Source of the DNA: Apostichopus japonicus
Lineage: Eukaryota; Echinodermata; Holothuroidea; Aspidochirotida; Stichopodidae
Length of the DNA stretch: 64,000 nucleotides
Assembly: GCF_037975245.1 (NCBI RefSeq)
Contig: NC_092571.1
Location: 21,749,917-21,813,916 of the forward strand
Direction of reading: 5' to 3'
The notes below the pieces were generated by a model. It was not told where the DNA came from. It saw only the letters and a list, made by a program, of their open reading frames with translations, and searched no databases. Of the stretch, positions 1 to 64,000 are shown in pieces. Position 1 is the first letter of the stretch. The number at the start of each line of letters is the position of its first letter. The position numbers and the translations under genes were made by a program.

Positions 1-165
1 ACGAGCTGATGATCGAGACTCTCTTTTGCATCCGTGGTTCGAACCCCGGGTGATGACGTCTTTTGCCGATCTTTTACAGCAAGTGCCTACACTGGCAGCT
101 GTAAGTATTAGTTAATCCACCTAATATCTCAGTCCATACAGTGGCGCGATGGCTTGGCGCACTCT
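1..165 (+). repeat. Representative satellite monomer with tRNA-like Pol III boxes
   Basis: Sub-structure of one unit. Positions 36-46 read GGTTCGAACCC, a close match to the Pol III B box. They sit in a T-arm-like hairpin (CCGTGG, loop TTCGAA, CCCCGG, one mismatch). Positions 142-161 read TG-GCGC-GATGGCTTG-GCGC-A, which looks like tRNA positions 8-26: a 4-bp D stem with GG in the loop, and an A-box-like stretch. The A box of one monomer pairs with the B box of the next, about 60 bp apart. T4 runs at 24-27, 61-64 and 72-75 could act as Pol III terminators; the first lies between the two boxes. No acceptor stem can be drawn, so this is a tRNA-derived remnant and not a functional tRNA. Positions 54-60 hold TGACGTC, and CCCGGG and TTCGAA occur once per unit. 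Confidence 0.7.
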
Positions 166-3100
166 ACGAGCTGATGATCGAGACTCTCTTTTGCATCCGT
201 GGTTCGAACCCCGGGTGATGACGTCTTTTGCCGATCTTTTACAGCAAGTGCCTACACTGGCAGCTGTAAGTATTAGTTAATCCACCTAATATCTCAGTCC
301 ATACAGTGGCGCGATGGCTTGGCGCACTCTACGAGCTGATGATCGAGACTCTCTTTTGCATCCGTGGTTCGAACCCCGGGTGATGACGTCTTTTGCCGAT
401 CTTTTACAGCAAGTGCCTACACTGGCAGCTGTAAGTATTAGTTAATCCACCTAATATCTCAGTCCATACAGTGGCGCGATGGCTTGGCGCACTCTACGAG
501 CTGATGATCGAGACTCTCTTTTGCATCCGTGGTTCGAACCCCGGGTGATGACGTCTTTTGCCGATCTTTTACAGCAAGTGCCTACACGGGGAGCTGTAAG
601 TATTAGTTAATCCACCTAATATCTCAGTCCATACAGTGGCGCGATGGCTTGGCGCACTCTACGAGCTGATGATCGAGACTCTCTTTTGCATCCGTGGTTC
701 GAACCCCGGGTGATGACGTCTTTTGCCGATCTTTTACAGCAAGTGCCTACACGGGGATCTGTAAGTATTAGTTAATCCACCTAATATCTCAGTCCATACA
801 GTGGCGCGATGGCTTGGCGCACTGTACGAGCTGATGATCGAGACTCTCTTTTGCATCCGTGGTTCGAACCCCGGGTGATGACGTCTTTTGCCGATCTTTT
901 ACAGCAAGTGCCTACACGGGGATCTGTAAGTATTAGTTAATCCACCTAATATCTCAGTCCATACAGTGGCGCGATGGCTTGGCGCACTCTACGAGCTGAT
1001 GATCGAGACTCTCTTTTGCATCCGTGGTTCGAACCCCGGGTGATGACGTCTTTTGCCGATCTTTTACAGCAAGTGCCTACACTGGCAGCTGTAAGTATTA
1101 GTTAATCCACCTAATATCTCAGTCCATACAGTGGCGCGATGGCTTGGCGCACTGTACGAGCTGATGATCGAGACTCTCTTTTGCATCCGTGGTTCGAACC
1201 CCGGGTGATGACGTCTTTTGCCGATCTTTTACAGCAAGTGCCTACACGGGGAGCTGTAAGTATTAGTTAATCCACCTAATATCTCAGTCCATACAGTGGC
1301 GCGATGGCTTGGCGCACTCTACGAGCTGATGATCGAGACTCTCTTTTGCATCCGTGGTTCGAACCCCGGGTGATGACGTCTTTTGCCGATCTTTTACAGC
1401 AAGTGCCTACACGGGGAGCTGTAAGTATTAGTTAATCCACCTAATATCTCAGTCCATACAGTGGCGCGATGGCTTGGCGCACTCTACGAGCTGATGATCG
1501 AGACTCTCTTTTGCATCCGTGGTTCGAACCCCGGGTGATGACGTCTTTTGCCGATCTTTTACAGCAAGTGCCTACACTGGCAGCTGTAAGTATTAGTTAA
1601 TCCACCTAATATCTCAGTCCATACAGTGGCGCGATGGCTTGGCGCACTGTACGAGCTGATGATCGAGACTCTCTTTTGCATCCGTGGTTCGAACCCCGGG
1701 TGATGACGTCTTTTGCCGATCTTTTACAGCAAGTGCCTACACTGGCAGCTGTAAGTATTAGTTAATCCACCTAATATCTCAGTCCATACAGTGGCGCGAT
1801 GGCTTGGCGCACTGTACGAGCTGATGATCGAGACTCTCTTTTGCATCCGTGGTTCGAACCCCGGGTGATGACGTCTTTTGCCGATCTTTTACAGCAAGTG
1901 CCTACACGGGGAGCTGTAAGTATTAGTTAATCCACCTAATATCTCAGTCCATACAGTGGCGCGATGGCTTGGCGCACTGTACGAGCTGATGATCGAGACT
2001 CTCTTTTGCATCCGTGGTTCGAACCCCGGGTGATGACGTCTTTTGCCGATCTTTTACAGCAAGTGCCTACACTGGCAGCTGTAAGTATTAGTTAATCCAC
2101 CTAATATCTCAGTCCATACAGTGGCGCGATGGCTTGGCGCACTGTACGAGCTGATGATCGAGACTCTCTTTTGCATCCGTGGTTCGAACCCCGGGTGATG
2201 ACGTCTTTTGCCGATCTTTTACAGCAAGTGCCTACACTGGCAGCTGTAAGTATTAGTTAATCCACCTAATATCTCAGTCCATACAGTGGCGCGATGGCTT
2301 GGCGCACTGTACGAGCTGATGATCGAGACTCTCTTTTGCATCCGTGGTTCGAACCCCGGGTGATGACGTCTTTTGCCGATCTTTTACAGCAAGTGCCTAC
2401 ACTGGCAGCTGTAAGTATTAGTTAATCCACCTAATATCTCAGTCCATACAGTGGCGCGATGGCTTGGCGCACTGTACGAGCTGATGATCGAGACTCTCTT
2501 TTGCATCCGTGGTTCGAACCCCGGGTGATGACGTCTTTTGCCGATCTTTTACAGCAAGTGCCTACACTGGCAGCTGTAAGTATTAGTTAATCCACCTAAT
2601 ATCTCAGTCCATACAGTGGCGCGATGGCTTGGCGCACTGTACGAGCTGATGATCGAGACTCTCTTTTGCATCCGTGGTTCGAACCCCGGGTGATGACGTC
2701 TTTTGCCGATCTTTTACAGCAAGTGCCTACACTGGCAGCTGTAAGTATTAGTTAATCCACCTAATATCTCAGTCCATACAGTGGCGCGATGGCTTGGCGC
2801 ACTGTACGAGCTGATGATCGAGACTCTCTTTTGCATCCGTGGTTCGAACCCCGGGTGATGACGTCTTTTGCCGATCTTTTACAGCAAGTGCCTACACTGG
2901 CAGCTGTAAGTATTAGTTAATCCACCTAATATCTCAGTCCATACAGTGGCGCGATGGCTTGGCGCACTGTACGAGCTGATGATCGAGACTCTCTTTTGCA
3001 TCCGTGGTTCGAACCCCGGGTGATGACGTCTTTTGCCGATCTTTTACAGCAAGTGCCTACACGGGGAGCTGTAAGTATTAGTTAATCCACCTAATATCTC

Positions 3101-6100
3101 AGTCCATACAGTGGCGCGATGGCTTGGCGCACTGTACGAGCTGATGATCGAGACTCTCTTTTGCATCCGTGGTTCGAACCCCGGGTGATGACGTCTTTTG
3201 CCGATCTTTTACAGCAAGTGCCTACACGGGGAGCTGTAAGTATTAGTTAATCCACCTAATATCTCAGTCCATACAGTGGCGCGATGGCTTGGCGCACTCT
3301 ACGAGCTGATGATCGAGACTCTCTTTTGCATCCGTGGTTCGAACCCCGGGTGATGACGTCTTTTGCCGATCTTTTACAGCAAGTGCCTACACGGGGAGCT
3401 GTAAGTATTAGTTAATCCACCTAATATCTCAGTCCATACAGTGGCGCGATGGCTTGGCGCACTGTACGAGCTGATGATCGAGACTCTCTTTTGCATCCGT
3501 GGTTCGAACCCCGGGTGATGACGTCTTTTGCCGATCTTTTACAGCAAGTGCCTACACGGGGATCTGTAAGTATTAGTTAATCCACCTAATATCTCAGTCC
3601 ATACAGTGGCGCGATGGCTTGGCGCACTCTACGAGCTGATGATCGAGACTCTCTTTTGCATCCGTGGTTCGAACCCCGGGTGATGACGTCTTTTGCCGAT
3701 CTTTTACAGCAAGTGCCTACACGGGGAGCTGTAAGTATTAGTTAATCCACCTAATATCTCAGTCCATACAGTGGCGCGATGGCTTGGCGCACTCTACGAG
3801 CTGATGATCGAGACTCTCTTTTGCATCCGTGGTTCGAACCCCGGGTGATGACGTCTTTTGCCGATCTTTTACAGCAAGTGCCTACACGGGGATCTGTAAG
3901 TATTAGTTAATCCACCTAATATCTCAGTCCATACAGTGGCGCGATGGCTTGGCGCACTCTACGAGCTGATGATCGAGACTCTCTTTTGCATCCGTGGTTC
4001 GAACCCCGGGTGATGACGTCTTTTGCCGATCTTTTACAGCAAGTGCCTACACTGGCAGCTGTAAGTATTAGTTAATCCACCTAATATCTCAGTCCATACA
4101 GTGGCGCGATGGCTTGGCGCACTCTACGAGCTGATGATCGAGACTCTCTTTTGCATCCGTGGTTCGAACCCCGGGTGATGACGTCTTTTGCCGATCTTTT
4201 ACAGCAAGTGCCTACACTGGCAGCTGTAAGTATTAGTTAATCCACCTAATATCTCAGTCCATACAGTGGCGCGATGGCTTGGCGCACTCTACGAGCTGAT
4301 GATCGAGACTCTCTTTTGCATCCGTGGTTCGAACCCCGGGTGATGACGTCTTTTGCCGATCTTTTACAGCAAGTGCCTACACGGGGAGCTGTAAGTATTA
4401 GTTAATCCACCTAATATCTCAGTCCATACAGTGGCGCGATGGCTTGGCGCACTCTACGAGCTGATGATCGAGACTCTCTTTTGCATCCGTGGTTCGAACC
4501 CCGGGTGATGACGTCTTTTGCCGATCTTTTACAGCAAGTGCCTACACTGGCAGCTGTAAGTATTAGTTAATCCACCTAATATCTCAGTCCATACAGTGGC
4601 GCGATGGCTTGGCGCACTCTACGAGCTGATGATCGAGACTCTCTTTTGCATCCGTGGTTCGAACCCCGGGTGATGACGTCTTTTGCCGATCTTTTACAGC
4701 AAGTGCCTACACTGGCAGCTGTAAGTATTAGTTAATCCACCTAATATCTCAGTCCATACAGTGGCGCGATGGCTTGGCGCACTCTACGAGCTGATGATCG
4801 AGACTCTCTTTTGCATCCGTGGTTCGAACCCCGGGTGATGACGTCTTTTGCCGATCTTTTACAGCAAGTGCCTACACTGGCAGCTGTAAGTATTAGTTAA
4901 TCCACCTAATATCTCAGTCCATACAGTGGCGCGATGGCTTGGCGCACTGTACGAGCTGATGATCGAGACTCTCTTTTGCATCCGTGGTTCGAACCCCGGG
5001 TGATGACGTCTTTTGCCGATCTTTTACAGCAAGTGCCTACACTGGCAGCTGTAAGTATTAGTTAATCCACCTAATATCTCAGTCCATACAGTGGCGCGAT
5101 GGCTTGGCGCACTGTACGAGCTGATGATCGAGACTCTCTTTTGCATCCGTGGTTCGAACCCCGGGTGATGACGTCTTTTGCCGATCTTTTACAGCAAGTG
5201 CCTACACTGGCAGCTGTAAGTATTAGTTAATCCACCTAATATCTCAGTCCATACAGTGGCGCGATGGCTTGGCGCACTCTACGAGCTGATGATCGAGACT
5301 CTCTTTTGCATCCGTGGTTCGAACCCCGGGTGATGACGTCTTTTGCCGATCTTTTACAGCAAGTGCCTACACTGGCAGCTGTAAGTATTAGTTAATCCAC
5401 CTAATATCTCAGTCCATACAGTGGCGCGATGGCTTGGCGCACTGTACGAGCTGATGATCGAGACTCTCTTTTGCATCCGTGGTTCGAACCCCGGGTGATG
5501 ACGTCTTTTGCCGATCTTTTACAGCAAGTGCCTACACTGGCAGCTGTAAGTATTAGTTAATCCACCTAATATCTCAGTCCATACAGTGGCGCGATGGCTT
5601 GGCGCACTGTACGAGCTGATGATCGAGACTCTCTTTTGCATCCGTGGTTCGAACCCCGGGTGATGACGTCTTTTGCCGATCTTTTACAGCAAGTGCCTAC
5701 ACTGGCAGCTGTAAGTATTAGTTAATCCACCTAATATCTCAGTCCATACAGTGGCGCGATGGCTTGGCGCACTGTACGAGCTGATGATCGAGACTCTCTT
5801 TTGCATCCGTGGTTCGAACCCCGGGTGATGACGTCTTTTGCCGATCTTTTACAGCAAGTGCCTACACTGGCAGCTGTAAGTATTAGTTAATCCACCTAAT
5901 ATCTCAGTCCATACAGTGGCGCGATGGCTTGGCGCACTGTACGAGCTGATGATCGAGACTCTCTTTTGCATCCGTGGTTCGAACCCCGGGTGATGACGTC
6001 TTTTGCCGATCTTTTACAGCAAGTGCCTACACGGGGAGCTGTAAGTATTAGTTAATCCACCTAATATCTCAGTCCATACAGTGGCGCGATGGCTTGGCGC

Positions 6101-6800
6101 ACTCTACGAGCTGATGATCGAGACTCTCTTTTGCATCCGTGGTTCGAACCCCGGGTGATGACGTCTTTTGCCGATCTTTTACAGCAAGTGCCTACACGGG
6201 GAGCTGTAAGTATTAGTTAATCCACCTAATATCTCAGTCCATACAGTGGCGCGATGGCTTGGCGCACTGTACGAGCTGATGATCGAGACTCTCTTTTGCA
6301 TCCGTGGTTCGAACCCCGGGTGATGACGTCTTTTGCCGATCTTTTACAGCAAGTGCCTACACTGGCAGCTGTAAGTATTAGTTAATCCACCTAATATCTC
6401 AGTCCATACAGTGGCGCGATGGCTTGGCGCACTCTACGAGCTGATGATCGAGACTCTCTTTTGCATCCGTGGTTCGAACCCCGGGTGATGACGTCTTTTG
6501 CCGATCTTTTACAGCAAGTGCCTACACTGGCAGCTGTAAGTATTAGTTAATCCACCTAATATCTCAGTCCATACAGTGGCGCGATGGCTTGGCGCACTCT
6601 ACGAGCTGATGATCGAGACTCTCTTTTGCATCCGTGGTTCGAACCCCGGGTGATGACGTCTTTTGCCGATCTTTTACAGCAAGTGCTTACACTGGCAGCT
6701 GTAAGTATTAGTTAATCCACCTAATATCTCAGTCCATACAGTGGCGCGATGGCTTGGCGCACTCTACGAGCTGATGATCGAGACTCTCTTTTGCATCCGT

Positions 6801-7140
6801 GGTCCGAACCCCGGGTGATGACGTCTTTTGCCGATCTTTTACAGCAAGTGCCTACACGGGGAGCTGTAAGTATTAGTTAATCCACCTAATATCTCAGTCC
6901 ATACAGTGGCGCGATGGCTTGGCGCACTGTACGAGCTGATGATCGAGACTCTCTTTTGCATCCGTGGTCCGAACCCCGGGTGATGACGTCTTTTGCCGAT
7001 CTTTTACAGCAAGTGCCTACACGGGGAGCTGTAAGTATTAGTTAATCCACCTAATATCTCAGTCCATACAGTGGCGCGATGGCTTGGCGCACTGTACGAG
7101 CTGATGATCGAGACTCTCTTTTGCATCCGTGGTCCGAACC
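6801..7140 (+). repeat. Run of three monomers sharing a B-box variant
   Basis: Three consecutive satellite units (variant bases at about 6804, 6969 and 7134) have GGTCCGAACC in place of GGTTCGAACC. The same private substitution in neighbouring units is the signature of local duplication or conversion. It also changes the invariant TTC of the B box. Confidence 0.85.
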
Positions 7141-10100
7141 CCGGGTGATGACGTCTTTTGCCGATCTTTTACAGCAAGTGCCTACACTGGCAGCTGTAAG
7201 TATTAGTTAATCCACCTAATATCTCAGTCCATACAGTGGCGCGATGGCTTGGCGCACTCTACGAGCTGATGATCGAGACTCTCTTTTGCATCCGTGGTTC
7301 GAACCCCGGGTGATGACGTCTTTTGCCGATCTTTTACAGCAAGTGCCTACACTGGCAGCTGTAAGTATTAGTTAATCCACCTAATATCTCAGTCCATACA
7401 GTGGCGCGATGGCTTGGCGCACTCTACGAGCTGATGATCGAGACTCTCTTTTGCATCCGTGGTTCGAACCCCGGGTGATGACGTCTTTTGCCGATCTTTT
7501 ACAGCAAGTGCCTACACTGGCAGCTGTAAGTATTAGTTAATCCACCTAATATCTCAGTCCATACAGTGGCGCGATGGCTTGGCGCACTCTACGAGCTGAT
7601 GATCGAGACTCTCTTTTGCATCCGTGGTTCGAACCCCGGGTGATGACGTCTTTTGCCGATCTTTTACAGCAAGTGCCTACACGGGGAGCTGTAAGTATTA
7701 GTTAATCCACCTAATATCTCAGTCCATACAGTGGCGCGATGGCTTGGCGCACTGTACGAGCTGATGATCGAGACTCTCTTTTGCATCCGTGGTTCGAACC
7801 CCGGGTGATGACGTCTTTTGCCGATCTTTTACAGCAAGTGCCTACACTGGCAGCTGTAAGTATTAGTTAATCCACCTAATATCTCAGTCCATACAGTGGC
7901 GCGATGGCTTGGCGCACTCTACGAGCTGATGATCGAGACTCTTTTGCATCCGTGGTTCGAACCCCGGGTGATGACGTCTTTTGCCGATCTTTTACAGCAA
8001 GTGCCTACACGGGGAGCTGTAAGTATTAGTTAATCCACCTAATATCTCAGTCCATACAGTGGCGCGATGGCTTGGCGCACTGTACGAGCTGATGATCGAG
8101 ACTCTCTTTTGCATCCGTGGTTCGAACCCCGGGTGATGACGTCTTTTGCCGATCTTTTACAGCAAGTGCCTACACTGGCAGCTGTAAGTATTAGTTAATC
8201 CACCTAATATCTCAGTCCATACAGTGGCGCGATGGCTTGGCGCACTGTACGAGCTGATGATCGAGACTCTCTTTTGCATCCGTGGTTCGAACCCCGGGTG
8301 ATGACGTCTTTTGCCGATCTTTTACAGCAAGTGCCTACACTGGCAGCTGTAAGTATTAGTTAATCCACCTAATATCTCAGTCCATACAGTGGCGCGATGG
8401 CTTGGCGCACTGTACGAGCTGATGATCGAGACTCTCTTTTGCATCCGTGGTTCGAACCCCGGGTGATGACGTCTTTTGCCGATCTTTTACAGCAAGTGCC
8501 TACACTGGCAGCTGTAAGTATTAGTTAATCCACCTAATATCTCAGTCCATACAGTGGCGCGATGGCTTGGCGCACTGTACGAGCTGATGATCGAGACTCT
8601 CTTTTGCATCCGTGGTTCGAACCCCGGGTGATGACGTCTTTTGCCGATCTTTTACAGCAAGTGCCTACACTGGCAGCTGTAAGTATTAGTTAATCCACCT
8701 AATATCTCAGTCCATACAGTGGCGCGATGGCTTGGCGCACTGTACGAGCTGATGATCGAGACTCTCTTTTGCATCCGTGGTTCGAACCCCGGGTGATGAC
8801 GTCTTTTGCCGATCTTTTACAGCAAGTGCCTACACTGGCAGCTGTAAGTATTAGTTAATCCACCTAATATCTCAGTCCATACAGTGGCGCGATGGCTTGG
8901 CGCACTGTACGAGCTGATGATCGAGACTCTCTTTTGCATCCGTGGTTCGAACCCCGGGTGATGACGTCTTTTGCCGATCTTTTACAGCAAGTGCCTACAC
9001 TGGCAGCTGTAAGTATTAGTTAATCCACCTAATATCTCAGTCCATACAGTGGCGCGATGGCTTGGCGCACTGTACGAGCTGATGATCGAGACTCTCTTTT
9101 GCATCCGTGGTTCGAACCCCGGGTGATGACGTCTTTTGCCGATCTTTTACAGCAAGTGCCTACACGGGAGCTGTAAGTATTAGTTAATCCACCTAATATC
9201 TCAGTCCATACAGTGGCGCGATGGCTTGGCGCACTGTACGAGCTGATGATCGAGACTCTCTTTTGCATCCGTGGTTCGAACCCCGGGTGATGACGTCTTT
9301 TGCCGATCTTTTACAGCAAGTGCCTACACTGGCAGCTGTAAGTATTAGTTAATCCACCTAATATCTCAGTCCATACAGTGGCGCGATGGCTTGGCGCACT
9401 GTACGAGCTGATGATCGAGACTCTCTTTTGCATCCGTGGTTCGAACCCCGGGTGATGACGTCTTTTGCCGATCTTTTACAGCAAGTGCCTACACTGGCAG
9501 CTGTAAGTATTAGTTAATCCACCTAATATCTCAGTCCATACAGTGGCGCGATGGCTTGGCGCACTGTACGAGCTGATGATCGAGACTCTCTTTTGCATCC
9601 GTGGTTCGAACCCCGGGTGATGACGTCTTTTGCCGATCTTTTACAGCAAGTGCCTACACTGGCAGCTGTAAGTATTAGTTAATCCACCTAATATCTCAGT
9701 CCATACAGTGGCGCGATGGCTTGGCGCACTGTACGAGCTGATGATCGAGACTCTCTTTTGCATCCGTGGTTCGAACCCCGGGTGATGACGTCTTTTGCCG
9801 ATCTTTTACAGCAAGTGCCTACACTGGCAGCTGTAAGTATTAGTTAATCCACCTAATATCTCAGTCCATACAGTGGCGCGATGGCTTGGCGCACTCTACG
9901 AGCTGATGATCGAGACTCTCTTTTGCATCCGTGGTTCGAACCCCGGGTGATGACGTCTTTTGCCGATCTTTTACAGCAAGTGCCTAAACTGGCAGCTGTA
10001 AGTATTAGTTAATCCACCTAATATCTCAGTCCATACAGTGGCGCGATGGCTTGGCGCACTGTACGAGCTGATGATCGAGACTCTCTTTTGCATCCGTGGT

Positions 10101-13100
10101 TCGAACCCCGGGTGATGACGTCTTTTGCCGATCTTTTACAGCAAGTGCCTACACTGGCAGCTGTAAGTATTAGTTAATCCACCTAATATCTCAGTCCATA
10201 CAGTGGCGCGATGGCTTGGCGCACTGTACGAGCTGATGATCGAGACTCTCTTTTGCATCCGTGGTTCGAACCCCGGGTGATGACGTCTTTTGCCGATCTT
10301 TTACAGCAAGTGCCTACACGGGGAGCTGTAAGTATTAGTTAATCCACCTAATATCTCAGTCCATACAGTGGCGCGATGGCTTGGCGCACTGTACGAGCTG
10401 ATGATCGAGACTCTCTTTTGCATCCGTGGTTCGAACCCCGGGTGATGACGTCTTTTGCCGATCTTTTACAGCAAGTGCCTACACGGGGAGCTGTAAGTAT
10501 TAGTTAATCCACCTAATATCTCAGTCCATACAGTGGCGCGATGGCTTGGCGCACTGTACGAGCTGATGATCGAGACTCTCTTTTGCATCCGTGGTTCGAA
10601 CCCCGGGTGATGACGTCTTTTGCCGATCTTTTACAGCAAGTGCCTACACGGGGAGCTGTAAGTATTAGTTAATCCACCTAATATCTCAGTCCATACAGTG
10701 GCGCGATGGCTTGGCGCACTGTACGAGCTGATGATCGAGACTCTCTTTTGCATCCGTGGTTCGAACCCCGGGTGATGACGTCTTTTGCCGATCTTTTACA
10801 GCAAGTGCCTACACGGGGAGCTGTAAGTATTAGTTAATCCACCTAATATCTCAGTCCATACAGTGGCGCGATGGCTTGGCGCACTCTACGAGCTGATGAT
10901 CGAGACTCTCTTTTGCATCCGTGGTTCGAACCCCGGGTGATGACGTCTTTTGCCGATCTTTTACAGCAAGTGCCTACACGGGGAGCTGTAAGTATTAGTT
11001 AATCCACCTAATATCTCAGTCCATACAGTGGCGCGATGGCTTGGCGCACTGTACGAGCTGATGATCGAGACTCTCTTTTGCATCCGTGGTTCGAACCCCG
11101 GGTGATGACGTCTTTTGCCGATCTTTTACAGCAAGTGCCTACACGGGGAGCTGTAAGTATTAGTTAATCCACCTAATATCTCAGTCCATACAGTGGCGCG
11201 ATGGCTTGGCGCACTGTACGAGCTGATGATCGAGACTCTCTTTTGCATCCGTGGTTCGAACCCCGGGTGATGACGTCTTTTGCCGATCTTTTACAGCAAG
11301 TGCCTACACGGGGAGCTGTAAGTATTAGTTAATCCACCTAATATCTCAGTCCATACAGTGGCGCGATGGCTTGGCGCACTGTACGAGCTGATGATCGAGA
11401 CTCTCTTTTGCATCCGTGGTTCGAACCCCGGGTGATGACGTCTTTTGCCGATCTTTTACAGCAAGTGCCTACACTGGCAGCTGTAAGTATTAGTTAATCC
11501 ACCTAATATCTCAGTCCATACAGTGGCGCGATGGCTTGGCGCACTGTACGAGCTGATGATCGAGACTCTCTTTTGCATCCGTGGTTCGAACCCCGGGTGA
11601 TGACGTCTTTTGCCGATCTTTTACAGCAAGTGCCTACACGGGGAGCTGTAAGTATTAGTTAATCCACCTAATATCTCAGTCCATACAGTGGCGCGATGGC
11701 TTGGCGCACTGTACGAGCTGATGATCGAGACTCTCTTTTGCATCCGTGGTTCGAACCCCGGGTGATGACGTCTTTTGCCGATCTTTTACAGCAAGTGCCT
11801 ACACGGGGAGCTGTAAGTATTAGTTAATCCACCTAATATCTCAGTCCATACAGTGGCGCGATGGCTTGGCGCACTCTACGAGCTGATGATCGAGACTCTC
11901 TTTTGCATCCGTGGTTCGAACCCCGGGTGATGACGTCTTTTGCCGATCTTTTACAGCAAGTGCCTACACGGGGAGCTGTAAGTATTAGTTAATCCACCTA
12001 ATATCTCAGTCCATACAGTGGCGCGATGGCTTGGCGCACTGTACGAGCTGATGATCGAGACTCTCTTTTGCATCCGTGGTTCGAACCCCGGGTGATGACG
12101 TCTTTTGCCGATCTTTTACAGCAAGTGCCTACACGGGGAGCTGTAAGTATTAGTTAATCCACCTAATATCTCAGTCCATACAGTGGCGCGATGGCTTGGC
12201 GCACTGTACGAGCTGATGATCGAGACTCTCTTTTGCATCCGTGGTTCGAACCCCGGGTGATGACGTCTTTTGCCGATCTTTTACAGCAAGTGCCTACACG
12301 GGGAGCTGTAAGTATTAGTTAATCCACTTAATATCTCAGTCCATACAGTGGCGCGATGGCTTGGCGCACTCTACGAGCTGATGATCGAGACTCTCTTTTG
12401 CATCCGTGGTTCGAACCCCGGGTGATGACGTCTTTTGCCGATCTTTTACAGCAAGTGCCTACACGGGGAGCTGTAAGTATTAGTTAATCCACCTAATATC
12501 TCAGTCCATACAGTGGCGCGATGGCTTGGCGCACTCTACGAGCTGATGATCGAGACTCTCTTTTGCATCCGTGGTTCGAACCCCGGGTGATGACGTCTTT
12601 TGCCGATCTTTTACAGCAAGTGCCTACACGGGGAGCTGTAAGTATTAGTTAATCCACCTAATATCTCAGTCCATACAGTGGCGCGATGGCTTGGCGCACT
12701 GTACGAGCTGATGATCGAGACTCTCTTTTGCATCCGTGGTTCGAACCCCGGGTGATGACGTCTTTTGCCGATCTTTTACAGCAAGTGCCTACACGGGGAG
12801 CTGTAAGTATTAGTTAATCCACCTAATATCTCAGTCCATACAGTGGCGCGATGGCTTGGCGCACTGTACGAGCTGATGATCGAGACTCTCTTTTGCATCC
12901 GTGGTTCGAACCCCGGGTGATGACGTCTTTTGCCGATCTTTTACAGCAAGTGCCTACACGGGGAGCTGTAAGTATTAGTTAATCCACCTAATATCTCAGT
13001 CCATACAGTGGCGCGATGGCTTGGCGCACTGTACGAGCTGATGATCGAGACTCTCTTTTGCATCCGTGGTTCGAACCCCGGGTGATGACGTCTTTTGCCG

Positions 13101-16100
13101 ATCTTTTACAGCAAGTGCCTACACGGGGAGCTGTAAGTATTAGTTAATCCACCTAATATCTCAGTCCATACAGTGGCGCGATGGCTTGGCGCACTGTACG
13201 AGCTGATGATCGAGACTCTCTTTTGCATCCGTGGTTCGAACCCCGGGTGATGACGTCTTTTGCCGATCTTTTACAGCAAGTGCCTACACGGGGAGCTGTA
13301 AGTATTAGTTAATCCACCTAATATCTCAGTCCATACAGTGGCGCGATGGCTTGGCGCACTGTACGAGCTGATGATCGAGACTCTCTTTTGCATCCGTGGT
13401 TCGAACCCCGGGTGATGACGTCTTTTGCCGATCTTTTACAGCAAGTGCCTACACTGGCAGCTGTAAGTATTAGTTAATCCACCTAATATCTCAGTCCATA
13501 CAGTGGCGCGATGGCTTGGCGCACTGTACGAGCTGATGATCGAGACTCTCTTTTGCATCCGTGGTTCGAACCCCGGGTGATGACGTCTTTTGCCGATCTT
13601 TTACAGCAAGTGCCTACACGGGGAGCTGTAAGTATTAGTTAATCCACCTAATATCTCAGTCCATACAGTGGCGCGATGGCTTGGCGCACTGTACGAGCTG
13701 ATGATCGAGACTCTCTTTTGCATCCGTGGTTCGAACCCCGGGTGATGACGTCTTTTGCCGATCTTTTACAGCAAGTGCCTACACGGGGAGCTGTAAGTAT
13801 TAGTTAATCCACCTAATATCTCAGTCCATACAGTGGCGCGATGGCTTGGCGCACTGTACGAGCTGATGATCGAGACTCTCTTTTGCATCCGTGGTTCGAA
13901 CCCCGGGTGATGACGTCTTTTGCCGATCTTTTACAGCAAGTGCCTACACGGGGAGCTGTAAGTATTAGTTAATCCACCTAATATCTCAGTCCATACAGTG
14001 GCGCGATGGCTTGGCGCACTGTACGAGCTGATGATCGAGACTCTCTTTTGCATCCGTGGTTCGAACCCCGGGTGATGACGTCTTTTGCCGATCTTTTACA
14101 GCAAGTGCCTACACGGGGAGCTGTAAGTATTAGTTAATCCACTTAATATCTCAGTCCATACAGTGGCGCGATGGCTTGGCGCACTCTACGAGCTGATGAT
14201 CGAGACTCTCTTTTGCATCCGTGGTTCGAACCCCGGGTGATGACGTCTTTTGCCGATCTTTTACAGCAAGTGCCTACACGGGGAGCTGTAAGTATTAGTT
14301 AATCCACTTAATATCTCAGTCCATACAGTGGCGCGATGGCTTGGCGCACTCTACGAGCTGATGATCGAGACTCTCTTTTGCATCCGTGGTTCGAACCCCG
14401 GGTGATGACGTCTTTTGCCGATCTTTTACAGCAAGTGCCTACACTGGCAGTGGTAAGTATTAGTTAATCCACCTAATATCTCAGTCCATACAGTGGCGCG
14501 ATGGCTTGGCGCACTCTACGAGCTGATGATCGAGACTCTCTTTTGCATCCGTGGTTCGAACCCCGGGTGATGACGTCTTTTGCCGATCTTTTACAGCAAG
14601 TGCCTACACTGGCAGCTGTAAGTATTAGTTAATCCACCTAATATCTCAGTCCATACAGTGGCGCGATGGCTTGGCGCACTCTACGAGCTGATGATCGAGA
14701 CTCTCTTTTGCATCCGTGGTTCGAACCCCGGGTGATGACGTCTTTTGCCGATCTTTTACAGCAAGTGCCTACACTGGCAGCTGTAAGTATTAGTTAATCC
14801 ACCTAATATCTCAGTCCATACAGTGGCGCGATGGCTTGGCGCACTCTACGAGCTGATGATCGAGACTCTCTTTTGCATCCGTGGTTCGAACCCCGGGTGA
14901 TGACGTCTTTTGCCGATCTTTTACAGCAAGTGCCTACACTGGCAGCTTTAAGTATTAGTTAATCCACCTAATATCTCAGTCCATACAGTGGCGCGATGGC
15001 TTGGCGCACTGTACGAGCTGATGATCGAGACTCTCTTTTGCATCCGTGGTTCGAACCCCGGGTGATGACGTCTTTTGCCGATCTTTTACAGCAAGTGCCT
15101 ACACGGGGAGCTGTAAGTATTAGTTAATCCACCTAATATCTCAGTCCATACAGTGGCGCGATGGCTTGGCGCACTGTACGAGCTGATGATCGAGACTCTC
15201 TTTTGCATCCGTGGTTCGAACCCCGGGTGATGACGTCTTTTGCCGATCTTTTACAGCAAGTGCCTACACGGGGAGCTGTAAGTATTAGTTAATCCACCTA
15301 ATATCTCAGTCAATACAGTGGCGCGATGGCTTGGCGCACTGTACGAGCTGATGATCGAGACTCTCTTTTGCATCCGTGGTTCGAACCCCGGGTGATGACG
15401 TCTTTTGCCGATCTTTTACAGCAAGTGCCTACACGGGGAGCTGTAAGTATTAGTTAATCCACCTAATATCTCAGTCAATACAGTGGCGCGATGGCTTGGC
15501 GCACTGTACGAGCTGATGATCGAGACTCTCTTTTGCATCCGTGGTTCGAACCCCGGGTGATGACGTCTTTTGCCGATCTTTTACAGCAAGTGCCTACACG
15601 GGGAGCTGTAAGTATTAGTTAATCCACCTAATATCTCAGTCCATACAGTGGCGCGATGGCTTGGCGCACTCTACGAGCTGATGATCGAGACTCTCTTTTG
15701 CATCCGTGGTTCGAACCCCGGGTGATGACGTCTTTTGCCGATCTTTTACAGCAAGTGCCTACACTGGCAGCTGTAAGTATTAGTTAATCCACCTAATATC
15801 TCAGTCCATACAGTGGCGCGATGGCTTGGCGCACTCTACGAGCTGATGATCGAGACTCTCTTTTGCATCCGTGGTTCGAACCCCGGGTGATGACGTCTTT
15901 TGCCGATCTTTTACAGCAAGTGCCTACACGGGGAGCTGTAAGTATTAGTTAATCCACCTAATATCTCAGTCCATACAGTGGCGCGATGGCTTGGCGCACT
16001 GTACGAGCTGATGATCGAGACTCTCTTTTGCATCCGTGGTTCGAACCCCGGGTGATGACGTCTTTTGCCGATCTTTTACAGCAAGTGCCTACACGGGGAG

Positions 16101-19100
16101 CTGTAAGTATTAGTTAATCCACCTAATATCTCAGTCCATACAGTGGCGCGATGGCTTGGCGCACTCTACGAGCTGATGATCGAGACTCTCTTTTGCATCC
16201 GTGGTTCGAACCCCGGGTGATGACGTCTTTTGCCGATCTTTTACAGCAAGTGCCTACACTGGCAGCTGTAAGTATTAGTTAATCCACCTAATATCTCAGT
16301 CCATACAGTGGCGCGATGGCTTGGCGCACTGTACGAGCTGATGATCGAGACTCTCTTTTGCATCCGTGGTTCGAACCCCGGGTGATGACGTCTTTTGCCG
16401 ATCTTTTACAGCAAGTGCCTACACGGGGAGCTGTAAGTATTAGTTAATCCACCTAATATCTCAGTCCATACAGTGGCGCGATGGCTTGGCGCACTGTACG
16501 AGCTGATGATCGAGACTCTCTTTTGCATCCGTGGTTCGAACCCCGGGTGATGACGTCTTTTGCCGATCTTTTACAGCAAGTGCCTACACGGGCAGCTGTA
16601 AGTATTAGTTAATCCACCTAATATCTCAGTCCATACAGTGGCGCGATGGCTTGGCGCACTCTACGAGCTGATGATCGAGACTTTCTTTTGCATCCGTGGT
16701 TCGAACCCCGGGTGATGACGTCTTTTGCCGATCTTTTACAGCAAGTGCCTACACGGGGAGCTGTAAGTATTAGTTAATCCACCTAATATCTCAGTCCATA
16801 CAGTGGCGCGATGGCTTGGCGCACTCTACGAGCTGATGATCGAGACTCTCTTTTGCATCCGTGGTTCGAACCCCGGGTGATGACGTCTTTTGCCGATCTT
16901 TTACAGCAAGTGCCTACACTGGCAGCTGTAAGTATTAGTTAATCCACCTAATATCTCAGTCCATACAGTGGCGCGATGGCTTGGCGCACTCTACGAGCTG
17001 ATGATCGAGACTCTCTTTTGCATCCGTGGTTCGAACCCCGGGTGATGACGTCTTTTGCCGATCTTTTACAGCAAGTGCCTACACTGGCAGCTGTAAGTAT
17101 TAGTTAATCCACCTAATATCTCAGTCCATACAGTGGCGCGATGGCTTGGCGCACTCTACGAGCTGATGATCGAGACTCTCTTTTGCATCCGTGGTTCGAA
17201 CCCCGGGTGATGACGTCTTTTGCCGATCTTTTACAGCAAGTGCCTACACTGGCAGCTGTAAGTATTAGTTAATCCACCTAATATCTCAGTCCATACAGTG
17301 GCGCGATGGCTTGGCGCACTCTACGAGCTGATGATCGAGACTCTCTTTTGCATCCGTGGTTCGAACCCCGGGTGATGACGTCTTTTGCCGATCTTTTACA
17401 GCAAGTGCCTACACGGGGAGCTGTAAGTATTAGTTAATCCACCTAATATCTCAGTCCATACAGTGGCGCGATGGCTTGGCGCACTGTACGAGCTGATGAT
17501 CGAGACTCTCTTTTGCATCCGTGGTTCGAACCCCGGGTGATGACGTCTTTTGCCGATCTTTTACAGCAAGTGCCTACACGGGGAGCTGTAAGTATTAGTT
17601 AATCCACCTAATATCTCAGTCCATACAGTGGCGCGATGGCTTGGCGCACTGTACGAGCTGATGATCGAGACTCTCTTTTGCATCCGTGGTTCGAACCCCG
17701 GGTGATGACGTCTTTTGCCGATCTTTTACAGCAAGTGCCTACACTGGCAGCTGTAAGTATTAGTTAATCCACCTAATATCTCAGTCCATACAGTGGCGCG
17801 ATGGCTTGGCGCACTCTACGAGCTGATGATCGAGACTCTCTTTTGCATCCGTGGTTCGAACCCCGGGTGATGACGTCTTTTGCCGATCTTTTACAGCAAG
17901 TGCCTACACGGGGAGCTGTAAGTATTAGTTAATCCACCTAATATCTCAGTCCATACAGTGGCGCGATGGCTTGGCGCACTGTACGAGCTGATGATCGAGA
18001 CTCTCTTTTGCATCCGTGGTTCGAACCCCGGGTGATGACGTCTTTTGCCGATCTTTTACAGCAAGTGCCTACACTGGCAGCTGTAAGTATTAGTTAATCC
18101 ACCTAATATCTCAGTCCATACAGTGGCGCGATGGCTTGGCGCACTCTACGAGCTGATGATCGAGACTCTCTTTTGCATCCGTGGTTCGAACCCCGGGTGA
18201 TGACGTCTTTTGCCGATCTTTTACAGCAAGTGCCTACACGGGGAGCTGTAAGTATTAGTTAATCCACCTAATATCTCAGTCCATACAGTGGCGCGATGGC
18301 TTGGCGCACTCTACGAGCTGATGATCGAGACTCTCTTTTGCATCCGTGGTTCGAACCCCGGGTGATGACGTCTTTTGCCGATCTTTTACAGCAAGTGCCT
18401 ACACTGGCAGCTGTAAGTATTAGTTAATCCACCTAATATCTCAGTCCATACAGTGGCGCGATGGCTTGGCGCACTGTACGAGCTGATGATCGAGACTCTC
18501 TTTTGCATCCGTGGTTCGAACCCCGGGTGATGACGTCTTTTGCCGATCTTTTACAGCAAGTGCCTACACTGGCAGCTGTAAGTATTAGTTAATCCACCTA
18601 ATATCTCAGTCCATACAGTGGCGCGATGGCTTGGCGCACTGTACGAGCTGATGATCGAGACTCTCTTTTGCATCCGTGGTTCGAACCCCGGGTGATGACG
18701 TCTTTTGCCGATCTTTTACAGCAAGTGCCTACACTGGCAGCTGTAAGTATTAGTTAATCCACCTAATATCTCAGTCCATACAGTGGCGCGATGGCTTGGC
18801 GCACTGTACGAGCTGATGATCGAGACTCTCTTTTGCATCCGTGGTTCGAACCCCGGGTGATGACGTCTTTTGCCGATCTTTTACAGCAAGTGCCTACACG
18901 GGGAGCTGTAAGTATTAGTTAATCCACCTAATATCTCAGTCCATACAGTGGCGCGATGGCTTGGCGCACTGTACGAGCTGATGATCGAGACTCTCTTTTG
19001 CATCCGTGGTTCGAACCCCGGGTGATGACGTCTTTTGCCGATCTTTTACAGCAAGTGCCTACACTGGCAGCTGTAAGTATTAGTTAATCCACCTAATATC

Positions 19101-22100
19101 TCAGTCCATACAGTGGCGCGATGGCTTGGCGCACTGTACGAGCTGATGATCGAGACTCTCTTTTGCATCCGTGGTTCGAACCCCGGGTGATGACGTCTTT
19201 TGCCGATCTTTTACAGCAAGTGCCTACACTGGCAGCTGTAAGTATTAGTTAATCCACCTAATATCTCAGTCCATACAGTGGCGCGATGGCTTGGCGCACT
19301 CTACGAGCTGATGATCGAGACTCTCTTTTGCATCCGTGGTTCGAACCCCGGGTGATGACGTCTTTTGCCGATCTTTTACAGCAAGTGCCTACACGGGGAG
19401 CTGTAAGTATTAGTTAATCCACCTAATATCTCAGTCCATACAGTGGCGCGATGGCTTGGCGCACTCAACGAGCTGATGATCGAGACTCTCTTTTGCATCC
19501 GTGGTTCGAACACCGGGTGATGACGTCTTTTGCCGATCTTTTACAGCAAGTGCCTACACGGGGAGCTGTAAGTATTAGTTAATCCACCTAATATCTCAGT
19601 CCATACAGTGGCGCGATGGCTTGGCGCACTGTACGAGCTGATGATCGAGACTCTCTTTTGCATCCGTGGTTCGAACCCCGGGTGATGACGTCTTTTGCCG
19701 ATCTTTTACAGCAAGTGCCTACACTGGCAGCTGTAAGTATTAGTTAATCCACCTAATATCTCAGTCCATACAGTGGCGCGATGGCTTGGCGCACTCTACG
19801 AGCTGATGATCGAGACTCTCTTTTGCATCCGTGGTTCGAACCCCGGGTGATGACGTCTTTTGTCGATCTTTTACAGCAAGTGCCTACACTGGCAGCTGTA
19901 AGTATTAGTTAATCCACCTAATATCTCAGTCCATACAGTGGCGCGATGGCTTGGCGCACTCTACGAGCTGATGATCGAGACTCTCTTTTGCATCCGTGGT
20001 TCGAACCCCGGGTGATGACGTCTTTTGCCGATCTTTTACAGCAAGTGCCTACACGGGGAGCTGTAAGTATTAGTTAATCCACCTAATATCTCAGTCCATA
20101 CAGTGGCGCGATGGCTTGGCGCACTCTACGAGCTGATGATCGAGACTCTCTTTTGCATCCGTGGTTCGAACCCCGGGTGATGACGTCTTTTGCCGATCTT
20201 TTACAGCAAGTGCCTACACTGGCAGCTGTAAGTATTAGTTAATCCACCTAATATCTCAGTCCATACAGTGGCGCGATGGCTTGGCGCACTCTACGAGCTG
20301 ATGATCGAGACTCTCTTTTGCATCCGTGGTTCGAACCCCGGGTGATGACGTCTTTTGCTGATCTTTTACAGCAAGTGCCTACACGGGGAGCTGTAAGTAT
20401 TAGTTAATCCACCTAATATCTCAGTCCATACAGTGGCGCGATGGCTTAACGCACTGTACGAGCTGATGATCGAGACTCTCTTTTGCATCCGTGGTTCGAA
20501 CCCCGGGTGATGACGTCTTTTGCCGATCTTTTACAGCAAGTGCCTACACGGGGAGCTGTAAGTATTAGTTAATCCACCTAATATCTCAGTCCATACAGTG
20601 GCGCGATGGCTTGGCGCACTGTACGAGCTGATGATCGAGACTCTCTTTTGCATCCGTGGTTCGAACCCCGGGTGATGACGTCTTTTGCCGATCTTTTACA
20701 GCAAGTGCCTACACTGGCAGCTGTAAGTATTAGTTAATCCACCTAATATCTCAGTCCATACAGTGGCGCGATGGCTTGGCGCACTCTACGAGCTGATGAT
20801 CGAGACTCTCTTTTGCATCCGTGGTTCGAACCCCGGGTGATGACGTCTTTTGCCGATCTTTTACAGCAAGTGCCTACACGGGGAGCTGTAAGTATTAGTT
20901 AATCCACCTAATATCTCAGTCCATACAGTGGCGCGATGGCTTGGCGCACTCTACGAGCTGATGATCGAGACTCTCTTTTGCATCCGTGGTTCGAACCCCG
21001 GGTGATGACGTCTTTTGCCGATCTTTTACAGCAAGTGCCTACACTGGCAGCTGTAAGTATTAGTTAATCCAGCTAATATCTCAGTCCATACAGTGGCGCG
21101 ATGGCTTGGCGCACTGTACGAGCTGATGATCGAGACTCTCTTTTGCATCCGTGGTTCGAACCCCGGGTGATGACGTCTTTTGCCGATCTTTTACAGCAAG
21201 TGCCTACACTGGCAGCTGTAAGTATTAGTTAATCCACCTAATATCTCAGTCCATACAGTGGCGCGATGGCTTGGCGCACTCTACGAGCTGATGATCGAGA
21301 CTCTCTTTTGCATCCGTGGTTCGAACCCCGGGTGATGACGTCTTTTGCCGATCTTTTACAGCAAGTGCCTACACTGGCAGCTGTAAGTATTAGTTAATCC
21401 ACCTAATATCTCAGTCCATACAGTGGCGCGATGGCTTGGCGCACTCTACGAGCTGATGATCGAGACTCTCTTTTGCATCCGTGGTTCGAACCCCGGGTGA
21501 TGACGTCTTTTGCCGATCTTTTACAGCAAGTGCCTACACTGGCAGCTGTAAGTATTAGTTAATCCACCTAATATCTCAGTCCATACAGTGGCGCGATGGC
21601 TTGGCGCACTCTACGAGCTGATGATCGAGACTCTCTTTTGCATCCGTGGTTCGAACCCCGGGTGATGACGTCTTTTGCCGATCTTTTACAGCAAGTGCCT
21701 ACACTGGCAGCTGTAAGTATTAGTTAATCCACCTAATATCTCAGTCCATACAGTGGCGCGATGGCTTGGCGCACTCTACGAGCTGATGATCGAGACTCTC
21801 TTTTGCATCCGTGGTTCGAACCCCGGGTGATGACGTCTTTTGCCGATCTTTTACAGCAAGTGCCTACACTGGCAGCTGTAAGTATTAGTTAATCCACCTA
21901 ATATCTCAGTCCATACAGTGGCGCGATGGCTTGGCGCACTCTACGAGCTGATGATCGAGACTCTTTTTTGCATCCGTGGTTCGAACCCCGGGTGATGACG
22001 TCTTTTGCCGATCTTTTACAGCAAGTGCCTACACTGGCAGCTGTAAGTATTAGTTAATCCACCTAATATCTCAGTCCATACAGTGGCGCGATGGCTTGGC

Positions 22101-25100
22101 GCACTCTACGAGCTGATGATCGAGACTCTCTTTTGCATCCGTGGTTCGAACCCCGGGTGATGACGTCTTTTGCCGATCTTTTACAGCAAGTGCCTACACG
22201 GGGAGCTGTAAGTATTAGTTAATCCACCTAATATCTCAGTCCATACAGTGGCGCGATGGCTTGGCGCACTGTACGAGCTGATGATCGAGACTCTCTTTTG
22301 CATCCGTGGTTCGAACCCCGGGTGATGACGTCTTTTGCCGATCTTTTACAGCAAGTGCCTACACTGGCAGCTGTAAGTATTAGTTAATCCACCTAATATC
22401 TCAGTCCATACAGTGGCGCGATGGCTTGGCGCACTGTACGAGCTGATGATCGAGACTCTCTTTTGCATCCGTGGTTCGAACCCCGGGTGATGACGTCTTT
22501 TGCCGATCTTTTACAGCAAGTGCCTACACGGGGAGCTGTAAGTATTAGTTAATCCACCTATTATCTCAGTCCATACAGTGGCGCGATGGCTTGGCGCACT
22601 GTACGAGCTGATGATCGAGACTCTCTTTTGCATCCGTGGTTCGAACCCCGGGTGATGACGTCTTTTGCCGATCTTTTACAGCAAGTGCCTACACTGGCAG
22701 CTGTAAGTATTAGTTAATCCACCTAATATCTCAGTCCATACAGTGGCGCGATGGCTTGGCGCACTCTACGAGCTGATGATCGAGACTCTCTTTTGCATCC
22801 GTGGTTCGAACCCCGGGTGATGACGTCTTTTGCCGATCTTTTACAGCAAGTGCCTACACGGGGAGCTGTAAGTATTAGTTAATCCACCTATTATCTCAGT
22901 CCATACAGTGGCGCGATGGCTTGGCGCACTCTACGAGCTGATGATCGAGACTCTCTTTTGCATCCGTGGTTCGAACCCCGGGTGATGACGTCTTTTGCCG
23001 ATCTTTTACAGCAAGTGCCTACACGGGGAGCTGTAAGTATTAGTTAATCCACCTAATATCTCAGTCCATACAGTGGCGCGATGGCTTGGCGCACTGTACG
23101 AGCTGATGATCGAGACTCTCTTTTGCATCCGTGGTTCGAACCCCGGGTGATGACGTCTTTTGCCGATCTTTTACAGCAAGTGCCTACACTGGCAGCTGTA
23201 AGTATTAGTTAATCCACCTAATATCTCAGTCCATACAGTGGCGCGATGGCTTGGCGCACTCTACGAGCTGATGATCGAGACTCTCTTTTGCATCCGTGGT
23301 TCGAACCCCGGGTGATGACGTCTTTTGCCGATCTTTTACAGCAAGTGCCTACACTGGTAGCTGTAAGTATTAGTTAATCCACCTAATATCTCAGTCCATA
23401 CAGTGGCGCGATGGCTTGGCGCACTGTACGAGCTGATGATCGAGACTCTCTTTTGCATCCGTGGTTCGAACCCCGGGTGATGACGTCTTTTGCCGATCTT
23501 TTACAGCAAGTGCCTACACGGGGAGCTGTAAGTATTAGTTAATCCACCTAATATCTCAGTCCATACAGTGGCGCGATGGCTTGGCGCACTGTACGAGCTG
23601 ATGATCGAGACTCTCTTTTGCATCCGTGGTTCGAACCCCGGGTGATGACGTCTTTTGCCGATCTTTTACAGCAAGTGCCTACACTGGCAGCTGTAAGTAT
23701 TAGTTAATCCACCTAATATCTCAGTCCATACAGTGGCGCGATGGCTTGGCGCACTCTACGAGCTGATGATCGAGACTCTCTTTTGCATCCGTGGTTCGAA
23801 CCCCGGGTGATGACGTCTTTTGCCGATCTTTTACAGCAAGTGCCTACACTGGCAGCTGTAAGTATTAGTTAATCCACCTAATATCTCAGTCCATACAGTG
23901 GCGCGATGGCTTGGCGCACTCTACGAGCTGATGATCGAGACTCTCTTTTGCATCCGTGGTTCGAACCCCGGGTGATGACGTCTTTTGCCGATCTTTTACA
24001 GCAAGTGCCTACACTGGCAGCTGTAAGTATTAGTTAATCCACCTAATATCTCAGTCCATACAGTGGCGCGATGGCTTGGCGCACTCTACGAGCTGATGAT
24101 CGAGACTCTCTTTTGCATCCGTGGTTCGAACCCCGGGTGATGACGTCTTTTGCCGATCTTTTACAGCAAGTGCCTACACTGGCAGCTGTAAGTATTAGTT
24201 AATCCACCTAATATCTCAGTCCATACAGTGGCGCGATGGCTTGGCGCACTCTACGAGCTGATGATCGAGACTCTCTTTTGCATCCGTGGTTCGAACCCCG
24301 GGTGATGACGTCTTTTGCCGATCTTTTACAGCAAGTGCCTACACTGGCAGCTGTAAGTATTAGTTAATCCACCTAATATCTCAGTCCATACAGTGGCGCG
24401 ATGGCTTGGCGCACTCTACGAGCTGATGATCGAGACTCTCTTTTGCATCCGTGGTTCGAACCCCGGGTGATGACGTCTTTTGCCGATCTTTTACAGCAAG
24501 TGCCTACACGGGGAGCTGTAAGTATTAGTTAATCCACCTAATATCTCAGTCCATACAGTGGCGCGATGGCTTGGCGCACTCTACGAGCTGATGATCGAGA
24601 CTCTCTTTTGCATCCGTGGTTCGAACCCCGGGTGATGACGTCTTTTGCCGATCTTTTACAGCAAGTGCCTACACGGGGAGCTGTAAGTATTAGTTAATCC
24701 ACCTAATATCTCAGTCCATACAGTGGCGCGATGGCTTGGCGCACTGTACGAGCTGATGATCGAGACTCTCTTTTGCATCCGTGGTTCGAACCCCGGGTGA
24801 TGACGTCTTTTGCCGATCTTTTACAGCAAGTGCCTACACGGGGAGCTGTAAGTATTAGTTAATCCACCTAATATCTCAGTCCATACAGTGGCGCGATGGC
24901 TTGGCGCACTGTACGAGCTGATGATCGAGACTCTCTTTTGCATCCGTGGTTCGAACCCCGGGTGATGACGTCTTTTGCCGATCTTTTACAGCAAGTGCCT
25001 ACACGGGGAGCTGTAAGTATTAGTTAATCCACCTAATATCTCAGTCCATACAGTGGCGCGATGGCTTGGCGCACTGTACGAGCTGATGATCGAGACTCTC

Positions 25101-26700
25101 TTTTGCATCCGTGGTTCGAACCCCGGGTGATGACGTCTTTTGCCGATCTTTTACAGCAAGTGCCTACACTGGCAGCTGTAAGTATTAGTTAATCCACCTA
25201 ATATCTCAGTCCATACAGTGGCGCGATGGCTTGGCGCACTGTACGAGCTGATGATCGAGACTCTCTTTTGCATCCGTGGTTCGAACCCCGGGTGATGACG
25301 TCTTTTGCCGATCTTTTACAGCAAGTGCCTACACTGGCAGCTGTAAGTATTAGTTAATCCACCTAATATCTCAGTCCATACAGTGGCGCGATGGCTTGGC
25401 GCACTCTACGAGCTGATGATCGAGACTCTCTTTTGCATCCGTGGTTCGAACCCCGGGTGATGACGTCTTTTGCCGATCTTTTACAGCAAGTGCCTACACT
25501 GGCAGCTGTAAGTATTAGTTAATCCACCTAATATCTCAGTCCATACAGTGGCGCGATGGCTTGGCGCACTCTACGAGCTGATGATCGAGACTCTCTTTTG
25601 CATCCGTGGTTCGAACCCCGGGTGATGACGTCTTTTGCCGATCTTTTACAGCAAGTGCCTACACTGGCAGCTGTAAGTATTAGTTAATCCACCTAATATC
25701 TCAGTCCATACAGTGGCGCGATGGCTTGGCGCACTCTACGAGCTGATGATCGAGACTCTCTTTTGCATCCGTGGTTCGAACCCCGGGTGATGACGTCTTT
25801 TGCGATCTTTTACAGCAAGTGCCTACACTGGCAGCTGTAAGTATTAGTTAATCCACCTAATATCTCAGTCCATACAGTGGCGCGATGGCTTGGCGCACTC
25901 TACGAGCTGATGATCGAGACTCTCTTTTGCATCCGTGGTTCGAACCCCGGGTGATGACGTCTTTTGCCGATCTTTTACAGCAAGTGCCTACACTGGTAGC
26001 TGTAAGTATTAGTTAATCCACCTAATATCTCAGTCCATACAGTGGCGCGATGGCTTGGCGCACTCTACGAGCTGATGATCGAGACTCTCTTTTGCATCCG
26101 TGGTTCGAACCCCGGGTGATGACGTCTTTTGCCGATCTTTTACAGCAAGTGCCTACACGGGGAGCTGTAAGTATTAGTTAATCCACCTAATATCTCAGTC
26201 CATACAGTGGCGCGATGGCTTGGCGCACTCTACGAGCTGATGATCGAGACTCTCTTTTGCATCCGTGGTTCGAACCCCGGGTGATGACGTCTTTTGCCGA
26301 TCTTTTACAGCAAGTGCCTACACTGGCAGCTGTAAGTATTAGTTAATCCACCTAATATCTCAGTCCATACAGTGGCGCGATGGCTTGGCGCACTCTACGA
26401 GCTGATGATCGAGACTCTCTTTTGCATCCGTGGTTCGAACCCCGGGTGATGACGTCTTTTGCCGATCTTTTACAGCAAGTGCCTACACGGGGAGCTGTAA
26501 GTATTAGTTAATCCACCTAATATCTCAGTCCATACAGTGGCGCGATGGCTTGGCGCACTCTACGAGCTGATGATCGAGACTCTCTTTTGCATCCGTGGTT
26601 CGAACCCCGGGTGATGACGTCTTTTGCCGATCTTTTACAGCAAGTGCCTACACGGGGAGCTGTAAGTATTAGTTAATCCACCTAATATCTCAGTCCATAC

Positions 26701-26866
26701 AGTGGCGCGATGGCTCGGCGCACTCTGCGAGCTGATGATCGAGACTCTCTTTTGCATCCGCGGTTCGAACCCCGGGTGATGACGTCTTTTGCCGATCTTT
26801 TACAGCAAGTGCCTACACGGGGAGCTGTAAGTATTAGTTAATCCACCTAATATCTCAGTCCATACA
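26701..26866 (+). repeat. Divergent satellite monomer
   Basis: One unit carries three unshared substitutions: GGCTCGG for GGCTTGG near 26716, CTGCGAG for CTACGAG near 26728, and CCGCGG for CCGTGG near 26761. This is far above the usual divergence in this part of the array. The last change lies in the T-arm-like hairpin. Confidence 0.8.
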
Positions 26867-29652
26867 GTGGCGCGATGGCTTGGCGCACTCTACGAGCTGA
26901 TGATCGAGACTCTCTTTTGCATCCGTGGTTCGAACCCCGGGTGATGACGTCTTTTGCCGATCTTTTACAGCAAGTGCCTACACTGGCAGCTGTAAGTATT
27001 AGTTAATCCACCTAATATCTCAGTCCATACAGTGGCGCGATGGCTTGGCGCACTCTACGAGCTGATGATCGAGACTCTCTTTTGCATCCGTGGTTCGAAC
27101 CCCGGGTGATGACGTCTTTTGCCGATCTTTTACAGCAAGTGCCTACACTGGCAGCTGTAAGTATTAGTTAATCCACCTAATATCTCAGTCCATACAGTGG
27201 CGCGATGGCTTGGCGCACTCTACGAGCTGATGATCGAGACTCTCTTTTGCATCCGTGGTTCGAACCCCGGGTGATGACGTCTTTTGCCGATCTTTTACAG
27301 CAAGTGCCTACACGGGGAGCTGTAAGTATTAGTTAATCCACCTAATATCTCAGTCCATACAGTGGCGCGATGGCTTGGCGCACTCTACGAGCTGATGATC
27401 GAGACTCTCTTTTGCATCCGTGGTTCGAACCCCGGGTGATGACGTCTTTTGCCGATCTTTTACAGCAAGTGCCTACACTGGCAGCTGTAAGTATTAGTTA
27501 ATCCACCTAATATCTCAGTCCATACAGTGGCGCGATGGCTTGGCGCACTCTACGAGCTGATGATCGAGACTCTCTTTTGCATCCGTGGTTCGAACCCCGG
27601 GTGATGACGTCTTTTGCCGATCTTTTACAGCAAGTGCCTACACTGGCAGCTGTAAGTATTAGTTAATCCACCTAATATCTCAGTCCATACAGTGGCGCGA
27701 TGGCTTGGCGCACTGTACGAGCTGATGATCGAGACTCTCTTTTGCATCCGTGGTTCGAACCCCGGGTGATGACGTCTTTTGCCGATCTTTTACAGCAAGT
27801 GCCTACACGGGGAGCTGTAAGTATTAGTTAATCCACCTAATATCTCAGTCCATACAGTGGCGCGATGGCTTGGCGCACTCTACGAGCTGATGATCGAGAC
27901 TCTCTTTTGCATCCGTGGTTCGAACCCCGGGTGATGACGTCTTTTGCCGATCTTTTACAGCAAGTGCCTACACTGGCAGCTGTAAGTATTAGTTAATCCA
28001 CCTAATATCTCAGTCCATACAGTGGCGCGATGGCTTGGCGCACTCTACGAGCTGATGATCGAGACTCTCTTTTGCATCCGTGGTTCGAACCCCGGGTGAT
28101 GACGTCTTTTGCCGATCTTTTACAGCAAGTGCCTACACTGGCAGCTGTAAGTATTAGTTAATCCACCTAATATCTCAGTCCATACAGTGGCGCGATGGCT
28201 TGGCGCACTCTACGAGCTGATGATCGAGACTCTCTTTTGCATCCGTGGTTCGAACCCCGGGTGATGACGTCTTTTGCCGATCTTTTACAGCAAGTGCCTA
28301 CACTGGCAGCTGTAAGTATTAGTTAATCCACCTAATATCTCAGTCCATACAGTGGCGCGATGGCTTGGCGCACTCTACGAGCTGATGATCGAGACTCTCT
28401 TTTGCATCCGTGGTTCGAACCCCGGGTGATGACGTCTTTTGCCGATCTTTTACAGCAAGTGCCTACACTGGCAGCTGTAAGTATTAGTTAATCCACCTAA
28501 TATCTCAGTCCATACAGTGGCGCGATGGCTTGGCGCACTCTACGAGCTGATGATCGAGACTCTCTTTTGCATCCGTGGTTCGAACCCCGGGTGATGACGT
28601 CTTTTGCCGATCTTTTACAGCAAGTGCCTACACTGGCAGCTGTAAGTATTAGTTAATCCACCTAATATCTCAGTCCATACAGTGGCGCGATGGCTTGGCG
28701 CACTCTACGAGCTGATGATCGAGACTCTCTTTTGCATCCGTGGTTCGAACCCCGGGTGATGACGTCTTTTGCCGATCTTTTACAGCAAGTGCCTACACTG
28801 GCAGCTGTAAGTATTAGTTAATCCACCTAATATCTCAGTCCATACAGTGGCGCGATGGCTTGGCGCACTCTACGAGCTGATGATCGAGACTCTCTTTTGC
28901 ATCCGTGGTTCGAACCCCGGGTGATGACGTCTTTTGCCGATCTTTTACAGCAAGTGCCTACACTGGCAGCTGTAAGTATTAGTTAATCCACCTAATATCT
29001 CAGTCCATACAGTGGCGCGATGGCTTGGCGCACTCTACGAGCTGATGATCGAGACTCTCTTTTGCATCCGTGGTTCGAACCCCGGGTGATGACGTCTTTT
29101 GCCGATCTTTTACAGCAAGTGCCTACACTGGCAGCTGTAAGTATTAGTTAATCCACCTAATATCTCAGTCCATACAGTGGCGCGATGGCTTGGCGCACTC
29201 TACGAGCTGATGATCGAGACTCTCTTTTGCATCCGTGGTTCGAACCCCGGGTGATGACGTCTTTTGCCGATCTTTTACAGCAAGTGCCTACACTGGCAGC
29301 TGTAAGTATTAGTTAATCCACCTAATATCTCAGTCCATACAGTGGCGCGATGGCTTGGCGCACTCTACGAGCTGATGATCGAGACTCTCTTTTGCATCCG
29401 TGGTTCGAACCCCGGGTGATGACGTCTTTTGCCGATCTTTTACAGCAAGTGCCTACACTGGCAGCTGTAAGTATTAGTTAATCCACCTAATATCTCAGTC
29501 CATACAGTGGCGCGATGGCTTGGCGCACTCTACGAGCTGATGATCGAGACTCTCTTTTGCATCCGTGGTTCGAACCCCGGGTGATGACGTCTTTTGCCGA
29601 TCTTTTACAGCAAGTGCCTACACGGGCAGCTTAATCGGCCTAATATCTCAGT

Positions 29653-30210
29653 TTCAGTCAAATTATATTCGACGACATAGTGAATTATCAAAAAAATTAT
29701 AGCCCTTTAGGCGTTCAATAGGAAACGATTTGACAAGTCTATGTTCCTATGGTAGTATACGCCCAGTCATGTGGTCTCTAAGTCTAGATAGAAGTTTTCA
29801 CTAGCTAAACTCTACCCATCACCGCATAGCTGACAAGTTGGCCTTTCATGGCACTATCAATTTTCCGTATCATGACCATGTAGATTTTTGGCTTTCCGAG
29901 CCTGAACTTTTCGTCACTTGTAAACAAACCTCTTCACTCATTGGTAAACAAATTTCCTACGCTGCTCCTGGGAGGCCTAAAGGGGTCTAAACTTTCCTCA
30001 ATTGACCCACTTTTCTCACCACATGTACTTCCATTGATGCTTTTCAACATGCAAGCCATAAAAACTAGATTATGATTGATAACAGGTCACAAAAGATGTT
30101 CCCCCGTTGCTTTTTGGCACTTTTCCTGGCGAACAATCGGGCGGATTGATATAGACTCTAATAAGAGTATGCCACCATAACGCGGATCGCAAAGTTACCA
30201 ACCTGAAGCT
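29653..30210. other. Unique flank of satellite, no gene seen
   Basis: AT-rich single-copy-looking sequence directly after the last monomer. I see no exon-like reading frame with splice sites, no RNA gene and no recognisable transposon. The transition from satellite is abrupt at about 29652. Confidence 0.6.
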
Positions 30211-30538
30211 ATCCCAGGATTCATCACAGGATTCATCCCAGGATTCATCACAGGATTCATCCCAGGATTGAGATTCATCACAGGATTCATCCTAGGATTA
30301 AGATTTATCACAGGACTCATCCCAGGATTCATCAGAGGATTTAGATAATAGATTCATCACAGGATTCATCCCAGGATTCAGATTCATCACAGGATTCATC
30401 CCAGGATACATCATAGGATTCGTTCCAGGATTCAGATTTATCCCAGGATTCATCACAGGATTCATCACAGGATTCATCCCAGGATTCAGATTAATCCCAG
30501 AATTCATCCCAGGATTCAGATTTATCACCAGATTCATT
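30211..30538. repeat. 12-bp minisatellite (AGGATTCATCCC / AGGATTCATCAC)
   Basis: About 27 imperfect copies of a 12-mer alternating between AGGATTCATCCC and AGGATTCATCAC, with occasional 6-bp insertions of the type AGATTT or AGATTC. Read on the minus strand, the period of 12 gives a repetitive MNPGMNPVMNLNPG-like frame. That frame follows from a period divisible by three and is not evidence for a protein. Confidence 0.92.
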
Positions 30539-31149
30539 CACCGGAGTTATTAATGCAGCGGGATGTTCGTCGAAAAGTTCTTTCATTTTCATATTTCGTG
30601 ACGCACATCGGGGGGGGGGGGATGGAAAAATGAAGTCACCGAAGCTCCAGGAGGAATTGTCAGGAGCAACTCATTAGTTTATCACAACAGAATGACTTGG
30701 CCTTTGAAGAGAAATTTGGCTAAAATTCGCCAATTGTTTTCGTTAATCGGATAATACATGGACTGGTTCCACGAAATCCCATTCTGTACACTGGTGTACT
30801 GCAACTATAACAATGTAGCGTTTAGTTCCATTTCGTGGTAAAACTAAAGACTTTTTCTTGGTGACTTATCTTTAAACTTATAGTACCATATGGCGATTTA
30901 TGGAGTATTTGGAATCATCAAACTTTGTATTGCATAAGGCTGGTAGGCTCATGATCTTGATACTTCCAGAGGTTCAACCAACTTTCCCAGCAGATGCTGT
31001 GGTAGGTAAGAATTATTAAGATGAATGACTTTGTTTATTTATTTCCAACCACTAAGTAACCAAAGAGTCTTTTAACATACTTTGTTTTCGTCTAGTTATA
31101 ATCAGTCTTCTTTGCACTCATTACTTTGCTAGGATATATAGTGAAGGTT
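30539..31149. other. No gene seen; includes a G12 homopolymer
   Basis: Unique AT-rich DNA with a run of G at 30610-30621. No coding exon, RNA gene or transposon end is recognisable. Confidence 0.5.
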
Positions 31150-32087
31150 TCATAATTGACACACCCCCGCAATTGACGCACCTCCAAATAGATTACTAGT
31201 GCGTTACAGAAGGGAACCTAAACTTTTGCAGCGAAGCAGAGTTATATATTCCATGAATTTGAATCCATTACAGATATGTGCTGATCAAATTGTGTTTTTT
31301 TAAAAGCCTTCCCCCAGTTTTGCAAGTTTCTTGGTATTTGAAAATGTTACTCCCTAAAAATAACCAAAATTACCTTAATGTGATACCACTACTCTCTGAG
31401 ACTGACCTGTCAGAGCTTAGCGGCTCAGAGCAAAGCAAACAGCATCAAAAGTCAATAAATGTATACTTAGGCCCACATTACAGTTAGCTTATTGATGAAT
31501 GCGTCAGTGTAGGCGGGGGTATGAAAGAACTTGACACGGAATACATTTTGTGGCCTAATTCTGCTTCAGTGTACGATGCGTAGTCACAAAAAATAAATAC
31601 TTTGAGATCATTTCAACTTTGAGGAACTACACATATAAAAATCTCATACAGTTGAGTGATTTGTACTTTTCGTTGATAGACATTATTAATCAAAATCATT
31701 AAAGGGTGTGAAGACTCATGCAAAAAGAAACGTCTAATGCCGGTAATCTGACCTAGTTTCGAATGAGGTGTAACAGAAGTGTTAGACACCACTATTGATC
31801 CTAGAAAATACACACACAGCTTGCTACCATCGGTAATTGGACACAAATGTACAGTCAGTATGTACAGCTGCGGTCAATACCCACAGCACAGTGTATAAAC
31901 GATACAGCGATGGACATCTTAGGTCCGGCTAAAAAATAAATAACAAGGTATCACGTTTCATTTTTGTCTGCATTTTGTAGCTACACAAACAAAAGGTCAC
32001 TTGCAAGCAACATAAAGTTAACTTTTTCAGATGGCTGCACTCGGTCTGGGGGGACTCTTCAATGCCTTTTAGGTGCGTCAATTATGA
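31150..32087. mobile_element. Candidate inverted-repeat element (MITE-like), 0.94 kb
   Basis: The left end at 31150-31165 (TCATAATTGACACACC) is the inverted repeat of 32072-32087 (GGTGCGTCAATTATGA), with one mismatch in 16. A second partial copy of the motif, GCAATTGACGCACCTCC, follows directly at 31169. There is no coding capacity between the ends. I do not see a clear target duplication, so the class is open and the pairing could be coincidental. Confidence 0.4.
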
Positions 32088-34240
32088 GCCCACCATGCTA
32101 CTACTGCGCAGATTGATAACATTTGTCTCAATTAACAAGTTTGTCCTTGGAAGCTAAAGAAGTAAAGAGTAAATATTTGATTGTTCATCTTGTTAGAGAT
32201 TCCTTTAAAAGACCTACTGTACTATGTTGGCCCCAATTTTAATATGTTCTTTCGCTTTGTGAATGTATATATTGTTACGTTGGGGTGTGCTCCGGCTCAA
32301 TTAGTTTGGGCTCCGTTATTAAATAAGTATAATGAACAACAGATAAAGAGAAACTCCAGACATAGATATAATTGTATAGAATATGAGCTTTATTGCTGGA
32401 GTGTATCTGAAGTACAGTCTCTGAAGTCTGGAATCTTAGTCTTTTACATATTAAAAAACAACAGTATTTAAGTCATTTCAACTTCATGTGAGGGGGCAAT
32501 AACCTCTCTGTGACATAAACTCTTGGTCTTACTTATAATTACTAAGGCACATGGAGATGACTATGACTAACCTTATTTGTAATACACATGAGATGCAACA
32601 GGTTGTCATCTGTGTTTAAGCATGAGTATTTCATGGAATTAAGACAAAGGGGGCTTCTACGAATATGATGTGGGTGTAGGGTGAATAAGTCATGAACAGG
32701 AAGTAAGCAGTTACTCTTAAGACAAAGAGGCATGGAAGCAAATGTTTAAAGTAATATGATGGGGATATGACTACATACTACATTACAATATGCAAAACTC
32801 CATGGCAATGGTTTTAGAATGGCATATTCAGCAGGAACTGCTTCTTGTGTAAATATCTTGGTTTTACCATCATTAGCTATGTGGCCTTAAGAAAGTAAAC
32901 TTAAGCAGACTTAGAAAAAACAATAAATGTTGTTTCTTGGCTGATTAGGTAAATAATTAAATGAGAGATTGAGCACAAAGTATTTGCAGTGTTAATTACC
33001 CCCTTATGAACTGACATGACGTTCACAGCAACAACCAGCCTGCAAGTCAGATCCTACGGGAGATGAAAACGCCTTGAAATGCTACATGTTAATTTCATCT
33101 CAAACCGAAGAGCAAATTCGCAAGTTCACTGTCATAGCACATGGTAGAACAACTTTTGATTTTCTCGTTAAATGTCACTCCCTGAGCGATGAGCAACATC
33201 ATATAGCAACCTATTTGTTGCCAAGAGTTTCAATGTTTTTCTAATTTTACGATGTTTTTACCTAATACTAATTGAATAGCATATTATGATGTTAGGTAAG
33301 TGGTTGTCTGGTTGATCAACTTCAAAATATAATCATACTACATAAGCCAGCTTCCTAGGCTAAATAATGTTTATCATTAATTGTTACAAAAATGTTTTAA
33401 AAAGGAAGCACTGCTAGCTAACATGTTTGTTACTTGCAATGGTACACTGGGAATGCAATAGGGCACAAGAAACTGGGGTTGCAGAAAATTAGGCAGACAT
33501 GACATGAAATGCCCCTTACAGAAATTGACACAAATTATGCAGCCTTGCATCCAATGATAATCATTTGAGTCAACAAATCCACTGTCTCTGATTTCCTGGC
33601 TATGAGTCTTATCTGTCTAAGAAGGTATGAATCTTTCTTTGGAATGACAGTAACATAATATTTAATCACTCTGCAAAGAAGCCAACTCTGAAGTTATCCC
33701 AGCGTAATTAAAAAGTGGTCTTGCCTGGCCATGCAATTTGTGTACACAAGAGTGATAAGCACCCAGCTTTACAGCTGGAAGTGTGAACTCCAATATCAAC
33801 TTTCTGCTGAAAACCAGAGTTGTGGCCTATATATCAGGAATTCAAGAGTGTTCAATTCTGTAAGGGTCACTTTCATAGCACGTGTAGTATAATTGCACTA
33901 GCCTAGTTCTCTGTGTTAGGGAAAGTTGTACGGTATGTGGTTACTGTAAGTGAAATTCTTACAGTGTGGACACTGGCATTTGAAGTTACTTGTGTTCACA
34001 AAATGGTTAACACTTGGGAATGATTTAAACGGCTTCAGTTTACATGGTTCTATTGCTTTTGATTTCTCTTTTGCTAACTGTTTTGGCAATTTCACAAATC
34101 TGTTCAGGTGATGCAGAATTTATTTTGCAGGTGGTTCAATTCCACCAACAGAAATGACTCAGCCATACAGTTTCAAGAAGGAATACAAAGACATAAACAT
34201 GTATATACCGATAACCGACAGTGAAACAGTTAGTTTCGCA
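32088..34240. other. No gene seen
   Basis: About 2.1 kb of AT-rich unique-looking sequence. Short open frames exist on both strands, but none shows family similarity or splice-site context. No RNA gene or repeat structure is recognisable. Confidence 0.5.
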
Positions 34241-34859
34241 CATGGGCGGCAATCATGAGGGAGGGGGGGGGGGGGGAGGGACGGGGACAAGTCTCCCCCA
34301 ATATTTTAGGTAGGGGATATAGTATATAATATCCCACCAATATTTGGTGGCATAGTTTATTTTGTGTGACTATGAATAGAAATAATGCGTGACATTATTT
34401 ATCCAAATCATATTTGGCGGTGGCGAAACCTTCATCCAACACATGCTGCATGAGGTAAGTGACACTTCGAGGTCGTTTCTTTGATCTGTGACCGTATAGT
34501 TGCCACTCATCATTATTATCATGTCTGTACATCTATTGTGTATGAGTGTACAGTAAGTATCTGTTCGTACACTCATATATATGATACACATCGATATGGG
34601 TTCCCTATTAATTTCTTTTTTATGTTTTTACGATATTGTTAGTAATTTCAAAAGAGAAAATGCTGAAGATGCAATTTACAAGGCCTGGGAAGTGCCATTT
34701 ACAGCGATCTGGGAGGCATTTTCAGCCAAAATTTTCTTGTACGCTTCGCTCCAAAAATGGCGGCGCTAAGCTTAGATAGTTTTCAATGCTGTATCTACGG
34801 CTCTGATAGTTTGCCTACAGTTTCGCCCCTCCCTTGACAAATTCCTGGCTACGCGCCTG
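34241..34859 (+). mobile_element. hAT-type MITE remnant with poly-G/C foldback
   Basis: It starts with CATGGGCGGCAATCATG, a terminal motif shared with 35551, 37492 and 39423, followed by a long G run and a matching CTCCCCC stretch. It ends in CCTGGCTACGCGCCTG, close to the inverted form of a hAT end (CAGnGGCGTAGCCAGG). It contains the family-specific internal block around 34733-34785 (TTGTACGCTTCGCTCC, ATGGCGGCGCTAAGCTTAG), which recurs at 37553, 38041, 39628 and 40328. I found no matching 8-bp duplication, so the boundaries are approximate. Confidence 0.55.
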
Positions 34860-34924
34860 AAACAGGAACAAAGCGAAATTTTGTTCCCCGCTTAAATTGG
34901 GCTTAGTGATGAAATTTGATAACC

Positions 34925-35045
<121 letters not shown>

Positions 35046-35550
35046 AAAGAGAAAATGAATCTCTAAATTTATTGGTGTTTAGTGTACATGCTGTACGCTT
35101 GTCTTTCTTCTGACGCAGTAGTTTGATTTGATTTATTTATTTGTTTTTCACGTGTAAATTTACAGTGTGAAGGAAGTCTTCCAAAAAGCGTACAACAGCT
35201 TAACAAACAGTTTGGTTGGTTTGGTTGTTTAGTTTCCGTGCACAGGTGCTATGTAGTCACCGCTTTTCTTAGCAAGTTTTTTTGTTGTTGTATATCATAA
35301 TGTCACGTGACAATACAGGCTGCTATGCTGTTCTCCAGCTCCTCGGGCGTGACGAAAGCAGCATGTTTGTTTCATGGCGTAAAATCCAAACGAATAAGCC
35401 ATGGCACAATAATCATTTAAAACGTGCTAAACTTATATAATGTCGAAAAAGTAGGCCTATATAGAGCAAATTTGATTTCCAATCCGATGTCTATAGTTAC
35501 AGATTTTGTCAATTATCTAAATGACTCAATCAAGGATGTAATGTATTATA

Positions 35551-35640
35551 CATGGGCGTCAATCCAGGGGGGGGGGACGCGGGGACACGTCCCCCCCCCC
35601 CCACATTTCGATGGATGGGGGAAACAATATCAAATGTCCC
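35551..35640. mobile_element. MITE end with G-run/C-run foldback
   Basis: CATGGGCGTCAATCC at 35551 is followed by a run of ten G, then ACGCGGGGACACGT, then a run of fourteen C. The G and C runs can pair. This is the left end of the same repeat family as 34241 and 37492, and it immediately precedes the hAT transposase remnant, which suggests the family is hAT-derived. Confidence 0.55.
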
Positions 35641-35727
35641 CCCACACATTTGGAAAAAGAGTAGTGTGGTGGCTCTATTTGGTTACGGCTTACACATCTT
35701 AGGATTCATATCCTCGAATATCACTCA

Positions 35728-36060
35728 ATGTTGCTGAATGGAGAATTCCACCCAGATCTCGTGAGTTGGTACCCTGAGCTCTCCAATAATCTTAAGCTTA
35801 GTCTGCCTTTCTTTCGAGGCCAGTTCCATTCGTCGTCGGTTGAAGGGTATAGACAAATATTCAAGTCGATGAATCCAGCGGTACGGGCTATGTTTGGTGA
35901 AGTCGAAGCTCTCTTGCGGTTGCTCCTCGTCTCCTCCGCCAGTTCGACGGAAGCCGAGAGATCTTTTAGTGCTCTGAGGCGTTTGAAGACAAGGCTACGG
36001 AGCACCATGACTCTACAGAGGCTGAACCATGTGATCGTGTTCCATATTCACCGCGCAGGG
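35728..36060 (+). pseudogene. hAT transposase C-terminal (dimerisation) fragment
   Basis: An open frame of about 110 codons matches the hAT C-terminal dimerisation domain in motif order. It runs from a WYPELS segment, through FGEVEALLRLLLVSSASSTE, to AERSFSALRRLKTRLRSTM and RLNHVIVFHIHR, the usual end of the domain. In hAT transposases this domain mediates multimerisation and contributes the final acidic part of the active site. Here it has no DNA-binding BED finger and no N-terminal catalytic part, and the similarity stops at about 36060, where another repeat end (CAGGGACGT) begins. It is a truncated relic. Host genes of the ZMYM1 type share this domain, but a one-exon fragment among transposon debris favours a pseudogene. 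Confidence 0.8.
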
Positions 36061-36930
36061 ACGTCGTTAGAGGGGGTGTGGGTGTGTCTCACCCCCCAAG
36101 CCATGGTAAAACTGACGCTAGTTGGAAAATTGGAGTGCGACAGTCGGAATTTCCGACTGTCGCACTCTAGTTTATCTAGGCCTTTTCATTTATCCCTGTG
36201 ATTGTGCATGACCTAAAAATTTTTTAAAAATTTCGGTCAAAATTGACCTTTAACCTGTCATATTTACCACGTTTTCCTTGCCACGTTGGGAAATTGTTTC
36301 TCGCGATTCTTATACTCCACCGTACAAAACTTCTTATGATTTTGAATACTACAAAAAAATGCCTAATAGAACTACCGTCATAGGCAGTAGGAGCCCAATT
36401 TGTTTTGTGAGGGGGGGGGGGGGGTTGTAACGACTTGCCCGAAAAATATAACCAAAATTTTTCGCGCGCTACGCGCGCATCCCACATGATCATGTGCATA
36501 TCATACAGGCATGCATCGGATTTTACATTGCATGCAAATATCATACAATCATTTTCCGTCTTATTACCCTTCCGTATTGGTGATAATTGTTGGGTAATAA
36601 TAATATCAGTATAACCACTGAAAAACACATTGCAAATTATCAAAAAAGCTATCAGCATATTGCCCGAATTTCACAAAAATATTTGGTTGGGGTGGGGGGG
36701 GGGCAATAAGTTTTTGAAATGAGTGCCAGTGGGTACAAATGTATCGCAACAAGTTCGTAACAGAAGTGCAGTCGCGAAAGATTGGGTTTTCTGACTGACA
36801 CTGACCGTATCGTTGACTAGTAGCGGGAGGGTGGGGGGTACAAAGCAGCAGTTGGAATTTTCTGGCTTCAAAACCGATTTTCAGCCACTACCCCCCCCCC
36901 CCCAATCATCAGGCCTTAGCTACGTCCCTG
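36056..36930. mobile_element. Possible repeat element ending in CAGGGACGT
   Basis: CAGGGACGTCGTTAG at 36056 and the inverted form CTTAGCTACGTCCCTG ending at 36930 resemble hAT ends of the CAGnGnCGT type. Between them are a perfect palindrome (36133-36167), G runs at 36411 and 36696, and a C run at 36891. The flanking octamers TCACCGCG and GGTACATG do not match, so this is a weak pairing. Confidence 0.3.
36133..36167. repeat. Perfect 17-bp palindrome with 1-nt centre
   Basis: GAGTGCGACAGTCGGAA (36133-36149) and its exact reverse complement (36151-36167) are separated by one T. All 17 pairs match. Confidence 0.97.
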
Positions 36931-37941
36931 GGTACATGGTGGTTACATAGTACGCTCCGACCAGAATTCACCCGATAACCAGATGCAAATCCACCTAGCA
37001 ACCGAGAGCTTGAGGACTCCAAAGAACAACCACTGATTTATTTTCATGCCTTCATCACTTTAGCCACCACTCACATGGGACCTATTCTAAGTCTGACGAT
37101 ACATGCGCATGTGTGAGGTCCTGAAAACATAATAAAAGTTGTTTGTCTTGCTATCCTTGTTTTCAAATTTCATGTAAATGTATTCTCGTAGACCTAGCAA
37201 CCTGGTTTAACATGCTGGCGCCAAATTTGCGCTAAGCTCGCTATACCAACTCGGATATGGGCTGTGCCTTATTAGTTAGTTATTTAAATTATTAATAATG
37301 GCGTATGAGGAAATGCACCATTTTGTGGTATGACTCCCAGGACAGAAAGTCGAGAAACTCACATGCAGTCGCGGCGGATAGCTTCCTTCGCCTATATGTC
37401 CGGGGAAATTTTGGGACATCGTTCCTATAGACCAGGGGTGGGCAACCTGCGGGCCACATGCGGCCCGCCAGTGATTTTTTGCGGCCCGTGACATGGGCGG
37501 CGATCCGTACTTCCGAGTGGGGGGGGGGGGGATATGACCTTGTTCACTATCTAAGCGTAGCGCCACCATGAGTTGGCGCGAAGCGTACAAGAAAATTTTG
37601 GGATTTACAAACCCTCTAGATGGCCGGAAACGGCACTTCCCGAGGTTTCCAAGCGGCATATACCCAACTTTAAAATAGGGATATCATGTCCGAAATATCT
37701 CATAATCAGGATCCAAAATACTTTTTTTTTTAATTTCGGGTGTTATTTTGGGAAAATTGCACCTGTCAATCTTGTTTCAGGCGCTACGTTAGAATGTTCG
37801 AGAGCTCTTTATATTATTCGATGAAGAAACTGGCCTCATGCAGGCTATTATAGGCCTATACACATGCAATACACAATTACACATAGTTACATTCCTAGGT
37901 ACCGATTGCTAGGGCATCCAGGTGAAACGTACGTGTATTAA

Positions 37942-38317
37942 CAGGGGCGTCGGAAGCTATTTGGGATTGGTACGGAAGATCAGAGTGTGGCCATCTACCA
38001 TAATTATCGGGGGGAGGGGGGACGTTTGGAAGGTCAAACTACGCTACGCGCCACCATTGGTTGGCGCGTAGCGTAATGGAGAAAATTTTGAAAAAAATGC
38101 CCCCCAGATTGCAGGAAATGGCACTTCCCGAGCTTTTCTTCTGTGCATTCTCCCTTGTCTGTTTTTGTACCCGATTAATCTTCTGAAACACATTTTGAAG
38201 TATGTTTCATTTTGGTTCTTTATTTTTTGCCTTTTTTTCTTCTTAGTGCTACTTTTTTTCTCCCTTTTTTTTTGCGCCGTGAATATTGGTCCGGCGAACC
38301 GCTCCGACGCCCCTAAT
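37942..38317. mobile_element. Small MITE nested inside the 37492 MITE
   Basis: CAGGGGCGTCGGAAGC at 37942 and GCTCCGACGCCCCT ending at about 38316 are inverted relatives. ATTAA flanks both sides, possibly the remains of a target duplication. It contains a strong internal hairpin (38041-38074) and GGAAATGGCACTTCCCG, shared with the neighbouring repeats. About 375 bp, non-coding. Confidence 0.6.
38041..38074. repeat. Internal 13-bp hairpin of the MITE family
   Basis: ACGCTACGCGCCA (38041-38053) is exactly inverted at 38062-38074 with an 8-nt loop. Diverged versions of the same hairpin occur at 34737, 37557, 39628 and 40331 on both strands, so it is a fixed part of the repeat family. Confidence 0.85.
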
Positions 38318-39422
38318 TAAGCATTACCCTGGTAACATGAGATTCTCAGCTGTTCGAGGGAACATGTACGTGTGTAGGCCTACTATAGGGTCTATATGAA
38401 TACTATGAGGGTGCATATATGTACTATATCAATACCGTGGGCGCAATCATACATTTTGCTGTTATAGGGCCAATGAAGCCTACAGTCAACTATTCTTGCT
38501 TTATAAAGACGGTTTATTTGAAAAGATCGCACTGCGTTTATGGTAGGCGAGAAATGAAGCTAAAAAAGAGCCGTACATTCACGATGATGCATAAATGAAG
38601 GCATGAAAATATTCTTATTCCTGGCATTTGGTGGAGGGATATGGTGTATTACATCCCCTCCACCCATTTTCATGGGGGGATATATCCCCCCCAGGATCGC
38701 CGCCCATGGCCCGTGAGATGTCTCAAGAAAAAGAAAAAAATCAATCTATTTTGCATCATCACCAAAAACGAGCTAGCTGCTTAGAATTTATCTGCACTTA
38801 TGATGCTGTCAGGTTGGTCTATTATCACCATTAATTATCAACAGGACTGTATTGACATTATGGTTTTGTGAATACAGATTAAGTACACACACCTATTGCT
38901 TGAACGTCCTCGGAATCAAAGGTTTGAAATCAGCAGCAGGCCGTTGGTTAGGTGCGGCCCTGTCAATCTTTCACTCCTAAAATCTGGCCCATTCATTCGA
39001 AAGGTTGCCCACCCCTGCAATGGGCCTATATATGAGGCCCTGGGGTCAGTGGCGTCGTGCCCGTTGGGGCCCGGGGGGCACACGCCCCCCCCCAAAAAAA
39101 AAATTGTCAAAGGTGTCATAAAATTTTGTCATAATTTAAAAAAAAGTGTTTTCGAAATCGAAAAGTAGACTAAATATTCAATTGCTCTTTGATGGCCGTT
39201 GCGGATTTTCCACACACCTCAAAGACGACATATCGGGATTAGTAATGCCATTACCTTTGAATATGTTTGTCCTAAGCTCGCGTTTGATACAGTCTCAATT
39301 AACCTGGAAAATAATCACTTCGTTATCGCGCGTTTTACCTTAGGTTTCGCTACTTTCACTTTTTCTGCCCATGTTTTCAAACGGCATGGCTTTTTCTTCA
39401 CCCAGTTACCACTTCTCACGGG

Positions 39423-40438
39423 CATGGGCGGCAAGGGCGGCGGAACCGGGGGGCACAGGGGGCACGTGCCCCCCCCCCACTTTTCCCCAGGTTAAAAATG
39501 TGCCCATTTTCTACATAAAAATTGAGGTGTCTCAAGTTAGCAAGAGGCCAGGGAACCAGAATGAACACTCGGGAAGGGCCTTTTTCCGGCCATCTGAGGG
39601 GTTTGTAAAACCAAAAATTTTCTACTACGCTCCGCGCCAACCGATGGTGGCGCTCCGCTCAGATAGTCGTGCATACAACATTGCAACTCCTGGCTACGCC
39701 TCTGACTCTTAGTGAATTTCTGTGGGTCAAACTCAAAGCTATTTCGAATGAAACAAATTTGTTAAGATATTAACAAGAAATAAACTCTAATTCGGAAGAT
39801 TCCTACATTAGCAATTAGCATGATTTCGCCTCATTTTGTCTCAAAAGAAAACTTGTTCCTTGTTTCCCAATTTGCACATTGCATATTGCAGTGCTAGTAT
39901 GCACATTTTCCTTGAGAGGGGGGGGGGGGGGCGTTGATGGAGTGATGTGTGTACACAAATTAGATAATACAATAAGAGTTGTAAAGGGTACTAAATATAA
40001 GGCTGCATCAGTCCAATCGAATTGCTGCAAAGTGCCCTTTGATGTCGGTGCCCCCCCCCAGATTAAAAGTGCTTCCGCCGCCCTTGATGGGCGGTGATCA
40101 TGGATCAGCCAACACGAAAATGTTTCGATATCTTAAATTTTGGGCGCTTCTGGGAGACGAGGAATTGGTAAACTTAGGAATAAATGGCGATCACTTCCTT
40201 TGAGAATATTTCCCAAAATTAAAAATTGCCGGAAATTTTTATCAATTTTAGGGGTGTTGCTTTCTGCCATAATGCACGGGAAGTGCCGTTTCCTGCAATC
40301 TGAGGGGTCTGCCAGAAGAAAAATTTTCTTGTACGCTGCGCGCCAACCGATGGTGGCGCTCCGCTTAGATAGTACTTACGGCCGGAATACTCGAATCGAT
40401 TCCGTCCCCCCACGTTTCAAATCGGATTGACGCCCCTG
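39423..40438. mobile_element. Older MITE disrupted at its own terminus
   Basis: CATGGGCGG at 39423 continues, after the later insertion at 39432-40086 is removed, as TGATCATGG at 40095. The inverted relative ATCGGATTGACGCCCCTG ends at 40438. The part from 40140 carries the family blocks GGAAGTGCCGTTTCCTGCAATC and TTCTTGTACGCTGCGCGCC. The outer flanks do not give a clean duplication, so the right boundary is tentative. Confidence 0.45.
39432..40086. mobile_element. MITE with perfect 8-bp TSD ATGGGCGG, 655 bp
   Basis: CAAGGGCGGCGGAACC (39432-39447) is inverted at 40071-40086 (GCTTCCGCCGCCCTTG) with one mismatch in 16. The octamers on both sides are ATGGGCGG (39424-39431 and 40087-40094), a perfect 8-bp hAT-type target duplication. 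The target is the terminal CATGGGCGG motif of an older copy of the same broad family. The interior has a G-run/C-run foldback at 39448-39479 and the ACTACGCTCCGCGCCAACC hairpin block, with no coding sequence. Confidence 0.88.
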
Positions 40439-40498
40439 AATGTATATATTTAAATTTAACAGGAAAAACCGATTGCGATGCTTCCTAATGCTAAAAAT

Positions 40499-40606
40499 TT
40501 GGACGGGTCGGAGATTGATAGGACGGGAAGCGATAGGACGGGGAGCGATAGGACGGGGATCGATTGAACAAAGAGCGATTGGACGTTGAGCGAGTGGACG
40601 GGAGAA
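40499..40606. repeat. 16-bp minisatellite (GAGCGATAGGACGGGG)
   Basis: About six imperfect copies of a 16-mer GAGCGATAGGACGGGG. The central copies (40525-40560) are nearly identical and the outer ones are diverged (GAGCGATTGGACGTT, GAGCGAGTGGACGGG). Confidence 0.85.
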
Positions 40607-40633
40607 GCTCTGTGCTCCCTCTGTATACTATGC

Positions 40634-40666
40634 TCAACGAGGTAAATGATTCATTTACCTCGTTGA
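40634..40666. repeat. Perfect 16-bp palindrome with 1-nt centre
   Basis: TCAACGAGGTAAATGA (40634-40649) and its exact reverse complement (40651-40666) flank a single T. All 16 pairs match. Confidence 0.97.
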
Positions 40667-42164
40667 CTATGCTTTACGTAGCATCGTTCAAGCTTAATTG
40701 TATAACGTTATTTTCAATTTACTGCGTAGTAGTGTCATTCTTTTTATTTTCTTGACACCAGTTTGTTTTGATACTCCTAACTATAATAAAAGTTAAATAC
40801 GGGGTACCGTTTCGAGACAAATGTTGGTTATTTCCTTTCTACGTTGTTATTAAAGTTTAACAACTAACATGAACATTGATAGTGATATTGTTTTCTGTAG
40901 GAATGAACATGATCAACCAACACTCTACCGTGCGTTTATCACACGGATAATGCAGGAACGGGGGCTCAACGCTATTGTTGGATGAACAACAGTACAGTAA
41001 CTCTATACGGCTTCGTGCATTACTTGCGCCATACACCCGTTCGTGCATTATCCTGCGATGAAAACACGGTACTGAGACTGTTTTGGTTAACATCTAGTTA
41101 TTTTAAAATGGTAACATTTGCCCAAACTGTGTTACGTTAACCCGCGGATAGTTGAAATGAGCATGTTTCTCCTGCTTTAAATGAGTTATTTAGTCATGCT
41201 CATAATACCTGAGAGGTTTCACGTGACCGTGCATGCTGGTTTATACTCCATACTTGGGTAGTATGCTATAAACATTATGCGAGGGACAGGAGGACCGAGG
41301 TGTTTTTGGGCCTTCACAAGCATTATTTAATTATTGTAGAAATTACGGTGGCCTAGATGAGACATGGAATTTTCGAACGTTTCATGTCATATGTATTACC
41401 TTCTTTAAACTGTCCAAGTTTTGAGTGTGTGACTTTCTATAGAAGAAAAGAAATAAGATCGGAAATTAGATGTATTGTGTGGTGAATGAAACGAACATTG
41501 ATCATTTGTTTGCCAAACATTCTTCTGCTAATACAATGGATCCAGTTGAATGATTTAGTACTGCCGTGTAGTAAATCCCTCGTGGACGAGTAACAAATAG
41601 AAACGTAGGCTTTGTACTCATTTCCCCCATTTTTCTAAGTGAGCGGAAGTATGTCGGTGCATGTAATGGGGCAGTAGCACCTCTCTGCCCTCCTGTGTAC
41701 GTAAGTATATATGTGGTTGTAACGGCATCCCGCATTTGGGGTATCAGAAAAGTCGATGTTCAAAAGCTGCGAATATTTACCGGACATTCGCTGAAATATT
41801 AACCATATTCAAGTTTTTTTTTCTACCACTCATCCAGTTCCTTCCCGTGAAAATTCATCCTGATAGAAAATTAATATGTTGTTGTAAAGTTAGTGGCGCT
41901 ATTTGTATTTGCCTAAATAATAATTGCCAAGGACATCTCTTTCTCTTTTCAATCATGTTGGTTTGAAAAACTCACTGTGAAAACAAACTCTCCTATTTGT
42001 TTATTTCAGTCATTTAGACGGTTGTAGAAGCGAGATGTGTGAAGTAACTTTAAGTCCATCCCAAAAAATTAAACGAATACCTGTTAGGATCGCTTATTAA
42101 CATTATTAATTTCTAGTAGAGTCAATTCGATTATTTCATCATTGTAGATGCTACTATTAACTTT
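40667..42164. other. No gene seen upstream of OXSM
   Basis: About 1.5 kb of AT-rich DNA. I looked for a divergently oriented neighbour gene on the minus strand and saw no convincing exon. The OXSM promoter should lie toward the right end of this stretch; no TATA box or named element is clear. Confidence 0.45.
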
Positions 42165-42310
42165 TCATTTCTATTCTTAAGTTTTTCTTTCTTTTTTCTT
42201 TTTGGGGAGTCTCCTACTTTGTTAAGCCTTACAGGCTTTATAGGAGACTTCCCGCCACACTGTAAATTGTGATGAAACAAATAAATATACAAATATACAA
42301 ATATACCTCC
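42165..42310 (+). mobile_element. Solo 3' end of LINE family B
   Basis: A pyrimidine-rich stretch is followed by a hairpin AGTCTCCTA (42208-42216) / TAGGAGACT (42241-42249), then GTGATGAAACAAATAAATA and an AAATATAC-repeat tail. The same order (pyrimidine tract, hairpin with the shared loop start CTTTGTTAAGCC, GTGATGAAA-TAAATAAAT tail) occurs after the LINE B open frame at 47465-47630. This is therefore an extremely 5'-truncated insertion of that LINE. It ends only about 100 bp before the OXSM start codon and may lie in its promoter or 5' UTR. Confidence 0.75.
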
Positions 42311-42412
42311 ATAGCACCCAATGATCGATTACCATTTCTCTGTGACGAAAACTGAACCGAATTTGCTTGATGTGGGGTTTTCGAACTTCAACTCGATCTC
42401 GAAGAGAAGAAA

Positions 42413-42557
42413 ATGAAGAAGACCGTAGTCGGGCCTGCATCTATATTTCTCTTCTGTAGCGCGAAAAGAACTTTAAATATTCCATTTAGAAGCCAAGGTA
42501 GCTCGAGTGGTATAGTGAGTGAAAGTGGTAGAGTGAGGGTTGGAGTAACAGGAATAG
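42413..42557 (+). CDS. OXSM: OXSM exon 1: targeting presequence and first beta strand
   Basis: Encodes residues 1-48. It begins [12 protein letters not shown] and contains several Lys/Arg and many Ser with no acidic residue until 37, typical of a mitochondrial presequence. It ends in RVRVGVTGI, the first strand of the thiolase fold. The donor is ATAG|GTAAGT (phase 1). The ATG has A at -3, and an in-frame TGA lies 45 bases upstream with no other in-frame ATG between. Confidence 0.85.
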
Positions 42558-45500
42558 GTAAGTGGATTGTCATATTATCTCAATTATGAAGGTTACAGAG
42601 TTGTGCATGTACTAGATTCGCGACTAGGCCTAGCCTACTTAGATTGCTGTGTAGTAATAGCATGGTGTACGGTACTGTAACTTCGCGTGTTCCCTAAATT
42701 CGCGTTACTGTGTTATACATATATAGTTGCACAAATAGTCAAATTGTAACCACTTTCATTCATAATTTCAATATACAAAGCATGAACAAATGCAGCCAAA
42801 ACAAGGCATCATCAATTTTGTGATCTGAGACACTTTCATGGATTATTCCACAGAGTCAGGGAAATTTTTCCTTGCTTTGAGCAGTTTGACTCCCAACCTT
42901 TACAAGTATAAATTTTCTATTTCCCGCGGAATCTGATCAACTAATTGATGAAATCACATAGCTGAATTGAAAGCACTAAGCCACCGAGCAAAGTAAGCTA
43001 GATGATAGATCGTGATCGCAGTTATCTTTTAAAATAACTTTAATGCTATTACTAAAGCGAATTTACAGTATAGGCCTACCATCATCTAGTATTTCTACCG
43101 GGAATTTACTGTCTTGGATCGAGAATTGGCTTGGTAATAGGAAACAGAGGGTGGTAATTAAAGGCTGTGCTTCTTCTTGGCAGGACGTTACTAGTGGGGT
43201 TCCACAATGGTCTGTAGTGGGTCCCTTGTTGTTTGTTGCTATATAAATGACATCGACGGAGATATTTTGTGTACAGCTAAAAAGTTTGCTGATGACACCA
43301 AATTGTATTCTGAGGTCTCTTCCAAAAACTATTATAAGAAGTTTCAAATGGATTTGGATCAGTTTTTTTCCCGGTCTCAGGGGTGGCAAATGCTTTTTAA
43401 TATTGATAAATGCAATGTAGTGCACATTGGTAGTACAGTAACCAAAAGTTTATATACAATCTTAACGGTGTGGAGTTACAGGAGGTCTCTGTTGAAAGAG
43501 ACCTAGGTATCTACATTGACTCATCTCTACAACCTTCTAAACATTGTCTTGAAGCTGCTAAAAGAGGTATATAATAGGGTTTTAGGTATGATCAAGAGGA
43601 ACTTCAGTTTTCTGAAAGAGGACATCGTAGTTAGGCTTTATAAGCAGTTGGTTAGGCCTCATCTGGAGAATGCTGTGCAGGCTTGGAACCCATATTTTGC
43701 TAAGGATAAGGAAGTACTTGAAAAGGTCCAGGGGAGGGCTACTAGGATGATTAGTTCCTTAAAGAGTGTTCCTTAGTATAGGCGGTTACAACTGTTGAAT
43801 CTCACCACACTAGAGCTTAGGAGGTTACGTGGGGACTTGATCCAGGTTTTCAAGATTGTGTATGGTTTCGACAATTTATCCTTTACCGACTTTTTCATGT
43901 TTGCTAACAGTAGTTGTACCAGAGGTTATTGTCTTAAACTCCATAAGTCACATAGTAGGATTAATATTCAGCATAACTTTTTTTTCTAATAGGGTTGTGA
44001 ATGAGTGGAATGGTTTGCCTGAGAAAGTTTTACTTGCAAGTAGTGTCAATGGGTTTAAGAATACTTTGGACAAGCACTTTAAGCATTGTAATCGGGTCTG
44101 AGTGTTTGTGTCTTCAGTTTTTCTTTTCTCTCTCTATAGGGTCCTTGATGGGGACTTGAGTGTCCCTCCTGATCCTTTTTTTCTACTAAACTAAACTAAA
44201 CTAGTATTAGTAACCAGACCCTGGAAGTGGAAATCATCACAAAGGATCACAAGGACTTAAATCAAAGCCCCCCCCTCCAACACCCCCCCCCCCCTTTCAG
44301 CACAAGTTTTTATCTGGTATAAGAAGCTTTATGATCTTGGTGGAACTTCAGGGAGAATGTCAGACATCTCTTACCAAACCATGATCAGATGGTCACAGCT
44401 AAAAAGATAAAAATGCAGGGTAGTCTGCAATTTACAGTAGGTTAACACTGATAACTTACAGTGTCCAATTACAGTACAAAGTAATCACTTACCTGAATGT
44501 TATGAAGATGACCAAACTTGTCAGAACTTGTTCATTTTTTGTTGTTGTCTGAAATCATTATTTTCATACCATCACAGTCTCTTGTGAATAATTTATATCT
44601 TCCAGGAGTTGTAACACCATTGGGGATTGGTGTCAGCAATGTATGGTCAAAATTACTTCAAGGCAAGAGTGGCATTGAATTGCTGAGTGGAGAAAAATAT
44701 GAAGGAATACCAAGTAAAGTAGGTAAGATGTTTGAGGATGAAAGAACTGAACCATTTATTTCGTTTTCATGTCTTTTGTGGGTAGCCAAAGCAACTTTGG
44801 CAAATCTTTTCACTGGTCACTGAGTTATTAGTATCCTCGATAGTTTGCAAATCGTGTTTAATCAGAATTCATGTCTATAATCAGTATGAAATCATGTTTG
44901 TCAATATTTACATTTCTACTCAATGTAAATTTTTCGACAAAAAACGTTTTGTAATCAGTGATGATAATACCGGAGAGAATACCGTAGAGAATACAATGTG
45001 GTGTGCCACAAGGCTCTATTCTTGGTCCATTGTTTTTCATCCTTTATGTCAATGACATTAATACCAAAGTTTTTGGTAAAGTTAAAGTTGTTATATTTGC
45101 TGACGACACAAATATCTTCTTCGTACCACAATCGAGTACTTTATTTCATATTGAAGTATCAACTGAATAAAGACAAGTTAAGCGACTGGTTTGCTGGCAA
45201 CAAATTATCATTGAATATTGATAAAACAAACTATATAGTTTTTAATACTTCTTACAATTTTACATGGAATGCTGATATAACTATGGGCGGTCAACGACTA
45301 CAACAAGTCAAAAGCACTAGATTTTTAGGCGGTTATATAGATCATAAACTTAAACGGTGTGAAGACATGACAACTGTCTGTAAAAAAGTTGCAAAAAACA
45401 CTGGTGTTTTAGCTAAGCTTAAGCATTATCTGCCACAACACATATTAAAGATTCTCTACCAGACATTAGTCCTGCCACATATTACGTATTGTTGTAACAT

Positions 45501-48500
45501 ATGGTCTGGTACTCAGTGTTCGACTTATGGCCAAAAAATTGCATAGCAACAAATTTCGACAATTGCTATACAATATTTTTGTTGCATAGCAGTTCCCCAA
45601 TATTGAATAGCAGTTTTGAAGTTACCACAAAACGGACCAAATGTTGGCGATCAATGTATTAACTAGAAAATGTTTGTTTATTATTATTATTTAAACTAGT
45701 GTTACTACGATAATCGTTTTCAATATCGGTATCGGCCGATATTTGCAATATCGGCAGCATATCGGTATCGGTAAAATTTTGCCTAATTGCCGATAACAGC
45801 AAACCGATATTGAACTTTTCTTTTTAACGGCAGAGCTACCTGTACTTATTTATACTTGCAATGATTTGTTAATCTGCCCAAGACGATCCATTTCTTTAGC
45901 GTCAGTTAAACTCAGATTCATTTTCGATTAATATCCATGGAAACCTGACTCTCCGTAACATCTAAAAACACGTCTACGGTGCGCGAATATAACCAATGAA
46001 CTTTGTGAACCTTGGCCTACACACAGCATTAGTGCAGCATATAATCACTGTACTAAACATTCATTTCCTCAAAGGCCTCCGTGAAAACCTTGAACATGAT
46101 GCATACAGTAACTGCACAGTTCAGCAGTGTTGGAAAACCTTGTTCCCGCGAACACACCACCGATTTCCCGCCGGTGTTTGCCTGCCTAGCATGCGTAACG
46201 TGCGAGCATAAAGGCGTGGTGCCCAGGGGCCCGTCTTAGGGCTATGGTGGGGTCATGGGGTAGAACCCCTCGTGGGGATCCTGGGGGCTAAAGCCCCCGA
46301 AAATTGTCATTTTTTGCGATGTCTGGCGATGAAAAAATTCGCAGTTGAGGATGCAAAATACTGACAACTTTTTTTATTTAAATTGTCACGAAACTGATGA
46401 AAATTTTAAAATGACAAGTTAAAGTAGCTATATTATGTTATAAAATGAAAAGATGTAATCTGTATTTCAATCTTTAAAAAGTGCAACTTACAAAACTTCC
46501 GATATTATGAAACAAACAACGTTCAGCAAAGCCCCGTTTCTAGACTGCCTAACAATGAATAGCGTGCACTATGCGTACATTTTTACAACTGCAGTGTTTA
46601 ACCCTATACCCAACTACTGTACCACGGTACATGTGCTGCGAATTTGCCCAGGTACCTTCCCAACAACTGTGAGCTAATCCCCTGTGTAACACCTGTTTGT
46701 TAACATTTTTTTGGCACGTTGCCAGGGAACCTTTTAGTTACGTGAGATCCGTAACCGCCGAGGTGGTTAGGCTATTTGCTTTACACTTAACTATGGTAGG
46801 ATATTATTTTTCAGGTTTTTTTTTCGCTATACTGTCAAGTGAATAAGTTGTACATAGAGTATAAACTCAATAAATTATAACTTCTACATTGTGATCGACA
46901 GTTCGTAAGTTAAGGTTTGAGTGTTTGCTCCCAAATCTGACTAGGAATTTGTATCGCACAAATCGGCACAATGTGCGATGCTGATTTGGAAACGTCTCGC
47001 AAGTTTGTCGTTTTGGATCGCATTTTGCGATGCGATACCGGAAAAATCGAACACTGCAGGTACTAGATATACCAATCTGAATCCCATTTGTATTACACAG
47101 AAGAGAGCAGTCCGCCATATAACACATGCCAAACCACGGGACCACACAAATCATTCTAGGTTGTTAAAAACTGATGACATTATTCGGGTTAATCTTGCTA
47201 CATTTGCTTATAAGGCATTGAATGGACTGTTACCAAATGCTTTTAATGACTACTTAATAAGTAACAGTGATGTTCATCATTACAATACCAGATTTTCAGG
47301 CAATGCACATTATAACAGATATAATTCTACAATGGGGATGTTATCACTAAGGGCACGTACAATCAAAACATGGAATTCTCTATCAGACAATATTACAAAT
47401 AAACCTTCTGCAAAATCATTCAGAAGAAACTTTATTCAAAAAATTATTGCATCTTATTAATTGAACATGTTCATTTTTTCTTATATATTTTGTTTTCTTT
47501 TTCCTTTTCTTTACAGGTAGTCCTCTACTTTGTTAAGCCATCTGAAGGTATTTTAGAGGACTTCCTATCACATTATATATATTCACGTGATGAAATAAAA
47601 TAAATAAATCAATCAATCAATCAATAAATAATTGTTTTATCAGTATTACCTTAGATCCACATGCTCTCAGCAAAATGAGCATGACTGATCCGTTCGATAT
47701 CATTCATCTGGACAGTAAAATATTTCTGTACCCAATATTGCTTGGTGTGGTTTATATATGTAATTGTTATATTTACATTTTTAATCTGCATTTGTTATTC
47801 GATTATATTTAATGTGCTTTTATCAATATTATTTGATGCTTACCAACAGCTGGATTGGTTCCAAGGGGCGAGGGCGACGGCCAGTTTCATGCTCCGAGTC
47901 ACCTTACGAAAGCTGTGAGTACAGTATGAGTGAAAGTGTGTAAAATTTATCCCAATTTAGCCATTTGTTGAACTGAGATAGTACAATCTTAAGTCACATT
48001 TTTTTTTTGGGGGGGGGGTTACTAGTAGGTGCCCCCAGTTTAGCTCCTGATATCACCATTTACAATATCAAAACCATCAAATTATCTACTTTTTAAAATA
48101 TTTATATTCAACCTATACATGTACAGGCATATTTTTTTGGTAGGCAACAAGGAAACAAATGTCATTGCAAATAAACTTAGCCATTCAAAAATGTGGCTTT
48201 AAATGATAAAGTAACAATGATTGATTGTATCTACAACATATTTATTTACAACCCAGTTTTCTTGAACTTTGGAAACAGTCTTTCTTACTAAATTTATGAG
48301 ATAATAGTTTTAATCCAGGCAGATTATTTAAAAAACACAAAAAACTATCAGCTATTAGTGTAGCCTAGTTACAAGGCTGAAAGTAAGGCTTGGTCAGGGC
48401 AAGGCCATTGGGCCTCTTTGTTATAAATTTGGGAGGGCCCCAAGGTCATCAAATAGGGCACCAAGGTCAAACATTGTTTGGTAGTAGGGCACCAAGGCCA

Positions 48501-51500
48501 AAAACAATTATGTTGCTGGACAGTCAAAGAAACATCAGTATTAGCTTTATGTGATATTATGAATATGAAGCAGAACACATAACACATACTATTGGTTGGT
48601 TCAATCATGTTTTAACTCTGCTAACATAATGTAAAAATCACTAAGTATGCAAACACATATATGTGACTCATAGTTTGATATTAACTGATCTTTATCTTGT
48701 GGAAGTTTATTTCGTGGACTTCATTTTGTAAAATGGTTTTATTTATCTACTTGGAATTGCATTCAAGTGAAAGGGCACAGCTGCCAAATTACAGCCAAAG
48801 AATTTGGGCAAGACAGCCGTTGTGACCTTCCACGATGGGTGCTTTTGTAGGCTATCGTGGAGAAATACAACAGCCTTTGTTTACTTCCAGCTCTGAATTA
48901 TGTAGTTGTCCAGTTGTATCTAGCCTTGTTAACATTGCATACAGATAACAACCAGTATTTTAATTGCAACTCTTTGGACCAGGAGACAGCACTCTGCCGA
49001 GGTTTTACTACAGAACTTCAAAGTCATAAACTGGGTGACTCTCGAGTGGAGTGGGAATTGGTTATTGTAAAAAAGACAACTGTTTATAAGAAGGATGATG
49101 AAGATTCTGAAAATCTCTTGCTTTTACTTATCCTGTAGGAGTTGAAGATAGCAGAAGATGTGACTCAGTTCGCTCTTGTTGCCTCAGAGGAAGCCCTCTG
49201 TCAAGCCAAATGGAAACCAACATCAGATCAAGATAAACTGGACACAGTAAGCTATTGATTTTGAGTGAACAAATGTTGAATATGAGAAAGAAAAAGATTA
49301 AAATATAAAATAGAAGAAATAAACAATATAAAAGAGAGAAAAAAATAAAAGCACTCAATCTGAGTAGTTCTGCAAACTCTTTAGTTGCTTTTTCTTACCT
49401 GTCTTAATTCAATTAAATGAGCCCATCTCTAGGGCAAGCATTTGACCAGTACTTCGATTGTATACAATGACCAAATTTCTGTTTGGACAATCACGTAAGC
49501 TTTTGAGATCATCAGGTGAAGGACTTGTTGTTTACATCATATACAGATTGCATTGTAAGTAAATACTGTACCTTCAAAATAGTAGATTGGCATCGCCCCA
49601 TCACCTTGGAGGAACTGAAATTAAACAAAAAATAGTAGTAGGCCGTTGATCCACTCAAAGTTAAATTTTAATGGCCCAAAGCTGGTGTTCTATTCACCAA
49701 ACCCACACAGCTCTCCTGCCATGTACACCTTGGTTGTTGTTTTTGCTACCTTTTTTGGGCATCAATATTTGTTTGGACCATCAAGAAATACAATAAGAAT
49801 TTTTTGTCCAAGGGATAACCTGAAAGAATCTTTAAATATCTTGTCCAATTGGTTATAATAATGATTCTGTTTTGTAGGGTATGGCTGTTGGTGTCAGTTT
49901 ACCAGGACTCTAGGAAATTGTTGACACTGGTAGAACACTAGAGACAAAGGTAAGTCATCTGTTTTGTTCCATTTTCCTTAATGAAAAGAAATGATTTTGA
50001 TTTGCATCAATCTAGAACATGCAGTGAACAACACTTACTGGTCAGTTATACGTTTATGTGTTTAACAAATAAATAAAGAGTCCAGTCACCAGAGGGCAAT
50101 ATTTGTCACTACGTCAAAGTGTATTTGTTGCCAAACTTCAAAGTAGTCTTACCAAGATATCTTATCTTTACAAACAAAGTAATACCAATATAACAGGACA
50201 CGTCTTGTCTTTATATACTCTAAGTAATAACTGCCTCCTAATCCGTTCCAAACCCTATTTAAAGAAAACATGCGCAACACGCACCATTCAAACAAATCAT
50301 GCACCACACACATCCCAAGCAACACGCACAACCGACACACGCATAAACATTGTTAACACCGTCACACACGCACAGTTGACGCCAACATTAATTCAATCAC
50401 ACATTACAATGTGATAGAACTTGAATGGATCAGCATGTGTAAGGGTACAAGGAAGGATTTGCAGGTTTTTCTTGTGGGAGACATTTTGGTTTGTATAAAC
50501 TTATAAAACTGCAGTCATTTTTGCAGCATAGCCTGCAAAAAGTTGACACATTCTCTTGTTCTCTCCCCCACCCCCCTTTATGCCATCCCTGACAACGTCT
50601 GTATTTCTTTATAGATTACTGTATCATCATTACCTGTGACAATAAGTTCAGCACATAGTGCAGAAAGAAAAGACTTTATTCTCCTCTTCTCTCTCCATGA
50701 TACCAATTAGTGTCCCCCATTAAGTCACTGTATCATTACCAGTGACATTAGTTTAAAGAACCAGTGACATCCTTTAATATAACCTTTTGTTTTCCAGGGG
50801 TACCGCAAAGTCAGTCCTTTCTTTGTGCCAAGGATCTTACCTAATCTCACAGCTGGACACATTGGCATCAGGTATGGCTTCCAGGTAAGAGTGATGTACA
50901 CAGAGAAAGGAAGGAATCAGAAGGGGACAATCAAATAATCCCTTCTGCTGTGCTCTGCCATGTGGTTATTTGGCCTCTTTCCTATTCAGATCTATAAAGA
51001 ATCCATGATTGAGATGTATCGAATGTCTCCCTTCATTAAATCTTCTGTTTTCGTTTAGAAAAAATAAGACACGTATTACTTGTTGCCAATTTTTGCTATA
51101 ATACAAAATCGACAGGTAGAGGTTGTACCCATCGTCCTTACCTCTCCACGATGGTACTACTCCTATCCCTCCTCAACAGGGCCCCTTCCCCACCAGATTA
51201 CTATGTAAACTATATATCGCATAGATCTGTTATGTACACATCTGTCATGACCTATATGAGAACTCTTGCCCCTCTACATAACGTAGCTGCTCCTTCCATG
51301 CACCCCCACCAGGTGAGACCCATCTGCTAACACCACTGGTAGTATCTGGAAGTTTTCTCTAACTATTTTGTATTCCTTTTCTCATAGGGACCTAACCACT
51401 GTGTGTCAACTGCATGCACCACAGGCTGTCACGCAGTTGGTGATGCCATGAGGTTTATCTGTAATGGTGATGCTAAGGTCATGGTAGCAGGAGGAGCGGA

Positions 51501-54500
51501 GGCGTGCATATGTCCGGTAGCAGTGGCAGGCTTTTCAAGGTATTAAGAAATGCAAGTGATTGTTTTTTTCCTCAAGACTAGTATCAGATTTTTCTTCTTC
51601 TGTATCTGTCAAAAGGAAGAAAACAAAATCTAACAGATAGAAATCTGAAGATGGCAAAACATCTTTTTCTTTGCTGAAACCTGTTAAATAGTTATATCTT
51701 CACAAGTGATCTGTTTTACCAACAAATTTTATCCTTAACTATTCATAAATATTGTTATTATTTTGTCAGAAAAAAAATGACTAAGTGAAAGTGTTACATG
51801 ATAATAACAATGTATTCATGTCATGGTTAAGGATCAAATAATAATTTATTATTTATCACAGTTTTGTCTGTGTGGCATGCCTTAGCAAATGTTTCAGCTA
51901 GACAATAACTGTCTTTATATTCTCAGAAGTAAATGCTGAAATAAGGAAACAGATTCGATAGAATTTATGAATATACTTGTTGTGCCCATATGTTAGGATG
52001 TTATAGTAATCTTCTACAGTAAACTATATTTAACAGCTCTTTGGATGATTAACATATAAAAACATGTGACAGCAAAGAATACAAATGTGCTGCCGAATGA
52101 GTAGACATTTAGGATCCTTGGTCAAAAACTTTGATCCCTTATCATTTATATTTCCCAGGGCACGTGCTGTCAGCACCAAGTATAATGACAGACCACAAGA
52201 ATCTTCCAGACCTTTTGATGCAAGGAGAGATGGTTTTGTGATGGCTGAAGGGGCAGCAGTTCTCATATTAGAGGTTTGGTCTGCTAAGGTTGATCTGATC
52301 AATCAAAAATACCCATATTTAGATGGTTACAATTGTCAGTCAACAATTTGCCTGTTGAAATATGGATTTATTTTAGCTACTAGTAGTATGTGTGTCTGCA
52401 AGATCAAGGGTAGGGACAGTTTATAGTGGGGGTGGGGGAGGGGAGGATGGATGTTGCTTAGTGGCAGGATTCCACGATCGATTAGATCAAAGTATTGTTT
52501 ACTTGTACAAGGCACTTTAGCTCAATTGCCTCTTAGCAGCCAGGTGTATAAACAGGGACTTATGTATATAGCTTGTGTATATAGTTGTGTGCACTGGATT
52601 GTGGCTGCATCCTTTGGGATACTCTATAAAGGACCCATAGATGTGGTGCTGTGTAATGCTCAGACAGCAACGTGCTGAATTGTTCACAGCTGGTGTGTCT
52701 TGGTTTGACAGTTTAACCATTGAAAGTTATTTGACAGACCTGTCAACCCCTAAATTTGTAAATCTGGAGAGATTTGAAAAGACAAAACCCAGGGGGTTGG
52801 TACCTGAAACCAGGAGATTTTACAAACTATTGTAAAGTCCAGTAAGACTCTGAGTGTTGGAATGTCAGGTATAGGAAAGCCATTGATACAAATAAACAAT
52901 CAATTTCCTTTCTTATCTTACTCTTTAAAGCTAACACTTGTCATGTTTTCTCTCACTTAGGAGTGGAATCATGCGGAGAGTAGAGGGGCAAACATTCTAG
53001 CAGAGATACTCGGCTACGGTCTTTCAGGTGAGGTTGAACAACATTTGTAGCAATAAAAGGAATCTTGTTAGAATAATAGATGATAACAAAGTGCTGTGAA
53101 TCAAACAGAATAAACAAGGAAAATGGGATATTTTGCTAGAAACATAAAAAAATCAAAATCACAAGGGAGTCTAATATCAACAAAGCTTTAGTTTCTCAAA
53201 AGACTCATCTACAACTTTGCCATTTTTTGCACAAAAGAATTTTACTGGTTCATTTTTTCTATTGGAATATTTACAAATTTATTTGATGGTCACATGTATA
53301 TTAATTTATTGCACAATTATTGTTATATGTGTTTTCTTGTTTCTTTTGAGAACTAAAGTACTCATTTTCAGTATTCTCCCTGTAAAAGTCTAGTTTGATA
53401 TATGCAGATGCGGGAAATTCAATGCTAATGGTACCAGTAAATAAAGGACCGTATTTCATGTTCTACATTGGTTTACCACTTACAACTTTACATTTAATGT
53501 AAACAAATGAGTTAACCTATGATACATTGTCCTGTGAAGTCTAGTTACTACTGTCCCAAGCTCTGCTAGTTTTGTAAATTAAACTTTTTCCCATCCAATG
53601 ACAGGTGATGCCAGTCACATCACCGCCCCTAGGGGAGATGGATTCGGTGCACAACGATGCATGAAGGCTGCCCTGAGGGATGCACGTGTCAGAGTCGAGG
53701 ATGTTGGATATGTTAATGCTCATGCAACTTCAACACCTCTAGGTAAGGTGAAAGTATTGTAACATTCAGGTAGTGGGTTTGACACCCAATGAAACAGCAG
53801 TTACATTCCAGTTTGATGTTTACCATTTAAAGGGAGTAGTCATTAATAAAAGTCAAATATATTAGAAATGTTGAAGTAAGTTTAAAATTCATTGCAATTG
53901 TTAACATCAAGATCTGATCACATCACAAAGATGGAGGGGGGATGGGGTTATTGGGTTGGAGAGAATCACAGCACTGAGTTAGGGTAGTTTGGTTGGAAAG
54001 AGAGTTGTGCCCTTTATTTGATCAAATTTCCTGTTTGCTTGCTGCAAGTAGTAGTTCTTCCCTCCTGTCCCGCCCTCCAAACTGTTTACTGCTTTAACCA
54101 GTGGCTGCACTTGGTGAATGGATTTCTTAATATTTTGAAGTACTCCATTAAATTTAACAGATTTGAGAAGTCCAATTCATTTCCTGGAAAATTTGCTAGT
54201 ACTCTAATGAGAGACTAAGTTTTTTATGCACCCAATGGGGCAATGATTGGTTATAGAGTTTGAAACATTAACTGTATATTTATTGCTCCCGATGGTACCG
54301 TAATAAGTTGTCATACATTTTTAAGGGACATTTTACCTTTGCAGATTAATTTTTGGTGATTTTGTGAATTACCAGATGAGAAAGATTATAACTCTGGATA
54401 CTAAACAAATTGACCAGAACATGTTCATTAACAATTACATTCAGATTTATATCTCATATTATTGTACAGAAAAAAAAACAACATAACATACGGCACAGTA

Positions 54501-55892
54501 ATAAAATAACATAGTATGAAAATAGTGATTCTGTTAATAAGGCTAGTGACCATAGAACCAAAAAAAAAATAGTGAAGAATGATAAGAATCTCAATTCAAC
54601 AAAAGATATTTACAAAATATAAGGAAAGAAAGAAACAGGACAGAGAATAAGCTGAAAAGTAATAAAAAGGAAATAAGAAATAAGAAAGGGATAGAACGCA
54701 ATCAGCAAACGAACAAATTCACAAGAGATGGCCAGGAAGAAGAGTAGCTCACAAATAATTGCTTAAAATTTTAACCCAATGACCCCAAATGATTGTTGAT
54801 CTCTTCTAAAAGAATGAGGTATCTGAGCAGATTTAACAGAAGGAGAAAGTGGCTGCCACATGGTAATTGTTGAGGTGTAATTTGCCATGCTGATTATTTG
54901 TGACAGGTAACTGTCAAAATATGGTACAAATGGGTATGATCAGTACCAGATTATGCAATGGGAAGATCAGATTAGTGCTTAAGGCCCCCCAAATTCAAGG
55001 GGCTTGAAAGGTGAAGCATCCCCCTGAGGTCACAGACTGCTGTGAACACTGCCAAGAAAGACTTCTAGTTTGGGTTGTGCATTCACACTTTAATGGGGAT
55101 GTGGAAAGAATATGGTGCTGTAGGATCACCAGAGGTTGTTAATGTGGCACTGGGTGATAAACAAGTATTTCATCACTTCTCCTACAGGCGATGAAATTGA
55201 GAATCGGGCAATCAAGTCTGTCTTTGGTTCCCATGCCAACAACCTGGCTGTGTCTTCCACCAAAGGAGCGACGGGTCATATGTTAGGTGCTGCTGGAGCA
55301 TTAGAAGCAATATTCACTGTACTAGCATGTCAACATGTAAGTGATAATAAGCTTAATTATCTTCCGTGTTAAAATATAATTTAAATCTACACTTCACATT
55401 GAGCATCGATTGCTGGTTGGAGTGTTAGCTCAGTGGTTAGCGCCGGTGCCTTTCAATCATAAGATCCCGAGTTCGAGTCACTCAAAGATTAATTTATGTC
55501 GTCCAGTTACAGAGTTGTTGACAATTGACAATTCATAATCATGGACATTAAATATGAATGTAAGAGACTGACTTCGGTCAGCTTGCGGATGGGTTCCTGC
55601 TTGCAGGAGGATCTAAACTACATACATACATACATAATCTTTAGTACCACTGTGAAGTTATTTAAACTATTTCTACTCCTCCCTAAAGTATTTTTTTATT
55701 TTCAATTTTCCTCTCTTCCAGGGTCAGCTGCCTCCAACAATTAATCTAGAAGAGACAGACGATGAATTTGATCTGAATTATGTGCCTAATAAATCTCAGG
55801 TTTGGCTGGGAGATGGTAGACGGATTGGACTCACAAACTCTTTTGGGTTTGGCGGTACCAATGCCTCTTTATGCATTGGAAGTGTCAGATGA
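42413..55892 (+). CDS. OXSM: Mitochondrial 3-oxoacyl-[acyl-carrier-protein] synthase, 12 exons
   Basis: KAS II-type condensing enzyme of mitochondrial type II fatty-acid synthesis. It elongates acyl-ACP with malonyl-ACP and so supplies octanoate for lipoate. Exons: 42413-42557, 44606-44722, 47850-47914, 49139-49246, 49878-49949, 50798-50884, 51388-51539, 52159-52273, 52961-53027, 53605-53742, 55188-55336, 55722-55892. All are bounded by AG/GT and all phases agree. The sum is 1386 nt, 461 codons plus stop, close to the human protein (about 459). An N-terminal basic, Ser-rich presequence of about 40 residues is followed by VTGIGVVTPLG. The active site is Cys208 (STACTTG), His349 ([10 protein letters not shown]), Lys381 and His386 (STKGATGH), with NSFGFGGTN at 444-452. 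The start ATG is the first after an in-frame TGA at 42368. Codon 157 (49911-49913) is TAG where the fold needs a residue: a nonsense allele, recent pseudogene or sequence error. Confidence 0.93.
43045..44206 (+). pseudogene. LINE family A, copy 1 (reverse transcriptase relic in OXSM intron 1)
   Basis: 5'-truncated non-LTR retrotransposon of the jockey/CR1-like group. In order it shows [17 protein letters not shown], then the RT block [12 protein letters not shown] (normally GVPQGSV), then YINDI and the catalytic KFADDTKLY, then the thumb and C-terminal region ([32 protein letters not shown]). Compared with the copy at 57323 it has frame breaks near 43235, 43438, 43566 and 43976 and a TAG at about 43773, so it is dead. 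After the stop come a short hairpin (GGGAC 44151-44155 / GTCCC 44162-44166) and a tail of repeated ACTAA (44184-44203). It lies in the same orientation as OXSM, wholly in intron 1. Confidence 0.9.
44151..44206 (+). repeat. LINE A 3' hairpin and (ACTAA)n tail
   Basis: GGGAC-loop-GTCCC followed by TCCTGATCC, a T run and three to four ACTAA repeats. The same order is seen at 58162-58216, and inverted and decayed at 56483-56520. A simple-repeat tail in place of poly-A is typical of CR1/L2-like LINEs. Confidence 0.8.
44606..44722 (+). CDS. OXSM: OXSM exon 2: N-terminal core
   Basis: Residues 49 (split) to 87. It starts [18 protein letters not shown] and continues [20 protein letters not shown], the conserved start of the KAS fold. 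The acceptor is TATCTTCCAG|GA and the donor GTAG|GTAAGA, phases 1 and 1. Confidence 0.93.
45514..47056. mobile_element. hAT element inserted in LINE B, 1543 bp
   Basis: The terminal inverted repeats are CAGTGTTCGA (45514-45523) and TCGAACACTG (47047-47056), exactly matched. The flanking octamers are CTGGTACT (45506-45513) and CAGGTACT (47057-47064), 7 of 8 identical: a hAT-type 8-bp target duplication. Excising the element and one octamer restores the LINE B frame from IWSGT directly to RYTNLNP. No transposase is readable inside, so it is a non-autonomous or gutted copy. Confidence 0.92.
45697..45815. repeat. ATCGGTATCGGCCGATAT repeat end inside the hAT
   Basis: TAGTGTTACTACGATAATCG followed by several copies of TATCGGTATCGG and its inverse, including the palindrome-like ATCGGCCGAT. 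This motif cluster is typical of subterminal regions of other hAT families in animals, so it may be a second nested end. Its partner is not visible. Confidence 0.45.
47850..47914 (+). CDS. OXSM: OXSM exon 3
   Basis: 65 nt, residues 88 (split) to 109: [21 protein letters not shown] and a final Ala. It aligns with the family VPRG...EGQF segment. The acceptor is CCAACAG|CT and the donor GCT|GTGAGT. It is too short to stand out as an open frame and was found by matching phase and motif. Confidence 0.88.
49139..49246 (+). CDS. OXSM: OXSM exon 4
   Basis: 36 codons, residues 110-145: [20 protein letters not shown] then [16 protein letters not shown]. It corresponds to the helix with the pattern SPTIMAIGAAELAL..SGW in the family. 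The acceptor is CTGTAG|GAG and the donor ACA|GTAAGC, both phase 0. Confidence 0.9.
49878..49949 (+). CDS. OXSM: OXSM exon 5, contains in-frame TAG
   Basis: 24 codons, residues 146-169: [11 protein letters not shown], then TAG at 49911-49913, then [12 protein letters not shown]. Both sides match the family (GxxIG...LEEI...TG), and the acceptor (TTTTGTAG|GGT) and donor (AAG|GTAAGT) are strong. The stop falls where relatives usually have an acidic residue; GAG to TAG is a single-base change. Confidence 0.88.
50798..50884 (+). CDS. OXSM: OXSM exon 6
   Basis: 29 codons, residues 170-198: [20 protein letters not shown] then HIGIRYGFQ. This is the strongly conserved RKVSPFFVP...N.AAG.IS...G region. 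The acceptor is TTTTCCAG|GGG and the donor CAG|GTAAGA. Confidence 0.95.
51388..51539 (+). CDS. OXSM: OXSM exon 7: catalytic cysteine
   Basis: Residues 199-248 plus two bases. It contains [13 protein letters not shown] with nucleophile Cys208, then [10 protein letters not shown] and the AGGAE...GF motif. The acceptor is CTCATAG|GGA. The donor TCAAG|GTATTA is weaker than the others in the gene. Confidence 0.96.
52159..52273 (+). CDS. OXSM: OXSM exon 8
   Basis: Completes Arg249, then residues 250-287: [20 protein letters not shown] then [18 protein letters not shown]. The SRPFDxxRDGFVMxEGAAVL block is a KAS signature. The acceptor is TTTCCCAG|G. The donor GAG|GTTTGG is non-ideal but is required by the next exon's phase. 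Confidence 0.95.
52961..53027 (+). CDS. OXSM: OXSM exon 9
   Basis: Residues 288-309 plus one base: [20 protein letters not shown] then LS. The A..RGA.I.AE..GYG..G motif is conserved. The acceptor is CACTTAG|GAG and the donor TCAG|GTGAGG. Confidence 0.93.
53605..53742 (+). CDS. OXSM: OXSM exon 10: first catalytic histidine
   Basis: Residues 310 (split) to 355: [19 protein letters not shown], then [10 protein letters not shown], then [14 protein letters not shown] with catalytic His349. The acceptor is GACAG|GT and the donor CTAG|GTAAGG. Confidence 0.96.
55188..55336 (+). CDS. OXSM: OXSM exon 11: catalytic Lys and second His
   Basis: Residues 356 (split) to 405: [13 protein letters not shown], then [20 protein letters not shown] with Lys381 and His386, then [13 protein letters not shown]. 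The acceptor is CTACAG|GC and the donor CAT|GTAAGT. Confidence 0.96.
55416..55637 (+). mobile_element. tRNA-derived SINE in OXSM intron 11
   Basis: The head has a Pol III A box TTAGCTCAGTGG (55424-55435 region) with tRNA-like continuation GTTAGCGCCGG, and a B box GAGTTCGAGTC near 55470. A body of about 130 bp follows with two small hairpins (TGACTTCGGTCA; CCTGCTTGCAGG), then a 3' tail of CATA tetranucleotide repeats (55619-55635). This head-body-simple-repeat-tail layout is that of a SINE mobilised by a LINE. No clear target duplication is visible. Confidence 0.85.
55722..55892 (+). CDS. OXSM: OXSM exon 12: C-terminus and stop
   Basis: Residues 406-461 and TGA at 55890-55892: [26 protein letters not shown], then [20 protein letters not shown]. 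It contains the LPPT.N sheet and the GFGGTN loop that closes the active site. The acceptor is CTCTTCCAG|GGT. No canonical AATAAA lies close behind the stop; an ATTAAA is at about 56014. Confidence 0.95.
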
Positions 55893-56482
55893 CAGTGGTC
55901 TATGATTGTTCATGTCTTTGATGGACAAGGGAAAGAACAGACGAAGGCAATTTAAGATGTTAATTCTTGATCTGTCGTGATGAAATATCGATGTTCGATG
56001 AAAAGTAATATCCAATTAAAGGAATGATTACAGCTATGACTATTTAAATTTTATTAATATGAGATTTAAAGAAGTCAAATGGGAAGATGACTGATGATAT
56101 CACCCTTTGATATGTCAAATTTACCACTTTTACGTTTTTGTTATCAAATTTACAAACCAGTTAAAGCAGAATTTTTGGATGTTCTAGTAGTCTCAATTAG
56201 CATCTGCTTATTCATAAATATAATTGTGCATGCATATGTTAAAATTGTTGTTTTGACATGTATAAGGCCTTTAAATTTGAATTGTTCAAAGTGTACTTTG
56301 TGATGTTGTGTAAGTGCAACATTTTACATATAATCCTGTGTCTTAAACAGTGTTTCATATTCGGTCGCTACTGCAGCAATATTAAAGGCTTTACTATGCA
56401 TTGAGCTGCATATCATTGTCAGACATATTACGTATATAGTTACCTTTCCAGTCCTTACTCCTGAATTGAACAGCATATTTGG

Positions 56483-56822
56483 CTAGTTAAGGTTAGTAGA
56501 AAAAGGATCAGGAGGGACACTTAAGTCCCCATCAAGAACCCTATAGGAGAGAAAAAACACAGAAAACACAAACACTTAGACCCGATTACAATGCTTAAAG
56601 TGCTTGTCCAAAAGTTTTCTTTAATCTATTTTTACTTCTTGCAAGTACAACTTTCTCAGGCAAACCGTTCCACTCATTCACAACCCTATTAAAAAAAAAA
56701 GTTATGCTGAATATTAATCCTACTTTGTAACTTTTGGAGTTAACGTCAATGACCTTTGGTACAACTACTATTAGCAAACATGAAAAAGTCAGGGAAGGAT
56801 AAATTGTCAAACCATACAAAAT
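56483..56822 (-). pseudogene. LINE family A, copy 3 (3' fragment, antisense)
   Basis: On the minus strand it encodes the LINE A C-terminus (YGLTIYPSLTF out of frame, [27 protein letters not shown]) and the same 3' UTR with GGGAC/GTCCC hairpin and a decayed CTACTAACC tail toward 56483. It is truncated at its 5' end at about 56822 and is more diverged than copies 1 and 2. Confidence 0.85.
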
Positions 56823-57322
56823 GTAGGAAACTGTGTTAACTGATGGAGGAGAGATGTGTAGGTTTGAGTGAATATACCATATGCCGTCTACTTAGAAATT
56901 ACATTAAAACACCGTGATGACATTCGTATCAACTGGTTACATTGAACTTTTTTTCTAATAAGCTTTATGCTCTATTGAAGTTTTTTTTAGACGAGAAGAA
57001 CACAATGAATGTGATTGAGAGAGAGCAAGAGAATAAAATGTCATTTTGGTTTTTTTGTTGTTGTTCATGTCTATGTTACTGGAATGCTATTTTCCATTAA
57101 TTAATGCCTATTAAGTGTCCAGTGTCCTGGAACTTTTTCACATCCAGGACAATTTGAAGGTGAAATAATCTGAGACAAATTGCGCTAAAACAGAATTGAT
57201 GGTAATTGCAACATATTTACATTCACAAGGGCAGGGCTATGATTTTATATTTAAATCCGTAAAAATATCAAACCTACACCATTACGATAAGAATGATCCA
57301 TCCTTTGACACATTGGTGTGAA

Positions 57323-58216
57323 TTCGACGGAGATAAGGTCTCTTCCAAAAGCTATTATGAGAAGTTTCAAATGGATTTGGATCAGGTTTTTTCCTGGTCT
57401 CAAGGGTGGCAAATGCTTTTTAATATTGATAAATGTAAGGTAATGCACATTGGTAGTAGTAACCAAAAGTTTACATACAATCTTAATGGTGTGGATTTAG
57501 AGGAGGTCTCTGTTGAAAGAGACCTAGGTATCTACATTGACTCATCTCTGCAACCTTCTAAACATTGTCTTGAAGCTGCTAAAAGAGGTAATAGGGTTTT
57601 GGGTATGATCAAGAGGAACTTCAGTTTTCTGAAAGAGGACATCGTAGTTAGGCTTTATAAGCAGTTGGTTAGGCCTCATCTGGAGTATGCTGTGCAGGCT
57701 TGGAACCCTTACTTTGCTAAGGATAAGGAAGTACTTGAAAATGTCCAGAAGAGGGCTACTAGGATGATTAGTTCCTTAAAGAGGGTTCCTTATTATAGGC
57801 GGTTACAACTGTTGAATCTCACCACACTGGAGCTTAGGAGGTTACCTGGGGACTTGATCCAGGTTTTCAAGAATGTGTATGGTTTCGACAATTTATCCTT
57901 TACTGACTTTTTCATGTTGGCAAACAGTAGTTGTACAAGAGGTCATTGTCTTAAACTTCAAAAGTCGCATAGTAGGATTAATATTCGGCATAACTTTTTT
58001 TCTAATAGGGTTGTGAATGAGTGGAATAGCTTGCCTGAGAAAGTTTTACTTGCAAGTAGTGTCAATGGGTTTAAGAATGCTTTGGACAAGCACTTTAAGC
58101 ATTGTAATCGGGTCTGAGTGTTTGTGTCTTCAGTTTTTTCCCTCTTTATAGGGTCCTTGATGGGGACTTAAGTGTCCCTCCTGATCCTTTTTTCTACTAA
58201 ACTAAACTAAACTAAA
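57323..58216 (+). pseudogene. LINE family A, copy 2 (long open frame lacking FADD)
   Basis: An open frame from 57293 to the TGA at 58115-58117 covers the RT fingers/thumb and C-terminal region, very close in sequence to copy 1. Relative to copy 1 it lacks about 48 bp after GACGGAGAT (57334). This removes exactly 16 codons, including the catalytic FADD, and keeps the frame. It then runs [75 protein letters not shown]. The 3' UTR, hairpin and ACTAA tail (58193-58216) are intact. It cannot be an active polymerase despite the open frame. Confidence 0.9.
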
Positions 58217-59216
58217 TTTGAGGTTTTACACTCACACACTGCTGATCCAGTTCCAAGCTATTCACTGTTAAAATATGCTAAACCTCCGATATGTTCCTTT
58301 AAAGGCTAACTTGATGATGTTATCAGCTCTTCTAGAACAGGCTTTAACGTTAATGTTAAGTTTTGTTAACCCATTGCTTTACATAAATTCTCACTCAACC
58401 AAAGCATGTTCCTTTAACTTGATATTAAAACAACAACACCCTTGCACCCATTGAAAGAAAATTAAACACCATCTATCCAAAAGTTGACAAATTTGTACTA
58501 CCACTGTAAACATGTCATTTGAGACAGGTAAATATCTTTTTGTGATTTTGTGCTGGATCTGAGGAACTCAGCTAAATGGATAAAGTATTAGACTAAATAG
58601 TCTTGTCACTCTAAACCGATGAACCTCGGCAAATTAATGGGTCGTTCCCGTACAAATTAAAAGTGGCATAAAAAATCTAGCCTGGTCTGATAGCACTGTT
58701 TTCCAACCATTCACAACAAATTAACTGAGGTTTGTTAAACTTTGTTTCTAAAATCATCTTTTTTATGAATTTTTCCTTCAAGTCTTTCCATTGTAATATA
58801 GCTTGTAAACCTATTGCAATCAAAAACTTTTACATTTTTTTTTACATTTTATAATAATATTCTGTAACTACTGTAGTTGATACAACAATACTAGACATTT
58901 CACTAGTAGATGGGTTATAAATAATAATAATAAAAAAATTGACATTTCTGACATTACATAAGTTAGGGAAATCATTAAATGTTCTTAGATCTCTGTCTGT
59001 GGCTCTGACTCCCTCCCACCAAGAAAGTGTTAATCCCCCACCCCCTCCTATCACCAAAAGCAATCCGTTTTCGCCCTTAAAATTACTGGCTATCGTTGAC
59101 TCATTCGAGTCTTCAAATGTAACATGCATGATCTACACTTTATGCAGAGTTCTTACGTCTACATGGCTTGTGTATTCCTATGTAGTAATTTTCTTTCATA
59201 CTCTTTTTATGGACAG
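58217..59216. other. No gene seen
   Basis: About 1 kb of AT-rich DNA between the LINE A tail and the candidate exon at 59217. I saw no exon that could precede the latter in phase. Confidence 0.4.
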
Positions 59217-59410
59217 AACCACCTATGGTGTCCACCATGGAACAGCTCACCGAGAGACCTCCAGAAGACTTAAATTTGGAAGAGACTTGGGAAGATGACG
59301 AAACATCAGACAGAGACAATAAATTGGAATCCCAAGCCCCTGTAGCCGATTCAGAGCCCAACTCTAGTCTCATTATGGACATGAAAGCCTCCATCTCACC
59401 TCCGAGTTAA
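59217..59410 (+). CDS. Candidate terminal exon of an unidentified acidic protein
   Basis: A pyrimidine-rich stretch and GGACAG precede an open frame that reads PPMVSTMEQLTERPPEDLNL, EETWEDDETSDRDNKLES, then APVADSEPNSSL and ISPPS before TAA. The composition (many Glu, Asp, Ser and Pro, no repeat character) looks like a real hydrophilic C-terminal tail. An AATAAA lies downstream at about 59716. I do not recognise the protein and no upstream exon is visible, so it could also be an isolated 61-codon frame beginning at the ATG at 59225. Confidence 0.35.
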
Positions 59411-59542
59411 GTACAGTCTAACTCTTACCAGATCAGGAAAGGCTTACCAGACGATAACCTCCTGAAGGCAGAAGAAGACAGAAAAGTTTGTTCCAATTCT
59501 GGTAGCGACGTGCCGAACGCTTCATCGATCCAAAATGACAAG

Positions 59543-59543
<1 letters not shown>

Positions 59544-59583
<40 letters not shown>
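59544..59583. repeat. (TA)n microsatellite
   Basis: About 20 uninterrupted TA dinucleotides. Confidence 0.97.
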
Positions 59584-59586
<3 letters not shown>

Positions 59587-60017
59587 AATTGTACAATTGT
59601 GCTATGAAACCAACTGTGGCTGGTCTGGAACTCGACCGAGTCATCGGGAACACGATGCGTTTCGGTATTAGACCAGGATCTATATGATCCGTAACTCATA
59701 CAATGAATCTAAAAATAAATTCCGCATGTGATTGGAGAATTGAGCACATCTCCTGTGAATATCATGTAGTACGTGGGGGGGGGGGGCAGGCGGATGCACC
59801 TATCACTTCTTGAGATTGTTCCAATCTGCGTGAAAATGCCCCACCACCCACCCCCCACAACCCCTACGCCCCACCCCTCTTATCACTTCCCGATGGGTTA
59901 CAAAACTTTAACAATAACCTTCGCCCGTAGTACCAAAACCTTGACAAAATCCGGCAACACACCACTTCATCGATAGATAACGAGTCTAGTGATCGGGCTG
60001 TGTATTAGTGATGCTAG
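59584..60017. other. No gene seen; G-run and C-rich stretch
   Basis: Contains a run of G at 59776-59786 and a C-rich CCACCACCCACCCCCC stretch near 59840. No exon or transposon end is recognisable. Confidence 0.4.
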
Positions 60018-61265
60018 AGGTCGTGCATATGGCAAGCCCTTTAACATTTACCTCACAATTATACTTAAGTCGAATACATTTCACTTAAGTGGAATACATT
60101 CTACTTAAGTGAAATGTTATTTCACTGAAGTAAAATGTATTCCACTTAAGTGGAATTCAATATCCCTTCAGTAGAATTCCATTTCTCTTAAGTGGAAATG
60201 GACATTTCTATTTCACTTAAGTGGATATGCCTCCCACTTAAGTGGAATTGTATTTCACTTTAGTGGAAATGCATTCCACTTAAGTGGAATTGTATTTCAC
60301 TTAAGTGGAATACATTTCCACTTAAGTGGAATACATTTCCACTTAAGCTAAATAGCCCATCTATTTCACTTAAGTGGAACACAATTCCACTTAAGTGAAA
60401 TGCATTTCCACTTAAGTGAAATACAATTCCATTTAAGTGGAATGCATTTCCACTTAAGTGGAATTGTATTCCACTTAAGTGGAATACAATTTCACTTAAG
60501 TGGAATAATATCTTTTGCTCGTCAATTTCACTTAAGTGGAATTCTATTCTGCCAAAGTAAAATACAATTCCACTTAAGTGGAAGTGTTGATATGTGGCTT
60601 ATATATAAATACAATTTAGGGTAATGTTCGGTAATGTTATTTTGGTAATGGTATTCATCTGGTACCAGGTCAGGTATGTACGTACTCACCTTGCACGGAT
60701 GTTAAGTGCTAGCTGGATCCCGATGGACAGCCGATATTCATTGTGCACATATCGACACCACGTATCACGGCAAGTTGTTTATAATGGCGCGCAAAGGCAT
60801 GGGCAAAGTTTGGCGTTGAATGTACTAGCCAATCACATTCCACTTAAGTGGAATAGACTAGCCAATCACATTCCACTTAAGTGAAATAGACTATCCAATC
60901 ACATTTCCATTGTATTCCACTTAAGTGAAATAGAAAGGAAATTCCACTTAAGTGGAATTGTATCCACTTAAGTAGAATACAATTCCACTTAAGTGAAATG
61001 CATTTCCACTTAAGTGAAATACAATCCCCTTAAGTGAAATAGATTAAGCTTAAGTAAGATGCAGTGACAAGTTGATGAATTCAGCTTAAGTAAAATACAA
61101 TTAAGCTTAAGTGGAATGGTATTCCACTTAAGTGAAATAGAATTCCACGTAAGTTAAATAGTATTCTGCTTAAGTGATATTGAATTCCACTTAAGTGAAA
61201 TGTATTCGACTTAAGTCGAATTGCGAGGTAAATGTTAAAACGGCTTGCCATACGTGCACTGACCT
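60018..61265. mobile_element. Foldback element packed with CTTAAG palindromes
   Basis: The two ends are inverted repeats of about 60 bp with small gaps: left AGGTCGTGCATATGGCAAGCC, TTTAACATTTACCTC, CTTAAGTCGAATACATTT; right the same in inverse order. Between them are 34 CTTAAG cores by my count, most inside longer palindromes of the form TTCCACTTAAGTGGAA or TTTCACTTAAGTGAAA, in two blocks (60060-60590 and 60835-61220) around a 240-bp unique centre. Cores are often about 20-22 bp apart. There is no protein-coding capacity beyond artefact frames. No target duplication is evident. It is probably a non-autonomous foldback or MITE-type element. Confidence 0.8.
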
Positions 61266-61618
61266 AAATGGAGTGTAACCACTCCCGATTTTGCAATTTC
61301 CCAAGATCAGGCCCGAAAAATCCCAAGACATTCCAAGAACACTGTGCTGTATGGATTTCTAGCAATATCCAGCGATAGGGATGAATATCCCAAGATCTTA
61401 CCTAAACTGAAGGCAGATAGAGAATCGAAACCTTCAGTGTACTGAACTTGAAACTGCGTCTTTCGAAATGAAAAGAATGTCGGGAATTGCACAATAAACA
61501 AATCAAAGTTATTTATTTCAGTCTCATTTCAATTATTCGAATTTGTTAAGCAAACAGCAGATATCACATCATATAAGTGAGCATGAAAATGGCGTTCCAG
61601 GATGAACAGCCTCTAAAC

Positions 61619-61797
61619 CATGGGCGCAGATCCTGGTGCGGACAGCGGGACGCGTCCCCATCAACTTTTTCAGTAGTGGGGACATGATATACCGTGTCCC
61701 CACCAATTTGTCTTGACCAATAGCTGCATTTCAAGTTCCCCTGTATTGAACCTTGGCGCAGTTAGATCCAGCCCAGCCCCCGGTTCCTACGCCCTTG
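61619..61797. mobile_element. Small MITE (CATGGGCGC ... GCCCTTG)
   Basis: CATGGGCGCAGATCC at 61619 and the inverted relative GGTTCCTACGCCCTTG ending at 61797 match the terminal style of the 34-40 kb repeats. The GGGGACATGATATACC and GTGTCCCC segments fold back. The flanks TCTAAACC and CTAACCAC are similar apart from an indel, consistent with a decayed target duplication. Confidence 0.5.
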
Positions 61798-62700
61798 CTA
61801 ACCACTGCGTCACAGCAACTGTTGAGAAATAATGCTATTTTTTTCCTTCAAAATGGAACGGAGGGAGATGTTCAAAATGCTGTACTTGTAAACAGGATAA
61901 CTCAACACGTTCACCTTTATTGAACTTCATATATCAAATGGTCTTAAAATTGGCATTATTTTCAGTGATTAATACTACATGACTCTAGGTTTGGCAGTGA
62001 CTTGTGAAAATGTTTCATAGTGAAAATAAAACAATGTCATGTAACTCATTAATTATTAAAGGGGTGGCAGAGCTGCTTTTCTTGCTTAAATTGATCAAAG
62101 AATATGTCCATGTGCTCATACATAGAGCATCTGTATGTCTTTATTTCACATAGGAAGACTGTTCTCTCTGGGTATTGAAACATTTTGGAATATAAATTCT
62201 ACATTTTTGAGTCCTTAAAAGATCTTAATTCTTTTGATTGCCTTGTTGCTAAAGTAATGGTCAAGGCAACGTTTCCTGAATCTGCATAGCTCATGTCGCG
62301 GAGCGGTTGAAAACTATTAATATACAACAACCAGTTAAAACAACAGTATCAGGCAGTATTTTAGCACCCTCCGTTCCATTTTTGAAGAAAAAATTACGAT
62401 TAAAACATTGAACACTTCTATCGCTTAGCATACAATTTCCGAGGAAACAACACCGTGAAACTGGAGAACATTTATGAATAAGAATGGTTTGATTTGACTG
62501 CTTTGAAATAACGTATGACTGGCAAGATGAGTCGAGCGCTCTCTATCGGCCTCGTTTTTGGTCAGTTTGCAACTTCAGAGGAACAATAGAAACCCGAAAA
62601 AACTTTTAAAACGAACAAAGGATTCACAAACCTTTGTTCTGCCTAAAAGATAAGCAGAATGAAAATAAAATAAAACTGTTAGCAAACTGCTTATCCACTA
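61798..62700. other. No gene seen
   Basis: About 0.9 kb of AT-rich sequence with no recognisable exon, RNA gene or repeat end. Confidence 0.4.
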
Positions 62701-62703
62701 GAG

Positions 62704-62761
62704 AGCCTGTGCAATAGAATGTGTAAAAGTTTCGATCCTAGCAGGATCTTCTTCAGAGGCT
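62704..62761 (-). other. Hammerhead-ribozyme-like core (incomplete)
   Basis: On the minus strand: CTGAAGA, a 5-bp helix GATCC-TGCTA-GGATC, then GAAAC. This is the CUGANGA / stem II / GAAA arrangement of hammerhead ribozymes. Flanking AGCCT and AGGCT can form stem I. The base before the expected cleavage nucleotide is A where U is needed, so it is at best a decayed ribozyme. Confidence 0.3.
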
Positions 62762-62790
62762 AAGAAAATAAGATAAGCAGAAAGTTTGGT

Positions 62791-64000
62791 TTATTGTAGA
62801 TTTGTGTGCGCGGAATTAGCCCGATTGATACGGGAAAGGTGATTAATTTGCTCTAGGTGGGGTATGGTGCGGTTATCTATAATTCTTTCGAAAATCTTAC
62901 CTAAGGCTGGGAGGAGACTAACTGGTCGATAGTTTTGAATTTTGGTGCGGTCTTTACTTAGTTTCGGTATTAAAATCTTTTTGGCGGATTTCCATGGGGT
63001 TGGGAAATAACCCAGTGTAAGGAGTTCGTTAAATAGTGGGAAAATATGAGAGTTAATGAATATCGGAGGGGAGTTTTTAGGCATTTGGTCATTTATGTTG
63101 TCAGGACCAGTGGAGGATGCATGTTTTAGTGGCACTATACCAATTGTTTATATCTATTTTATTGAGCAGAGGGATGTTTTTGTTGAGACATCCTAATGGG
63201 TTGGTGTTAAAGCTGGTTGCATTACTGATAATTGTACGGTCTATTTCGTGTTTACAGCTGATATCGTATGGGGGCCATCGTAGATATTGAATATACTTTT
63301 AAAGTACGATTCAATTAGCTTTATTTGGTCTTGAGTTTTTGTGATGAGGTTACCTACGTTATCTCTAAGGCCTTGGTCTGTTTTACCTGTGTTTGGTGTT
63401 GTAATGGGGTTAATAATTTTTTTTTTTTAAAGTTTCCAAAAGTGTTTCGGGTTTTTATCATTAATGATGAAATCGCAGTTGTTTTGGACGCGGTTGTTCA
63501 TCCGCCAATATTTGTCTGTTTATTGCTATTTAAGTTGGTTAATTTGGGTTTTTAGAGTTGGGTCTCGGGAGATGATATAAGTTCTACGTAGGCGACGTCT
63601 GAGTTTCATAAGTGTAAGAATATTCTTATTTAGTTTTCGTTTTCTGTTTTGTTTTTAAGGGACAGTGTCTTTTGAAAGTATAGAAAATATGATGGGCAAC
63701 GCTGTCACAGTAATTGTCGATGTAATTTAGCTCGTTGTTTTGGTTGTTGTATTTTGGGAGTCTGTTTTATTGTAGTTATACGTCAATTCGTTTTTTGGTA
63801 CGCAGTTGAGGTTTATGTCTAGCTCAAAAACGAGTGGAAAATGGTCACTGATTTAGTCATCTTCTAGGATTTGTATCGAATGTGTTTTAGTTGCGAGGTG
63901 ATTTGAGGTTATATGGGTAGTCAAGTAGTTCTGTAATATTGTTTATTGGGTTCATCCTAGGTTTGGTATTTTGGTTAATTATCGTTAAGTTGTATTTATC
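62791..64000 (-). pseudogene. LINE family C relic: endonuclease end and RT start (antisense, runs off the window)
   Basis: Read from 64000 leftwards it first gives, with stops and frameshifts, ILEDD then SDHFPLVFELDI (the SDH motif that ends the APE-type endonuclease). A Lys/Arg-rich linker follows (RKRKLNKNILTLMKLRRRLR; WRMNNRVQNN; KNPKHFWKL), then IKLIESYFKSIF. From 63135 it gives SSTGPDNINDQMPK, FPTPWKSAKKILIPKLSKDR and NYRPVSLLPALGKIFERII, the classic start of non-LTR reverse transcriptase. It ends near 62791, before the catalytic FADD region. It is a different family from LINEs A and B and is dead. Confidence 0.88.

Follow-up and report, generated by a model that had tools for sequence, protein, structure and literature searches.

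What kind of element is the dense cluster of CTTAAG motifs in the 64,000-nucleotide stretch of Apostichopus japonicus DNA analysed here (the window), and what could so many copies of one short motif serve for? The first-pass annotation had described a foldback element at 60018..61265 built on 34 CTTAAG cores. These 34 cores were found within 60064-61215, far beyond chance: the whole window holds 44 CTTAAG against 16.8 expected, a count reached in 0 of 100 shuffles, and first-order Markov sequences of the 1.24 kb contained 0.37 on average and 3 at most (n=1000). The window element is an internally deleted copy of a family dispersed through the A. japonicus genome. It is probably a cut-and-paste transposon of IS3EU/GingerRoot type that is non-autonomous through internal deletion and has ends in foldback style, in which the CTTAAG arrays would be transposase sites.

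The transposon occupies 60028-61252 (1225 bp), a narrower extent than the one first given. It starts with TATGGCAAGCC and ends with GGCTTGCCATA, and it is flanked on the left by CGTGCA at 60022-60027, which is repeated exactly on the right at 61253-61258. Among 18 boundary shifts tested, this was the sole flanking direct repeat longer than 4 bp, the second-best shift giving a 4-bp repeat, and random pairs at a fixed boundary matched exactly over at least 6 bp in 0.05% of cases. With the boundary set by the duplication, the termini read TATGG..CCATA. The left terminal sequence, TATGGCAAGCC-CTTTAACATTTACCTC, lies on the plus strand at 60028-60054 and has 27 bp, the usual family form being 28 bp, and the right one, TATGGCAAGCCGTTTTAACATTTACCTC on the minus strand, lies at 61225-61252; both ends align as TATGGCAAGCC followed by one or two variable bases and TTTAACATTTACCTC. 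The inverted ends had been put at about 60 bp; they are real and stay in register for about 82 bp, two units included, before they drift (over the first 82 bp, 73 positions agree, 7 are mismatched and 4 fall in gaps). An extension of the inverted repeat past 60028 (AGGTC-GTGCA) was rejected, since 3% of random pairs matched its score and the duplications of other copies abut TATGG directly.

Inside the termini, a mismatch-tolerant scan recognized 40 units, 24 on the left and 16 on the right (the raw yield was 42, and two weak 10/16 matches in the centre were left out). The left array runs along the plus strand at 60059-60583 with an intact CTTAAG in 19 of its 24 units, and the right array lies on the minus strand at 60838-61220 with an intact CTTAAG in 15 of its 16 units and with units that point the other way from those on the left. 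Considering the 39 spacings between units, 24 were 21 bp, 7 were 20 bp and 8 were of other lengths. Perfect palindromes were shorter than first described: they reach at least 10 bp round 24 of the 34 cores and at least 14 bp round only 9, although most cores had been assigned to palindromes of 14-16 bp. A full match to TTYCACTTAAGTGRAA was found in 21/40 units when C/T and G/A were both accepted at the variable position. The half-site pooled from 80 half-sites is AAGTGRAAT, where AAG and the later AA are conserved at 95-99%, T at 89% and G at 78%, and R is G in 62%. Oriented units were 9:5 in the left array versus 0:10 in the right (Fisher p 0.002, only indicative because the units share ancestry), and these opposite senses support true inverted arms, while the overall identity of the arrays was nearly equal in inverted and direct alignment (15.3 vs 15.1 of 20). 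The end alignment and the opposed unit polarity together bear out a foldback element with inverted ends.

The arrays enclose a centre without units of about 254 bp (60584-60837, plus strand), so that the proposed unit-free centre exists and its length of 240 bp needed correction. It carries a TATA-like TATATATAAATA stretch at 60600, and in locus L030 the TATATATAAATA stretch lies upstream of a remnant of the transposase first exon. The window copy is without this remnant, a part having been lost between 60630 and 60637; at this junction, about 365-375 bp extra are present in all nine of L018-L026. Where the right array borders the centre, a direct repeat of 33 bp of ACTAGCCAATCACATTCCACTTAAGTGAAATAG type is present in 2.5 copies (60824-60905, plus strand), each of which couples a CCAAT motif with a whole or partial CTTAAG unit. 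We take this CCAAT motif to be the NF-Y motif and presume that it could be promoter-like.

Other copies were sought in the genome from which the window comes (G000, 671.6 Mb, 35 contigs), as the first-pass annotation had suggested for the ends and their target duplications. At up to 3 mismatches the end pattern matched 298 times forward and 297 times in reverse, against 0 + 0 for the reversed-pattern control, and a search with the whole element gave 235 matches, which include inverted self-matches of the arrays and are not a copy number. Homologues outside this genome gave 0 matches in viral_contigs, genome_contigs and plasmids. Among further end pairs, 20/20 had exact 6-bp duplications, and since two of these pairs have common flanks they represent 19 different sites. 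The duplications were exactly 6 bp, none of them continuing as an exact match at the lengths of up to 12 bp examined, whereas mismatched end pairs used as a control agreed with at most one mismatch in 26/380. This sample consists of the inward pairs among about 100 listed exact ends, which favours young copies, and one of its sites is that of L033. The targets show an NGNNCN-like preference (G at position 2 in 18/20, C at position 5 in 17/20), to which the CGTGCA of the window conforms. A first set of 14 pairings comprised 7 with exact 6-bp duplications, 3 with a single mismatch and 4 with neither (L029, L032, L034 and one L028 pairing); L032 is without a 6-bp match, yet GTGAC stands on both sides, and the L028 pairings were picked by matching flanks among several possible ones. 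Because the copies of both sets were found by the TAYGG pattern, their terminal letters are not independent evidence, but the exact abutment of the duplications is.

These results also bear on whether the locus is a locally expanded low-complexity palindrome and no mobile element, for which the first-pass annotation had named the absence of other copies and of conserved core spacing as the sign. Eighteen of the 20 loci first fetched share the flank of the window and are segmental duplicates, as local expansion would have it. The remaining loci L027 and L028, however, have no flank in common with the window (at E 1e-5, neither 57001-60027 nor 61253-64000 was matched), the matches of L028 stop at 60028 and 61252, and with exact duplications at 19 different sites we give local expansion practically no credence. 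Both other copies and conserved spacing were found.

Several loci are composite. L028 contains nested and abutting family copies, and at its positions 142-1032 a short copy stands between CATCCG and CGGATG, which are inverted and not direct repeats. The family copy at L029:656-3625 (minus strand) is broken by a LINE whose endonuclease-reverse transcriptase frame has 989 aa; L029 (5.9 kb) was rejected as an autonomous copy, its frame having RVT_1 and endonuclease matches. The window from about 55800 to 64000 is itself part of a segmental duplication, with longest flank matches 95-99.6% identical in 18/20 loci. Its duplicates in G000 lie on C19 (31.2-32.4 Mb), C20 (0.27-1.24 Mb), C21 (0.2-0.8 Mb), C4 (29.3-29.5 Mb), C11 (0.13 Mb) and C14 (0.15 Mb), several of them within about 1.2 Mb of contig ends, as if subtelomeric. 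Two LINE-like fragments, 43313-44203 and 57336-58214, are 94% identical, and the latter overlaps a 284-aa open frame without a Pfam match. A 165-bp satellite fills positions 1-29631 of the window (179.6 copies, 99% matches) and contains GGTTCGAACCC, which we take to be tRNA B-box-like; ARAGORN found no tRNA in 29000-64000 and none in the first 1000 window bases, and Rfam at gathering scores gave 0 matches in 29000-64000.

Fifteen elements were compared, among them L018 and L021, which are related to the window copy by segmental duplication. Each had 31-44 CTTAAG, and counted from either end the first core lay at element position 38 in 13 of the 15. Core spacing, whose comparison between copies had been proposed at the outset, is conserved. 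The elements form two subfamilies: A, with a common centre sequence, comprises the window copy, L018, L021, L027, L028b, L029, L030, L036 and L037, and B, with a different centre, comprises L028a and L031-L035. We compared majority lines of their ends after two of the 24 ends had been dropped (B_R_L031, where the array is replaced, and A_R_L027, which was misaligned). The terminus was identical between A and B at 28/28 positions in each comparison (consensus of ends). In the four end comparisons, the cores agreed at 45/48, 42/42, 42/42 and 42/47 positions (89-100%) and the linkers at 73/110, 66/119, 76/117 and 68/113 (55-66%), with Fisher p values of 1.3e-4, 2e-9, 6e-7 and 2.9e-4; cores were defined from CTTAAG in these lines, which favours conservation, and the union over both lines limits this bias. 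Left and right ends agreed within A at 42/42 core and 83/117 linker positions and within B at 44/48 and 87/113 (p 0.029). Since the cores were kept while the linkers diverged between subfamilies, the cores seem to be under constraint.

The outermost palindrome exhibited matched changes on both arms, reading TTCGACTTAAGTCGAA in A, TTCTACTTAAGTAGAA in B and TTCTTCTTAAGAAGAA in one L033 end. Its half-arm of 8-9 was perfect in 16 of 24 ends and imperfect in 8, which include 5/6 A left ends. With up to 5 mismatches allowed, 6/6 subfamily B elements contain an extra internal copy of the terminus, placed at one array's inner edge (L031 513, L032 554, L033 582, L034 1380, L035 554, L028 2629), and GAAGGA adjoins it in 5/6 of these places. 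It may record an ancient nested insertion or be a further end that the element can use.

To the deleted window copy the genome adds coding relatives. A first-exon-like frame with MATANHSHLTLLECDQ was matched in 15/37 loci, in some with stops, and is retained in L030 (3.9 kb); its peptide has 123 matches in the genome. One distant match on C16, 40% over residues 5-82, leads to locus L082, where the first frame, an HTH-like frame and an integrase core frame lie on one strand, their splicing being an assumption. The integrase core matched PF24764 at 2.7e-76 and has its presumed D, D and E separated by 39 and 34 residues, and the HTH_7 match (1.7e-4) was sub-threshold, at 22.1 bits vs the Pfam cut-off of 23.8. 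At E 0.1, none of the 3 frames of L082 that were scanned matched THAP. Upstream of these frames we found an exact 28-bp family terminus and 23 CTTAAG; the array and its spacing are subfamily B-like, and the first exon shares only 40% identity with its subfamily A counterpart. A single family end (up to 3 mismatches) was present in the 13.5 kb of L082, and because the adjoining 7.5 kb held no second end, this copy may be truncated. A complete autonomous copy was not seen, L082's 13.5 kb included. Downstream of transposase frames in L085, a tandem repeat of about 161 bp lies at about 22-2420.

The likeliest role of the arrays, predicted from the conservation of the cores and in comparison with Galileo, is that of transposase-binding sites. 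Considering what the subfamilies conserve, the earlier idea that any one core could be bound by a dimeric protein seems plausible. The arrays could instead act as structure, in the form of extruded hairpins or cruciforms or of an RNA hairpin feeding small-RNA silencing, and not be read by protein. The left end and array (60028-60593) fold as single-stranded DNA with an energy of -167.7 kcal/mol, where shuffled sequences average -46.6 (z -25.9), the whole element as RNA folds at -574.2 kcal/mol, a figure without shuffles, and the matched two-sided changes of the outermost palindrome would also suit such a role. However, folding energy is no independent evidence, because any dyad-symmetric tandem array folds well; the perfect palindrome is shorter than 10 bp at 10/34 window cores and shorter than 14 bp at 25/34, and the cores, not the whole palindromes, are conserved between subfamilies. 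We therefore regard structure alone as unlikely and as a weaker rival than transposase-binding arrays.

It is likewise unlikely, in our estimation, that the cores are alike only through unequal exchange or gene conversion within and between the arms, with function limited to the 28-bp terminus. The arms share 47 bp exactly and in direct orientation (at 60381 and 60979), and this and the tandem structure itself speak for such exchange, yet conversion should homogenise the linkers too, and these differ far more between subfamilies than the cores do; moreover, the positions of a unit differ in how often they are substituted (chi-square p 7.7e-7, with units that are not independent). A host factor attracted by the conserved cores, so that the element uses, or serves as, a cis-regulatory module, would find an argument in TTAAGTGG, which presumably resembles NK2-class homeodomain sites and occurs in the element 18 times on the plus and 19 times on the minus strand, with 0 in 29633-59900. 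The GTGG arm varies between subfamilies, though, while CTTAAG and the terminus are kept, and TTAAGTGG was absent among the literature matches listed, which makes a host factor quite improbable.

Returning to transposase-binding arrays, we suggest the following mechanism. A transposase from intact relatives would bind the conserved 28-bp terminus in order to cleave there, and a DNA-binding part of its own, for which there is a weak HTH match, would contact the CTTAAG dyads. As the units recur about every two helical turns, the cores would be placed on one face of the DNA, and such an array would make binding of the ends tighter and more specific and favour their coming together. The arrays may have grown by tandem duplication of units together with exchange between arms. 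In a more specific and tentative form, which we consider possible but less than probable, an IS3EU-type transposase reads the phased array, about 12-24 dyads per end nucleate a multimeric, end-synapsing assembly, and dyad symmetry is maintained, as the compensatory changes of the outermost palindromes suggest. If so, a foldback strategy evolved in a superfamily for which none was found described in the literature listed. A protein filament on the CTTAAG array, raised in the first-pass annotation, may form; the free-standing binding-site sink raised alongside it found no support, the arrays being the inner part of transposon ends.

Comparison with known systems places the element by superfamily and by architecture. 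Foldback arms of short tandem repeats are known from the TU elements of sea urchins. Complete IS3EU families always have TA..TA ends and usually 6-bp duplications, according to the available part of PMC10045372, and the fungal TET-bearing IS3EU elements have TAYGG..CCRTA and TIRs over 30 bp in the available part of PMC12730594. The window element agrees in its TATGG..CCATA termini, in the 6-bp CGTGCA and in inverted ends in register for about 82 bp. IS3EU/GingerRoot elements encode an integrase-type DDE transposase with an N-terminal region without HHCC; the deleted window copy is without a transposase, and its L082 relative has an integrase-core frame and a sub-threshold HTH-like frame. Termini, duplication and the presumed transposase type point to an element of IS3EU/GingerRoot type, not to a proven member. 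The ends built as arrays of CTTAAG units set the window family apart from IS3EU/GingerRoot as described in the accessible portions of these two papers, and among the literature matches listed no foldback ends in IS3EU were described; PMC8268682, the one listed paper to use both words, has "foldback" in its reference list. The exact text of CTTAAGTGGAA occurred in the literature only in papers on unrelated topics by title, and the family may already be catalogued in Repbase.

In architecture, the long tandem-repeat inverted ends round a unique middle are those of the foldback type, a structural class. Like Galileo of Drosophila (P superfamily), the element has long, internally repetitive inverted ends; those of Galileo contain sites for the THAP domain of its transposase, of which one was footprinted and two others were recognised from sequence, and the authors found extra binding sites, detected no transposition and called the function of the repeats uncertain (PMC3688188, as far as its available text goes). 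Galileo/P membership was rejected, the Galileo transposase being P-type with THAP in contrast with the integrase core in the L082 relative, whose frames gave no THAP match. Tetris of Drosophila virilis shares the foldback plan, with tandem repeats in its ends and a non-coding middle, but its repeats are about 220 bp, its duplications 8-10 bp, and its authors suggested Mutator (PMC4079207, from the excerpt available); such membership was rejected for our family as well, its duplications being exactly 6 bp in 20/20. Since Foldback, Galileo and Tetris, on the available portions of their descriptions, have internally repetitive long inverted ends, the earlier statement that no element of this design is described was too strong. 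The plan resembles theirs, here in another superfamily, and its presence outside the P and Mutator assignments would be consistent with an independent origin. Why Foldback-like elements carry long repetitive ends is an unsettled question, and with many copies bearing exact duplications, two subfamilies and a transposase-bearing relative, this family makes it testable in an integrase-type superfamily.
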